From contig NZ_SGWV01000007.1 of the NCBI RefSeq assembly GCF_004216565.1, positions 744,001 to 808,000 of the forward strand: a DNA stretch of 64,000 nucleotides. Reading direction: 5' to 3'. Position numbers and translations under genes: made by a program. Positions within the stretch are counted from its first letter, which is position 1, and every line of letters starts with the position of its first letter. The notes under the pieces were generated by a model that ran no database searches, was not told the DNA's origin, and was given only the letters and a program-made list of their open reading frames with translations. The DNA is from Sphaerotilus mobilis. Its GTDB lineage: Bacteria; Pseudomonadota; Gammaproteobacteria; Burkholderiales; Burkholderiaceae_C. This document shows positions 1-64,000 of the stretch, piece after piece.

Positions 1-102
1 GCGCTCGCCCGCAGCGCCGCCGTGTTCAGCCAGCTGCTCGTCGTGAACGGCGCGCAGCACGTGCGGGTCCAGCCAGACCCAGCCTTGGTTGGCGGCGGTC
101 AT
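1..102 (-). CDS. Doc-type (death-on-curing) toxin, N-terminal fragment
   Basis: The gene is cut by the window edge, so only the first 34 codons are visible. The translation contains WVWLDPHVLRAVHDEQLAEH followed by GGAAG, which resembles the start of Doc/Fic-fold toxins. Proteins of this family inactivate EF-Tu by phosphorylation. The ATG lies 3 bases after the stop of the antitoxin gene just upstream, the usual antitoxin-first order. The Fic catalytic motif lies beyond the window, so activity cannot be judged. Confidence 0.72.
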   Translation of the reverse strand, partial: MTAANQGWVWLDPHVLRAVHDEQLAEHGGAAGER

Positions 103-105
103 GGC

Positions 106-330
106 TTACTTGGCCAGCTCGTGAAGCACAGCCCTGCGGGTCTTCATGACCTCGCGGGCGGCCTTCATCTGGGCTTCGAAGACGGGATCGTGCGGCGTCA
201 GGCGGACGCCATCGGGTGCTTCGGTGACATAGACCGTGTCGCCCTTCTCCAGCTTGAGCCGCGCCAGCATCTCCTTGGGCAGGATGACGCCGACCGAGTT
301 GCCGATCTGGGTGAGCTTGAGTGCATGCAT
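106..330 (-). CDS. AbrB/MazE-type antitoxin of a toxin-antitoxin pair
   Basis: This 74-residue protein starts with a SpoVT/AbrB swapped-hairpin DNA-binding domain (TQIGNSVGVILPKEMLARL, about residues 7-25, then EKGDTVYV). An acidic to helical tail follows, of the kind that normally binds the toxin. The start has a good ribosome site (AGGAG about 8 bases upstream). The stop is 3 bases from the Doc-like toxin start, so the two are almost certainly co-translated. Such antitoxins repress their own promoter, and a palindromic site lies about 65 bases upstream. The class is clear; the exact toxin partner is inferred from a fragment. Confidence 0.8.
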   Translation of the reverse strand: MHALKLTQIGNSVGVILPKEMLARLKLEKGDTVYVTEAPDGVRLTPHDPVFEAQMKAAREVMKTRRAVLHELAK

Positions 331-394
331 GGCGGGACTCCTGACAAGGTGGTGGGGGCCAACGTCACGACCGTTTCCGGGTGTCTGGTTCGGT

Positions 395-410
395 TATAAC
401 GTTTGTTATA
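395..410. promoter_or_regulatory. palindromic site between the toxin-antitoxin pair and queA
   Basis: A perfect 6-4-6 inverted repeat, TATAAC-GTTT-GTTATA, lies between the divergent antitoxin gene and queA. The left arm is part of an 8-base palindrome, GTTATAAC (393-400). The TATATT overlapping its right edge could be a -10 element for queA. An autoregulatory operator of the antitoxin is the likely role. This rests on position and symmetry only. Confidence 0.5.
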
Positions 411-447
411 TTCTGCCGCCCGATCTCTTCTTCCGCAAGCGAACGCC

Positions 448-1548
448 GTGACCGATCCGACCCTGCCCCCGTCCAGCGACCTGACCGTTTCCGACTTCGA
501 TTTCGCGCTGCCGCCCGAGCTGATCGCGCAGCATCCCGCCGCCGAGCGCAGCGCCTCGCGGCTGCTGGACGGCCGGGGCGCGACGCCGGTCGACCGCATC
601 TTCCGCGAGCTGCCGGGGCTGCTGTCGGCGGGTGATCTGCTGGTCTTCAACGACACCCAGGTGATCCGCGCCCGGCTGCACGGCGCCAAAGATTCGGGCG
701 GTTCGGTCGAGGCGCTGGTCGAGCGCGTGCTGCCGGTCGGGCCGTCGGGCACGCACGAGGTCTGGGCCCACCTGCGCGCCAGCAAGTCGCCCAAGCCGGG
801 TCAGGGCGTGGTCTTCCGCAGCGATGCGGGCGAGACCTTCCGCGCCGAGGTGCTGGGCCGCTGCGGGCCGGAGAACGGGCTGTTCCACCTGCGCTTCCCG
901 TCGGACGTGTTCGCGCTGCTGGAGCGCTGCGGCCACATCCCCCTGCCGCCCTACATCACCCATGCCGACGATGCCGAGGACGCGCGCCGCTACCAGACCG
1001 TGTTCGCGCGCACGCCCGGTGCGGTGGCGGCGCCGACCGCCGCCTTGCACTTCGACGAGGCCGTGCTGGCCGCCCTGGCCGAGCGTGGTATCGAGCGGGC
1101 CAGCGTGACGCTGCATGTCGGGGCGGGCACCTTCCAGCCGGTGCGGGTCGAGCGCATCGCCGAACACCGCATGCACAGCGAGTGGTTCGAGGTGCCAGCG
1201 GCGACCGTCGCCGCCATCGAGGCCACACGGGCGCGCGGCGGCCGCGTTGTTGCGGTCGGCACGACGACGCTGCGGGCGCTCGAATCGGCCGCCCGAGACA
1301 GCGCCGCACAAGGCCTGCCGCTGCAGGCTGGCGCGCGCGAGACGGACATCTTCATCACGCCGGGCTTCCCCTTCCGCGTGGTCGACCGGCTGGTCACCAA
1401 CTTCCACCTGCCGCGCAGCACGCTGCTGATGCTGGTCAGCGCCTTTGCCGGCCATGCGCGCATGCACGCGCTCTACGACCACGCGATCGCGCAGCGCTAC
1501 CGCTTCTTCAGCTACGGCGACGCGATGCTGCTGGACCGGCAGGGCTGA
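448..1548 (+). CDS. queA: S-adenosylmethionine:tRNA ribosyltransferase-isomerase
   Basis: QueA transfers the ribosyl moiety of SAM to preQ1 in tRNA, making epoxyqueuosine, the penultimate queuosine step, in the cytoplasm. The 366-residue product has the family's [14 protein letters not shown] start, [13 protein letters not shown] (near residue 55), the [11 protein letters not shown] block and a C-terminal [19 protein letters not shown] segment. I place the start at GTG 448, which gives the usual N-terminus. An upstream TTG at 403 is open in frame but would add an atypical extension and overlap the palindromic site. tgt, which acts earlier in the same pathway, lies 14 kb downstream and is not part of this operon. 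Confidence 0.95.
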
Positions 1549-1760
1549 GGCAGCGTCCCGAGGCAGCGCCCCGAGGCCGCTGTCCCAAGCCGCCACATGG
1601 CTGCGCTCCAAACGGGTGTTGCACTGCAGCAGCGGCACCACAGGGCGGGGGTCCAGGTGTTCCACGCTGACAAAACGCCGGTCGCGCTTGACGCCGCGCA
1701 AACGGGGCGCGTGGACTGGGGCCAAGCTGACGTCATTCCCCTGAACGACGGAGCTGATCC

Positions 1761-2171
1761 ATGACCCCGACCCCTCACCTTGCTGCCCGCATGGCCACCC
1801 GATTTGCGGCCACCGGTGCCCTCTTGCTGGCCACCACCGCGACGACGGCCGCCGGCCTGAACGATGACGGCGCGCACCAGCTCGCCGCCAAGGCCGGCTG
1901 CCCCACCTGCCACGCCGTCGAACGGGGTGCCAAGGGCCCGGAAGGCCTGCCGCCGATCGGCCCGGCCTGGCGCGATGTGGCCCTGAAGTACAAGGGCCAG
2001 AAGGGTGCCGAAGATGCGCTGACCAAGGCCGTGCTGCTGGGCTCCAACCCCTATGACAGCCACTGGAAGGGCAAGGCCTCCGGCCTGGCGATGCCGCCCA
2101 ACGCGGTCGCGATCGGCAAGGACGACGCCCGCAAGCTGGTGGGCTGGATCCTCAAGCTCGACCCGAAGTGA
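1761..2171 (+). CDS. small periplasmic c-type cytochrome
   Basis: This 136-residue protein has an N-terminal signal segment (hydrophobic ALLLATTATTAAG), then a single haem-binding CPTCH motif near residue 50 and a likely distal methionine in GLAMPPNA. This is the layout of class I cytochromes of the c551/c8 type, soluble periplasmic electron carriers. About 20 extra residues between CXXCH and the helical core distinguish it from the second small cytochrome at 62509. It lies 55 bases upstream of the hybrid kinase gene on the same strand and could be co-transcribed with it. Its electron partner is unknown. Confidence 0.88.
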   Translation: MTPTPHLAARMATRFAATGALLLATTATTAAGLNDDGAHQLAAKAGCPTCHAVERGAKGPEGLPPIGPAWRDVALKYKGQKGAEDALTKAVLLGSNPYDSHWKGKASGLAMPPNAVAIGKDDARKLVGWILKLDPK

Positions 2172-2226
2172 GCGCGGGCTGAGCGGCGGGCAGGCTGGCG
2201 GACCGCTCTGCGATCATCCGCCGCCG

Positions 2227-4689
2227 ATGCTTGCCCGCCCCTTCCTGCTGTTCTTGCTGCACCCGCCGCTGCACCTGCTGCTGAGCCTGCTGCTGGGCCT
2301 GTTGCTGAGCGGCGCCTTGCCCGGATCGGCGCGGGCGCAAGACGGTCCGTCCACGCCCGCGCTGCGGCTGACGCAGGCGGTCTTCACGAGCGAAAGCCGC
2401 CCGTTGGCCGAACCCGAGGTCGTGGCACTGCCCGACACCTGGGGGAGCCGTCGGCTGTCACCGCGCGGTCAGGGCCTCTACCGCTTGCAGATGAACCTGG
2501 ACGGTGTGCCGCAACAGGCCTGGGCGCTGCGCATCGACCGGCTGGCCGACCTGCACGAGATCCGCGTCAACGGCCGCCTGCTCACCGCCACCTTGCCGCT
2601 CGTCAGGACCGGGCCGGACGGCGTCGGCCCAGGAGATGCGGGCGATGACGGGCGCCCGTCCCTGAGCCGGGGCGCGCCGTTGCTGGTCGCCCTGCCGCCG
2701 GACCTGCTGCGCGACGGTCACAACGACCTGCAGATCCGCGTGCGCCACAGCACGCGCGGCGGCCTGTCGCTGGTGCTGATCGGCCCGATGACCGAGCTGG
2801 TGCCGGGCCACCGGCGCGAGATCCTGCTCGAACAGAGCCTGCCGCTGCTGCTCAACGGCGGCGGCGGCGCGCTGGGCCTGTTCCTGCTGCTGTATGGCTG
2901 GCAACGCCGCCATCAGGACCCGCTGAGCGCCGGCTTCGGCCTGCTGTGGCTGCTGATCTCGCTGCGCGGCAGCGCCTACGCCCTGCTCTTTTCGAGCCAG
3001 CAGGGCGTCTGGTTCGACGGCCTGATGTATGTCTCCCAGGTCTTCACGGCCCTGCTGCTCGGCCTGCTCTCGCTGGCACTGGCCAAACGGCCGCAGCATC
3101 CCTGGCGCTGGGTACTGCTGGCGTTTTGCCTGCCGCTGATGGTGCTGGGCGCGCCGGCCAGCGTGCTCGGCTGGACCGATCTGCTGCGCACCTGGACCTA
3201 TCCGCTGGTGCTGCTGGCCGTGATGCCGCCACTCGCCCTGGTCGCCCAACACGCCTGGCAACAGGGCACCAGCCGGCGCTGGCAGACGCTGGCCTCGCTG
3301 CTGCTGATGCTGCTGCTGGTCGGCTCGGCCATGCACGACTACCTCGCCTGGCGCGGCACGCTGTCGGTGATGGCGCGCTACTGGATGCCGCTGACGCTGC
3401 CGCTGGTCTTCGCGGTGTTCGCCTCCACCCTCGTGCAGCGGCTGGTGCGCGGCCTCGAACAGGTCGAGCAGGTCAACGCGCTGCTGGAAGAACGCGTGAC
3501 CGAGCGCACCCGCGCCCTCGAACTGGCGCACCAGAGCAAGACACGTTTCCTGGCCGCCGCCAGCCACGACCTGCGCCAGCCGGTGGTGACCATCGGCCTG
3601 CTGGTCGACCTGTTGCGCGAGCACATACAGGCGCCGACCCAGCGCCGCATGATCGACCGGGTGCACGACGCGGTGGCGTCGATGGAGACGCTGCTCAAGG
3701 GCCTGCTGGACCTGTCGCGGCTGGAGGCCGGATCGGTCCAGCCGCGCATCGGCACGGTCGAGCTGCAGCGCCTGTTCGACGCGATCGCGCCCCATGCCGA
3801 CGACACGGCCGCCCGCCGCCAGCTGCGCCTGCGCCTGCGGCCGACCCGGCTGGCGGTGCGCAGCGACGCGGTGCTGCTCGATCAGGTCCTGCGCAACCTG
3901 GTTGGCAATGCGCTGCGCTACACCGAACGCGGCGGCGTGCTGGTGGCCGCACGGCGCCGGGCCGGCCGGGTCGAGCTGCGGGTGATGGACAGCGGCCCGG
4001 GCATCCCGGCCGACCAGCAGGAACGCATCTTCGAGGAGTTCGTGCAGGGCGGCCATGCGAGCGCCAGCAGCCCCGGCGACGGCCACGTCGGCCTGGGCCT
4101 GGGGCTGGCGATCGTGCGCCGCTCGCTCGCGCTGCTGGCTCATCCGCTGAGCCTGCGCTCCGAACCCGGCCGCGGCAGCGCCTTCACCATCACGCTGGAC
4201 GAGGCGGTCGCCCCGCCGCCGATGCCGGTCACGCCACCGCGGCCGGGCGAGCCGCTGCGGCACTGGCGCATCGTGCTGGTCGATGACGACGAGCAGGTGC
4301 GCTCGGCCGTCACCGCCCGGTTGGCGGCCTGGGGCGCGCAGGTCCAGGCCCATGCCGGCCTGGCGAGCTTCCGACAGTGGCTGGCGCTGCGCCCGCGTGG
4401 CCACAGCGGCATCGACATCGTCGTCACCGACCAGCGCCTGATCGGTGCCAGCGCGATGGACGTGATCGATGCCTTGCGCAGCCATGCCGGCCCGGTGCCC
4501 GTGCTGGTCATCACCGGCGACACCGATGGCACCGAGCTGGCGCGGCTGCAGGCCCAGGGCCTGCCGGTGCTGCACAAGCCGTTCCGGGCCGAAGCCCTGC
4601 TGGGCATGTTGATGCAGGTCCGGAACCCGCCACCGAACCGGCCCGATGCCGCCCGGCCGGCGCCGGACCTCAGCGCTCGTCGAAGGTGA
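2227..4689 (+). CDS. hybrid sensor histidine kinase with 7TM sensor region
   Basis: This is an 820-residue membrane kinase. A Leu-rich signal segment spans about residues 1-38. An extracytoplasmic beta-rich domain (about 40-190) resembles 7TMR-DISM extracellular domains. About seven membrane segments follow (195-405), then a short coiled coil (408-435) and a HisKA domain with the phospho-acceptor in SHDLRQP (His near 447). The HATPase domain has an N-box (LRNLVGNALRYTERGG) and a G-box (DSGPGIP). A C-terminal receiver has its acceptor Asp in VVTDQRL (near 735) and Lys in LHKPF. The start ATG 2227 is chosen because it begins the signal peptide. The 3' end overlaps the convergent response regulator by 20 bases. 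The ligand is unknown. Confidence 0.88.
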   Translation: MLARPFLLFLLHPPLHLLLSLLLGLLLSGALPGSARAQDGPSTPALRLTQAVFTSESRPLAEPEVVALPDTWGSRRLSPRGQGLYRLQMNLDGVPQQAWALRIDRLADLHEIRVNGRLLTATLPLVRTGPDGVGPGDAGDDGRPSLSRGAPLLVALPPDLLRDGHNDLQIRVRHSTRGGLSLVLIGPMTELVPGHRREILLEQSLPLLLNGGGGALGLFLLLYGWQRRHQDPLSAGFGLLWLLISLRGSAYALLFSSQQGVWFDGLMYVSQVFTALLLGLLSLALAKRPQHPWRWVLLAFCLPLMVLGAPASVLGWTDLLRTWTYPLVLLAVMPPLALVAQHAWQQGTSRRWQTLASLLLMLLLVGSAMHDYLAWRGTLSVMARYWMPLTLPLVFAVFASTLVQRLVRGLEQVEQVNALLEERVTERTRALELAHQSKTRFLAAASHDLRQPVVTIGLLVDLLREHIQAPTQRRMIDRVHDAVASMETLLKGLLDLSRLEAGSVQPRIGTVELQRLFDAIAPHADDTAARRQLRLRLRPTRLAVRSDAVLLDQVLRNLVGNALRYTERGGVLVAARRRAGRVELRVMDSGPGIPADQQERIFEEFVQGGHASASSPGDGHVGLGLGLAIVRRSLALLAHPLSLRSEPGRGSAFTITLDEAVAPPPMPVTPPRPGEPLRHWRIVLVDDDEQVRSAVTARLAAWGAQVQAHAGLASFRQWLALRPRGHSGIDIVVTDQRLIGASAMDVIDALRSHAGPVPVLVITGDTDGTELARLQAQGLPVLHKPFRAEALLGMLMQVRNPPPNRPDAARPAPDLSARRR

Positions 4690-5332
4690 TGCCCATGCGC
4701 GCGGCCGCCACGATGGCCTGGGTGCGCGAGCTCACGTCGAGCTTGCGGAACAGCGCCAGCAGGTGGGTCTTGACGGTCGACTCGGCCAGTTCAAGCTCGC
4801 GCGAGATCAGCTTGGTCGAGCGCCCCAGCACCAGCAGCCGCAGCACATCGATCTGGCGCGGCGACAGGGCCAGCGCCTCCAGCCGCGCCTCGCGCAGCTG
4901 CTGCGCGTCCAGGCCCGCGCCCTGGGCCGGCGCAAGGTCGCGGTAGATGCCCGGCGGCAGGTAGGTGCCGCCGTCGAGCACGATGCGCAAGGCGCCCTCG
5001 ATCTCGGACAGCCGGGCCGACTTGGGCACGAAGCCGGCGGCGCCTTGGTCGATCGCCGCGAGGATGGTCTCGGGCCGCTCGTCGGCCGACATCACCACCA
5101 GGGGCACCTCGCCCGCCTGCACCAGCAGACGCTGCAAGCTGGACAGGCCCTGGCTGTCGGGCAGGCCGAGGTCCAGCAGGATCAGCTCGATGTCGGGGTG
5201 TGACGCCAGCGCCAGCCTGGCCTCGCCGATGTCGGCGGCGGCGATCAGGTCGACCGTGGGGAAGCGCTGCGCCATCAGCATCGAGAAACCTTCTCGAAAC
5301 AGCGCGTGGTCATCGACCAGCAAGGCCTTCAT
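4670..5332 (-). CDS. NarL/FixJ-family response regulator
   Basis: This 220-residue regulator has a receiver domain (phospho-acceptor Asp54 in LILLDLGLPDS, Lys104 in FVPKSA) and a C-terminal LuxR-type helix-turn-helix (about 155-205, ending STVKTHLLALFRKLDVSSRTQAI split across two helices). The ATG at 5332 starts directly on the receiver (MKALLVDDHALF) and has GAGGG upstream. The gene converges on the hybrid kinase with a 20-base overlap and is the obvious partner. It also lies 96 bases downstream of exbD on the same strand, so read-through from the iron operon is possible. Target genes are unknown. Confidence 0.9.
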   Translation of the reverse strand: MKALLVDDHALFREGFSMLMAQRFPTVDLIAAADIGEARLALASHPDIELILLDLGLPDSQGLSSLQRLLVQAGEVPLVVMSADERPETILAAIDQGAAGFVPKSARLSEIEGALRIVLDGGTYLPPGIYRDLAPAQGAGLDAQQLREARLEALALSPRQIDVLRLLVLGRSTKLISRELELAESTVKTHLLALFRKLDVSSRTQAIVAAARMGITFDER

Positions 5333-5428
5333 CGCGATCCCTCGCGCACCTGCCCGCTGCCTGCAACCCTGTGACCCTCCACCATCGACCCACTCCACTG
5401 GCGGATCGATACGCCCGCGCACACGGCA

Positions 5429-5854
5429 CTATAGCGACGAGCCTTGGGGCTGGCTGACGAAGCCGATGCGCGTCAGTCCGGCCGATGCGGCATCGGCAAG
5501 CGTCTCGGCGACATGTCGGTAGGCGACGTCGCGGTCGGCGCTCAGGCGGATCGCTGGCGGCGTGGCCAGCGATCCGGCGGCCAGCATCCGGGCCTGCGCC
5601 TCGGTGCGGCTGACGGGCTCGCCGTTCCAGTGGCGCTGGCCTTGTGCGTCGATGGCGACGTCGATGCTGACGGCCGCCGGGTCCTGCGGCTGGCTGCTGG
5701 CCTGCGGCAGACGCAGATTGACGCTGTGCGTGAGCAAGGGCGCCGCGACGATGAAGATCACCAGCAGGACCAGCAGCACGTCGATCAGCGGGACCATGTT
5801 GATCTCGGCGACGGGGGCGTGGGCCTGGCGGCGGTCGAAGGTGGCGAAGGCCAT
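5429..5854 (-). CDS. exbD: biopolymer transport protein ExbD
   Basis: ExbD is the inner-membrane partner of ExbB in the proton-driven motor that energises TonB. The 141-residue protein has the typical short cytoplasmic N-terminus, one membrane helix with the proton-conducting Asp in MVPLIDVLLVLLVIFIVAAP, and a periplasmic domain (about 45-141). A GGAG ribosome site precedes the ATG, and the gene starts 14 bases after exbB. It is the last gene of the iron-uptake run. Confidence 0.93.
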   Translation of the reverse strand: MAFATFDRRQAHAPVAEINMVPLIDVLLVLLVIFIVAAPLLTHSVNLRLPQASSQPQDPAAVSIDVAIDAQGQRHWNGEPVSRTEAQARMLAAGSLATPPAIRLSADRDVAYRHVAETLADAASAGLTRIGFVSQPQGSSL

Positions 5855-5868
5855 GGCGCGCTCCGGTC

Positions 5869-6681
5869 TCAGGCCGCCACGGCGGTGACCGCAGCCAGCG
5901 CAGCCCCCGGGCGCGGCGCAGTTCCCGGGCGCGGTGCGGGCCCGGCGCGCAGCAGCGTCGCGCCGGTCGACAGGAAGGTCAGCAGCTCGAAGGCATAGGC
6001 ATCGAGCCGGCCGTTGAGCACGCGGTTGCTGCGGCTGAAGGCGTTGTAGGCCATGACCGCCGGGATCGCCACCGCCAGCCCCAGCCCGGTCATGATCAAC
6101 GCCTCGCCGACCGGCCCGGCGACCTGGTCGAGCGAGCCGGCGCCCGTCATGCCGATCGCCAGCAGCGCGTGGTAGACGCCCCAGACCGTGCCGAACAGGC
6201 CGACGAAGGGGGCGGTTGCGCCGATGGTGGCGAGCAGCGTCAGGCCGTTCTCCAGCCGCGTGCCCTCCTCGTCGAGCACCTTGCGGATCGTGCGGGTGAT
6301 GAAGTCCTGCGCCGAGCCCGCCTCTTCCAGCCGAGCCGCACCGTGGCGCGCATGGTGGTCACGCGCCTGCAGGGCATGGGCGGCAAGGTGGCCGAAGGGC
6401 TCGCGCACGCCATGGACCTGCAGCTCGTCCTGCACCGCATCGAGCGAGCGGGCGTTCCAGAAGAAGTCGAGAAAGCGCTGACTGCGTCGGCGTTGCAGCA
6501 CCTGGCGGGTGCCCTTGAGCAGGATCAGCGCCCACGAGGCCACCGACATGAGCAGCAGCACGGCCAGCAGGGCCTTGCCAACGGCGTCGGACTGGCCGAT
6601 GAAGTGGGCGAATCCGGGTTCGAGGCCGGGGGTGGCGGCCACGGCCGCCTGGGTGTTGTCGATCATCGTCGTCGGGGTCAT
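5869..6681 (-). CDS. exbB: MotA/TolQ/ExbB proton channel family protein (ExbB)
   Basis: ExbB forms the proton channel scaffold of the TonB-ExbB-ExbD complex. The 270-residue protein has three membrane helices. The signature block LLATIGATAPFVGLFGTVWG and the following GEALIMTGLGLAVAIPAVMAYN helix pair are clear. GGAGG lies 5 bases before the ATG. The C-terminal 30 residues are Ala/Pro/Arg-rich and poorly conserved. Its position between tonB and exbD supports ExbB over TolQ. Confidence 0.92.
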   Translation of the reverse strand: MTPTTMIDNTQAAVAATPGLEPGFAHFIGQSDAVGKALLAVLLLMSVASWALILLKGTRQVLQRRRSQRFLDFFWNARSLDAVQDELQVHGVREPFGHLAAHALQARDHHARHGAARLEEAGSAQDFITRTIRKVLDEEGTRLENGLTLLATIGATAPFVGLFGTVWGVYHALLAIGMTGAGSLDQVAGPVGEALIMTGLGLAVAIPAVMAYNAFSRSNRVLNGRLDAYAFELLTFLSTGATLLRAGPAPRPGTAPRPGAALAAVTAVAA

Positions 6682-6703
6682 GGGCCCTCCAGGAATGGTG
6701 CTT

Positions 6704-6752
6704 GGGGATCGGGGATCGGGGATCGGGGATCGGGTCTTGGGTCTTGGGTCTT
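6704..6752. repeat. two adjoining 7-bp tandem repeat arrays
   Basis: The gap between exbB and tonB contains four perfect copies of GGGGATC (6704-6731) directly followed by three perfect copies of GGGTCTT (6732-6752). The array ends 3 bases before the tonB stop triplet (6756-6758). The constant 7-base period and shared GGG suggest slippage expansion and divergence of one unit. Confidence 0.9.
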
Positions 6753-6755
6753 GGG

Positions 6756-7595
6756 TCAGACCTTGAACTCGGCCTCGGTGTCGGCGAGGAACTCGACCGG
6801 CACGCCGTCCTGCAGCCGCGGGCGGGCCCGCGCGGCGCGGGCCTTGGCCAGCGCCTCCTCGTCCAGCGTGGCCGAGCCGGAACTGCGCAGCAGGCTGACG
6901 CGGCGCGGCACGCCCTGCGTGTCGAACAGGATGCGCAGCGCCACCACGCCTTGCTCGCGCCGCCGCACGGCCTCACGCGGGTAGGCATAGACGGGCGGGC
7001 GGACCCAGTCGGTCGCGCTCAGCGTGACCGGGCGGGGCGCTGCCGGTGGCGCTGGGGCTGCGGCGGTGGTCGCGTGGGTTGACGTGGCGGGCGCTGCGGC
7101 CGGTGCTGTTGAAGGCGCTGGTGAAGGCGCTGGTGCAGCCTCGGTTGAAGCCTCGGCTGTTGAAGGCACGGCAGTTGCAGCAACCGCTTCCGGCACGGCA
7201 ACCCGCACCGACACCGGTGCGACCGGGGCCAGTGGCAGCGCTGCAGGCTCGGGCGATGCCGCTGCCAGCACGGGCGGGGGCGCCTGGACCGGGCGGTTCG
7301 GGGCGACGGCGGGCCGTGTCGGCGGGGTCTGGGCACGGGGTTCAGGACGGGGTTCAGGACGGGTTTGAGGATCGGGCCGAGAGGGCGCAGCCCTCGCCGG
7401 CAATGGCTCGATCCAGTCGACCTGCAGCAGGGCGAGCGACGCGGGCGCCGATGGCTCGTCACGCGCCTGCCACAGCGCCCAGCCACCGGCGAGGTGAGCG
7501 GCCAGCGCGGCACCGATCAGCGCACGTTGGGGTGCCGGGCCGAGCACGTCAGGCCAGGCGCCCGGCCAAGCGTCGGTCCAGGTGCGGGTTCTCAT
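6756..7595 (-). CDS. tonB: energy transducer TonB
   Basis: TonB carries proton-motive energy from ExbB/ExbD to outer-membrane receptors. The 279-residue protein has one N-terminal membrane helix (about 20-45), a long Pro/Ala/Arg-rich periplasmic spacer with RPEP and PAP repeats (about 70-190), and a C-terminal TonB domain ([20 protein letters not shown] region to the end). The ATG at 7595 overlaps the piuC stop as ATGA, so translation is probably coupled. The start 12 bases upstream is less likely. The neighbours fix its role in iron uptake. Confidence 0.9.
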
Positions 7596-8287
7596 GTGTC
7601 GGCCCATCCGCGCAGCAGGTTGTGATAGGTCCCGGTCAGGCCGATCACGCCGGCATCGGTCTCGCCGACGCTTTGGCGCAGGTGCATCAGGTGGCGGTCC
7701 ATGTCGAAGAGCAGGCGGCGTTGCTCGTCGCTGCGCACCATGCTCTCGATCCAGAAGAAGCTGGCGAGGCGCGCGCCGCGGGTCACCGGCTCGACCCGGT
7801 GGACGCTGGTGCCGGGGTAGAGCACCAGGTCGCCGGCTGGCAACTTGACGCGCTGACTGCCGAAGGTGTCCTCGATCACCAGCTCGCCGCCGTCGTAGTC
7901 GGCCGGATCGGCCAGGAACAGCGTGCTGCTCAGGTCGGTGCGCACCCGCTGGCCGGCCTGCGGTCCGCTGGTGATGAAGCGCACCGCGTTGTCGACGTGG
8001 TTGCCGAAGGCGTTGGCCACCCCGCCGTAGCGGTTGAACAGCGGCGGGAAGATCTTCTTGGGCAGGGCCGCCGAGAAGAAGGTCGCATGGCGGTTCAGGC
8101 CGGCCAGCACGAGCTTCTGCAGGGCATGGCTCAAAGGATGAGCCTGCGGCAGTTGCAGGTTGTTCTTGACCTGGGCGGACTGCACGCCGGCCGTGACCTG
8201 GCCGTCGACCCAGGGCGCATCGACCAGCAGCGCGCGGGCCTGGTCCAGTTCGTCATCGGTGAGGACCTGGGGAATATGGAGCAGCAT
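7592..8287 (-). CDS. piuC: Fe2+-dependent 2-oxoglutarate dioxygenase, PKHD-type (PiuC family)
   Basis: This 231-residue protein belongs to the PiuC/YbiX PKHD-type hydroxylases, iron-regulated oxygenases usually linked to siderophore receptors. It has the iron-binding HxD ([10 protein letters not shown], near residue 100), the distal His (TSVHRVEP) and the 2-oxoglutarate Arg in GARLASFFW. It sits between the siderophore receptor and tonB; its stop overlaps tonB by 4 bases. The substrate in this family is not established. No clear ribosome site precedes the ATG, so it may depend on translation of the receptor gene upstream. Confidence 0.92.
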
Positions 8288-8319
8288 GGTGGTGACCGGT
8301 TCAAGGGCAGGTGCGTGGA

Positions 8320-10629
8320 TCAGAACTTCACGGTGCCGGTGACCTGCAGCGTCCGGCCGGCGCCCGGCACGACGTGGCCGCGGTAGAGGCTGGCGCCGTA
8401 GAGCTTGTTGGTGACGTTGGCGAGGTTGGCCTTGACGATGAAGGTGTCGGGCTCGATGGCGACCTCGGTCATCAGCTCCAGCGTGCCGTAGCCCGGCGAG
8501 GTGATGGCGCTGGCGGCCTGCTGGTCGGCCGGCGTGCTCTTGCTGCGGAAGTTCACGCCGGTGCCCACGCGCCAGTCGCGCGTGAGCTGCCAGCTGCTCC
8601 AGACCGCGCCGCTGTGCTTCGGGGTCAGGCCGGGGCGGTCACCGGCGCGGTTGCCGAAGGTGGTGGCCGTCGGCGCGGCCACGTCGACCTTGGCATCGGG
8701 GATCCACATGTAGGACAGGTAGACGTCCCAGTCCTTCGTCAGGCGGCCGTTGATGTCCATGTCCAGGCCGGCGGCATGGCGCTTGCCCGACAGCAGCAAG
8801 GCCGTGGCGGCGGTGTCGGGGTCGGTGTTGCGTTCGTTCAACTTGACCGAGCGGAACAGCGCGATGCGGGTGGTGAACATCCGGTCCTCGCTGTCGATGC
8901 GCGCGCCGATCTCGGTGTTGATGCTCTGCTCGGGCGCGGTGTTGGCGCTCAGCGCGTTGTAGGAATACGAGTCGCCCGAGGTGTTGAACGAACTGCCCCA
9001 GGACGCGTGCAGGCTGTGACGCGCACTTGGCTGCCAGATCGCGCCCAGGCGCTGGCTGAACTCGCCAATGGCTTGCTGGTAGCGCGTCACCACGCCGGTC
9101 GCGGCGATCTGTTCGTGGTCGCCCTTCATGCGGTCGTGACGCAGACCGGCCAGCAGCTTCCAGCCGTCGGCCACGGTGACGAGGTCCTGCGCGTAGACGC
9201 CGATGTTGTGGTTGACGAAGCCGCTGGCGCGGCGCAGCACGCGGGCGTCCTCGTCGATCCACGCGCCGTCATCGGGTGTGCCGGCGGTCGTGCGGGGCTT
9301 GCTCAGGTCGATGCCGGCGGGCGTGCTGGCGGCGTAGACGACCTTCTCCTCGCGGGCCAGGTCGATGCCGCTGACCCATTCATGCGTCAGGCCCAGCGCC
9401 TCGAAGCGGGTCGTGAAGTCGCTCTGGGCATGCAGGGTGTCGAGGTCCTGGATCTTGAGCTGGGTGCCGCGCGTGAAGACGGTCGCGTCGCTGAAGGTGT
9501 CCAGCGTGGGGACCACCGTCGGACAACCCGGGTTGGTGACGACGCCGGTGGTGGCGTTGGTGGTCTGCTGGCACAGGCGGACCGTGCTGGCGCGTTGGTC
9601 GCGTGTGTAGACACCCCGCCGCACGCTGGTCTTCAGGGCGGTGTTGGCGTCGAAGCGGTGGCGGTGATCGAACGTCGCCGTGGTCGCGGTGCCGTGGTTG
9701 CGGTCGCTCGCCATGCCGTAATAGGCGTTCGGGTCGAGCGTGCTGATCATGGTCCGCTCGGTCGCCGCCGAGGTCGCGCTCGGGCTGATCCACGGCAGGC
9801 CGTAGTTCATGCCATTGCGGTTCTCCAGCCGGTAGAGCGACACGCCGAACTCGTCCTTGTGGCCGATGCCCCAGCGGAAGTTGCCGGCCAGCCCGCGTTT
9901 GTCGAGCCGGTTGCCGGCGCCATCGCTGTCGGCCGTCGTGGCCATGGCGTTCAGGCGCAGAGCGGCGTCCTCGCCGGTCACGACGTTGACGTCGCCGACG
10001 ATCCGGCGGTAGGCGTGGCTGCCCAGCGTCAGGTCGACCTGGCTGCCGTCCATCAGATAGGCCTGCTTGGTGACCTGGTTGGCCGCACCGCCAGTCGAAC
10101 CACGCCCGAACAGCATCGAGGCCGAACCGCGCAGCAGTTCCAGGCGGTCCCAGTTGAAGGCGTCGCGGTCGTAGAAGGCCGGGTCGCGCATGCCGTCGAT
10201 GAAGATGTCGCCGGTGGCCTGCAGCGAGAAGCCGCGCAGGCGGATGTCTTCTTCGCCGCCTTCGGCCGCGAGGAAGGTGATGCCGGCGGTCTGTGTCAGC
10301 GCCTGCTTGAGCGTGTCGAGGTTGCGGTCATCGATCAGGCGCTCGGTCACGATGCTGATCGACTGCGGCACGTCACGCAGGTCCTGCTCGGACTTGCCGA
10401 TGCGGGTGCGCTTGACCTGCAGGCCGTCGCGGCCCTGTTCGGGCAGGTCGGGCGCGGTGACAGTCACGCGTGGCAGCGTCACGGCTTCGCCGGTGGTGCC
10501 GTCGTCGGCGGCCCAGGCGGGCGCGGCGAGCAGGCCCAGGCCACAGGCCATGGCGCCGAGGGGGATCAGGGGCGTTCGAACGTGCGTTCGGAGAGGCGTT
10601 CGGAGGGGCGGGCGGATGGGTGCAGCCAT
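8320..10629 (-). CDS. TonB-dependent siderophore receptor (Fiu/catecholate type)
   Basis: This 769-residue outer-membrane receptor imports ferric siderophores using TonB energy. It has a signal peptide (hydrophobic [16 protein letters not shown], cleavage near residue 41), a TonB-box-like stretch ([12 protein letters not shown]), a plug domain ([10 protein letters not shown] to [15 protein letters not shown], about 80-200) and a beta-barrel ending in LQVTGTVKF with a terminal aromatic residue. The sequence resembles Fiu-like catecholate receptors. The exact ligand is not readable from sequence. The next gene is a PiuC hydroxylase, a common pairing. GGAAAC precedes the start. Confidence 0.9.
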
Positions 10630-10794
10630 GGGTCAGGTTTCCACAACGGGTTTGAAATCCGGTGGCGGGGTCGACGGTCTGGCGAGACCGACGACGCTTG
10701 ACCTGGCGATGGCTGGGCCGCGTGTCCGAGAGCAGGGAAAAGAACGGTGCCGGGGCGAGCGAGGCGGTCAGACCGCCCGGTCACGCCGCCGACC

Positions 10795-10998
10795 TCACTT
10801 GGTCAGGATCAGCCGACCGAGCGCCGTGCGACGCAGGCGGTAGCAGGCGCCCTCGTGTTCGATCAGCACCTCGTCGGTGCCTTGCAGAAGGTCGACGCTG
10901 CGCAGCCGCAGCGGCAGCTGGCACGCGCCGCCGGACGTGTCCGGGGCGTCAGCCTTCGGCTCGGCCGGTGGGTCAGTGGGAAGGACAACGTTCAACAT
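10795..10998 (-). CDS. hemP: hemin uptake protein HemP
   Basis: This 67-residue protein ends in the HemP signature ([20 protein letters not shown] then LILTK). HemP is a small iron-regulated protein; in some Burkholderiales it has been described as an activator of haem and siderophore uptake genes. It is the first gene of the iron run, 165 bases before the receptor gene. No ribosome site precedes the ATG. Instead a Fur box and promoter elements end 6 bases before the start, so the mRNA may be leaderless. Confidence 0.9.
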
Positions 10999-11004
10999 GC
11001 GCTC

Positions 11005-11033
11005 ATTTTAATGAGAACGATTCGCATTTGCAA
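11005..11033 (-). promoter_or_regulatory. Fur-controlled promoter of hemP
   Basis: On the minus strand, TTGCAA (11028-11033) and TAAAAT (11005-11010) form -35 and -10 elements with an exact 17-base spacer. A 19-base Fur-box-like sequence (AATGAGAACGATTCGCATT, 11010-11028) fills that spacer. Binding of Fur-Fe2+ there would block RNA polymerase. The predicted transcription start falls at or within a base or two of the hemP ATG. The divergent chaN-like gene begins 52 bases away and may share the box. Confidence 0.78.
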
Positions 11034-11079
11034 GCAAGCCGGATCCAAGGCCTTGCAGAGCGCCGTTATCGTTGCCGCC

Positions 11080-12012
11080 ATGCCTGCCCGTCACCGCCTC
11101 CACGCCTTGCTCCTGATCGCCGCCTTGGCCAGCGGCTGTGCCACACCGGTCGCCGTGCCGATGCTCGACCTGGACCCGGCCCGCAGCCGCATCTGGCTGA
11201 TCGGCGAGGTGCATGACAACGCCGCCCAGCACGCGCTGCGGCTGCGGGCGCTGGATGCCTTGCTGGCGCGCGGCGAGCGTCCGGCGCTGCTGATGGAACA
11301 GATCGACCGCGAACGCCAGAGCGAGATCGACCGCCTGCTCGCCGAGGCCCGCGCCAGCGGCCGGCCGCAAGACGCCGCCCCAGCCACGGCCCAGGCGATC
11401 GCCGCGCTCGACGGCCCGATGTCGGGCTGGGACTGGGCCTACTACCGGCCCTACATCGAACGCGCGGTGACACACGGCCTGCCACTGGTCGCCGTCAACG
11501 TCTCGCGCGACGCGGCCCGGCGCGTCATCCGCGAAGGTCTGGCCGCGCAGGGCTTCGACGCCGCCGTGCCCGAGCCCCTGCTGTCCGCCCAGGCCCAGCT
11601 GATCGAAGCCTCGCACTGCGGCATGGTCGACGCGGCCCTGGCCCGTCGCATGGCCGCCGCCCAGGTCGCCCGGGACCAGGCCATGGCGCGCGCCGTGCAG
11701 CAGGCCGCCGGACCGGCGCTGGACGGCGCCGTCGTGCTGCTGGCCGGCAATGGCCATGTGCGGCGTGACCTCGGCGTGCCGCGCTGGCTGGCCGCGCCGC
11801 TGGCCACCCGGGCGGTGGTCGTCGGTCTGGTCGAAGCCGGTGGCGACGACCCGCCGGGCGACGCCGGCATCGCCCCCTATGACCTGCGGCTGGAGACGCC
11901 CCGCCAGGACCGCGAAGATCCGTGCGCCGGCATGGGCGGCACACGACCCACGTCAACTGGGGTAACTTCCCCGCCGCCTGCGCAGCGACAAGACGACAAG
12001 ACGCCCCGCTGA
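11080..12012 (+). CDS. ChaN-family haem/iron-associated lipoprotein
   Basis: This is a 310-residue lipoprotein with a clear signal and lipobox (LLLIAALASGC, Cys near residue 19). The ChaN domain starts with IWLIGEVHDN, the conserved family motif, and contains GWDWAYYRPYIERAV and LAGNGHVRRDLG. ChaN relatives bind haem and are often iron-regulated. The ATG at 11080 is chosen because it begins the signal peptide; the longer open frame has no plausible start. The gene is divergent from hemP across the Fur box, which fits iron control. The C-terminal 40 residues are low-complexity. Confidence 0.88.
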   Translation: MPARHRLHALLLIAALASGCATPVAVPMLDLDPARSRIWLIGEVHDNAAQHALRLRALDALLARGERPALLMEQIDRERQSEIDRLLAEARASGRPQDAAPATAQAIAALDGPMSGWDWAYYRPYIERAVTHGLPLVAVNVSRDAARRVIREGLAAQGFDAAVPEPLLSAQAQLIEASHCGMVDAALARRMAAAQVARDQAMARAVQQAAGPALDGAVVLLAGNGHVRRDLGVPRWLAAPLATRAVVVGLVEAGGDDPPGDAGIAPYDLRLETPRQDREDPCAGMGGTRPTSTGVTSPPPAQRQDDKTPR

Positions 12013-12141
12013 CGACCGAGAATCGTGGACCTGCCGCGCTACAGTCGCGGACGGGGTCCAGCGCCCTCCCCCCGTTCCTTGAAGCCCAGGAGCTGGCCCG
12101 TCCACCCGGGACCCGCCAGCCCCATCGACGTGTCGACCACC

Positions 12142-12716
12142 ATGAATGCACCCCAAATGCCGTCCACAGGCATGCCCGCCGTCCCCGCCCTGAGCCAACG
12201 TGACCAGGGACGCCACAGCTACAGCCGCGACGAGCTGCTGGCCTGCGGTCGAGGCGAGCTGTTCGGCCCGGGCAACGCCCGCCTGCCGCTGCCCAACATG
12301 CTCATGATGGATCGCATCGTCCGCATCGACGACACCGGCGGCGAGTTCGGCAAGGGCACGATCGAGGCCGAACTCGACATCGTTCCCGACCTCTGGTTCT
12401 TCGGCTGCCACTTCGAAGGCGACCCGGTCATGCCGGGCTGCCTGGGCCTTGATGCCCTGTGGCAGCTGGTCGGCTTCTGGCTCGGCTGGCGCGGCAACCC
12501 CGGCCGCGGCCGTGCGCTTGGCGCCGGTGAGGTCAAGTTCTTCGGCCAGGTGCTGCCGACCGTCAAGAAGGTCACCTACCGCCTTGATCTCAAGCGCGTC
12601 ATCGAACGCAAGCTGGTGATGGGCATCGCCGACGGCCACATGTATGCCGACGGCCGCGAGATCTACACCGCCACCGACCTGAAGGTCGGCCTGTTCACCT
12701 CGACGGAAGATTTCTG

Positions 12717-12717
<1 letters not shown>
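12142..12717 (+). CDS. fabA: 3-hydroxydecanoyl-ACP dehydratase/isomerase
   Basis: FabA dehydrates 3-hydroxydecanoyl-ACP and isomerises trans-2- to cis-3-decenoyl-ACP, the branch point to unsaturated fatty acids. The 191-residue protein shows the active-site His in [15 protein letters not shown] and the catalytic Asp in [11 protein letters not shown], both family hallmarks. ATG 12142 gives an N-terminus slightly longer than usual. The stop overlaps the fabB start (TGATG), so the two enzymes are translationally coupled. Confidence 0.96.
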
Positions 12718-13931
<1,214 letters not shown>

Positions 13932-13958
13932 TCCGGCACGCGGCATCTCGCGCGTCGA

Positions 13959-13982
13959 CGGGGCCTGCGGGCCCCGTTTTTC
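13959..13982 (+). terminator. intrinsic terminator of fabA-fabB
   Basis: A 7-bp GC stem, CGGGGCC-TGCG-GGCCCCG, is followed directly by a run of T residues. It lies between fabB and the convergent LysR gene, whose stop is 10 bases beyond. Confidence 0.9.
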
Positions 13983-13991
13983 ATGGCGCGA

Positions 13992-14927
13992 TCACATGGA
14001 CGAGGCGAAGCCGCGCAGCGTCTCCAGCACCTGCCGGGTGGCCGCATCGAGCCGGCCTTCCGGGCGGTGCGCCAACGCCAGTTCGCGCGGCAGGGGCGGA
14101 TCCAGCGGGCGCAGCTGCATCGGCATGTTCGACGGGCTGTGCGCCAGCGGCATGCCGTCCGGACCCAGCGCCGGGGCGCCCTCGGGCACCCATTCGGCCG
14201 GCAGCACGGCCGCGCCGTAGCCGGCGGAGACCAGGCTCTTGATCGCCTCGTTGTAGTTCAGCTCGATGCGGGTGCGCGGCTGCAGGCCGGCGCGGGCGAA
14301 CCAGCCCAGGATCAGCTTCTGCGTCAGCGTCGAGGAGCCGTTGGCCACCATCGGCCGGGCCGCCATCCAGTCGGGCGTGACCACCTCCGGCGCCTCCCAG
14401 CCCGGCGGGATGAAGGCCAGCATCAGGTCACGTCGCCAGGGGCCCAGCACCAGATCGGGCTCGGACGGCTGGGGCAGCGCGACGATGCCCAGGTCCAGCG
14501 TGCCGGCGCGCAGCCGGGCCACCGTCTCGATCGAACCCAGGATGCTGACCTCCACATCGATCTCCGGCGCCCGTTCGGCCAGCCGCGCCAGCACGTGCGG
14601 CAGCAAATAGACCAGCACGCCGGTCGAGGTCGCCAGGCTGACCTTGCCGGCCAGGCCGTGGGCGCTGCGGCGCACCTGTTCCTCGGCGTCGTCGGCGTCC
14701 TTCAGCAACTGACGACCGCGTTCGACCAGCAAGGTGCCAGCCGCCGTCGGCACGGCACCGCGCGAGCTGCGTTCCAGCAGGCTGGCGCCCAGGCGCTGTT
14801 CGAGTTCGCGGATGTGCAGGCTGACCGTCGGCGGCGCGAGGTGCAACGCCTGCGAGGCGGCGGCGAAGGTGCCCAGGTCGGCGATCGTCACCAGCGTGCG
14901 CAGCTGGTCGAGGTTGAGGTGGCGCAT
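13992..14927 (-). CDS. LysR-family transcriptional regulator
   Basis: This 311-residue protein has an N-terminal winged helix-turn-helix (LDQLRTLVTIADLGTFAAAS and following, about 5-65) and a two-lobed LysR substrate-binding domain (about 90-300). ATG 14927 is preferred over the one 21 bases upstream because GGAG lies 7 bases before it. It is divergent from the DUF1127 gene across a 142-base gap. The inducer and targets cannot be read from sequence; LysR proteins often control the divergent neighbour. Confidence 0.9.
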   Translation of the reverse strand: MRHLNLDQLRTLVTIADLGTFAAASQALHLAPPTVSLHIRELEQRLGASLLERSSRGAVPTAAGTLLVERGRQLLKDADDAEEQVRRSAHGLAGKVSLATSTGVLVYLLPHVLARLAERAPEIDVEVSILGSIETVARLRAGTLDLGIVALPQPSEPDLVLGPWRRDLMLAFIPPGWEAPEVVTPDWMAARPMVANGSSTLTQKLILGWFARAGLQPRTRIELNYNEAIKSLVSAGYGAAVLPAEWVPEGAPALGPDGMPLAHSPSNMPMQLRPLDPPLPRELALAHRPEGRLDAATRQVLETLRGFASSM

Positions 14928-15069
14928 GTGGGCTCCGGCATCAGTCATGGGTCCGGTCGTCAGGATTGCTGATGGTAGGCGTCAGATCATTCAACTTCTC
15001 CGCAGACCCGTGCACCCCCACCATCGAGGCTCCCGACACCAGACGACACGACCACCACCGGAGCCCACG

Positions 15070-16555
<1,486 letters not shown>

Positions 16556-16559
16556 GCCG

Positions 16560-18161
16560 TCAGCGGCCCGCCACGGACATCGCCTCGGACGCCGCATCGG
16601 TGCGGAAGACCGCGACCGCATCGAGCAACTGGCCGACCTGCTGACGCATGCTCTCCGCAGCGGCGGCGGTCTGCTCGACCAGCGCGGCGTTCTGTTGCGT
16701 GGCCTGGTCCATCTGCTGGATGGCCGCGCCGACCTGGGCGACGCTGTCGCTTTGTTCGGTGCTGGCCGAGCTGATCTCCGCCACGATGTCGCTGACCCGC
16801 CGGATCGCGTCGACGATCTCCGTCATGGTCCGGCCGGCCTGATCGACCAGGGAGGTGCCGTGCTCGACGCGCTCGACGCTGGCATGAATCAGGGACTTGA
16901 TCTCGCGGGCGGCGCCGGCACTGCGCTGGGCCAGGTTGCGGACCTCCGAGGCGACCACCGCAAAGCCCCGGCCCTGTTCGCCGGCCCGGGCTGCCTCGAC
17001 CGCTGCGTTGAGCGCCAGGATGTTGGTCTGGAAGGCGATGCCGTCGATCACCGAGATGATGTCGGCGATCTTCTTGCTGCTCTGGTTGATGTCCTGCATG
17101 GTGTCGACCACCCGCGCGACCACGTCGCCGCCCTGCGTGGCGACGGCGCTAGCACCCAGGGCCAGCTGGTTGGCCTGACGCGCGTTGTCCGCATTGGCCC
17201 GAACGGTGGCGCCGAGCATGTCCATCGTCGCCGCCGTTTCTTGCAGCGCACTGGCTTGTTGTTCGGTCCGCTCTGACAAGTCCTGGTTGCCCTGCGCGAT
17301 CTGGGCGCTGGCGGTGGCCACGCTCTCGGAACCCTGGCGCACGTCAGACACGGCATGGACCAGCGAGGCCTGCATGTCCCGCAAGCGACGCATCAGGCTG
17401 TGCTCATCCCCGGCGCGCACCGGCACCGGCGTGCGCAGGTCGCCAGCGGCCACGGCCGTGGCCACGTTGACCGCCAAGGCAGGTTCGCCGCCGAGTTGTC
17501 CGAGCACATGCCGGCTCAATCCCCAAGCCAGCCCGATGCCCAGCAGCAGCGCGACGCCGATCAGGCCGAACAGGACCTGACGCGATCGCGCCATCACCGC
17601 GGTCGCCGCCACGCTGGCCTGCTCGCCGCTGCTGAAGTTGAAGTCGGTCAAGGCAGCGAGAGCGCCCATGGATTCGTCGAAGGCCATGCTCGACGCACCG
17701 TCGCTGATGTCGGCGGCATCCTGCTGCTGGCCGGCGCGGCCGAGTTCGACCACCTTGCCCTGGAACTTGCGGTAGTCGTTCCAGGCCTTCTCCAGCGCGT
17801 CGAGGCTGGCGACGTCCTCGTCGGAGGCGATCAGGCCCCGATAGCCAGCGAGGTGCGTCTGGACGGACTTGCCGGCCTCCGCCATCTTTTCCTCGTACTC
17901 GGCGTGGTAGCTGCGATCGTCGGTGCGGCTGTGCTTGAGCTCAAGCTCGCGGACATCGACCAACGCGGCGCGCGCACCGCTGAGATGCCCGACGCCGGAC
18001 AGCCAGCGGCCCGACAGCCGGCTGGAGGCCGCTTCGAGCTGGTCGAGGCTGGACACCGCGATCACGCCGACGAGCAGCATCAGCGCCAAGACGGCGGCAA
18101 ACGCGGCTTGCAATTGACGTCCGAGCGGCAACTGGCCAAACAGCCGCCTGACCGGATTCAT
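16560..18161 (-). CDS. methyl-accepting chemotaxis protein
   Basis: This 533-residue chemoreceptor has a membrane helix at about 18-40, a periplasmic four-helix-bundle-like ligand region (about 41-185), a second helix (about 196-215), HAMP (216-270) and a signalling domain with the highly conserved hairpin tip ([20 protein letters not shown]). No C-terminal CheR-tethering pentapeptide is visible. ATG 18161 is preferred because it begins the usual N-terminal basic-then-hydrophobic stretch; ATG 18203 is possible. It lies 67 bases downstream of the secreted Cache-protein gene and is probably co-transcribed with it. Confidence 0.92.
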
Positions 18162-18228
18162 GTGACTCAAGATGGGAACTCCAGGCTGGGTGGGAACAGA
18201 CATGCATGCGCGACGCGCTGGCCTGTCC

Positions 18229-18720
18229 TTACTTCTTGTGGCCGATGTAGGTCACGCCGATGATCTTTCCGCCCGCGTCCTTGATCGGGTTGTAGCAAGC
18301 GTCGAAGGCCGTTCCCAGCACATCGATCGGACCGCAGTACTGGGTGCCCTTGATGACTGCGGCGTAGGCCTGATTGCGGGCCAGCAGGGTGCCGATGCCG
18401 CGCTTGCCTTCGGGCGTCAGGACGTTGGTGCTGACACGCACGAACTCCTCGCCGTCCTTCACGAACACCGTCGCCGTGGCGTTGTGCGCCTTGCGGATGC
18501 TGTCCACCACGTCATAGTTGTTGTTGATCTTGCGCTCACCGAAGTAGATCGCCGGCACGGTCTTGCCGGCCACGTCGACGCTGCCTTCGAGGCGCGGGGC
18601 CCCGATCTTGGCCAGTCGGGCATCGAGGTCGGCGATGGTGGCCTTCGGGTCATTGGCCAGGGCGGCGCTGTGCGCGGCGACCGCCAGAATGGCGATCGCG
18701 ATGGAGGTGGTGGGCTTCAT
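18229..18720 (-). CDS. secreted single-Cache-domain protein
   Basis: This 163-residue protein has a cleavable signal peptide ([17 protein letters not shown]) and then one Cache-like sensing domain (about 25-163) with [28 protein letters not shown] and VTYIGHKK blocks. Such domains normally form the periplasmic part of chemoreceptors or kinases. Here no membrane anchor or signalling part follows. A strong ribosome site (AGGAAA) sets the start. The gene precedes a chemoreceptor on the same strand, so it may be a ligand-binding partner for that receptor. That role is inference. Confidence 0.78.
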
Positions 18721-19054
18721 GGTCAGGTTTCCTGGGCTGGTGGATCTCGAAGATGTCCCCGTCACGCGTGGTCCGGCCGGCGATGGCGGCCGATGAAGAC
18801 AGGCGACAAGGCGGCAGACGACAAAGCGGCAGACAACACGAGGCGTCAGTATTGGCAAGCGGCCGGTCTCCCGATCCGGGGATCAAGGCGTGATCAAGGC
18901 CCCAGTTGTCTAGGTCAGCAACCGGTGTGCGGACGTCACGGGCAGGCCAGCCCAACTTGACCGTCGATTGGCGGCTCACCCAGAATCGCCCACCTTTCCG
19001 GGGTCCCGGCCACCCTGCAAATGTGTCCACCAGCCCCGGGAACAGGACCCGACG
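18721..19054. other. 334-base intergenic region with a 15-bp tandem repeat
   Basis: This gap separates the divergent Cache-protein and SGNH-hydrolase genes. It holds two adjacent 15-base units, CGACAAGGCGGCAGA and CGACAAAGCGGCAGA (18804-18833), with one mismatch. Promoters for both flanking genes must lie here, but I find no confident -35/-10 pair. I see no coding potential. Confidence 0.6.
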
Positions 19055-19696
19055 ATGAAGACCCTGCTCTGCTACGGCGACTCCAACACCTGGGGCAGCG
19101 ACCCGGTCACCGGCGCGCGGCTGCCGCTGGGGCAGCGCTGGACCGGTCGCCTGGCGACGGCGCTGTCGCCCACGATCCGGGTGATCGAGGAGGGCCTGCC
19201 CGGCCGCACCACAGTGCTGGAGGACCCGATCGAGGGCATCACGGTGTCGATGTCGGGCGCCGCCTACCTGCGGCCCTGCCTGGCCTCGCACCGACCGATC
19301 GACGCGGTGCTGCTGATGCTGGGCACCAACGACCTGAAGGCGCGCTTCCGGCTGTCGCCCTTCGAGATCGCCCAGGGCATGGCGCAGCTGGTGCGCATGA
19401 TCCAGGGCAGCGCCTCGGGCCCGGACGGTCGCGCGCCGGCCATCGTGCTGGTGTCGCCCACGCCCATCCTCGAAGTCGGTGGCCTGGGCGAGCTGTTTGC
19501 CGGCGGTGCAGAGAAGTCGCACCGGCTGGCCGGGCATGTCGCCCATGTCGCCCATGCGCATGGTTGCACCTACCTGAACGGTGCCGCGCTGTGGGCGGTC
19601 AACCCGGTCGACGGCATCCACTTCGATGCCGATGCCCATGCCGCCTTCGCCAGCGGCATCGAGCCGGTGCTGCGCGGACTGCCGGCGCTGCGCTGA
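19055..19696 (+). CDS. SGNH/GDSL-type hydrolase (arylesterase-like)
   Basis: This 213-residue protein shows the SGNH blocks: GDSNTWGSDP with the nucleophilic Ser near residue 9, the Gly in the GLPGRTT block, GTNDLK with the block III Asn, and DGIHFDADAH with the Asp-His pair. No signal peptide is present, so it is cytoplasmic. The pattern is close to the arylesterase/acyltransferase branch typified by the Mycobacterium smegmatis enzyme. The substrate is unknown. The start is set by the GDSNTWG motif close to the N-terminus. Confidence 0.86.
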   Translation: MKTLLCYGDSNTWGSDPVTGARLPLGQRWTGRLATALSPTIRVIEEGLPGRTTVLEDPIEGITVSMSGAAYLRPCLASHRPIDAVLLMLGTNDLKARFRLSPFEIAQGMAQLVRMIQGSASGPDGRAPAIVLVSPTPILEVGGLGELFAGGAEKSHRLAGHVAHVAHAHGCTYLNGAALWAVNPVDGIHFDADAHAAFASGIEPVLRGLPALR

Positions 19697-19806
19697 GTCG
19701 CTCACCCGGTCCCGATGCATGACCGCCGCGTGCGCTCGGCGCACAGTGGCGCTGTCGTTCCCGACGTACCCTGACCTTTATCCACGTTTCCCGACCCTCC
19801 CTGCCG

Positions 19807-20856
19807 ATGTTCAAGAACCTGCTGATCTACCGCCTGGCCGAGACCTGGCAACCTGACCTCGATGCGCTGGTGGAGGCCGCCGACGCCGCCACCTTCATCC
19901 CCTGCGGCGCGACGCAGCCGATCTCGGCAGGCTGGGTGGCCCCGCGTGGCCGGGCCCATGGCTCGCTGGTGGAGTCCATCGGCGGCCACTGGCTGCTGCG
20001 CCTGATGGTCGAGCAGAAGGTGCTGCCGGGCTCGGTGGTCAAGCGCCGCATCGACGAGATGGCCGAGCGCATCGAGGCCGACACCGGCCGCAAGCCCGGC
20101 AAGAAGCAGCGCAAGGACATGAAGGACCAGGCCCAGCTGGAGCTGCTGCCGCAGGCCTTCACCAAGCAGCTGGGCCTGCCGGTCTGGATCGCACCGCAGG
20201 AGGGCCTGCTGATGATCGACGCGGCCAGCACGGCCCGCGCCGACGAGGTCATCACCTTGCTGACCAAGGGGCTGGCGGGCTTCTCGATCGAGCCCATCCA
20301 CACCGCGCTGGCACCGGCCACCGCGATGGCCGGCTGGCTGCTGGCCGGCGCCACCCGACCGGGCGAAGGCGAGATGCCGGAGGCCGCGATCGAGCCGCCG
20401 GCGGTCTTCACGATCGACCGTGACTGCGAGCTGAAGGCGCCGGACGTGTCCAAGTCGGTGGTGCGCTATGCCCGCCACCCGCTCGACACCGAGGAGGTCC
20501 GCAGCCACATCGAACAGGGCAAGCGCCCGACCCGCCTGGCGCTGACCTGGAACGGCCGCGTGTCCTTTGTGCTGACCGAGCAGATGGTGCTCAAGAAGAT
20601 CGAGTTCCTCGACGGCGTGCAGGAAAACACCCCGAGCGCCGGCCGCGATGGCGACGACGGCTTCGACGCCGATGCGGCCATTGCCACCGGCGAGCTGATC
20701 CGGCTGATCCCGGACCTCTTGGACGCGCTCGGCGGCGAGCAGAAGCCGGGGCTGTTCGAGGCAAGCGCCACAGCCACGCCGACGACCATGCCGATGACCA
20801 CGCCAGCAGCCCCTGCGAAGACCTCGGTCAGCGCCGACGCACCACCCTGGGAGTGA
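19807..20856 (+). CDS. rdgC: recombination-associated protein RdgC
   Basis: RdgC is a ring-shaped DNA-binding protein that limits RecA loading at replication forks. The 349-residue product begins MFKNLLIYRL and contains SLVESIGGHWLLRLMVEQKV, LPGSVVKRRIDE and a C-terminal region LTWNGRVSFVLTEQMVLKKI, all typical. The length exceeds the roughly 300 usual because of a Thr/Pro/Ala-rich tail of about 40 residues. It stands alone between the SGNH gene and the glycine riboswitch. Confidence 0.95.
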   Translation: MFKNLLIYRLAETWQPDLDALVEAADAATFIPCGATQPISAGWVAPRGRAHGSLVESIGGHWLLRLMVEQKVLPGSVVKRRIDEMAERIEADTGRKPGKKQRKDMKDQAQLELLPQAFTKQLGLPVWIAPQEGLLMIDAASTARADEVITLLTKGLAGFSIEPIHTALAPATAMAGWLLAGATRPGEGEMPEAAIEPPAVFTIDRDCELKAPDVSKSVVRYARHPLDTEEVRSHIEQGKRPTRLALTWNGRVSFVLTEQMVLKKIEFLDGVQENTPSAGRDGDDGFDADAAIATGELIRLIPDLLDALGGEQKPGLFEASATATPTTMPMTTPAAPAKTSVSADAPPWE

Positions 20857-20905
20857 CCCCGACATGACCGGCCCACGGTCGGGACGCTCGGCTACACTGG
20901 CCGTC

Positions 20906-21183
20906 GCCAGGAGAGAGCCACTGGGCTGCAGGTCCGATCAACACGGCGTTTTTCGCCGATCGACCTGACCGCAAACAGGGCCGCCGAAGGCGCAGAGACC
21001 GGCCGAGCAAGCCGGCCTCGAACGCTCAGGCAAAAGGACTGGCACACGTCTGCGCAACAGACGTCACCTCACTGGAGAGAGACCGTCGCGGCCCCGGCCG
21101 GCAGGCGGTCCACCGAAGGGGCAAGCGGCCTGGGCGGCACAACCGCCGGGCCGTCAATCTCTCAGGTAAAGCGGACAGCGAGG
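20906..21183 (+). promoter_or_regulatory. tandem glycine riboswitch (gcvT motif)
   Basis: Two glycine aptamers lie in series before gcvT. Aptamer I (20906-21043) has GGAGAGAG, GCCGAAGGCGC and CTCAGGCAAAAGGAC, closed by a GCCAG/CTGGC stem. Aptamer II (21067-21183) has GGAGAGAG, CACCGAAGGGGC and CTCTCAGGTAAAGCGGAC, closed by CCTC/GAGG. Glycine binding normally turns on the cleavage operon. The P2 arm of aptamer I is unusually long, about 70 bases, and contains a nested CGGCG-TTTTT-CGCCG hairpin. The gcvT ATG is 67 bases downstream. No clear terminator is seen, so control may be at translation. Confidence 0.93.
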
Positions 21184-21250
21184 GCAAGCCCGACGACCGA
21201 CGGTCGCCGGGCCCCGGATGGCGCCCCATCCATCGCCCTCGGAGCCCAAG

Positions 21251-22399
<1,149 letters not shown>

Positions 22400-22500
22400 G
22401 CGACGCCCGGGCGGGCCGTCGCTCGGCTCGCCACCCGCGCGTCTTTGCCGCATCTCACCATCCACGCCTCATCAGGCAGCCGTTCTTCAGGAGCCCCTTC

Positions 22501-22875
22501 ATGCCTCTCCAGTTCACTTCCGACCATGAATGGATCGACGCCGCCGACGCCAGCGCGGCCGTGGTCGGCATCACCGTGCACGCGCAGGACGCGCTCGGTG
22601 ACGTGGTCTTCGTCGACCTGCCCGCCGTCGGCGCGACCTTCGCCAAGGGCGAGGTCGCCGGTGTCGTCGAGTCGGTCAAGGCCGCCGCCGACCTGTACGC
22701 GCCGGTCAGCGGCGAGGTCGTCGCCGTCAACGAGGCGCTGCGTGACGACCCGTCGCTGGCCAACAGCGACCCGCTGGCCTCAGGCTGGTTCTTCAAGGTC
22801 AAGCTGAGCAACCCGGCCGAACTCGCCGGCCTGCTCGACCAGACCGGCTACGACGAGTTGCTCAAGACGCTCTGA
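22501..22875 (+). CDS. gcvH: glycine cleavage system H protein
   Basis: GcvH is the lipoylated carrier that shuttles the aminomethyl group between GcvP and GcvT. The 124-residue protein has the lipoyl-lysine in [11 protein letters not shown] (Lys60) and the TSDHEW start of the family. GGAG lies 8 bases before the ATG. It follows gcvT by 101 bases and precedes gcvP by 79. Confidence 0.98.
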
Positions 22876-22897
22876 GCCCCGGCTCGCGTCGCCCCGC

Positions 22898-22929
22898 CCG
22901 GACCGCTGCGCCTCACGGCCGCGGTCCGG
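22898..22929 (+). other. hairpin between gcvH and gcvP
   Basis: A perfect 9-base inverted repeat, CCGGACCGC and GCGGTCCGG, with a 14-base loop sits 22 bases after the gcvH stop and 25 bases before the gcvP start. There is no T-run, so it is not an intrinsic terminator. It may stabilise the gcvT-gcvH mRNA or pause polymerase. Confidence 0.5.
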
Positions 22930-22954
22930 CCGTCTTCCTCACATCGCCGCCACC

Positions 22955-25894
<2,940 letters not shown>

Positions 25895-25959
25895 AGCACA
25901 TCCTTGGGCAAGATGACCCTGTGCCGACCGGCGCGTTCAAGAAGGTTGCTGGGGTCGTT

Positions 25960-26129
25960 GCCCATCGGCACCAGCCCGTCGGACACGGGGTGTCCGACCT
26001 ACCGGTTTGCTCGACGGCAACTCGCGCGCCACGTGTTGTCGCACGACTAGCGCTCCATGCACAGCCACCCTCCGGCAACGCCTTCGGTAGGTCGGACACC
26101 CTGTGTCCGACGGGCTGGTGCCGATGGGC
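25960..26129. repeat. REPIN-like pair of inverted palindromic repeats
   Basis: Two 45-base arms (25960-26004 and 26085-26129) are reverse complements with a single mismatch, separated by about 80 bases. Each arm has an internal hairpin, GTCGGACAC...GTGTCCGAC. This is the layout of REPINs, non-autonomous elements moved by RAYT-type transposases. Imperfect 17-base direct repeats (15 of 17 identical; 25924-25940 and 26177-26193) flank the element. It fills most of the 362-base gap between gcvP and the threonine aldolase. I saw no second copy and no transposase in this window. Confidence 0.8.
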
Positions 26130-26256
26130 CTCCGGACCACCGCCGAGGCCCATACACCCCATGCGGCGGTGACGGACCAACCGGCACGTTCAACGCGTTT
26201 TCACCCATCCGGCACACGGCGAGCGCCGCTCCGACACGCACCGACGAAAGCCACCC

Positions 26257-27330
26257 ATGACCCATCCCGCCACCCCGCCCCGCCAGCAGCAATTCGCCAG
26301 CGACAACTACGCCGGCATGTGCCCAAACGCAGCACGCTGGTTCCAGGAGGCCACCGCCAGCGGCCATGAGCCGGCCTATGGCGACGACGGCTGGACGCAG
26401 CGCGTGTCGGAGGCGCTGCGCGAGCTGTTCCAGACCGACTGCGACATCTACTTCGTCTTCAACGGCACGGCGGCCAACTCGCTGGCGCTGGCCTCGCTGT
26501 GCCAGAGTTACCACTCGGTGATCTGCACCTCGGTGGCGCACATCGAGACCGACGAATGCGGCGGGCCGGAGTTTTTCTCCAACGGATCCAAGCTGCTGGT
26601 GGCCGAGGCCGACAGCGCGGCCGGGCGGCTGGGCAAGCTCACGCCCGACGCGGTCGAGGCGATGGTGACCAAGCGCAGCGACATCCACTACCCCAAGCCC
26701 AAGGTCGTCAGCCTGACCCAGGCCACCGAGCTGGGCACGGTCTACACGGTCGAAGAGGTGCGTGCGATCGCGGCCATCGCCAAGCGCCGGCACCTCAAGG
26801 TCCACATGGACGGCGCACGATTTGCCAATGCGGTGGCGACGCTGGGCTGCCAGCCGAGCGACATCACCTGGCGGGCCGGTGTCGATGTGCTGTGCTTCGG
26901 TGGCACCAAGAACGGCCTGCCGGTCGGCGAGGCGGTGGTGTTCTTCGACCGGGCCCTGAGCGTGGACTTCGCCTGGCGCGTCAAGCAGGCCGGCCAGTTG
27001 GCCTCGAAGATGCGATTCATCTCCGCGCCCTGGCTGGGGCTGCTGGAGAACGACACCTGGCTGGCCAACGCGCGGCATGCCAACGCCATGGCGCAGCGCC
27101 TGCATGCGGCCATCCGCGACCTGGCCGGCGTGCAGGTGCTGCACGAGCCGCGGGCCAATGCGGTGTTTGCCCGGCTGCCGCCCCCGGCGGTCACGGCCTT
27201 GCGGGCCAAAGGTTGGCGCTTCTATGAGTTCATCGCCGGTGGCGGCTGCCGCTTCATGTGCGCCTGGGACACCACGCCGGAGTCGGTCGACGCCTTCGCC
27301 GCCGACATCGCGGCGGCCTTGCCGGGCTGA
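26257..27330 (+). CDS. low-specificity L-threonine aldolase
   Basis: This 357-residue PLP enzyme of the beta-eliminating lyase family cleaves threonine to glycine and acetaldehyde. The PLP-binding Lys is in FGGTKNGLPVGEAVVFF, and the conserved HMDGARFANA (Asp and Arg) and FASDNYAG blocks are present. The neighbouring gcv operon consumes glycine, so the two fit one pathway, but the gene lies beyond the REPIN-like repeat and probably has its own promoter. Confidence 0.92.
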   Translation: MTHPATPPRQQQFASDNYAGMCPNAARWFQEATASGHEPAYGDDGWTQRVSEALRELFQTDCDIYFVFNGTAANSLALASLCQSYHSVICTSVAHIETDECGGPEFFSNGSKLLVAEADSAAGRLGKLTPDAVEAMVTKRSDIHYPKPKVVSLTQATELGTVYTVEEVRAIAAIAKRRHLKVHMDGARFANAVATLGCQPSDITWRAGVDVLCFGGTKNGLPVGEAVVFFDRALSVDFAWRVKQAGQLASKMRFISAPWLGLLENDTWLANARHANAMAQRLHAAIRDLAGVQVLHEPRANAVFARLPPPAVTALRAKGWRFYEFIAGGGCRFMCAWDTTPESVDAFAADIAAALPG

Positions 27331-27430
27331 GCGCCACACCACACAGCGTTCAAGCCGGGGCAACGGTGCCAGACCGGACGGGGCTCAAAATCGGCCCCGT
27401 CCCGAACCTGCGCCCGAGGCGCCGAACGCC

Positions 27431-28162
27431 ATGACCACTGACCTGCACACCGCCAACATCGAACTGCTGCCCGCTGCGGGCGCCCCGCGCCAGCTGATGC
27501 TGCTGCTGCACGGTGTCGGTGCCAACGCCGCCAATCTGCTGCCGCTGGGCCGCGTGCTGCGGGCCCACTTCCCGCAGGCGGCGGTGATCTCGCTGCAGGG
27601 CTACGAGCCCTTCGACGGCATGCCGCACGACGGCTCGGCACGGCAGTGGTTCTCGATCCGCGGTGATGTCGAGGCGCAACGGCCAGCGCGCGTCGCCGCC
27701 GTGCTGCCGCGTCTGGTCGCCGACATCCGCGCGCACCAGGAACGCCTGGGCGTCGGCGAGGCGGCCACCGCGCTGGTCGGTTTCTCGCAAGGCACCATCC
27801 TGTCGCTGGAGGCGGTCGCCGCCCGCGACGGCCTGGCCGGCCGCGTGCTGGCCTTCAGCGGCCGCTACGCCAGCCTGCCAGCCCAGGCACCGAAGCTGAC
27901 CACCCTGCACTTCTTCCACGGCGGCGCCGACCCGGTCATCCCCGTGCGTCATGCCAAGGAGGCGATGCAGCACCTGGCCCAGCTCGAAGGCAGTGACGCC
28001 ACGCTCGACATCGCCGAAGGCATCGGCCATGAGCTGGACGCGGCGCTGCTGGACTGCGCCCTGCACCGCCTGACCCACCACATCCCGATGCGGACCTGGC
28101 AGGCCGCGCTGGGCGGCGTCGCGGCAGCGGCCTCGCCGGGCGGGGATGACACGCTGCAGTGA
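27431..28162 (+). CDS. alpha/beta-hydrolase, carboxylesterase (YpfH-like)
   Basis: This 243-residue cytoplasmic alpha/beta-hydrolase belongs to the phospholipase/carboxylesterase group. It has LLLHGVGANAANL (oxyanion region), the nucleophile elbow GFSQG (Ser near residue 119), an Asp in HGGADPVIP and a His in GIGHELDA. The start ATG 27431 is the first that gives the normal N-terminus. It lies between the threonine aldolase and a convergent MFS gene, with no functional link visible. The substrate is unknown. Confidence 0.88.
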   Translation: MTTDLHTANIELLPAAGAPRQLMLLLHGVGANAANLLPLGRVLRAHFPQAAVISLQGYEPFDGMPHDGSARQWFSIRGDVEAQRPARVAAVLPRLVADIRAHQERLGVGEAATALVGFSQGTILSLEAVAARDGLAGRVLAFSGRYASLPAQAPKLTTLHFFHGGADPVIPVRHAKEAMQHLAQLEGSDATLDIAEGIGHELDAALLDCALHRLTHHIPMRTWQAALGGVAAAASPGGDDTLQ

Positions 28163-28180
28163 CCCGTCCGGTCGCCCCGC

Positions 28181-29458
28181 TCAGCGAACGGGCGGGGCCG
28201 CGCGCAGCGCCAGCAAGGCCGCCCAGGCACTCAGGCCAACGGCGGCGGTGACCCACAGCGCGTTGGCCTGCAGGTGGTCCAGCACCAGGCCGAACAGATA
28301 GGGCGCGAGCGCCTGGGCGATCCGGGCAGGCAACATCAGCCAGCCTTGCCGGGCACCGTAGTGGCCGCTGCCGAACAAGGCCAGTGGCAGGGTGCCCTTG
28401 GCGATCGTCAGCACGCCGTTGCCGGCGCCATGCAGCAGGCCGAACAGCGGCGCGAAGACCGGACCACCGACCATCAGCACGCCCACCCCGAGCGGGTGCA
28501 TCGCCGCCGCCAGCCGGGCCGACAGCAGCGGGTGGACCCGGCGCAGCCAGCCGAACTCCAGCAGGCGTCCGGCCACCTGGGCCGGACCGATCAGGCTGCC
28601 CACCCACACGGCGCCGGCCGCCGTGGTGCCGGCGGCCTGCATCAGCCGGGGCAGATGCGAGGCCATGGCGGTCGAGATGAACCAGGTCGCCGAGAAGACA
28701 AAGGACAGGATCAGCATCGGCCACCAAGACGCTGCTGACGCCTCGGGCGATGGCGGCGGCTCACGGGTCTGGGTCTCGGTCTGGTTCTCGGTCTGGGTCT
28801 TGTCGAGCGCGGTGTCATCTGCTGACAGCACCGCTGGCAGCACCGCCGGCAACACCGCCGCCGGCTGCAGCGCGGGCACGACCTTCGGCAGCAGGGCGTT
28901 GAGGGGCAGGCCGATCAGCAGGTGCAACGCCGCCCAGGTGAAACAGGCCGAGCGCCAGCCGTGTTCGGCCGCCAGCCATGTCGACAGCGGCCAGCCGACG
29001 GTGCTGGCAAAGCCGGCGAACAAGGTGACGCCGGTGATGCTGGCGCGTGCCCCCTGGCCCTGCAGGCGCACCAGCGCCGCAAAGGCCGCGTCATAGAGCC
29101 CGCTGCCCATGCCCAGCCCAATCAGCAACCAGGCCGCGAACAGGCTGACCGGCCCCTGTGCCAGCCCGAGCGCCGCCAGACCCAGGGCGAACACGACGCT
29201 GGTGCCCATCAGCACCGGCCGGCCGCCAAGCCGGTCGATGGCAGCACCGGCCAGCGGCCCGACTGCGGCGGCCAGGATCAGCGCCAGGCTGAAGGCGGCG
29301 AACACCGTCGGCACGGAGGTTCCCAGCTCCTGCGCGATCGGCGTGGCGAGGATGGCGGGCAGGTAGTAGGTCGACGCCCAGGCCAGCGTCTGCGCCGTGC
29401 CCAGACTGACCACGGTCCGTGCCGGGACGGGCACGGTCATCGACGCGGGGAAGGTCAT
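28181..29458 (-). CDS. MFS transporter with repeat-rich central loop
   Basis: This 425-residue inner-membrane protein has about 12 helices in two halves. The loop between the halves (about residues 205-245) is low-complexity: an Ala-Val-Leu-Pro repeat followed by a Thr/Gln/Glu repeat (TQTENQTETQT). The DNA shows short tandem units there (28767-28803 and 28828-28862). The fold resembles oxalate/formate or monocarboxylate-type MFS carriers, but no substrate can be assigned. ATG 29458 and ATG 29440 are both possible; neither has a clear ribosome site. Confidence 0.82.
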   Translation of the reverse strand: MTFPASMTVPVPARTVVSLGTAQTLAWASTYYLPAILATPIAQELGTSVPTVFAAFSLALILAAAVGPLAGAAIDRLGGRPVLMGTSVVFALGLAALGLAQGPVSLFAAWLLIGLGMGSGLYDAAFAALVRLQGQGARASITGVTLFAGFASTVGWPLSTWLAAEHGWRSACFTWAALHLLIGLPLNALLPKVVPALQPAAVLPAVLPAVLSADDTALDKTQTENQTETQTREPPPSPEASAASWWPMLILSFVFSATWFISTAMASHLPRLMQAAGTTAAGAVWVGSLIGPAQVAGRLLEFGWLRRVHPLLSARLAAAMHPLGVGVLMVGGPVFAPLFGLLHGAGNGVLTIAKGTLPLALFGSGHYGARQGWLMLPARIAQALAPYLFGLVLDHLQANALWVTAAVGLSAWAALLALRAAPPVR

Positions 29459-29506
29459 GCGGCCGAGGCTAGGTGAATCGCTCCGGGCCGACAAGTTGCC
29501 GCAGAC

Positions 29507-31024
29507 CTAGAACAACTGCCCTTGACCGTCGGCTGCGGCGGGGCTGCGGCGTCGCCTCGGGGTCGGGTTGCCGCTGGGTGGCAGGCCGCTCTTGCGCGAG
29601 CCGTGTTGCTGCTGGATGGCGTCGGCCTCGACCCGCGCACCGGGGGTCTGACGCACGCCATACAAGCTGGCCTTGGCGGCGGCCAGCGCCGAGCGCTCGT
29701 CGACCAGCGGCGCTGGGTAGGCGGGGGTTCCGAGCTCAGGCACCCAGCGGCGCACGTACAGGCCGTGTGGATCGTGGTCACGCGCCTGCTTGGCGGGCGA
29801 GTAGACCCTCAATGTGTTGATGCCGGTGGTGCCCGACTGCATCTGCATCTGGCTCCAGTGGATGCCGGGCTCGAAGTCCAGGAACTGGCGGGCCAGGAAC
29901 AGACCCGGCTCGCGCCAGTGCAGGCCCAGGTGGTAGGCCGCGAAGCTGACCAGCATCGCCCGCATCCGGAAGTTGAGCCAGCCGGTCGCACGCAGCTGGC
30001 GCATGCAGGCGTCGACCATGGGGTAGCCGGTGCGGCCCTCGCACCAGGCCTGCAGCCGCTCGGCGTCGACCGGGCCGGGGTGCACGCCGTCGCCGGGCCG
30101 CAGGCCGTCGATCGAGCGGGCGAGGTTGCGGAACTCCAGATCCGGCTGGTCTTCAAGCTTCTGCATGAAGTGGCAGTGCCAGCGCAGCCGGCTGGCAAAG
30201 CCGCGCAGGCCCCAGGCCAGCGCGCGGTCGGCCGTGCCGGCGATGCGCGCCTCGGTGGCCTGGTGCACGCAGCGCATCGAGACCGTGCCGAAGGCCAGGT
30301 GTTCGCTCAGGCGGCTGCAGCCCTCGGCGGCGGTCAAGGGGCTGGACAGCGCGCTGCGGTAGTCGCGGCCACGGCCGCCGAGAAAGTCCGCCAGCACGGC
30401 CCAGGCGGCCGGCTCGCCTGCGCTCGGCAGCGCAGCGACGGGTGTCGGCAGCCCCAGATCCCGCAAGGTCGGCAGGGGTCGGGCCTCCAGCGGCAACGCG
30501 CCCTGGAAGGCAACAGGCTGAGGCACCTCGGCCGCGTTCATCCGCGCGGTCCAGCGACCGGCCCAGCCCAGGCGCGAACGCAGGCGCCGGACCACGCCGG
30601 TCTGCGGCCATTCTTGCCAGCGCACGCCGACGTGGCGGCACCAGTCGGCCACGGCGAGGTCGCGTGTGTAGGTCCAGCCAGGGCCGGTTTCTTCATGGCT
30701 GAGCAGGTGCGTGACGCCGATGTCCTCTCGCAGCGACGACAGCGCCGCCAGCATGTCGCCCACGCAGACCCGCAGCGGCAGGCCCCGTGCGGCCAGGTCG
30801 TCGCGCAGGCGCGCCACGCAGGCCAGCAGGAAGGCGACATGGCGCGGGTCGCATTCGGGACTGGCCAGCCACGCCGGCTCGATCACCACCAGACCCAGCG
30901 CCCGGCCGATGCGCGCCGCCTCGGCCAGCGGGGCGTGGTCGCGCAGACGCAGGTCGCGCTTGAACCAGACGACCGCCGTGGGCGTGCCGGCACCCGAGCC
31001 CGTGCCCGCGCCCGGTTCAGCCAT
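29507..31024 (-). CDS. cryptochrome/DNA photolyase family protein
   Basis: This 505-residue flavoprotein has an N-terminal photolyase alpha/beta domain ([17 protein letters not shown], about 18-150) and a C-terminal FAD-binding helical domain. The FAD region contains [38 protein letters not shown] and [16 protein letters not shown]. It also has [13 protein letters not shown], which marks a subgroup distinct from classic class I enzymes. Where those enzymes usually have Asn-Arg after TGW, this has Asn-Phe. A 35-residue basic, low-complexity tail ends the protein. Its start overlaps the (6-4) photolyase gene by 8 bases, so they are coupled. Whether it repairs CPDs or only senses light is unknown. 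Confidence 0.88.
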
Positions 31025-32570
31025 GCAGTGCCCCGACCTCGCCCCGACGGATCGCGTCGGCGCGCACGCGCACGGCCTGGCGGTCGGCGTCGTCCAGGCG
31101 AGCAAGGTTCTTCACCTGCAAGGCCATGCGCGGGTGGGCGGCCAGCCGGGCTTCGTGGCGCATCAGGAAGTCCCAGTAGAGCGTCGTGTAGGGACAGGCC
31201 CGCTCGCCGCTGCGCTGGGCCGGGTCGTAGCGACAGCCCTGGCAATGCGGCCCCATGCGTTCGAGGTAGCGGCCGGTGGCGACATAGGGCTTGCTGCCCA
31301 TCAGGCCGCCGTCGGCGTACTGGCTCATGCCCAGCGTGTTGGGCAGTTCGACCCATTCGACCGCATCGACATAGACCGCCAGATACCAAGCATGGACCTG
31401 GCGCGGCTGCACGCCCAGCATCAACGCATACAGGCCGGTCACCATCAGGCGCTGGATGTGGTGGGCGTAGCCGTGCGCCAGCGTCTGCGTCAGCGCGTCG
31501 CGCAGGCAGGCCAGGTCGGTGGCGCCGGTCCAGAACCAGGCGGGCAGATCTTCTTGCGCGTCCAGCGCGTTGGCGTCGGCATAGCCCGGCATGCGGGTCC
31601 AGTAGATGCCGCGCACGTACTCGCGCCAGCCCAGGATCTGCCGGATGAAACCTTCGGCACTGGCCAGCGGCACATGGCCGGCGCGCCAAGCCGCCTCGGC
31701 TGCGGCCACCACTTCGCGCGGGTTCAGGAGCTTCAGGTTGAGCGCGGCCGACAGGTGCGAGTGGTAGAGCCACGGGTCGCCCGGCCACAGCGCATCTTGA
31801 TAGCGGCCGAACAGCGGCAGGCGATCGGTGATGAAGGCTTGCAGCGCCAACAAGGCCTGGTCGCGGGTCACCGGCCAGGCGAAGCTGTCGAGCCGGCCCG
31901 GGTGGTCGGCAAAACGCCGGGCGACGAGGTCAAGCACCTCGCGGGTCACCGCATCGGGCTCGAAGGTCGACCGCGGCGGCAGAAAGCCGGGGCCGTCCGG
32001 GCCGAAGGCGGCGCGGTTGTCGGCGTCGTAGTTCCACTGGCCGCCTGCCGGCTCGTCGTCCTGCATCAGGACCTGGAAGCGCCGCCGCTGCTCGCGGTAG
32101 AAGTGCTCCATGCGCAAGGCCTTGCGCCCTCGGGCGTGGGCCGCGAAATCGCGCACGCTGGTGAAGAAGTGGCGGTCCTCGCGCACGTCCAGCGGCAAAC
32201 CGGCCTCGGCCGCCACGGCCTGGATCGCCTGCAGCACCCGCCAGTCGCCCGGTGCGGTCATCACCAGTTCGGACGGCCGGATCCGGGCGAGGTCCTGCGC
32301 CAATTGAGCCGCCAGACTGCCCACATTGCCGGGCGCGTCGAGCCGGGTGTAGACCAGCGCCCGACCGGCGTCCTGCAGGGCGATCGCAAAGTGCCGCATC
32401 GCGGCCAGAAACACGGCGATGCGTGGCTGGCCGGACCAGACGTGGGTGGACTCCTCGGCGACCTCGGCCATCCAAACCGTGTCGACGGCCGGGTCGAAGC
32501 CATCGAAGGCTGCAGCTTCGAGGTCGAGCTGGTCGCCCAGCACGATGACCAGGCGGCGCGTGTCAGCCAT
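31017..32570 (-). CDS. iron-sulfur bacterial (6-4) photolyase (PhrB/FeS-BCP family)
   Basis: This 517-residue protein matches the FeS-BCP family, whose Agrobacterium member PhrB repairs (6-4) photoproducts. The N-terminus ([20 protein letters not shown]) is the family's lumazine-antenna domain. The four cluster cysteines are visible at about 355 (DLACLRD), 443 and 446 (CQGC) and 459 (ACPY), matching the spacing in PhrB. The FAD region includes [20 protein letters not shown]. The start ATG is 2 bases after the DUF2256 stop. Confidence 0.93.
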
Positions 32571-32572
32571 GG

Positions 32573-32740
32573 TCAGCGCCCAAGGGCCTTTTGACGCCGG
32601 CAGGCGTCGGAGCAGTACTTCACCTCGTCCCAGTTCTTCGCCCAGCGGTGGCGCCAGCTCATGGCCCGACCGCAGGACATGCAGGGCTTGCTGGGCAAGG
32701 CGGCCTTGTTGCCCCGGAAGCCGCTGGCGCGTCCGCTCAC
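32573..32740 (-). CDS. DUF2256 zinc-ribbon-like small protein
   Basis: This 55-residue protein has the DUF2256 layout: GNKAALPSKPC, CGR, WRHRWAKNWDEVKYCSDACR, with four Cys that could bind a metal. The GTG start at 32740 overlaps the stop of the oxidoreductase gene (GTGA) and gives the normal N-terminus; an ATG 39 bases upstream would read inside that gene. DUF2256 genes are often found beside photolyase/cryptochrome genes. Its function is not established. Confidence 0.85.
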   Translation of the reverse strand: MSGRASGFRGNKAALPSKPCMSCGRAMSWRHRWAKNWDEVKYCSDACRRQKALGR

Positions 32741-33900
32741 GACAGGGCCTCGACCAGCGCTGTCTGCTGAACCTGGCACGGCGTCATCAGCGCATGGGCC
32801 AGCGCCCGGCCTGACAACCAGGCGGCTTCGACGCCGACGCTGTCCAGCCCTTCACCTCCCGCATCCCCCCCGGCGTCATCGGCCCGCGCCAGCATGGCGG
32901 TGCCAAGGAAATCGCCACAGACGCCCAAACCCTGCGCGCGGTCCCACCAGCAGGCCGGCGTCGCCCCGGCGACCGGCGGCAGGCCATAGCGCCAACGGTG
33001 CACCGTCGTGTGCAGCCAGTCGACCGGACGTCCCAAGGCGCTGGCGAGCGCGGCCTGCATCTGCGCGGCGACCCACTGCGGCGACTGTTCCAGATGCTGC
33101 AGGCTCCAGTCGGTGCGGGCATGCGCCACCCAGTGCGCCTGACCAGCCACCTGCGGGCGGCCGGGACGGGCGTCTTGCCGCAGCACCCAGGCCAGCGGAC
33201 CGTCGACCGGCCGCGCCAGATCCCACTCCCCAGACCACGACGCACCGCCGCCAGATGCATCGATCGCTTGCGCGCCGAGCGCCTCCACGCCCATCAGGGT
33301 CCAGCAGGCCTGCATGGGGGTCCGCGCCGCCGTGCCCGCCCAGTCCGGCCGATGCGGCGCCAGCAAGGTCGCCGCCTGGGCCGGCGGCATGGCGATCAGC
33401 ACGGCATCGAACAAGGCCCCGAGACGCTCACCGCCGACCTGCAACTGCCAGCCCTCGGGCGTGTGATGCAGCGCCTCGACCGCCGACTCCCAGGTGATCT
33501 CCGAGCCTTCGAGCAACTGGCGGCAGACGGCCGGCAGGTCCGGCACCGGCAGGTGGATCGGGCGGACGTCGTCCAGCGGCCGGCTGCCGTGGGCGAGCCG
33601 TGGCGACCAGCGGGTCAGCCAGCCGCCCGACACGCCCATGTCGACCCATGCGCCAAAAGCCCTGCTGCGCGCCGTGATGCCCAGTGCGCCATGGTCCAGC
33701 CGGGTGGTCCAGGCCCGGCCATCGAGGTCCTTCCACGTCATGCGGCGGGTGGCCATCCGGCCTCCCGGGCCGCGTGCCTTGTCGAACACCTGCACCGTGT
33801 GGCCGGCCATGGCCAAGGCGTGGGCACAGGTGGCACCGGCCATGCCGGCACCGATCACGGCCATGCTGCGCAGAGGTCTGGATGTCATGGTGCGCAGCAT
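32737..33900 (-). CDS. FAD-dependent oxidoreductase, renalase-like
   Basis: This 387-residue protein begins with an FAD-binding Rossmann motif (AVIGAGMAGATCAHALAMAG) and GPGGRMATRR, typical of renalase-like amine oxidase-fold proteins. A C-terminal FAD block (GLGVCGDFLGTAML) follows. It is the first gene of the photolyase cluster, divergent from the MerR gene. ATG 33900 gives the full frame; ATGs at 33888 and 33864 are alternatives, and the last begins directly on the FAD motif. The substrate is unknown. Supplying reducing power for the photolyases would be a guess. Confidence 0.85.
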   Translation of the reverse strand: MLRTMTSRPLRSMAVIGAGMAGATCAHALAMAGHTVQVFDKARGPGGRMATRRMTWKDLDGRAWTTRLDHGALGITARSRAFGAWVDMGVSGGWLTRWSPRLAHGSRPLDDVRPIHLPVPDLPAVCRQLLEGSEITWESAVEALHHTPEGWQLQVGGERLGALFDAVLIAMPPAQAATLLAPHRPDWAGTAARTPMQACWTLMGVEALGAQAIDASGGGASWSGEWDLARPVDGPLAWVLRQDARPGRPQVAGQAHWVAHARTDWSLQHLEQSPQWVAAQMQAALASALGRPVDWLHTTVHRWRYGLPPVAGATPACWWDRAQGLGVCGDFLGTAMLARADDAGGDAGGEGLDSVGVEAAWLSGRALAHALMTPCQVQQTALVEALS

Positions 33901-33934
33901 AGGTTTTTCATCGCCAAGTCGGCGTCAATCACAG

Positions 33935-33945
33935 GTCAGTCTGAC
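33935..33945. promoter_or_regulatory. small dyad between the oxidoreductase and MerR genes
   Basis: A perfect 5-1-5 dyad (GTCAG-T-CTGAC) lies in the 93-base gap between the divergent genes. On the minus strand a TTGACG (33923-33928) lies 21 bases from a TATGCT (33896-33901), an over-long spacing like those that MerR activators can correct. The dyad is a candidate regulator site; the assignment is tentative. Confidence 0.35.
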
Positions 33946-33993
33946 AATTGAGTCGGCTTTTCCGCGTCAACCTCGATTCACTGCAAGTCGCCC

Positions 33994-35124
33994 ATGCGCC
34001 AGACGAACCGCTCCAGCCCCCCGCCAGCCACCGCACACGCCACGGCAAACGCCCCAGCACTCGCCCCGGACCCGACCCCGGCAGCTGCGGTCGACGCCAC
34101 CTTGCACCGCAGCGGCGCGGTTGCGCGCATGTTGCGCATGCCGGTCGCCACCTTGCGCGTCTGGGAGCGTCGGTACGGCCTGACGCAGCCGGTCCTGTCG
34201 CCCAGCGGTCAAAGGCTCTATGACGCCGATGACGTGCGGCGTCTGGCGCTCATCCGGCAGCTCACCGACCTGGGTCATGCGATCGGTCGCCTGGCGGGGC
34301 TGGACATGGCCCAGTTGCAGCAGGTCGCCGCCACCCATGCGCAAGCCCTGGCCAGCCGACAGGCTGAGCCGTCGGCCTTGGCGACGTCGCCCGGCCTGCG
34401 GCCCTGGCGCGTTGCAGTGATCGGACCGACGCTGGCCGCACGGCTGGAGCGCCCGGCCCTGCTGCGTCGACTGTCCCGCGCGGTGGCGCAGGTTGAACGC
34501 TGCGACAGCCTGGACGTGGTGCGGGCACGCCTGTACGACGGGCCATCGGCCGGCATCGACGCCCTGTTGATCCACGCCCCCAGCCTCGCGATCGAGGGGC
34601 TTGAGTCCTTGATCGACGCGTCGCCGGGATCGACCGCCTGGGCGAAGCTGCCCAAGGCCGTGCTCTACCGCTACGGCAGCGAGGCCACCTGCACGGCCTT
34701 GAGCGATGCCGGTGTCCGCTTGCTGCGCGAGCCGCAGCCCGACGCGGTGCTGGCGCAGTGGCTGGACCCGCTGGCGCGGATGACGTCGACCGACGCGCCG
34801 GAGGCCTTCGCGTTCAACGGGTCGGCCGAGCCGGTGTCGCCCCGGCGTTGGGACGACGCCGCGCTGGCGGACTTCGCCGGCCTGTCGTCGACCATCGCCT
34901 GCGAATGCCCGCGCCATGTCGCCGAGTTGCTGGTCCAGCTGTCGCATTTCGAGGCCTACAGCGCCGACTGCGCCCACCGCAGCCCGGACGACGCCGACCT
35001 GCATCGCTACCTGGGCCAGATCTCCGCCCGCGCCCGCTCAGACTTCGAGGCAGCGCTGGAGGCCGTGGCGCGCCATGAGGGCTTGCTGCTGCCGCAACAG
35101 GCGCCGCGTGCCGGGTCGGCCTGA
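33994..35124 (+). CDS. MerR-family regulator of the photolyase cluster, cobalamin motif absent
   Basis: This 376-residue protein has a MerR winged-helix domain after a Pro/Ala-rich leader (SGAVARMLRMPVATLRVWER through RRLALIRQL, about 40-110). A Rossmann-like domain (about 135-270) sits where LitR/CarH light regulators bind adenosylcobalamin, but no DxHxxG or ExHxxG motif is present. A C-terminal helical domain (about 295-365) holds a CECPRH cluster and a further Cys and His nearby, which might bind metal. It is divergent from the photolyase cluster and the likely regulator. How it would sense light is unclear. Confidence 0.82.
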   Translation: MRQTNRSSPPPATAHATANAPALAPDPTPAAAVDATLHRSGAVARMLRMPVATLRVWERRYGLTQPVLSPSGQRLYDADDVRRLALIRQLTDLGHAIGRLAGLDMAQLQQVAATHAQALASRQAEPSALATSPGLRPWRVAVIGPTLAARLERPALLRRLSRAVAQVERCDSLDVVRARLYDGPSAGIDALLIHAPSLAIEGLESLIDASPGSTAWAKLPKAVLYRYGSEATCTALSDAGVRLLREPQPDAVLAQWLDPLARMTSTDAPEAFAFNGSAEPVSPRRWDDAALADFAGLSSTIACECPRHVAELLVQLSHFEAYSADCAHRSPDDADLHRYLGQISARARSDFEAALEAVARHEGLLLPQQAPRAGSA

Positions 35125-35179
35125 TCGGGTCCCGCGCCGTCTCACGCGCAAGGACGGCCCGGGCATCCCAGGCCGGCGC

Positions 35180-35716
35180 TCACTGGACCGGCCCGTCCAT
35201 CCCGTCGGGCAGAGCCACCGAGAAGAACTCGATGCCTTCCTCGCGCAAGGCCTCGGCCTCGTCGGGGGTGGTCTTGCCGCGGATCTGGCGTTCCTCGGTC
35301 TCACCGTAGTGGATGCGGCGAGCCTCTTCCGCGAAGCGCGGGCCGACATCTTCGGTGCGGGTCATCAGCTCGCGCACGGCGTGCAGATAGGCCGCTTGCA
35401 TCACGGCGGCATGGGCGGCGGCTTCGGGCGTCAGCGGCGGCGCCGGTGCATCGGTCGCCGAGGCCGCAACAAGCGCAGCGCCTGGCTGGCCCGTCGGTGC
35501 GGTTGAGGGCCGGGCAGCGTCGACAGCCCGGCCGCGCGGCTCACGAGCACCCGACAGGTTCAGTCGCGGCGCGGAGGGCAGGCGGTGGATCTCATGGCTG
35601 CTGCAGACCGGGCAGGTCAGCAGACCACGGGCCTGCTGGTCGGCGATGTCGGCTTCGGAGCCGAACCAGCCTTCGAAGCCATGCCCGGCGACGCATTGCA
35701 GATTGAGAACCTTCAT
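35180..35716 (-). CDS. DUF1178 family protein
   Basis: This 178-residue protein begins MKVLNLQCVAGHGFEGWFGS and has a paired-Cys motif (TCPVCSS) forming a rubredoxin-like ribbon with the N-terminal Cys. An Ala/Pro-rich middle is followed by a helical end with RRIHYGETEERQIRG. DUF1178 has no known function. The gene lies 10 bases after the NUDIX gene on the same strand and is probably co-transcribed with it. Confidence 0.87.
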   Translation of the reverse strand: MKVLNLQCVAGHGFEGWFGSEADIADQQARGLLTCPVCSSHEIHRLPSAPRLNLSGAREPRGRAVDAARPSTAPTGQPGAALVAASATDAPAPPLTPEAAAHAAVMQAAYLHAVRELMTRTEDVGPRFAEEARRIHYGETEERQIRGKTTPDEAEALREEGIEFFSVALPDGMDGPVQ

Positions 35717-35725
35717 GGCGGGAAA

Positions 35726-36370
35726 TTATCCGGCGGCGACGTGTTCGGCCTCGGTCTTCCAGGCCAAGTCCCACAGACCGGCCCGCCATTGCTGGATCCA
35801 CAGCAGGCCGACCAGCGTCTTGGCATCGGTGACGGCGCCGTCGCGGCACCAGGCGGCCAGTTCTTCTGCGGTGGCGGCAAAGACGTCGAGGAACTCGCCC
35901 TCGTCGAGCGAGCGCTCGCCAGCGGTCAGGCCACGCGCCAGCCAGACCTGGATGTGCTCGGTCGCATAGGCGATGGCGTTGTGCAGCTGGCCGGCATGGG
36001 CCCACTCGGCGGCCTCGTAGCCGGTCTCCTCACGCAGCTCGCGCACGGCACAGCGGATGCCGGCCTCGCCCACCTCGAGCTTGCCGGCAGGGAACTCGAT
36101 CATGGCCCGCTGCAGCGGGTAGCGGTACTGGCGTTCGAGCAGCAGCCGGCCGTCGTCAAGCAGCGGGATCACCATCACCGCGCCGTTGTGCACGATGTAC
36201 TCACGCGTCGCCCGGCCGCCGTCGGGCAGGCTGACATGGTCCAGACGGACATCGAGCAGCCGGCCGCGGAAGACCTGCTCGCTGCTCAGCGGCTTCTCGA
36301 TCAGGTGAGCGTCCCCGCTGGGCAGATCGGCCAGCGTGGGCAGGGCAGGCGGCGTCGGATGTGGGGTCAT
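35726..36370 (-). CDS. NUDIX hydrolase, ADP-ribose pyrophosphatase type
   Basis: This 214-residue protein carries a complete Nudix box (GKLEVGEAGIRCAVRELREE then TG, about 95-117), with the catalytic Glu residues present. The upstream MVIPLLDDGRLLLERQYRYP strand is typical of ADP-ribose pyrophosphatases (NudF-like). It lies 106 bases downstream of nuoN and directly before the DUF1178 gene. The substrate is inferred from subfamily resemblance. Confidence 0.88.
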   Translation of the reverse strand: MTPHPTPPALPTLADLPSGDAHLIEKPLSSEQVFRGRLLDVRLDHVSLPDGGRATREYIVHNGAVMVIPLLDDGRLLLERQYRYPLQRAMIEFPAGKLEVGEAGIRCAVRELREETGYEAAEWAHAGQLHNAIAYATEHIQVWLARGLTAGERSLDEGEFLDVFAATAEELAAWCRDGAVTDAKTLVGLLWIQQWRAGLWDLAWKTEAEHVAAG

Positions 36371-36420
36371 GCGGTGATCCTGTCAGTGCGGCGGGCCCAT
36401 GGCGAGCCCCTGGATGGACG

Positions 36421-36454
36421 ACGGCCCCGCGAGCCGATGGCTGCGCGGGGCCGT
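36421..36454 (-). terminator. GC hairpin downstream of nuoN
   Basis: An 11-bp stem (ACGGCCCCGCG and its complement) with a 12-base loop lies 23 bases after the nuoN stop. It is not followed by a T-run, so it is at best a weak or Rho-assisted terminator, or an mRNA 3'-end stabiliser for the complex I operon. Confidence 0.45.
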
Positions 36455-36476
36455 GTTCGGCAGGTCGGGACGTCGA

Positions 36477-37955
36477 TCAGGTCGCCAGCGCCTTGATGGC
36501 ATAGGCGCACATCGCCATCAGGCCACCGGGCAACACGCCCAGGACCAGCACGGCCGCGCCGTTGAGCGACAGCACCGCACGGGCCTGGCCCGGGGCCTGG
36601 ATGGCGCTGGTGTCGGTCGCCTCGTCGAAGTACATGACCTTGACCACCCGCAGGTAGTAGAAGGCGCCGATCAGCGACATCATCACCGAGAAGATCGCCA
36701 GGCCGATGTAGCCGCTGTCGTTGGTCGAGACCAGTGCCTGCAGCACCGACAGCTTGGCGTAGAAGCCCACCGTCGGCGGGATGCCGGCCAGCGAGAACAT
36801 GAACACGCCCATCACGGCCGCCATCAGCGGATTGCGCTGATTCAGGCCGGCGAGGTCGTCGATCTGGTCGGCCTCGAAGCCTTGGCGGGCCATCAGCATG
36901 ATCAGGCCGAAGGTGCCCAGCGTCGTGACCACATAGGTCAGGATGTAGAACATCGCCGAGCTGTAGGCGTTGGCGGCCGACACGGTGTTGCCGTTGATGA
37001 CGCCCGGCACGAGACCCAGCAGCACAAAGCCCATCTGCGCGATGGTCGAGTACGCCAGCATGCGCTTCAAGTTGGTCTGGGCGATGGCGGCCAGGTTGCC
37101 GACCACCAGCGAACAGACCGACAGCACCACCAGCATCTGCTGCCAGTCCACGGCCAGACCGATCAGGCCATCGACCAGCAGGCGCATGGCCATGCCGAAG
37201 GCCGCGATCTTGGGCGCGCCCGCGATCAGCAGCGTCGCCGCCGTGGGGGCGCCGTGGTAGACGTCGGGCACCCACATGTGGAAGGGCACGGCGCCGAGCT
37301 TGAAGGCCAGACCGGAGACGATGAAGACGATGCCAAAGACCAGCACCTGCTTGTTGGGCTCGCCCTTGTTGATGGCCTCGAACACGCCGGCCAGTTCGAG
37401 GCTGCCGGTCGCGCCGTACATCATCGACATGCCGTAGAGCAGGAAGCCCGAGGCCAGCGCGCCCAACACGAAGTACTTCATCGCCGCCTCGGTGGCCTGC
37501 GCATGGTCACGTCGCAGCGCCACCAGCGCGTAGAGCGACAGGCTCATCAGCTCCAGGCCGAGGTAGATCATCAGCAGGTTGGCACCCGACACCATGATCG
37601 CGATGCCCAGCAGCGAGAACAGGCTGAGCGTGAACAGCTCGCCCTTGAGCATCTCGCGGCTGGCCACATAGGGCTGCGCATAGACCAGCGTGACGGCCAC
37701 CGCGACGGTGGCGAAGAAGGTCAGCAGATGCCCCATCGGGTCCGAGACGATCATGCCGCCAGCGGCGAACTCGGGCGTCGGGTTCTGGAAATAGACCAGG
37801 TGCAAGGCGCCGTAGACGGCCAGCGTCAACAGAGTCAGGCGGTAGGTGGGCCGGCGCTGCGGGTCGGTGACGAAGAGGTCGGCCAGCGCGACGATGCAGG
37901 CCATCACCAGCAGCACGATCTCCGGAAGGATCGCGTTCCAGTTCATCGAGGTCAT
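36477..37955 (-). CDS. nuoN: NADH-quinone oxidoreductase subunit N
   Basis: NuoN is one of three antiporter-like proton-pumping membrane subunits of complex I. The 492-residue protein has 14 predicted helices and the conserved Lys-bearing motif near HYAYS-type sequence (here MLAYSTIAQMGFVLLG). It is the last gene of the nuo operon, 20 bases after nuoM. Confidence 0.95.
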   Translation of the reverse strand: MTSMNWNAILPEIVLLVMACIVALADLFVTDPQRRPTYRLTLLTLAVYGALHLVYFQNPTPEFAAGGMIVSDPMGHLLTFFATVAVAVTLVYAQPYVASREMLKGELFTLSLFSLLGIAIMVSGANLLMIYLGLELMSLSLYALVALRRDHAQATEAAMKYFVLGALASGFLLYGMSMMYGATGSLELAGVFEAINKGEPNKQVLVFGIVFIVSGLAFKLGAVPFHMWVPDVYHGAPTAATLLIAGAPKIAAFGMAMRLLVDGLIGLAVDWQQMLVVLSVCSLVVGNLAAIAQTNLKRMLAYSTIAQMGFVLLGLVPGVINGNTVSAANAYSSAMFYILTYVVTTLGTFGLIMLMARQGFEADQIDDLAGLNQRNPLMAAVMGVFMFSLAGIPPTVGFYAKLSVLQALVSTNDSGYIGLAIFSVMMSLIGAFYYLRVVKVMYFDEATDTSAIQAPGQARAVLSLNGAAVLVLGVLPGGLMAMCAYAIKALAT

Positions 37956-37975
37956 GGTGCGAACGTTTCCGTGGG

Positions 37976-39448
37976 TCAGAGTTTCGAGACGCCGACGTGG
38001 CGGATCAGTTCGGTGACCGAGCTGTGCATCACGTCAGTGAAAGGCTTGGGGTACAGACCCATGGCGAGCGTGGCCACGGCGAGCACGGCCAGCATCAGGA
38101 ACTCGCGTGCATTGATGTCGGTGAGTTCTCGGACGTTGTCGTTGGTGACATCGCCGAAGTAGACCCGCTTGATCATCCACAGCGTGTACGCGGCGCCGAA
38201 GATCAGCGCAGTCGCGGCCAGCAGACCGATCCAGAAGTTGTACTTGACGGCACCCAGGATCACCATCCACTCGCCGATGAAGCCGGCGGTGCCCGGCAGG
38301 CCACAGTTGGCCATGCCGAAGAAGACCGCGAAGGCCGCGAACTTCGGCATGGTGTTGACCACGCCGCCGTAGCTGGCGATCTCGCGCGAGTGGACCCGGT
38401 CGTAGAGAACGCCGATGGACAGGAACATCGCGCCGGAGACGAAGCCGTGCGAGATCATCTGCACCAGGCCGCCCGAGATGCCCAGCTCGCTGAAGATGAA
38501 GAAGCCGAGCGTGACGAAGCCCATGTGCGCGATCGACGAATAGGCGACGAGCTTCTTCATGTCGTTCTGCACCAGCGCGACCAGGCCGATGTAGATCACC
38601 GCGATCAGAGACAGGCCAATGATGATCGGACCGTAGGTGTGTGCAGCATCCGGCGCGATCGGCATCGAGAAGCGCAGGAAGCCGTAGGCGCCGAGCTTCA
38701 GCATGATCGCGGCCAGCACGACCGAGCCGCCGGTGGGCGCTTCGACGTGGGCGTCAGGCAGCCAGGTGTGCACCGGCCACATCGGCACCTTGACCGAGAA
38801 GGCGGCGAAGAAGGCACCGAACAACAGGGCTTGGGCAGTCGCGCCCAGCGGCAGCTTGTGCCAGGCCAGGATGTCGAAGCTGCCACCCGACTTGTAGTAC
38901 AGGTAGATCAGCGCGATCAGCATCAACAGCGAGCCGGCCAGCGTGTACAGGAAGAACTTGAAGGCCGCATAGACGCGCCGCGGGCCGCCCCAGACGCCGA
39001 TGATGATGTACATCGGGATCAGCGTGGCCTCGAAGAAGACATAGAACAGCAGGCCGTCGACCGCGCTGAACACGCCCACCATCAGGCCCGACAGGATCAG
39101 GAAGGCGCCCATGTACTGATGCACGCGCTCGGTGATGACCTCCCAGGCCGCGATCACGACGATCACGGTGATGAAGGCAGTCAGCAACACGAACCAGACC
39201 GAGATGCCGTCGACCCCGAGGTGGTAGTTGACGTTGAAGCGGGCGATCCACGGCTGCAGTTCCTGGAACTGCATGGCGGCGCTGGTGACGTCGAAGCCGG
39301 TGATCAGCGGGATCGTGACCAGGAAGCTGACGAGCGCGCCGACCAGGGCGATCCAGCGCACCACGCCGGCGTGGTCGTCACGTCCAAGGGCCAGCAGCAC
39401 GGCGCCGAAGGCGATCGGCAGCCAGATGGCGAGAGAGAGATAAGCCAT
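37976..39448 (-). CDS. nuoM: NADH-quinone oxidoreductase subunit M
   Basis: NuoM is an antiporter-like proton channel subunit of complex I. The 490-residue protein has the expected helices and conserved charged motifs (FFEATLIPMYIIIGVWGG, LPDAHVEAPTGGSVVLAA, VAYSSIAHMGFVTLG). It follows nuoL by 18 bases. Confidence 0.97.
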   Translation of the reverse strand: MAYLSLAIWLPIAFGAVLLALGRDDHAGVVRWIALVGALVSFLVTIPLITGFDVTSAAMQFQELQPWIARFNVNYHLGVDGISVWFVLLTAFITVIVVIAAWEVITERVHQYMGAFLILSGLMVGVFSAVDGLLFYVFFEATLIPMYIIIGVWGGPRRVYAAFKFFLYTLAGSLLMLIALIYLYYKSGGSFDILAWHKLPLGATAQALLFGAFFAAFSVKVPMWPVHTWLPDAHVEAPTGGSVVLAAIMLKLGAYGFLRFSMPIAPDAAHTYGPIIIGLSLIAVIYIGLVALVQNDMKKLVAYSSIAHMGFVTLGFFIFSELGISGGLVQMISHGFVSGAMFLSIGVLYDRVHSREIASYGGVVNTMPKFAAFAVFFGMANCGLPGTAGFIGEWMVILGAVKYNFWIGLLAATALIFGAAYTLWMIKRVYFGDVTNDNVRELTDINAREFLMLAVLAVATLAMGLYPKPFTDVMHSSVTELIRHVGVSKL

Positions 39449-39466
39449 GTTCTTCGTTTCCCCGGC

Positions 39467-41506
39467 TCAGCGCGCCTGGAACACGAACCAGCTCATCAGC
39501 GCGAAGACGCCGACAAGCATGACCAGTGCGTAGTGGTAGATGTAGCCGGTCTGGAACAGCCGGACCAGCGATGAGATCCAGCCGATCAGGCGAGCCGAGC
39601 CGTTGATGACCGCGCCGTCGATGATGGCGACGTCGCCACCCTTCCACAGGCCGCGCCCGAGCAGGCGCGCGCCAGCGGCCAGCACATGCTCGTTGAAGGC
39701 ATCGAGGTAGTACTTGTTCTGCATCAGCGTGACCACCGGCGCCAGCACGCGGCCCAGCGTGGCCGGGATGGCCGGCACCAGCATGTAGAACACGTAGGAC
39801 GTCACGACGCCAGCCAGGGCGAGCCAGAACGGCAGCGTCGAGACGGCATGCATGGCCATGGCGGCCGCACCGTGGAATTCCTCCGACAGCGTCTGCATGG
39901 TCGGATGCAGGGCGGCGTTGACGACGATGGCGTCCTTGAAGAAGTCGCCATGCACCAGCGGGCCGATGGTCAGGTAGCCGACGATGACCGACGGGATGGC
40001 CAGCAGCACCAGCGGCAGCGTGACGACCCAGGGCGACTCGTGCGGCACGTGCGCATGGGCATGGGCATGGGCATGGGCATGGCCGTGGTCATCCGCATGG
40101 TCGTCCGCGTGGGCGTGGTCGTCCTCGGGCGGGAAGGGCTTGTGGTGGAAGTTCTCCTTGCCGTGGAAGACCAGGAAGTACATCCGGAAGGAATAGAAGG
40201 CGGTCACAAACACGCCGATCACCGCAGCCCAGTAGGCCCAGTGCGCGGCGGCCAGGTTGCTGGCGTGCAGCGCCTCGATGATCGAATCCTTCGAGTAGAA
40301 GCCTGCAAAGAACGGGGTGCCGATCAGCGCGAGCGACCCCAACAGCGAGGTGATCCAGGTGATGGGCATGCGCTTCCACAGGCCGCCCATGTTGCGGATG
40401 TCCTGGTCGTGGTGCATGCCGATGATCACGGAGCCAGCGCCCAGGAACAGCAGGGCCTTGAAGAAGGCGTGCGTCATCAGGTGGAAGACGGCGACCGAGT
40501 AGGCCGACGCACCGAGCGCCATGGTCATGTAGCCGAGCTGCGACAGCGTCGAATAGGCAACCACGCGCTTGATGTCGTTCTGGATGATGCCCAGGAAGCC
40601 CATGAACAGCGCGGTGATGGCACCGATGATCAGGATGAAGCTGAGCGCGGTGTCCGACAGCTCGAACAGCGGGCTCATGCGCGCGACCATGAAGATGCCG
40701 GCCGTCACCATGGTGGCGGCGTGGATCAGCGCGGAGATCGGCGTCGGACCTTCCATCGAATCGGGCAGCCAGACGTGCAGCGGGAACTGCGCGCTCTTGC
40801 CCATCGCACCGATGAACAGGCAGATGCAGGTGACCGTGATGAGCATCCAGTCGGTGCCCGGGAAGGGCAGCTTGGCATAGGCCTCGGCCTGCGCGAAGGT
40901 CTCGCTGTAGTTCAGCGTGCCGGCGTAGGCAACGATCAGGCCGATGCCCAGGATGAAGCCGAAGTCGCCGACCCGGTTCACCAGGAAGGCCTTCATGTTG
41001 GCGAAGATCGCGGTCGGCTTCTTGAACCAGAAGCCGATCAGCAGGTAGGACACCAGACCGACCGCTTCCCAGCCAAAGAACAGCTGCAGGAAGTTGTTGC
41101 TCATCACGAGCATCAGCATCGAGAAGGTGAACAGCGAGATGTAGGCGAAGAAGCGCTGGTAGCCCGGATCCTCTTCCATGTAGCCGATGGTGTAGATGTG
41201 CACCATCAGCGACACGAAGGTGACGACCACCATCATCATCGCGGTCAGGCCGTCGACCAGGAAGCCGACCTCCATCTTCAAGCCGCCGAGCACCATCCAC
41301 TCATAGATGGTCTGGTTGAAACGTGCGCCGTCCATGACCTGTTGCAGCGTCATCGCCGACAGGATGAAGGCGATCAGCACGCCCAGGATGGTCACGACGT
41401 GCGAGCCACGGCGGCCCACGGTCTTGCCAAAGAAGCCGGCGATCACCGCGCCGGCCAGCGGTGCCAGCGGCACGGCCAGCAGGGTGGTTGGAGAGAGCTC
41501 GGTCAT
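39467..41506 (-). CDS. nuoL: NADH-quinone oxidoreductase subunit L with His-rich insertion
   Basis: NuoL is the distal antiporter-like subunit that carries the long lateral helix of complex I. This 679-residue protein is longer than the roughly 610 of E. coli. Conserved motifs include LFFGWEAVGLVSYLLIGFW, LPDSMEGPTPISALIHAATM and VAYSTLSQLGYMTMALG. A low-complexity loop at about 460-489 is rich in His and Asp (EDDHAHADDHADDHGHAHAH and more His-Ala pairs), with 14 His in all. The segment is encoded partly by a hexamer tandem repeat. It may bind metal; whether that matters for the enzyme is unknown. Confidence 0.95.
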   Translation of the reverse strand: MTELSPTTLLAVPLAPLAGAVIAGFFGKTVGRRGSHVVTILGVLIAFILSAMTLQQVMDGARFNQTIYEWMVLGGLKMEVGFLVDGLTAMMMVVVTFVSLMVHIYTIGYMEEDPGYQRFFAYISLFTFSMLMLVMSNNFLQLFFGWEAVGLVSYLLIGFWFKKPTAIFANMKAFLVNRVGDFGFILGIGLIVAYAGTLNYSETFAQAEAYAKLPFPGTDWMLITVTCICLFIGAMGKSAQFPLHVWLPDSMEGPTPISALIHAATMVTAGIFMVARMSPLFELSDTALSFILIIGAITALFMGFLGIIQNDIKRVVAYSTLSQLGYMTMALGASAYSVAVFHLMTHAFFKALLFLGAGSVIIGMHHDQDIRNMGGLWKRMPITWITSLLGSLALIGTPFFAGFYSKDSIIEALHASNLAAAHWAYWAAVIGVFVTAFYSFRMYFLVFHGKENFHHKPFPPEDDHAHADDHADDHGHAHAHAHAHAHVPHESPWVVTLPLVLLAIPSVIVGYLTIGPLVHGDFFKDAIVVNAALHPTMQTLSEEFHGAAAMAMHAVSTLPFWLALAGVVTSYVFYMLVPAIPATLGRVLAPVVTLMQNKYYLDAFNEHVLAAGARLLGRGLWKGGDVAIIDGAVINGSARLIGWISSLVRLFQTGYIYHYALVMLVGVFALMSWFVFQAR
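40053..40082. repeat. five copies of a 6-bp repeat inside nuoL
   Basis: Five perfect GCATGG units lie in the His-rich loop of nuoL and encode alternating His-Ala on the minus strand. Because the unit is 6 bases, slippage would change the number of His-Ala pairs without shifting the frame. Confidence 0.92.
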
Positions 41507-41526
41507 TTGTGTTCTTCCCTCTGGCC

Positions 41527-41838
41527 TCAGCCCTTCAGCGTGTCGAGTTCATCGACATTGATCGTCGAGCGGTTGCGGAACAGCACCACCAGGATGGCCA
41601 GACCGATGGCCGACTCGGCGGCCGCGACGGTCAGGATGAAGAACACAAACACCTGGCCGGCCATGTCGCCCAGATAGTGCGAGAAGGCGATGAAGTTCAG
41701 GTTGACGGCCAGAAGCATCAGCTCGATGGCCATCAGCAGCACGATCAGGTTCTTGCGGTTCAGGAAGATGCCGATCACCGACAGCGCGAACAGGATCGCG
41801 CCCAGCGTCAGGTAGTGTCCAAGGCCGATGGTCATCAC
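41527..41838 (-). CDS. nuoK: NADH-quinone oxidoreductase subunit K
   Basis: NuoK is a small three-helix membrane subunit at the proton-pumping interface of complex I. The 103-residue protein contains the two conserved membrane glutamates ([16 protein letters not shown] and [18 protein letters not shown]). Its start overlaps the nuoJ stop by 4 bases. Confidence 0.97.
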
Positions 41839-42500
41839 GCTTGTCCTTTCGGGGCCGCAGCGGCAGCGGCGTCAGCAGCAGGCGCCGCCGGGGCCGAGGG
41901 CAGTTCGCGCACGGCGTCCATCTTCACGATGCGCAGGCGGTCGGCCTTGCGGGCCCGGACCTGCTGGCTCGGGTCCTGTCCCTTGACATCCTTGCGACGG
42001 CGCAGGGTCAGGGCGATGGCCGCGATGATGGCCACCAGCAGCAGCACGGCGGCGATCTCCAGCGGGTACAGGTAGTGGGTGTAGATCTCGATGCCCAGCA
42101 GCTTGGTGTTGGGCATCGTCGCGCTGGCCCCTTCCATCGGCTTGGCCGTGGGCAGGTTGAAGCCGCGCATCAGCACGACCGCCATCTCAAGGGCGATGAC
42201 CACGCCCACCATGCCGGCCACCGGGAAGTGATTCCAGAAACCCTGTCGCAGCGCGTCGATGTTGATGTCCAGCATCATCACGACGAACAGGAACAGCACC
42301 ATCACGGCACCGACGTAGACCAGCACCAGCGAGATCGCCAGGAACTCAGCCTGCAACAGCATCCAGACGCAACTGGCGTTGAAGAATGCCAGCACCAGAT
42401 ACAGCGCCGCATGAACGGGGCTGCGGGCGGTGATGACCCGGAAGGCCGCAAACAACAGGATTGCGGCAAAGACGTAGAAGAGCGCGGTGGTGGTTTCCAT
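41835..42500 (-). CDS. nuoJ: NADH-quinone oxidoreductase subunit J
   Basis: NuoJ is a five-helix membrane subunit of complex I. The 221-residue protein has the typical [19 protein letters not shown] start and [18 protein letters not shown]. Its Ala-rich C-terminal tail of about 30 residues exceeds the family norm. It overlaps nuoK by 4 bases and follows nuoI by 85. Confidence 0.95.
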
Positions 42501-42585
42501 GTCGTCTCGGGGTACGTCGCATCGGACCGGCGCAGGCGCAACCGGGTCGTGGGATCACGACCCGCATCGCCGCCTGCTCGGCGCT

Positions 42586-43098
42586 TCAGCGGTACTTGGC
42601 GTCCGCCTCCTTGTTGGCTGCGATGTCTTTTTCGTAGCGATCACCAACGGCCAGCAACATGTCCTTGGTGAAGTACAGGTCGCCGCGTTTTTCGCCGTGG
42701 TATTCGAAGATGTGGGTCTCGACGATCGAGTCCACCGGGCAGCTCTCTTCGCAGAAGCCGCAGAAGATGCACTTGGTCAGGTCGATGTCGTAGCGCGTGG
42801 TGCGACGACTGCCGTCCTCACGCACGTCCGACTCGATCGTGATGGCCATGGCCGGACAGACCGCCTCGCAGAGCTTGCAGGCGATGCAGCGCTCTTCGCC
42901 GTTCTCATAGCGGCGCAGGGCATGCAGGCCGCGAAAGCGCGGCGACTGCGGCGTCTTCTCTTCCGGGAACTGCACGGTGACCGTGCGCTGGAAGAAGTGA
43001 CGGCCGGTGAGCTTCATCCCCTTCAGCAGTTCCAGCAGCATGAAGCTGGAAAGGAAGTCCTTGAGGGAGAAGTCCTTGACGGGGGCTGCGGCAGACAT
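42586..43098 (-). CDS. nuoI: NADH-quinone oxidoreductase subunit I
   Basis: NuoI is the peripheral-arm subunit that carries two [4Fe-4S] clusters (N6a, N6b) next to the membrane. The 170-residue protein has both ferredoxin motifs, [12 protein letters not shown] and [12 protein letters not shown]. The start ATG 43098 gives the normal length; a longer reading would overlap the nuoH end. Confidence 0.97.
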
Positions 43099-43127
43099 GG
43101 TGGTTTCCTGGTCGGGGCTCACGCGGC

Positions 43128-44186
43128 TCATGGCCAGATGTTCCAGGGCGACTGCATCCACAGGCCCACGACGATCAGCCAGACGAGGGTGACCGGGATG
43201 AAGATCTTCCAGCCCAGACGCATGATCTGGTCATAGCGGTAGCGCGGGAAGGTGGCGCGCACCCACAGGAACATGGTGACGACGCAGAAGGTCTTGATGC
43301 CCAGCCAGATCCAGCCGGGGATGAATGCCAGCGCCGCGAACGGGGCGTCCCAGCCGCCCAGGAACATGATGACGGTCAGGATCGCGACCAGCCACATGTT
43401 GGCGTACTCGGCCAGGAAGAACATCGCGAACGACATGCCCGAGTACTCGATCATGTGGCCAGCGACGATCTCGGCCTCACCCTCGACGACGTCGAAGGGA
43501 TGGCGGTTGGTCTCGGCCAGGCCGGAGATAAAGTAGACGACGAAGATCGGCAGCAGCGGCAGCCAGTTCCAGGACAGGAAGTTCACGCCCATCGACGCGA
43601 ACATGCCCTGCGTCTGGACCATGACGATGTCGGTCATGTTCAAGCTACCGGTCACCATCAGCACGACCACGAAGGCAAAGCCCATCGCGATCTCGTAGCT
43701 GATCATCTGCGACGAGGCCCGCATCGCGCCCAGGAAGGCGTACTTCGAGTTCGAGGCCCAGCCGGCGATGATCACGCCGTAGACCTCCAGCGAGGTGATC
43801 GCCATGAGGAAAAGCAGGCCGGCATTGACGTTGGCCAGCGCGATCTCGGGGCCGAAGGGCACGACCGCCCAGGCGGCGAGCGCCGGCATGATGGTCATGA
43901 TCGGGCCGAGGTAGAACAGGCCCTTGCTGGCCGCCGTCGGGGTAATGATCTCCTTGAACAGGAGCTTCACCGCATCGGCGATGGGGGTCAGCAGGCCCCA
44001 GGGGCCGACCCGGTTCGGGCCCGGGCGGACCTGGGTCCAGCCGATGGCCTTGCGCTCCCACAGCGTCAGGTAAGCCACGCAGCCCATCAGCGGCAGCAGC
44101 ACGCAGACGATCTTGATGAGCGTCCAGACTACCGGCCAGGCACCGCCCAGCGTCGAGCTTCCGAAAGATTGCAGGGTATCCAGCAT
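43128..44186 (-). CDS. nuoH: NADH-quinone oxidoreductase subunit H
   Basis: NuoH forms much of the quinone channel of complex I at the membrane junction. The 352-residue protein has about 8 helices and the conserved segments [21 protein letters not shown] and [20 protein letters not shown]. It follows nuoG by 14 bases. Confidence 0.97.
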
Positions 44187-44200
44187 GATCAGTTCCAGGC

Positions 44201-46516
44201 TCAGACGGTTGTGACGGTGACCGGGCCAAACGCGGCGCCCAGCGCGGCCGTGGCGGCCAGGCCGGTGCTGATGCGCACGGTGTCTGCCGCCAGACGGTCA
44301 TCGCGCACGGCGGCCAACGTGACAGCCGCGCCGCCTTGCGAGACGCTCACCGTCGCGGCACCTTCGCCCAGACCCATCGCCGTCCACAGCGCGCCCGGAA
44401 GAGACACCGGCACGGCGTTCGCATCGGCGGTCTTTTGCAAGGACGCGGCGCGGCGTACTGCGCTGTCGGTGGCGTAGATCGGCGTGTCGGCCAGGCGCTG
44501 CAGACCACGGAGCGGCGCGTTCAGCTGGGCCAGCACGCTGGTGCGGTTGTCCAGTCGGGCAGGAATGCCAGCGACGTCACCCAGCGCCTGGGCGCGGACT
44601 TCCTCGACCGTCTCCTGCGTGAAGCCCGGCAGACCCAGCAGATTGCCCAGCACACGCAGCACCTTCCAGCCAGGGCGGGTCTCGCCCAGCGGACGCACGA
44701 CGCCGTGGAAGCTCTGCACGCGGCCTTCGGCATTGACGAAGGCGCCACCGGTTTCGGTGTAGGGCGCGATCGGCAGCAGGACGTCGGCATGTTCGACGTT
44801 GGCGCTGAAGGGGCTGAAGGCGATCACCATCTCGGCGCCGGCCAGCGCGGCGGCAGCCTGCGACGGGTTGGCGGCGTCGAGCACGGGCTCGCTGTTGAAC
44901 AGCAGGTAGGCCTTGCGCGGCTGGGCCAGCATCGCGCCAGCGTCCAGGCCACCGCTGCGCGGCAGGGCGCCGACCAGTTGGGCACCGACGGCATTGCCGC
45001 CCTCACCCAGATAGCCCACGCTCGCGCCGGTGTGTTCGGCGATCCATTGCGCCAGCGCCTGCAGATCGGCGGCTTGCGGGTGACGCGCAGCTGCGTTGCC
45101 CAGCAGCACAGCCTTGCGCTGACCGCCCAGCAGACCCAGTGCGATGGCCTTGGCGATGTCGCCGGCGGCCACATCAAACGGCGCGGCGATGCCCTTGGTC
45201 ATCGCCACCGCTGCGGCGATCTCGGCCAGCGAGCGCACCCATTCAGACGGCGCGGCGATGGCCTCGGCGGCCACCGGCATCAGCCAGTCCTCGGCCACGC
45301 CGTGCACCCGCGTCACCAGCGCGCCGTGACGGGCAGCCTGGCGGATGCGCTGCGCGAACAGCGGGTGGTCCTTGCGCAGGAAGGAGCCAACGACCAGCAC
45401 GCGGTCGAGCGCCGACAGGCTGGCGATCGGGGTGCCCAGCCATTGCACGCGGTTGGCGTCCTGGCGGAAGTCGCTGCGTCCCAGGCGGTGGTCGATGTTG
45501 TCGCTGCCCAGGCCCCGCACCAGTTGCGCCAACAGGTGCAGTTCCTCGGTGGTCGACGTGGCACAGGCCAATGCGCCGATGGCGCTGGCGCCATGGTCGC
45601 GGCTGATCTGCTTCAGGCCGTTGGCGACATATTCGAGCGCGGTCTGCCAATCGACCGCCTTCCACTGCCCGCCCTGCTTGAGCATCGGCGAGGTGTTGCG
45701 GGCGTCGCTGTTGAAGGCTTCATAGCTGAAGCGGTCACGGTCGGCGATCCAGCACTCATTGACGGCCTCGTTCTCGAGCGGCACGACGCGCAGGACCTGG
45801 TGGTTCTTGACCTGGACGATCAGGTTGGCGCCGGTGCTGTCATGCGGGCTGACGCTCTTGCGGCGCGACAGCTCCCAGGTGCGAGCGCTGTAACGGAAGG
45901 GCTTGCTGGTCAGCGCGCCGACCGGGCAGATGTCGATCATGTTGCCCGACAGCTCGGAATCGATCGTGCCGCTCAGGAAGGTCGTGATCTCCGAATGCTC
46001 GCCGCGGTGGGCCATGCCCAGTTCCATCTGACCGGCAATCTCCTGGCCGAAGCGCACACAGCGGGTGCAGTGGATGCACCGGCTCATCTCTTCCATCGAG
46101 ATCAGCGGGCCGACGTCCTTGGCGAAGACGACGCGCTTTTCTTCCTCATAGCGCGAGGCCGACTTGCCGTAGCCCACCGCGAGGTCCTGCAGCTGGCACT
46201 CGCCGCCCTGGTCGCAGATGGGGCAGTCCAGCGGGTGGTTGATCAGCAGGAATTCCATGACCGACTGCTGGGCCTTGATGGCCTTGTCGCTCTTGGTCCG
46301 CACGATCATGCCCTGCGTGACCGGCGTGGCGCAGGCCGGCATGGGCTTGGGCGCCTTCTCGACGTCGACCAGGCACATGCGGCAGTTGGCCGCGATCGAG
46401 AGCTTCTTGTGATAGCAGAAGTGCGGGATGAAGGTGCCCGCCGCCTCGGCCGCATGCATCACCATGCTGCCTTCCTGGACCGAGACCTTCTTGCCGTCGA
46501 GTTCGATTTCAATCAT
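44201..46516 (-). CDS. nuoG: NADH-quinone oxidoreductase subunit G
   Basis: NuoG is the large iron-sulfur subunit of the electron-input module. The 771-residue protein has an N-terminal [2Fe-2S] domain ([20 protein letters not shown]), the [12 protein letters not shown] cysteine set, and [10 protein letters not shown], then a molybdopterin-enzyme-like fold. ATG 46516 is preferred over an in-frame TTG 9 bases upstream. The 96-base gap from nuoF is the largest in the operon. Confidence 0.96.
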
Positions 46517-46612
46517 GGTGTTCAACCGCGACGCGGCTCACGACGCCCGCTGCATGCCGGTGGCACGCAGGGTCGGATGGGGGAAGTGGAAGCGCCGCAT
46601 CTCAACAGGGCT

Positions 46613-47983
46613 TCAGACGTAGGCCGGGACGATGCAGCGCTTGTGCTCGATGTGGTGCACGAACTCGTCGCGGAAATGCTTGAGCATGCCGCGCACCGGC
46701 ATCGCAGCCGCATCACCGAGCGCGCAGATGGTGCGGCCCATGATGTTCTCGGCGACGTTGTCGAGCAGCGCGAGGTCGTCGGGACGGCCGTGGCCGTTCT
46801 CGATCCGGTCGACCATGCGCCACAGCCAGCCCGTGCCTTCGCGGCAAGGGGTGCACTGGCCGCACGATTCATGCGAATAAAAGTAGGACAGGCGCTGCAG
46901 GCTCTTGACCATGCAGCGGGTCTCGTCCATCACGATCACGGCGCCCGAGCCCAGCATCGAGCCGGCCTTGCTGATGGCGTCGTAGTCCATCGTGATGTCC
47001 ATCATGATGTGGGCGGGCAGCACCGGGGCGGACGAGCCGCCGGGAATCACCGCCTTGAGCTTGCGGCCACCGCGAACACCGCCGGCCATTTCCAGCAACT
47101 GGGCGAACGAGGTGCCCAGCGGGATCTCGTAATTGCCCGGACGTTCGACGTCGCCGACCATCGAGAAGATCTTGGTGCCGCCGTTGTTGGGCTTGCCGCA
47201 GGCGAGGTAGGCCGCGCCGCCGTTGCGGATGATCCAGGGCACAGCACCGAAGGTCTCGGTGTTGTTGATCGTCGTGGGCTTGCCGTAGAGGCCGAAGCTG
47301 GCCGGGAACGGCGGCTTGAAGCGCGGCTGGCCCTTCTTGCCTTCAAGCGACTCCAGCAGCGCGGTTTCCTCGCCGCAGATGTAGGCGCCAAAACCGTGGT
47401 GCGCGTGCAGCTGGAAGGTGTGGCTGCTGCCCAGGATGTTGTTGCCCAGGTAGCCGGCCGCACGGGCTTCGCGCAGCGCTTCCTCGAAGCGGTCGTAGAC
47501 CTCGAATATCTCGCCGTGGATGTAGTTGTAGCCCACCGTGATGCCCATCGCGTAGGCCGCGATGATCATGCCCTCGATGACGCTGTGCGGGTTGAAGCGC
47601 AGGATGTCGCGGTCCTTGCAGGTGCCCGGTTCACCCTCGTCCGAGTTGCAGACCAGGTACTTCTGCACCGGCAGCGCGCGCGGCATGAAGCTCCACTTGA
47701 GGCCAGTCGGGAAGCCCGCGCCGCCACGGCCACGCAGGCCCGATGCCTTGACCTCGGCGATAACCTGGTCGGGCGTCATGCCCACGCCCTCGCCTTGCGC
47801 GAGGATCTTGCGCAGGGCCTGATAGCCGCCACGGGCCTCGTAGTCGGCCAGGTGCCAGTTGTTGCCGTCAAGGTCCGCATAGATCTGCGGCGTGACGTGG
47901 CGACCGTGGAAGCAGGTCTCGGCGCCGGTCGCCTGGAACGGCGCCAGCACGCGGTCGAGTTCAGTGATCTGTTCAGGCGTCAT
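46613..47983 (-). CDS. nuoF: NADH-quinone oxidoreductase subunit F
   Basis: NuoF binds NADH and FMN and holds the N3 [4Fe-4S] cluster, so it starts the electron chain. The 456-residue protein shows [16 protein letters not shown] and [15 protein letters not shown] (FMN/NADH site) and [11 protein letters not shown] with the cluster cysteines. ATG 47983 lies 4 bases after the nuoE stop; a GTG at 47995 would overlap it and is less likely. Confidence 0.96.
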
Positions 47984-47987
47984 CGCG

Positions 47988-48494
47988 TCACGCACCCAGG
48001 GTGGCGTTGGACTTCAGGGCATCGACCACGGCATCGAGCTTGTCGTTGCTGAGGTAGCTGACCATCTTGCGGTCGTTGACCAGCATGACCGGCGCGTCGG
48101 CGCAGGCACCCAGGCACTCACATTGCTGGACCGTGAACAGGCCGTCGGGCGTCGTGCCACCGGCCTCGATGCCGAGCTTGGCGCACAGATGCTCCAGCGC
48201 GGCCTGGCCGTTGCGCAGCTGGCACGGCAGGTTGGTACAGACGTTGAGCTTGAACTTGCCCACCGGCTGCTGGTTGTACATGTTGTAGAAGGTCGTGACC
48301 TCATGCACCGCGATCGGCGCCATGCCCAGCACCTCGGCGATGCCGCGCTCGGACTCGGGCGAGACCCAGCCTTGCTCCTGCTGCACGATGGACAGGCAGG
48401 CCATCACGGCCGACTGCTTCTGGTCGGACGGGTACTTGGCCACTTCGCGCGCGAAGCGCTGCAGCGTGGCGTCGGAGAAGAGGTGCTTGCTCAT
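47988..48494 (-). CDS. nuoE: NADH-quinone oxidoreductase subunit E
   Basis: NuoE is the thioredoxin-fold subunit with the [2Fe-2S] cluster N1a. The 168-residue protein has the four ligand cysteines in CTNLPC and [12 protein letters not shown]. Its ATG overlaps the nuoD stop (ATGA), indicating coupled translation. Confidence 0.96.
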
Positions 48495-49744
48495 CGGTCG
48501 ATCTCGCCGAAAACGATGTCCATGGTGCCGATGATCGCGACCGCGTCGGCAATCATGTGGCCGCGCGACATCTCGTCGAGGGCGGCCAGATGTGCGAAGC
48601 CAGGGGCACGGATCTTCAGGCGGTACGGCTTGTTGGCGCCGTCGCTGACGAGGTAGATGCCGAACTCGCCCTTCGGATGCTCGACGGCGGCATAGGCCTG
48701 GCCCTCGGGCACGTGGAAGCCTTCGGTGAAGAGCTTGAAGTGGTGGATCAGTTCTTCCATCGAGGTCTTCATCTCGACGCGCGAGGGCGGAGCGACCTTG
48801 TGGTTGTCGGTGATCACCGGACCCGGGTTGGCGCGCAGCCAAGCCGAGCACTGCTGGATGATGCGGTTGGACTGGCGCATTTCCTCGACGCGCACCAGAT
48901 AGCGGTCGTAGGTGTCGCCGTTGACGCCCACCGGCACGTCGAAGTCCATGCGGCCATAGACGTCGTAGGGCTGGGTCTTGCGCAGGTCCCAGGCGATGCC
49001 CGAGCCGCGGATCATGGCGCCGGTCAGGCCCAGGTTGAGCGCACGTTCGGGCGTCAGCACGCCGATGCCGACGGTGCGCTGCTTCCAGATCCGGTTGTCG
49101 GTCAGCAGCGTCTCGTATTCGTCGACCATGGTCGGGAAACGCTGCGTGAAGTCGTCGATGAAGTCCAGCAGCGAGCCCTGACGGTTCTCGTTCAGACGCG
49201 CCATCGCCTTGGCATTGCGGATCTTGCTGACCTTGTACTGCGGCATCGTGTCCGGCAGGTCGCGGTAGACGCCGCCCGGCCGGAAATAGGCCGCATGCAT
49301 GCGCGCACCGGAAACGGCCTCGTACATGTCGAACAGGTCTTCCCGCTCGCGGAAGCAGTAGATCAGCATGTTCATCGCGCCGCAGTCCATGCCATGGCAG
49401 CCCAGCCACAGCAGGTGATTCAGCAGGCGCGTGATCTCGCTGAACATCACGCGGATGTACTGCGCACGCTCGGGCACGTCGACACCCAGCAGCTTCTCGA
49501 TGGCCAGGCAGTAGGCGTGCTCGTTGCACATCATCGACACGTAGTCGAGCCGGTCCATGTAGGGCAGCGACTGGATGAAGGTCTTCTGCTCGGCCAGCTT
49601 TTCGGTGCCGCGATGCAGCAGGCCGATGTGCGGATCGGCACGCTGGATCACCTCGCCGTCCAGCTCCAGCACGAGGCGCAGCACGCCGTGAGCCGCCGGG
49701 TGCTGGGGACCGAAGTTCAGCGTGTAGTTCTTGATTTCAGCCAT
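48491..49744 (-). CDS. nuoD: NADH-quinone oxidoreductase subunit D
   Basis: NuoD, the hydrogenase-like 49-kDa subunit, helps form the quinone-binding site. The 417-residue protein has [34 protein letters not shown] and the C-terminal [12 protein letters not shown]. It is not fused to NuoC, unlike in E. coli. It follows nuoC by 50 bases and overlaps nuoE by 4. Confidence 0.97.
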
Positions 49745-49794
49745 GACTGTTGCTCACTCGCGCACGGTGGACGGGACGGGCCTGGGCGGGCACG

Positions 49795-50394
49795 TCAGTG
49801 CAAGCCGCCGTAGTTGTCCTCGCGGATGATCCGCGGCGTGATCTCGCGCGGCTCGATCGTGACCGGCTGGTAGATGACGCGCTTCTGCTCGGGGTCATAG
49901 CGCATCTCGACGTGGCCGGTGACGGGGAAGTCCTTGCGCATCGGGTGGCCGATGAAGCCATAGTCGGTGAGGATGCGCCGCAGGTCGGCATGGCCGTCGA
50001 AGACCATGCCGTACATGTCGAAGGCCTCGCGCTCAAACCAGTTGGCGCCGCTCCAGACCGGCGTGACCGAGGCGAGGACGGGGAAGTCGTCGTCGGCCGC
50101 GAACACGCAGATGCGCAGACGCCAGTTGTGCGTCACCGACAGCAGGTGCGACACGGCGGCGTAGCGCGGGCCTTCGTAGGCGCCGTCCTTGTAGCCGCTG
50201 TAGTCCATGCCGCAGAGGTCGATCATTTGCTCGAAGGCGAGCTCCGGATGGTCACGCAGCGTGCGTGCCACGTCGGCATAGACGAGGTGGTTGATCGTCA
50301 GCGTCAGCTCGCCGCGTTCACGCACGAGTTGCGCGGCACGGTCGCCGAGCACACGCTGCAGCGCAGCCTGGAGGGTGTCGAGTTTTTGCGTCAT
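49795..50394 (-). CDS. nuoC: NADH-quinone oxidoreductase subunit C
   Basis: NuoC, the 30-kDa subunit, is a structural part of the quinone module. The 199-residue protein has the family signature ERAEFDMYG-like block (here [20 protein letters not shown]) and [14 protein letters not shown]. It lies 14 bases after nuoB. Confidence 0.96.
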
Positions 50395-50408
50395 GACGGT
50401 GGCGACGT

Positions 50409-50885
50409 TCAGCGCGCGATGGTGTTTTCGCGCCGGATCTTGGCCTGCAGCTGCAGGATGCCGTAGAGCAACGCCTCGGCCGTCGGCGGACAGCCGGGCA
50501 CGTAGACGTCAACCGGCACGATGCGATCGCAGCCACGCACCACCGAGTAGCTGTAGTGGTAATAGCCGCCGCCGTTGGCGCAGGAGCCCATGCTCAGCAC
50601 CCAGCGCGGCTCGGCCATCTGGTCGTAGACCTTGCGCAGCGCCGGCCCCATCTTGTTGCACAGGGTGCCGGCCACGATCATCAGGTCGCTCTGGCGCGGA
50701 CTGGGCCGGAACAACATGCCGAAGCGGTCGATGTCGTAGCGCGAGGCGCCCGCATGCATCATCTCGACGGCACAGCACGCGAGGCCGAAGGTCATGGGCC
50801 ACAGCGAGCCCGTCTTCGACCAGTTGATCAGGGCGTCGACACTGGTGGTGACGAAGCCTTCCTTGAGTACGCCTTCAATGCCCAT
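50409..50885 (-). CDS. nuoB: NADH-quinone oxidoreductase subunit B
   Basis: NuoB carries the terminal [4Fe-4S] cluster N2 that reduces quinone. The 158-residue protein has the tandem cysteines in [23 protein letters not shown] and [11 protein letters not shown]. It follows nuoA by 24 bases. Confidence 0.98.
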
Positions 50886-50909
50886 GATGAGTCCTTGTGA
50901 TCGCGCGCG

Positions 50910-51275
50910 TCATTCCCAGTCCAGGGCACCCTTTTTCCACTCGTAGATGAAGCCCACGACGAGGATGCCCAGGAAGACCATCATGGCCCAGAAGCCGGTC
51001 GCGCCGATCTCGCGCAAGGAGACCGCCCAAGGGAACAGGAAGGCGATCTCGAGGTCAAAGAGGATGAACAGGATGGCCACGAGGTAGTAGCGCACGTCGA
51101 ACTTCATGCGCGCGTCCTCGAAGGCCTCGAAGCCGCACTCGTAGGGGGAGTTCTTCGCCGCATCAGGACGACGCGGACCGAGCAGGAAGCCGAGGACCTG
51201 GGGTGCCACCCCGACCCCGACACCGACCAGGATGAAGAGGATGACGGGCAGGTAGTTTTCCAGGTTCATGGTCAC
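50910..51275 (-). CDS. nuoA: NADH-quinone oxidoreductase subunit A
   Basis: NuoA is a three-helix membrane subunit at the junction of the two arms of complex I. The 121-residue protein has [20 protein letters not shown] and [13 protein letters not shown], both family markers. It is the first gene of the 14-gene nuo run. A hairpin with 8-base arms (CCCGGCTC/GAGCCGGG, 51301-51325) lies in its leader, 26 bases before the ATG. Confidence 0.97.
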
Positions 51276-51531
51276 AGCCTCGAATCACGCCGGGACGGAC
51301 CCCGGCTCACACACACCGAGCCGGGACCCGGTTTGCATCCGCCAAAAACAAGGCGCGCCGTCGTGACCAAGGGGGAAGTCCCCGCTTCAGTCACACACGC
51401 AGCGCGCCCACTGTTCCCCTGCTCGACTCCCCCCGCCCGCAGGACGAGAGGCCGTCGCTGTCAGGGCGCGAGGCCGACTGCCGGATGTGCAGCCAACCCT
51501 CGGGTCGTCTCAACAACAACTACTTCAAAAC

Positions 51532-51616
51532 TGGTGCCGACGGCGAGACTCGAACTCGCACAGCTTTCGCCACTACCCCCTCAAGATAGCGTGTCTACCA
51601 ATTTCACCACGTCGGC
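51532..51616 (-). tRNA. tRNA-Leu (anticodon GAG)
   Basis: On the minus strand a complete 85-base tRNA can be folded. The acceptor stem GCCGACG pairs with CGTCGGC, with CCA encoded at the 3' end. The D-arm contains AATTGGTAGACAC, a long variable arm marks a class II tRNA, and the TTCGAGTCTC T-loop is present. The anticodon loop CTTGAGG places GAG at the anticodon. It sits between secG and nuoA, an arrangement typical of betaproteobacteria. Confidence 0.96.
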
Positions 51617-51840
51617 ATGTCTGCAATCTGACGGTCTCTTCGGGCCTTGAACCCTGGCCGGACCGCTGGGTCTGGCCTGCCATCAAACGCTGATTTGCTG
51701 CACTGTTTCGCGTGAGGTTTGCTCAACAGCACAGCCTACGATTCTATCCACGACTAGGGTTTGTCTCAAGGTGTTGCCCGAGGGAAATGCTCAGACGAAA
51801 CCCTGTCGTCACCCTCCCGCGACAAGTCGGTGCACGCGCC

Positions 51841-52215
51841 TTACTTGGAAGCAGCGGCCGGCGTCGCGCCGGGGATCAGTTCGGCGCCCGTTGGCGCCGG
51901 TGCGGAAGCCGCTTGAACAGCCGATGCCGCCGGTGCCGCACCGATGTCCAGCACGCTGCCTTGCGTGTTGGTGCCGCGCACATTGCCGAAGTAAGCCATG
52001 CCCAGGGTCGACAGGAAGAAGACCGTGGCGCAGACCGCCGTGGAGCGCGACAGGAAGTTCGCGCTGCCCGTCGCACCGAACAGGCTGCCCGAGGAGCCGC
52101 CACCGAAGGACGCGCCCATGTCGGCACCCTTGCCGTGCTGGACGAGGACCAGGCCGATCATGACGACCGCCGACAGCAGCTGCACCAGCAGCACCAGATT
52201 CATGAAGACTTGCAT
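51841..52215 (-). CDS. secG: protein translocase subunit SecG
   Basis: SecG is an accessory inner-membrane part of the SecYEG translocon. The 124-residue protein has two membrane helices (about 5-25 and 55-75) flanking the conserved cytoplasmic loop VQHGKGADMGASFGGGSSGS. The Ala/Pro-rich C-terminal 40 residues are longer than in E. coli. It lies 46 bases after tpiA. Confidence 0.95.
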   Translation of the reverse strand: MQVFMNLVLLVQLLSAVVMIGLVLVQHGKGADMGASFGGGSSGSLFGATGSANFLSRSTAVCATVFFLSTLGMAYFGNVRGTNTQGSVLDIGAAPAASAVQAASAPAPTGAELIPGATPAAASK

Positions 52216-52261
52216 GGGGCGTGAGTTCCGGAAGATTCTTGTGTCGATGTGAAGGAGGCGA

Positions 52262-53008
52262 TCAACCCGCAGCGCGGGCGATGGCGACGAAGTCCGCTGC
52301 CTTCAGCGCCGCGCCACCGATCAGGCCGCCGTCGATGTCGGGCTGGCCGAACAGAATGGCGGCGTTGTCGGGCTTGACGCTGCCGCCGTAGAGCAGGCGC
52401 ATCTGCGCGGCCTGCGGCGTGGCCGCTGCGAGCTGGGCACGCAGCAGCGCGTGCACTTCCTGCGCTTGTTCGGGCGAGGCGGTGCGGCCGGTGCCAATGG
52501 CCCAGACCGGCTCGTAGGCAACGACGATCTCGCCGATGCAATGGGTCAGTGCATGCACCACCGCCGAGAGTTGGCGCTTGACCACCGAGGCGGTCTCGCC
52601 CGCCTCGCGCTGGGCCAGCGTCTCGCCGACACAGACGACCGGTGTGAGCCCGCGCGCCAGCGCGGCCTTGGCCTTGTCGGCCACGATCTGATCGGTCTCG
52701 CCGTGATAGGCCCGACGCTCGGAATGGCCGACCAGCACGTAGCGGCAGCCGAACTCGGCCAGCATCGCGGCCGACACCTCGCCGGTGTAGGCGCCCTGCT
52801 CATGGGCCGACACGTCCTGGGCACCCCAGGCCAGCGGGCCCTTGGCCAGCGTCACCGCCACCTCGGACAGATACGGGAAGGGCACGCAGACGGCGACGTC
52901 GCAGCCAAAGGGCTGGGCCGACAGCACGCCCTGCAGCAACTCGGCGTTGGCGGCGTGGCTGCCATGCATCTTCCAGTTGCCAACCACCAGCTTGCGCTTG
53001 ACGCTCAT
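52262..53008 (-). CDS. tpiA: triose-phosphate isomerase
   Basis: TpiA interconverts dihydroxyacetone phosphate and glyceraldehyde 3-phosphate in glycolysis and gluconeogenesis. The 248-residue enzyme has the catalytic residues in [10 protein letters not shown] (Asn, Lys), [10 protein letters not shown] (His) and [16 protein letters not shown] (Glu and flexible loop). The next gene downstream is secG, as usual in this bacterial group. Confidence 0.98.
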
Positions 53009-53072
53009 CGTGGGCTCCTGTTGTCTCGTGTTCGTTGAATGAGGGACTGCTTCAGGTCAGACGCGGTGCGCC

Positions 53073-54068
53073 TCACCAGGTCAGCACGATCTTGCCGATG
53101 TGCTGGTTTGATTCCATCAGGGCATGCGCCTGCGCGGCCTGCGTGGCCGGCCAGGTGCTGTGGATCACCGGCTTGATGGCGCCCGTCGCCAACAGCGGCC
53201 AGACCCGCTCACGCAGCGCCGATGCGATGGCCGCCTTGAAGGCAACCGGGCGTGGCCGCAGCGTCGAGCCCGTCACGACCAGGCGACGGCGCAGCACCAG
53301 ACTGGCGTCGAAGCTGGCCTTGACACCGCCCTGCACCGCGATGATCACCAGCCGGCCGTCTTCGGCCAGACAGCTCACCTCGCGGGTGACGTAGTCACCG
53401 GCCACCATGTCGAGCACCACGTCGACGCCCTTGCCGCCGGTCAGGCGCAGGGCCTCGGCGGCGAAGTCGGCGCTGCGGTAGTTGATCGCGTGGTCGGCGC
53501 CGAGCGCGACGCAGGCCGCGCACTTGTCATCGCTGCCGGCCGTGGCGATCACGGTCGCACCAAAGGCCTTGGCCAGCTGGATGGCGGTGACGCCGATGCC
53601 ACTGGTGCCGCCCTGGATCAGCAAGGTCTCGCCGGCCTGCAGACGGGCACGGTCAAAGACGTTGGACCAGACGGTGAAGAAGGTCTCGGGCAGTGCGGCG
53701 GCCTGCACGTCGGTGCAACCGTCGGGCACCGGCAGGCATTGGCCGACCGGTGCGTTGACGAACTCGGCATAGCCGCCACCCGCCACGAGCGCACAGACAC
53801 GCAGGCCGATCGCCAGACCCGCCGAAGCCAGTCCGGCCGCGTCACCCGACTCGATCACTCCGGCGACTTCCAGACCTGGCAGGTCCGAAGCCCCCGGCGG
53901 CGGCGGGTAGACGCCCTTGCGCTGCAGCACGTCGGGCCGGTTGACGCCACTGGCCGACACGCGGATCAGGACCTCGCCCGGACCCGCCACAGGGCGTGCG
54001 CGCCGGGTTGGCTGCAACACCTCGGGCTCGCCCGGACGGCTGATCTCGATCGCGTTCATGTCGGTCAT
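53073..54068 (-). CDS. NAD(P)H-quinone oxidoreductase, zinc-independent MDR family
   Basis: This 331-residue protein is of the quinone-oxidoreductase/PIG3 type. The GroES-like domain (VLIRVSASGVNRPDVLQRKG) leads to a Rossmann domain (LIQGGTSGIGVTAIQLAKAF) that binds NADPH. No zinc-ligand cysteines are visible, as expected. ATG 54068 is chosen because the frame open upstream runs into the pnp end and has no family match. It lies between pnp and tpiA on the same strand. Confidence 0.9.
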   Translation of the reverse strand: MTDMNAIEISRPGEPEVLQPTRRARPVAGPGEVLIRVSASGVNRPDVLQRKGVYPPPPGASDLPGLEVAGVIESGDAAGLASAGLAIGLRVCALVAGGGYAEFVNAPVGQCLPVPDGCTDVQAAALPETFFTVWSNVFDRARLQAGETLLIQGGTSGIGVTAIQLAKAFGATVIATAGSDDKCAACVALGADHAINYRSADFAAEALRLTGGKGVDVVLDMVAGDYVTREVSCLAEDGRLVIIAVQGGVKASFDASLVLRRRLVVTGSTLRPRPVAFKAAIASALRERVWPLLATGAIKPVIHSTWPATQAAQAHALMESNQHIGKIVLTW

Positions 54069-54090
54069 GGTGACGACGCCGGCGCTGGTC

Positions 54091-56400
54091 TTACTGCTGT
54101 TGCTGCTGTTGGTCCTGGGCGCGACCGTCGTCGGCCGAACCACCTTCAGCAGCCGGCTGATCGGCACGGGCGGGGCGCTCGCCTCGCTCCGGACGGTCGC
54201 CGCGCTCGCGACGCGGGCCACGGTCGCCGCCGCGGTCACCACGGTCGCCGCGATCGCCGTATTCACGACGCGGGGCGCGCTCGTAGCGCTCTTCTTCCAT
54301 GCCTTCCGGACGCTCGATCAGCGCCTTCATCGACAGCTTGATGCGGCCCTTCTCGTCGGTCTCCAGGACCTTGACCTTGACCATCTGGCCTTCGGTCAGG
54401 AAGTCGGTGACCTTCTCGACGCGCTGGTGCGCGATCTGGCTGATGTGCAGCAGGCCGTCCTTGCCCGGCAGGATGTTGATCAGCGCACCGAAGTCCAGGA
54501 TCTTGGTGACCGGGCCTTCGTAGACCTTGCCGATCTCGGCTTCGGCGGTGATGTCGGCGATGCGCTTCTTGGCCAGTTCGGCCTTGTCTGCATCGGTCGA
54601 CGCGATCGTGATCGTGCCGTCTTCGCCGATGTCGATCTGGGTGCCGGTCTCTTCGGTCAGGGCACGGATCACCGAGCCACCCTTGCCGATCACGTCACGG
54701 ATCTTCTCCGGGTTGATCTTCATGGTGTAGAGGCGCGGGGCGAACTGCGAAACCTCGGTGCTGGCACCGGACACGGCTTCGGTCATCTTGCCGAGGATGT
54801 GCAGACGGGCTTCCTTGGCCTGCGCCAGCGCGACCTGCATGATTTCCTTGGTGATGCCCTGGATCTTGATGTCCATCTGCAGGGCGGTCACGCCGGCGGT
54901 CGTGCCGGCCACCTTGAAGTCCATGTCGCCGAGGTGATCCTCGTCACCCAGGATATCGGTCAGCACGGCGAAGCGGTTGCCGTCCTTGATCAGGCCCATG
55001 GCGATGCCAGCGACGTGCGCCTTCATCGGCACGCCAGCATCCATCAGCGCGAGGCAGCCGCCGCAGACCGAAGCCATCGACGAAGAGCCATTGGACTCGG
55101 TGATCTCCGAGACCACGCGGATCGTGTAGGCGAAGTCTTCCTTGTTCGGCAGCAGCGGCACCAGGGCGCGCTTGGCCAGGCGGCCGTGGCCGGTCTCGCG
55201 ACGCTTGGTCGTGCCCATGCGGCCGACTTCGCCGGTGGCGAAGGGGGGCATGTTGTAGTGGAAGAGGAACTTGTCGTGGAACTCGCCGGCCAGCGCGTCG
55301 ATGCGCTGCGAGTCCTGGTCAGTGCCCAGCGTGGCCACCACCAGCGCCTGGGTCTCGCCCCGGGTGAACAGGGCCGAGCCGTGGGTGCGCGGCAGCACGC
55401 CGGTGCGGATCTCGATCGGGCGCACGGTGCGGGTGTCACGGCCGTCGATGCGGGGCTCGCCCTGCAGGATCTGGCCGCGCACGGTCTTGGCTTCCAGCTC
55501 GAACAGCAGGTTGTCGACGTCGACGTTGTCGAAGGCGATGCCGTCGGCGGTCAGCGCGGCCTTGACCTCGCTGTAGGCGGCGCGGCAAGCCTGGGTGCGG
55601 GCCTGCTTGTTGCGGATCTGGTAAGCCGCCTCGATCTTGGCCAGACCGAACTCGGCGACCTTGGCGATCAGCGGCTCGTTGCGGGCCGGCGGCTGCCAGT
55701 CCCAGGCCGGCTTGCCGGCGTCGCGCACGAGTTCGTTGATCGCGGCGATCGCCACGCGGGCCTGCTCGTGGCCGTAGACCACGGCGCCCAGCATGATGTC
55801 CTCGGTCAGCTGGTCGGCTTCAGACTCGACCATCAGCACGGCGGCTTCGGTGCCGGCGACGACCAGGTCCAGCTTGGAGCTCTTCAGCTCGGTCGGGCCC
55901 GGGTTGAGCACGTACTCGCCATTGACATAGCCGACGCGGGCAGCGCCGACCGGGCCGTTGAACGGGATGCCGGAGATCGCCAGCGCGGCGCTGGAGCCGA
56001 TCAGCGCGGCGATGTCGGCCGAGGCTTCCGGGTTCAGCGACAGCGTGTGGATGACGACGTGGACCTCGTTGTAGAAGCCTTCCGGGAACAGCGGACGCAG
56101 CGGGCGGTCGATCAGGCGGCTGGTCAGCACTTCCAGCTCAGAGGGCTTGGCCTCGCGCTTGAAGAAGCTGCCCGGGATCTTGCCGGCCGCGTAGGCCTTC
56201 TCGATGTAGTCGACGGTCAGGGGGAAGAAGTCCTGGCCCGGCTTCGGGTTCTTGGCGCCGACAACGGTCGCCAGCACCACGGTGCCGTCGATGTCGACGA
56301 TGACCGCACCGCTGGCCTGGCGCGAGATCTCGCCGGTCTCGAGCGTGACGGTGTGCTGACCCCACTGGAAGGTCTTGGTGACTTTGTTGAACATGGTCAT
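54091..56400 (-). CDS. pnp: polyribonucleotide nucleotidyltransferase with repeat-rich tail
   Basis: PNPase degrades RNA 3' to 5' using phosphate. The 769-residue protein has two RNase PH domains, a KH domain ([18 protein letters not shown]) and an S1 domain ([17 protein letters not shown]). After the S1 domain a tail of about 60 residues carries Arg-Gly-Asp and Arg-Gly-Glu repeats and ends in six Gln. GGAG precedes ATG 56400. It lies 291 bases after rpsO, the common rpsO-pnp order. Confidence 0.96.
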
Positions 56401-56637
56401 GGTGCGTTCTCCTGGTGCAGGCATCCGGTGGGCGGGATGCGGCGCCTGGAGCCGGTCACGACGTGGCGCAATGCCATTCCAGCGAGGCCGGCGGCGCATC
56501 CTGCAGCGGATGACCGGTCTCGGTGGAATGACACAGCAGCGCGCACGGCTGCCGGTCTCCGGTTGACGGGTTGCGGGGCGGGAGAAAAGAGCGACTCAGG
56601 CGTCGGGCCGATCCGGAAATCGGACCCGCCAAACGCA

Positions 56638-56676
56638 AAGAGCCTGTGCTGGAGGTCGTCCAGGCAACAGGCTCTT
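56638..56676 (-). terminator. hairpin between rpsO and pnp
   Basis: On the minus strand a 10-bp perfect stem (AAGAGCCTGT with ACAGGCTCTT, loop 19 bases) lies 15 bases after the rpsO stop and is followed by TTTGCGTTT. It could act as a weak terminator or a processing site. In E. coli the same gap has a terminator and RNase III sites that control pnp. The remaining gap of about 240 bases up to pnp shows no gene. Confidence 0.65.
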
Positions 56677-56691
56677 GGCGGCATGGCGTGG

Positions 56692-56955
56692 TTACTTGCG
56701 CAGGCCCAGCTTCTGGATCAGCGCGGTGTAGCGGTCAGCGTCCTTGGCCTTGAGGTAGTCGAGCAGCTTGCGGCGGCGGCTCACCATCTTCAGCAGGCCG
56801 CGACGACCGTGGTGGTCCTTGGCATTGGCCTTGAAGTGGGGGGTCAGGTGGTTGATGCGAGCGGTCAGCAGCGCGACCTGCACCTCGGGCGATCCGGTGT
56901 CACCGGTGCCACGGGCGTTGGAGGCGACGATCTCAGCCTTGTTGATGTCGGACAT
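56692..56955 (-). CDS. rpsO: 30S ribosomal protein S15
   Basis: S15 binds 16S rRNA and helps assemble the platform of the 30S subunit. The 87-residue protein has the conserved [39 protein letters not shown] and [14 protein letters not shown]. The start ATG 56955 gives the usual N-terminus. It precedes pnp on the same strand. Confidence 0.98.
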
Positions 56956-57122
56956 GTCGATTTCCTGGAAGGATCGAAACCGCGCCGTCCGGCCATGTGC
57001 CGTCGCGTCGGTTCCGGGGTTGCCACTTGCGGTCAGGGGGTGAAACCGACCCCCGCCGTGCGTATCCCGCAAGCCGCGTGAGCCTCCGGAACCCGGACGC
57101 GCGCCACCTGCGAAGCCCGCGA

Positions 57123-58289
57123 TTATAGACGCAGCGCCCCAGCCAGCCGTTCCACGCCCTGCAGCAGGCGATCCGGGGTGCGCGAGGCGAAGCACCAGCG
57201 CAGCCAGCCCTCGCCGCTGTCTGCGAAGGCCACGCCCGGCGCCAGGCCCAGGCCGTGGTCGACCACCAGGCGCTTGGCGAAGGCCAGCGAGTCGTCCTGC
57301 CCGGCCACGCGGAAAAAGGCGTACATCGCGCCCGGCGGACTGGCCAGTTCGATGCCCGGCAGCGCCTGCAGGGCGCCGACCAGCGTGTCGCGGCAGCGTC
57401 GCAGGTGGGCCTGCAGGGCCGGCACCGCTTGCGGCGCGGCGGCCAGCGCGGCCATGCCGGCACGTTGCACGAAGACCGGCGCGCAGGACGTGTTGAACTC
57501 GATCAGCTTGCCCAGTTGCTCGATCACGCTGGCCGGTGCGACCAGGTTGCCCAGCCGCCAGCCGGTCATCAGGAAGCTCTTGGAGAAGCTGTGCACGACG
57601 ATCACCCGGTCCTCGGGCTCGGCGATGTCGAGGAAGCTCGGCGCGCAGGCCTCGCCGGCATCGCCGTAGTAGAGGCGCTCGTAGACCTCGTCGGACAAGA
57701 CCCAGGTGCCCGTGCGCCGACAGTGCGCCAGGATGGCCTGCTGCTCGGCGCGGGTCAGCGTCCAGCCGGTCGGGTTGTTCGGTGAGTTGACGATCAGGAC
57801 ACGCGTGGCCGGCGTGATCGCGGCCAGCAGCTCGTCGAGGTCCAGCATCCAGGCCCCGGCCACGGGCCGCAGGCTGACGCAGCGCACCCGTGCGCCCAGG
57901 ATGGCCGGCTGTGCCGTCAGGTTGGGCCAGACCGGCACGACCGCGACCACCTCGTCACCCGCATCGACCAGGGCCTGCTGGGCCACCATCAGTGCGCTGA
58001 CGCCCGAGGACGTCACCGCGATGCGCTCGGCGCCGACCGGCTGGTGCAGGCCGCTGACATAACGCGCCAGCGCCTCGCGCAGTGGCGGCAGGCCGAGGTT
58101 GTGGGCGTAGAAGGTCTCTCCACCCTCGATCGATGCGATGGCGGCTTCGCGCACGGCGATCGGCGTGACCTCGTCGCTCTCGCCGAACCAGAAGGGCAGC
58201 ACATCGCTGCGGCCCAGGCCGGCATTGGCGACCTCGCGGATGCGCGAGGCGCTCAGGTCCTCGATGACGGCACGCAGGGCAGGTTTCAT
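57123..58289 (-). CDS. PLP-dependent aminotransferase, class I/II
   Basis: This 388-residue fold-type I aminotransferase has the PLP Lys in [16 protein letters not shown], the NNPTG motif and a C-terminal Arg in WLRWCFAS. It resembles the AspC/AlaT-like group, but the amino acid used cannot be fixed from sequence. It lies 42 bases downstream of tsaD on the same strand and 167 bases from rpsO. Confidence 0.9.
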
Positions 58290-58331
58290 GGCAGTGGGTT
58301 CGGGTGAGGTGGACGCGGCGGCAGGGCAGGT

Positions 58332-59429
58332 TCAGACCGAGGCCAGGTCCCAGCGCGGCAGCACGTCGAAGTGGAAATCGGTGGTCGGCTGCGAGCGCCC
58401 GCTGCGCAGACGCATCGCGCCGGCCAGGGCGATCATGGCGCCGTTGTCGGTGCACAGGTGCAGCTCGGGGTAGTGGACCCGCACGCGTCGACGCTGGCAT
58501 TGCGCGTCCAGCTGGCGGCGCAGTTCGCGGTTGGCGCCAACGCCGCCGGCGACGACCAGCCGGTCCAGCCCGGTCGCCTTCAGCGCCAGCATGGACTTGG
58601 CCACCAGCACATCGACGATGGCAGCCTGGGTCGAGGCCGCCAGATCCGCCTGACGCGTGGCATCGAAGGTGCCGGCGGCTTCGAGCTTCTTCTGCTGGGT
58701 CCAGACCGCGGTCTTCAGGCCGGCGAAGGAGAAATCCAGTTCGGTGCCGCGCAGCAAGGGCCGCGGCAGCGCAAACGCCTTCGGATCGCCCTGCGTGGCC
58801 AGGGCGGCGAGCGCCGGACCGCCGGGGTAGCCCAGGCCCAGCATCTTGGCCGACTTGTCGAAGGCTTCGCCGGCCGCGTCGTCGATGGTCTCGCCCATCA
58901 GCGTGTAGGCGCCGACCCCGTCGACCCGCATGAGCTGGGTGTGGCCGCCGGAGACCAGCAGCGCCACGAAAGGAAACTGCGGCGGATCGGCCGACAGGAA
59001 GGGCGACAGCAGGTGGCCTTCCAAGTGGTGCACGCCCAGCACCGGCCGCCCCAGCGCCAGCCCGAGCGCACAGGCCATGCCGGCACCGACCAGCAAGGCG
59101 CCGGCCAGGCCGGGGCCGCGCGTGTAGGCGATGACGTCGACGGCATCGAGCGCCTGCCCGGCCTCGGCCAGCGTCTGGCGCAGCAGCGGCACGATCCGGC
59201 GGATGTGGTCTCGCGAGGCCAGTTCGGGCACCACGCCACCGTAGGCCTGGTGCATGTCGATCTGGCTGTGCAGGGCATGCGCCAACAAGGCCGCTGGCTG
59301 CGTGCCTGCGACGCCGTCGGGCAGTTCGACCAGCGCGATGCCGGTCTCGTCGCAAGACGACTCGATGCCCAGGACACGCAGCGGCGCAGCGGCCTGCCAC
59401 GGCACGGCGCGGGCGTCGCCGAGGCTCAT
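58332..59429 (-). CDS. tsaD: tRNA N6-adenosine threonylcarbamoyltransferase
   Basis: TsaD transfers the threonylcarbamoyl group to A37 of ANN-decoding tRNAs. The 365-residue protein has the family start ([15 protein letters not shown]), a metal-binding [12 protein letters not shown] (near 118), [10 protein letters not shown] and [12 protein letters not shown]. Its start overlaps the lgt stop by 4 bases. A longer open frame upstream reads through lgt in another phase and is not real. Confidence 0.96.
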
Positions 59430-60250
59430 CGTGTGCTGCGCTTGGCGAGCCACAACACGAGCACGCCGCCCGCCACCATCGGCACACACAGCCACTGGCC
59501 CATGCTCATGCCCAGGGCCAGCAGGCCGAGGAAGGCGTCGGGCTCGCGGAAGGTTTCGGCGATGAAGCGGAAGCTGCCGTAGCCGATCAGGAACCAGCCA
59601 CTGACGCGGCCCCAGACACGTCGGCCCTGGGCGTCCTGGTGCGTGGCCGGCCGGCGGGCGTAGAACCACAGCAGCACGAACAGGGTCAGGCCTTCGAGCA
59701 GGAACTGGTAGAGCTGCGACGGATGGCGCGCCAGCAGGCTCTCGCTCTGCGGGAACACCATCGCCCACGGCAGCGATGGGTCGGCCGCGCGACCCCACAG
59801 CTCGCCGTTGATGAAGTTGCCCAGCCGCCCGCAGGCCAGCCCGGTCGGCACGCAAGGGGCGATCAGGTCGGTGACCTCGAAGACACGCCGGCCGCGCAGC
59901 TTCGCAAACAGCAGCATCGCCACGATCACGCCCAGCAGACCGCCGTGAAAGGCCATGCCGCCCTTCCAGACCGCGGGGATCTCGGCCAGGTTCTGCAGGT
60001 AATACATCGGCTTGTAGAACAGCACGTAGCCGAGCCGGCCACCGACGATGACGCCGACCACACCGAAGAAGAGCAGGTCTTCGACGTCTCGGGGCGTCCA
60101 GCTGCCGGCTGCATAGGGCGCTTGCCGGATGCGGCGCGTGGCCAGGAGATAGAACAGCCCGAAGGCCGCCAGATAGGTCAGGCCGTACCAGTGGATCTGG
60201 AAGAAACCCAGGTCGAGCGCGATGGGATTGAACTGCGGATGGACCAGCAT
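59426..60250 (-). CDS. lgt: prolipoprotein diacylglyceryl transferase
   Basis: Lgt attaches diacylglycerol to the lipobox Cys of prolipoproteins in the inner membrane. The 274-residue protein has about 7 helices and the signature [11 protein letters not shown] and [16 protein letters not shown] (with the catalytic Arg). Its stop overlaps the tsaD start by 4 bases. ilvD is divergent across 116 bases. Confidence 0.97.
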
Positions 60251-60366
60251 GGGGCGCGATCATAAGGGTCGACCCGGACGCCGATGGCGTGCCACATGCG
60301 CGACCCTCGGGCCGCGCGCGGCCCTTGTCGGCCGCGTCCCCCACCCACTCCACACGAGGCCCCCAC

Positions 60367-62049
60367 ATGAGCAGCGCCAACCGCCGATCCAAGAACATCA
60401 CCGAGGGCGTCGCGCGCGCCCCCAACCGCTCCATGTACTACGGCATGGGCTACCAGGAGACCGACTTCGGCAAGCCGATGATCGGCGTGGCCAACGGGCA
60501 CTCCACGATCACGCCCTGCAACTCCGGACTGCAGAAGCTGGCCGATGCGGCCGTCGAGGGCCTGAAGGCGGCTGGCGCCAATCCGCAGGTCTTCGGCACG
60601 CCGACCATCTCCGATGGCATGGCCATGGGCACCGAGGGCATGAAGTACTCGCTGGTCTCGCGCGAGGTCATCGCCGACTGCGTCGAGACCTGCGTGGGCG
60701 GCCAATGGATGGACGGCGTGCTGGTCATCGGCGGCTGCGACAAGAACATGCCCGGCGGCATGATGGGCATGCTGCGCGCCAATGTGCCCAGCCTCTACGT
60801 CTATGGCGGCACGATCATGCCGGGCCGCTACAAGGACAAGGACCTCAACATCGTCAGCGTCTTCGAGGCCGTCGGCCAGTTCAGCGCCGGCAAGATGAGC
60901 GAGGAAGACTTCTGCCAGATCGAGCGCCGCGCCATCCCCGGCAGCGGCTCCTGCGGTGGCATGTACACGGCCAACACCATGAGCTCGTCGTTCGAGGCGC
61001 TGGGCCTGAGCCTGCCGTATTCATCGACCATGGCCAACGTCGAGGGCGAGGTGGTCGACAACGTCAAGCTGGCGGCGGCCGTGCTGGTCGAGGCGGTCAA
61101 GGCCGACCTGAAGCCGCGCGACATCGTCACCCGCGAAGCGATCGAGAACGCGGTCGCCGTCATCATGGCCACCGGCGGTTCGACCAATGCGGTGCTGCAT
61201 TTCCTGGCCATCGCCCATGCGGCCGAGGTCAACTGGACCATCGACGACTTCGAGCGCGTGCGCCGTCGCGTGCCGGTGCTGTGTGACCTCAAGCCCAGCG
61301 GGCGCTACCTGGCCATCGACCTGCACCGTGCCGGTGGCATCCCGGCGGTCATGAAGACGTTGCTGGACCACGGCCTGCTGCACGGCGGCTGCATGACCAT
61401 CACCGGCAAGACCGTGGCCGAGAACCTGGCCGACGTGCCGCCGCTGCGCGCCGATCAGGACGTGATCCGGCCGGTCTCGAACCCGATCTATGCCGAGGGC
61501 CACCTCGCCATCCTCAAGGGCAACCTCAGTCCCGAAGGTTGCGTGGCCAAGATCACCGGCCTGAAGAACCCGGTGATGACCGGCCCGGCGCGCGTGTTCG
61601 ACGACGAACAGTCCGCGCTGGCCGCCATCATGGGCGGCAAGATCCAGGCCGGTGACGTGATGGTGCTGCGCTACCTCGGCCCCAAGGGCGGCCCGGGCAT
61701 GCCCGAGATGCTGGCCCCGACCGGTGCGCTGATTGGACAAGGCCTGGGCGAGAGCGTCGGCCTGATCACCGACGGCCGCTTCAGCGGTGGCACCTGGGGC
61801 ATGGTGGTCGGCCACGTCGCCCCGGAGGCCTACGCCGGCGGCACGATCGCACTCGTGCAGGAAGGCGACGCCATCACCATCGATGCCCACCAGCTGCTGC
61901 TGCAGCTCAACGTGCCCGATGAGGAAATCGCCCGCCGCCGCGCTGCCTGGACCGCGCCCGCACCGCGCTACACCCGGGGTGTGCTGGCCAAGTTCGCGTT
62001 CAACGCGGCCAGTGCCAGCGCCGGGGCCGTGCTCGACCGCTACGAATGA
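60367..62049 (+). CDS. ilvD: dihydroxy-acid dehydratase
   Basis: IlvD dehydrates 2,3-dihydroxy acids to 2-oxo acids in valine, leucine and isoleucine synthesis. The 560-residue enzyme has the iron-sulfur cysteines in [18 protein letters not shown] and [14 protein letters not shown], and a C-terminal [16 protein letters not shown] motif. The start is set by [14 protein letters not shown]. It stands alone, convergent with the Trp-rich protein gene. Confidence 0.97.
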
Positions 62050-62068
62050 GCCTGGCCAGACGGCGCGC

Positions 62069-62317
62069 TCAACGCTTCTTGCGCCGCCGGTCCTTCAGTC
62101 CGATGGCCTCGGTCTGACGGCGGCGGCGCTCCTTCTTCAGGTCCTCGTACTTCTGGTCCTGGAGCCGGCGGGTGCGTCCGCTGACGTCGGACCACCACCA
62201 CCAGAGCAGTGCGAGTCCGAAGGGCAACAGCCGCACCCACAAGGACCAATCGGCCGCCGGTCCGATCTCCAGCCAGCCCGTGACAAGCAGCACCAATCCG
62301 AGCATCACCAGGGCCAT
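62069..62317 (-). CDS. small Trp-rich membrane protein (TIGR04438-like)
   Basis: This 82-residue protein has two short hydrophobic helices (about 3-20 and 28-45) ending with four consecutive Trp (39-42), then a highly basic cytoplasmic tail (KKERRRRQTEAIGLKDRRRK). This layout matches the betaproteobacterial small Trp-rich protein family. Its function is unknown. Confidence 0.85.
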   Translation of the reverse strand: MALVMLGLVLLVTGWLEIGPAADWSLWVRLLPFGLALLWWWWSDVSGRTRRLQDQKYEDLKKERRRRQTEAIGLKDRRRKKR

Positions 62318-62508
62318 GGCCTGTCCACCTCTTGCGGCCCGAGGCCGTTGTAGCGATCGATCCTCCCAGTCGGCCCGAGGCTGTCAGGGAGGTGTCAAGC
62401 GAAGACGAGGCGGATCACTAGAATCCGCTCGATTCGCAATTTACCCCACCCGTTCGACCCTCCCACGCACGTCGCACGACACGCGTCATCGCCACTGAAA
62501 GGCCGTAC

Positions 62509-62814
62509 ATGAAGCTCCAGTTCGCCCTCATCGCCGCCGCCACGCTGATCGCCAGCCCGGCCTTCGCCAGCCAGGACCTGGCCCAGAAGAAGGCCTGCCT
62601 GGCCTGCCACGCCATCGACAAGAAGGTCGTCGGCCCGGGCTTCAAGGAAGTGGCCGCCAAGTACGCCGGCCAGAAGGACGCCGTGGACAAGCTCGCCGCC
62701 AAGGTCATCAAGGGTGGCGCCGGTGTCTGGGGCCCCGTGCCGATGCCGGCCAACACGGCCGTCAGCGAAGCCGAGGCCAAGACCCTGGTCACCTGGATCC
62801 TGGGCCAGAAGTGA
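62509..62814 (+). CDS. small periplasmic cytochrome c (c551/c552-like)
   Basis: This 101-residue protein has a cleavable signal (LIAAATLIASPAFA), one haem site (CLACH near residue 31) and the distal Met in GPVPMPAN. Length and motifs are typical of soluble periplasmic electron carriers. GAAAGG lies 6 bases before the ATG, and a strong terminator follows, so it is a single-gene unit. It shares the class I layout of the cytochrome at 1761 but lacks that protein's extra loop. Confidence 0.93.
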   Translation: MKLQFALIAAATLIASPAFASQDLAQKKACLACHAIDKKVVGPGFKEVAAKYAGQKDAVDKLAAKVIKGGAGVWGPVPMPANTAVSEAEAKTLVTWILGQK

Positions 62815-62849
62815 TCCCCGGCCGCAGCAGCGGCCAAGGATCCTGCAGA

Positions 62850-62872
62850 CCCCGCCACCCGGCGGGGTTTTT
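62850..62872 (+). terminator. intrinsic terminator of the cytochrome c gene
   Basis: A 7-bp stem (CCCCGCC-ACCC-GGCGGGG) is directly followed by five T residues. It lies 36 bases after the cytochrome stop. Confidence 0.93.
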
Positions 62873-62931
62873 CTTTGGCGAGGCACGGCATCCCGCATGA
62901 CCTGCCCGTGTCCGCCCGCCCACCTCCCGCG

Positions 62932-64000
62932 ATGACCTTGCCGCGTCCCGTCCGGCTGGCCCTGACGCTCGCCCTGGCGACGCTGGCCGGTGCCGCCTGC
63001 TCGGCCCTGCACACGCCGCTGCCGTGGATGATCGGCCCGCTGTTGCTGACCGCTGCCTTGAGCCTGGCCGGCGCGCCGGTGCAGTCGTCGAAGCGCTTGC
63101 GCAACGCCGGCCAGTGGGCCATCGGCATGGCGCTGGGCTTGTACTTCACGCCGGAGGTGGCGGCCCGCACGGTCGCGCTGGCGCCGTGGACGCTGCTGGG
63201 CGCGGCCTGGTCGGTCCTGCTGGGCCACCTGTATTTCCGCTGGCTGCTGGCCAGCCAGCCGGCCGGATCGATCGACCGCGCGACCGCCTACTTCTCGTCG
63301 GTCATCGGCGGTGCCTCGGAAATGGCGCAGTACGCCGAACAGGTCGGCGCACGGGTCGACCGCGTGGCGGCCGCACATTCATTGCGCGTGATGATCGTGG
63401 TGGTTGGCATTCCGTTTGCCTACCTGTTCGCCGAGGTCCACGGCCACGACGCCACGGGCGCGAGCCGTCTCGGCCATATCGACCTCGGCGGATTGCTGCA
63501 GCTCATGGCGGGGACCGCTGCCGCTGCGCTGCTGATGCGCCGCTTGAATCAGCCCAATCCCTGGGTGCTCGGGCCACTGCTGGCCACGCTGGTGATCAGT
63601 GCAGCAGGCTGGCAGCCCAGCGCCCTGCCCGGCTGGCTCGCACCCGCCGCACAGCTCGCCGTCGGTGTCTCGCTGGGGAGCCGCTTCACGCCCGATTTCC
63701 TGCATGCCGCACCCCGCTGGCTGGGTGCCGTGGCGCTCGGCACGCTGGGCATGATCGGACTGTCCGCCGGCTTTGCCTGGTGCGTCGCGCAGATCGCCGA
63801 CCTGGACCCCGCTGCGGTCCTGCTGGGCACGTCACCCGGCGGCATCGCCGAGATGTGCATCACCGCCCGGTCACTGGAACTGGGCGTGCCGCTGGTCACC
63901 GCCTTCCACATCGTGCGCTACCTGGTGGTGCTGATGAGCACCGGGCCGATCTGGCGACACTGGATCTCGCCCGAGGCCGGCCCATCGGGACTTCAGGACT
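62932..64000 (+). CDS. AbrB-family membrane protein, 3' end beyond window
   Basis: The frame is open to the window end, giving at least 356 residues. About ten hydrophobic segments occur in two similar halves, with repeated motifs PWMIGPLLLTAALSLAGAPV and PWVLGPLLATLVISAAGW. SVIGGASEMAQYAE in the first half has a counterpart in GTSPGGIAEMCITAR. This internal duplication is typical of the AbrB-duplication membrane family, often mislabelled ammonia monooxygenase or AbrB regulator. It is unrelated to the DNA-binding AbrB fold. The transported substrate is unknown. The family is usually about 350-380 residues, so little is missing. Confidence 0.85.
   Translation, partial: MTLPRPVRLALTLALATLAGAACSALHTPLPWMIGPLLLTAALSLAGAPVQSSKRLRNAGQWAIGMALGLYFTPEVAARTVALAPWTLLGAAWSVLLGHLYFRWLLASQPAGSIDRATAYFSSVIGGASEMAQYAEQVGARVDRVAAAHSLRVMIVVVGIPFAYLFAEVHGHDATGASRLGHIDLGGLLQLMAGTAAAALLMRRLNQPNPWVLGPLLATLVISAAGWQPSALPGWLAPAAQLAVGVSLGSRFTPDFLHAAPRWLGAVALGTLGMIGLSAGFAWCVAQIADLDPAAVLLGTSPGGIAEMCITARSLELGVPLVTAFHIVRYLVVLMSTGPIWRHWISPEAGPSGLQD

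Follow-up and report, generated by a model that had tools for sequence, protein, structure and literature searches.

The locus raises the question of why a small DUF2256 protein is encoded in one tight run with two members of the photolyase family in Sphaerotilus mobilis (Table 1; "window" refers to the whole 64,000-nt stretch of DNA analyzed). Read from the DNA, the renalase-like stop and the DUF2256 start share a 4-nt overlap (GTGA at 32740-32737), from which the GTG start of DUF2256 was inferred. The DUF2256 stop is separated from the ATG of the PhrB/CryB-type photolyase (FeS-BCP) by a 2-nt gap (32572-32571), and the FeS-BCP stop and the ATG of PHR2 lie in an 8-nt overlap (31024-31017). The ATG of the MerR gene (33994) is 93 nt away from the divergent start at 33900. 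Upon re-examination in the window, all five genes had been placed correctly in the initial annotation, and its description of four tightly packed genes with a MerR gene diverging from them agrees with these junctions. Absent from the cluster described there is an MFS transporter gene on the same strand as PHR2, which starts 12 nt (TTG 29494) or 48 nt (ATG 29458) past the PHR2 stop; given this closeness, the run possibly comprises five genes. The MFS gene scores 222.8 bits against NF033733, under the cutoff of 400. A sigma-70 consensus scan of 28000-36500 gave no promoter-like site (0 found; shuffle mean, 0.5).

Table 1. Features of the photolyase locus, in positions of the window
Feature	Position	Strand	Evidence or remark
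MFS transporter, ArsK-like, possible fifth gene	28181..29494	-	PF07690
PHR2, second cryptochrome/photolyase-family enzyme	29507..31024	-	PF00875 + PF03441
FeS-BCP, PhrB/CryB-type prokaryotic (6-4) photolyase	31017..32570	-	PF04244, 250.5 bits
DUF2256 small zinc-finger-type protein, 55 aa	32573..32740	-	PF10013; predicted GTG start
Renalase-like FAD oxidoreductase	32737..33900	-	4zcc homology; PF13450
Divergent intergenic region	33901..33993	.	One TGAGT element
MerR-family regulator	33994..35124	+	PF13411; C-terminal CECPxH...C module

The best solved relative of FeS-BCP is PhrB of Agrobacterium fabrum (4dja; E value of 6.6e-156, residues 6-509 aligned), and CryB of Rhodobacter sphaeroides (3zxs) matches with an E value of 1.5e-151; both are near full-length homologues in which the four cluster cysteines are kept. 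The solved relatives comprise eight distinct sequences, which are PhrB, CryB, FeS-BCP/CryPro, or photolyase related. Cys355, Cys443, Cys446, and Cys459 are found in 98 to 100% of 103 aligned FeS-BCP proteins, and from the PhrB alignment, we take these to be the [4Fe-4S] ligand positions. With all four present, the enzyme is predicted to be an FeS (6-4)-type photolyase, as had been proposed. Unlike PhrB and CryB as described, it is encoded together with DUF2256 and PHR2.

The DUF2256 protein matches PF10013 with 70.5 bits, over the gathering score of 25. An alignment of 68 DUF2256 sequences reveals an invariant CxxC...CxxxC motif, along with invariant Trp, Arg, Lys, Leu, Pro, and Ser residues. 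A Foldseek search with the DUF2256 model returned no significant fold match, the first being an FCS finger (E value of 0.46) and gyrase-bound YacG (E value of 0.49). YacG, which is presumably DUF329, has gyrase as its partner, whereas the genome-level partner of DUF2256 is a photolyase. According to the available text of PMC4047054, the TRASH clan takes in both DUF2256 and DUF329. The nearest known counterparts of DUF2256 are YacG and FCS zinc fingers. The reading we favor is that DUF2256 is a small, probably zinc-binding protein that serves FeS-BCP.

The initial annotation had looked to a conserved oxidoreductase-DUF2256-photolyase order, and this part of its case was not upheld. The neighborhood maps indicate that relatives retain the gene set with its order shuffled, and among the loci mapped in the order sample and the named set, the complete order of renalase-like gene, DUF2256, FeS-BCP, and PHR2, with no other member of the family interposed, is found in the window only. 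Fixed gene order was thus dropped as a functional signal. The neighbors of DUF2256 at the mapped loci include various photolyase-family, SDR, renalase-like, and MerR genes, and at some loci it also adjoins PHR2, Cry-DASH, or NewPHL-like genes. A photolyase-family gene on the same strand lies within 300 nt of DUF2256 at 44/64 places in the order sample and at 52/80 named loci. Linkage of the renalase-like gene to FeS-BCP is weaker (within 6 kb at 6 of 38 renalase places). No convincing DUF2256-photolyase fusion was found among the long frames inspected around DUF2256; these resemble chance frames of GC-rich DNA and were rejected. The variable order and the low renalase linkage would be expected if the packing were incidental, with a UV-lifestyle cluster formed by shuffling and no special partnership among its members. 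However, such an origin fails to predict that DUF2256 and FeS-BCP also co-occur when unlinked, and we consider it highly improbable.

Across genomes, DUF2256 and FeS-BCP occur together to a degree that the initial annotation, which had proposed an association of DUF2256 with photolyases, could not have known. PF04244 is present in 58/63 genomes with DUF2256 versus 9/137 without it in the order sample, in 45/52 versus 7/197 in the phylum sample, and in 31/34 versus 2/80 in Bacteroidota. FeS-BCP is also present in 76 of the 80 DUF2256 genomes of a named multi-phylum set (44 by the FeS-BCP profile at the DUF2256 locus and 32 of the remaining 36 by PF04244 elsewhere). The two genes, when both present, are not within 3 kb or are on other contigs in 24/45 genomes of the phylum sample and 15/31 Bacteroidota. 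Stratified by family, the association has a P value of 4e-9 over 18 informative families (151 of the 200 order genomes, the 49 left out each having neither DUF2256 nor PF04244). Physical linkage does not account for the co-occurrence, which holds within families, and DUF2256 is a near-obligate companion of FeS-BCP in the three samples and the named set. Our literature search found no paper linking DUF2256 with photolyase or naming it a partner of FeS-BCP.

A common lifestyle could produce some of this pattern if DUF2256 were a general light-response regulator or an RNA/DNA-binding stress factor found alongside photolyases with no joint action. The varied neighbors of DUF2256 are consistent with such a role, as are the 13 of 64 order-sample places with no photolyase-family gene inside 3 kb. 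Rhodopsin genes, as a marker of lit habitats, occur in 3 of the 200 order genomes, all three of which have both DUF2256 and PF04244; this number is uninformative, although if anything it favors the lifestyle explanation. However, the odds ratio with DUF2256 in the order sample is 165 for FeS-BCP versus 8.9 for class I-like photolyase (counted from the genome table, 121 genomes). Within families, the class I-like control has a P value of 0.96 against the value given above for FeS-BCP; no more than 6 families are informative there, and the power is low because the 49 genomes with neither DUF2256 nor PF04244 fall outside the stratified test. Overall, we regard a general light-response role as unlikely.

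The exceptions bear on how DUF2256 may act with FeS-BCP. PF04244 was found with no DUF2256 match in 9/67 (order), 7/52 (phylum), and 2/33 (Bacteroidota) genomes, as well as in the control genome of Haloferax, which suggests that not every FeS-BCP needs DUF2256. Some of these genomes may reflect missed matches, since the first-look DUF2256 candidates were not all scored in every genome and false negatives are thus possible. Conversely, DUF2256 occurs without PF04244 in 5/63, 7/52, and 3/34 genomes, respectively; of the three in Bacteroidota, two match DUF2256 weakly and in part. The control genomes of Caulobacter and Synechococcus elongatus match both DUF2256 and PF04244. Among 103 FeS-BCP proteins, 9 of which are from genomes with no DUF2256 match, no position separates the two groups (>85% in one and <50% in the other).

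The initial annotation had the small proteins help reduce or assemble the flavin/FeS enzymes, which is a guess. One alternative is that DUF2256 is an assembly factor that inserts the [4Fe-4S] cluster or the flavin into FeS-BCP and stays outside the working enzyme. The photolyase-family member that DUF2256 accompanies across genomes is the FeS one, its gene is directly upstream of that of FeS-BCP in the window, and a small CxxC...CxxxC protein might hold metal. However, the invariant residues outside the cysteines would fit a protein- or nucleic acid-binding zinc finger better, DUF2256 also adjoins photolyase-family genes of other groups, and Haloferax and some other PF04244 genomes do without it. 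Such an assembly role therefore seems fairly unlikely.

PHR2 had been assigned to a photolyase subgroup of unclear activity, and the tree agrees: PHR2 rows form one group (SH-aLRT of 100) apart from class I-like, Cry-DASH, NewPHL/SPL-like, and FeS-BCP rows. At columns conserved in at least 90% (18 rows; 5 class I-like rows compared), its active-site residues R308, F381, A385, H418, and M424 differ from the class I-like rows, which are uniform there (active-site Glu, Asn, and Met, flavin-side Asn, and Trp). These columns and the tree exclude a class I CPD photolyase. PHR2 is under both class I cutoffs (TIGR03556, 158 versus 884.6; NF007955, 129.3 versus 506), which are not decisive because the genome's own class I-like enzyme misses both as well (399.6 and 398.7). 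Cry-DASH is excluded by the tree and by TIGR02765 (134.8 versus 317.05; a Cry-DASH neighbor in L171 scores 377.3), and no NCBIfam subfamily cutoff is reached. NewPHL/SPL, defined in the available text of PMC13274461 as a short protein with inverted domain order, is excluded by the tree and by the N-terminal PF00875 and C-terminal PF03441 of PHR2. Thus, PHR2 is a separate clade with what its residues indicate to be a remodeled active site. It is found in 39 order-sample genomes (places scoring at least 239 bits, plus pieces in G051), and PF04244 is present in 39/39.

The domain search detected a MerR HTH only, and no B12-binding domain, in the MerR-family regulator of the window, which thus differs from class I/II LitR/CarH proteins, whose mark is a B12-type four-helix domain, joined in class I by a Rossmann B12 domain; a different MerR encoded in this genome matches B12-binding_2 above its cutoff and B12-binding below its cutoff. 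With no such domain detected, the regulator is at most a putative light sensor, and the light control suggested in the initial annotation stays tentative. Its C-terminal module is conserved in a 17-member alignment, and CarH is first among the Foldseek matches of its AF2 model, with low TM-scores. TGAGT occurs 20 times upstream of 17 MerR-family genes, compared to a shuffle mean of 5.45 and a maximum of 13 (500 shuffles), and once in the window's divergent region. The best solved relative of the renalase-like protein is bacterial renalase (4zcc; E value of 7.7e-26, residues 13-346). Bacterial renalase oxidizes 2- or 6-dihydro-NAD(P).

Similar gene types recur in other light-repair clusters. 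In the available text of PMC9758184, Pseudomonas mendocina has LitR/CarH-controlled light clusters (pmlR1 with phrB, SDR, FAD oxidoreductase, and ufaM genes; also cryB); PME7070 and cryB are predicted to form a single transcript and change alike upon illumination. Genes of the MerR, photolyase, SDR, and FAD oxidoreductase types thus appear again in these clusters, whereas the window MerR lacks detected B12-type domains and DUF2256 is not named in that text. The UV-B operon of Synechococcus PCC 7335, as far as PMC9649867 describes it, has two photolyase-family genes with an 11-nt overlap, compared to 8 nt in the window. In that operon, a photolyase is paired with a PhrSph98-like enzyme, and in the window, FeS-BCP is paired with PHR2.

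Taken as a whole, the locus is reasonably likely to be a UV/light-damage repair operon in which DUF2256 acts with FeS-BCP. FeS-BCP would repair (6-4) photoproducts in the light, and DUF2256, as a putative zinc-binding treble-clef protein, would most likely dock on FeS-BCP or its DNA substrate, by analogy to YacG on gyrase, such that FeS-BCP is efficiently matured or delivered. PHR2 may carry out a second light-driven flavin reaction, and the renalase-like enzyme, where present, would help with flavin or nicotinamide redox chemistry. Control of the operon probably lies with the divergent MerR, a putative LitR/CarH relative.

DUF2256 is probably a previously unrecognized helper of FeS (6-4) photolyase. 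The stronger combined proposal, that DUF2256 is devoted to this enzyme as a zinc-finger subunit or chaperone and that PHR2 represents a possibly new photoreaction in a remodeled flavin pocket, is tentative. If true, an enzyme hitherto studied as a single protein would have a second, overlooked component, conserved with FeS-BCP over many bacterial phyla even when unlinked. PHR2 itself is a photolyase-family enzyme with consistent replacement of residues that are uniform in class I-like enzymes. A conserved small partner would open a way to study how the cluster functions, how lesions are recognized, or how the enzyme matures. In the available text of PMC11796252, DUF2256 is a frequent domain of small proteins whose function is unknown, and a role with FeS-BCP would assign it one.

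The tight one-direction run of four genes with a divergent MerR gene, as described in the initial annotation, is borne out by the gene positions and junctions in the window. The genes for the renalase-like protein and DUF2256 (PF10013) overlap by 4 nt (GTGA), a 2-nt gap separates DUF2256 from the FeS (6-4)-type photolyase (FeS-BCP; PF04244), and FeS-BCP overlaps the second photolyase homologue (PHR2) by 8 nt. The ArsK-like MFS gene, also on the minus strand, starts 12 to 48 nt past the stop codon of PHR2 and may be part of the photolyase-cluster transcript.

Genes of the photolyase cluster and its flanks (window coordinates)
Feature	Position	Strand	Remark
ArsK-like MFS transporter	28181-29494	-	Same strand as PHR2
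PHR2, second photolyase homologue	29507-31024	-	
FeS-BCP photolyase	31017-32570	-	
DUF2256 protein	32573-32740	-	GTG start inferred from the GTGA overlap
Renalase-like FAD oxidoreductase	32737-33900	-	
MerR gene	33994-35124	+	Divergent from the minus-strand run

At the genome level, the dependence of DUF2256 is on FeS-BCP. In the order sample (200 genomes), 63 have DUF2256, 67 have PF04244, and 58 have both (Fisher odds ratio, 165; P = 1.7e-34). The corresponding counts are 52, 52, and 45 in the phylum sample of 249 genomes (odds ratio, 174), which overlaps the order sample in some genomes; removal of 11 of the shared genomes leaves 46, 47, and 40 of 238. Among 114 Bacteroidota genomes, they are 34, 33, and 31 (odds ratio, 403). 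The association holds when stratified by family (P = 4e-9; 18 informative families among the 151 genomes included). Many pairs are more than 3 kb apart or on other contigs (24 of 45 in the phylum sample and 15 of 31 in Bacteroidota), and operon linkage thus does not explain the pairing.

An alignment scan for DUF2256 in named genomes confirmed 571 stretches, of which the best 80 were taken; these include genomes of cyanobacteria, Bacteroidota, actinobacteria, Opitutaceae, a Pirellula, and a Chloroflexi MAG, judging by their titles. Among these best 80 of 571, FeS-BCP lies inside the DUF2256 locus in 44 (own profile), and 32 of the remaining 36 carry PF04244 at another site of the genome, which gives 76 of 80 overall. 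The four without it (loci L256, L276, L295, and L299) are all MAGs; MAGs also account for many of the 80. Of 14 control genomes, Caulobacter and Synechococcus elongatus have both families, Haloferax has PF04244 alone, and the other 11 have neither. G133, a genome of the window's family, is a rare DUF2256 case without the usual partner: its DUF2256 gene is beside renalase-like, lipocalin-like, and MerR-like genes, and the genome has no PF04244 match.

At 35 of 65 order places, DUF2256 precedes FeS-BCP on the same strand by less than 200 nt. Across the 64 places mapped, which leave out genome G051, a same-strand photolyase-family gene is within 300 nt in 44, the nearest being FeS-BCP (35), PHR2 (5), NewPHL-like (2), or Cry-DASH (2); a photolyase-family gene is within 3 kb in 51 and absent from that range in 13. 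Among the best 80 of 571 named loci, 52 have such a gene within 300 nt (FeS-BCP, 39; PHR2, 8; NewPHL-like, 2; Cry-DASH, 3), and in 23 no photolyase-family gene was seen within the mapped locus. Because its neighbors belong to several photolyase groups, DUF2256 is a photolyase-neighborhood gene in general.

Twelve DUF2256 residues are invariant among 68 sequences (K12, L15, P16, C20, C23, W29, R30, W33, W37, C43, S44, and C47). The predicted structure has two short strands and then a helix (mean pLDDT, 77.5; pTM, 0.50), a layout that would be expected of a treble clef; Foldseek returned no significant match for it, with an FCS finger first, followed by YacG on gyrase. DUF2256 is probably a small zinc protein working with FeS-BCP, for which docking, lesion engagement, or cluster assembly are candidate steps.

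The window FeS-BCP matches PF04244 with 250.5 bits, and its solved relatives are eight distinct sequences comprising PhrB, CryB, and their like, with PhrB ranking first. Cys355, Cys443, Cys446, and Cys459 are each conserved in 98 to 99% of 94 aligned proteins and are present in all nine aligned FeS-BCP proteins from genomes without a DUF2256 match. Elsewhere, a class I-like photolyase gene immediately precedes FeS-BCP in loci L231 (-2 nt) and L300 (29 nt) by profile-match distances, and FeS-BCP thus has pairings with other photolyase types as well. The FeS-BCP or Cry-DASH genes of four loci (L155, L180, L268, and L318) are seemingly in pieces, which appears to reflect frameshift, decay, or assembly error.

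PHR2 contains PF00875 and PF03441 but reached no cutoff of the curated subfamily models; one DASH neighbor gene passes the NCBIfam DASH cutoff. In a quick tree of 60 proteins, made without bootstrap, its 18 rows form a single group (SH-aLRT, 100) separate from Cry-DASH (13), class I-like (5; support, 77), NewPHL/SPL-like (10; support, 80), and FeS-BCP (14) proteins, the SPL and class I-like (PHR1) labels being our own. Among columns at least 90% conserved within PHR2, R308, F381, and H418 replace the Glu, Asn, and Asn that every class I-like and every Cry-DASH row has, and A385 and M424 replace the Met and Trp of all class I-like rows, where Cry-DASH has Gln and mostly Tyr (residues are numbered in the stop-to-stop frame; numbers counted from the ATG at 31024 are lower by 29). 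We take the R308, F381, H418, A385, and M424 columns to be E. coli Glu274, Asn341, Asn378, Met345, and Trp384. Given these replacements, PHR2 should not be named a CPD photolyase from its sequence alone. All 39 order genomes with PHR2 have PF04244, and 38 have DUF2256.

Locus maps of relatives show that the gene set recurs but the gene order does not. The matches in Comamonas granuli run MerR-like, renalase-like, PHR2, DUF2256, and FeS-BCP, and one contig of genome G164 (C51) adds DCC1-like, NewPHL-like, and SDR genes to the window's set (DCC1-like and SDR labels are from Pfam on representatives). DCC1-like thiol-disulfide oxidoreductase genes recur near photolyases in nine loci (L151, L154, L159, L160, L182, L251, L252, L257, and L259), several with SDR genes. 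The renalase-like gene is found in 37 of the 200 order genomes, 30 of which have PF04244; 6 of its 38 places are within 6 kb of FeS-BCP, and it lies at most 400 nt from DUF2256 in the window, G133, L257, L292, and L296.

The AF2 model of the window MerR (mean pLDDT, 79.6; pTM, 0.48) shows an HTH, then a Rossmann-like middle and a helical C-terminal part. CarH was its first Foldseek match (E = 2.7e-06; TM-scores, <0.3), and a domain search found no B12 domain. In 17 relatives, C303-E-C305-P, F319-E-x-Y-S, and C326 are invariant and H308 is present in at least 90%; the CECP...C residues and His308 might hold a metal or cofactor. Putative light control by this regulator is plausible. The window's genome encodes a second MerR (locus on contig C7, 110000-121000) with B12-binding matches; its gene diverges from amine-oxidase-like and CMAS (cyclopropane synthase type) genes, a locus reminiscent of the Pseudomonas light cluster. 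Upstream of 17 MerR-family genes, TGAGT elements number 20, versus a shuffle mean of 5.45, making the repeat a possible candidate operator. Such repeats precede the MerR genes in L122 to L125 and L259, and the window has a single copy.

No DUF2256-photolyase link and no publication joining renalase and photolyase were found in the literature searched, for which most subscription papers were outside coverage, and the relevant passages of papers naming DUF2256 have no photolyase content; annotation databases may already display the neighborhood. The cluster genes are of known kinds; what is new is the proposed DUF2256/FeS-BCP partnership and the PHR2 active site.
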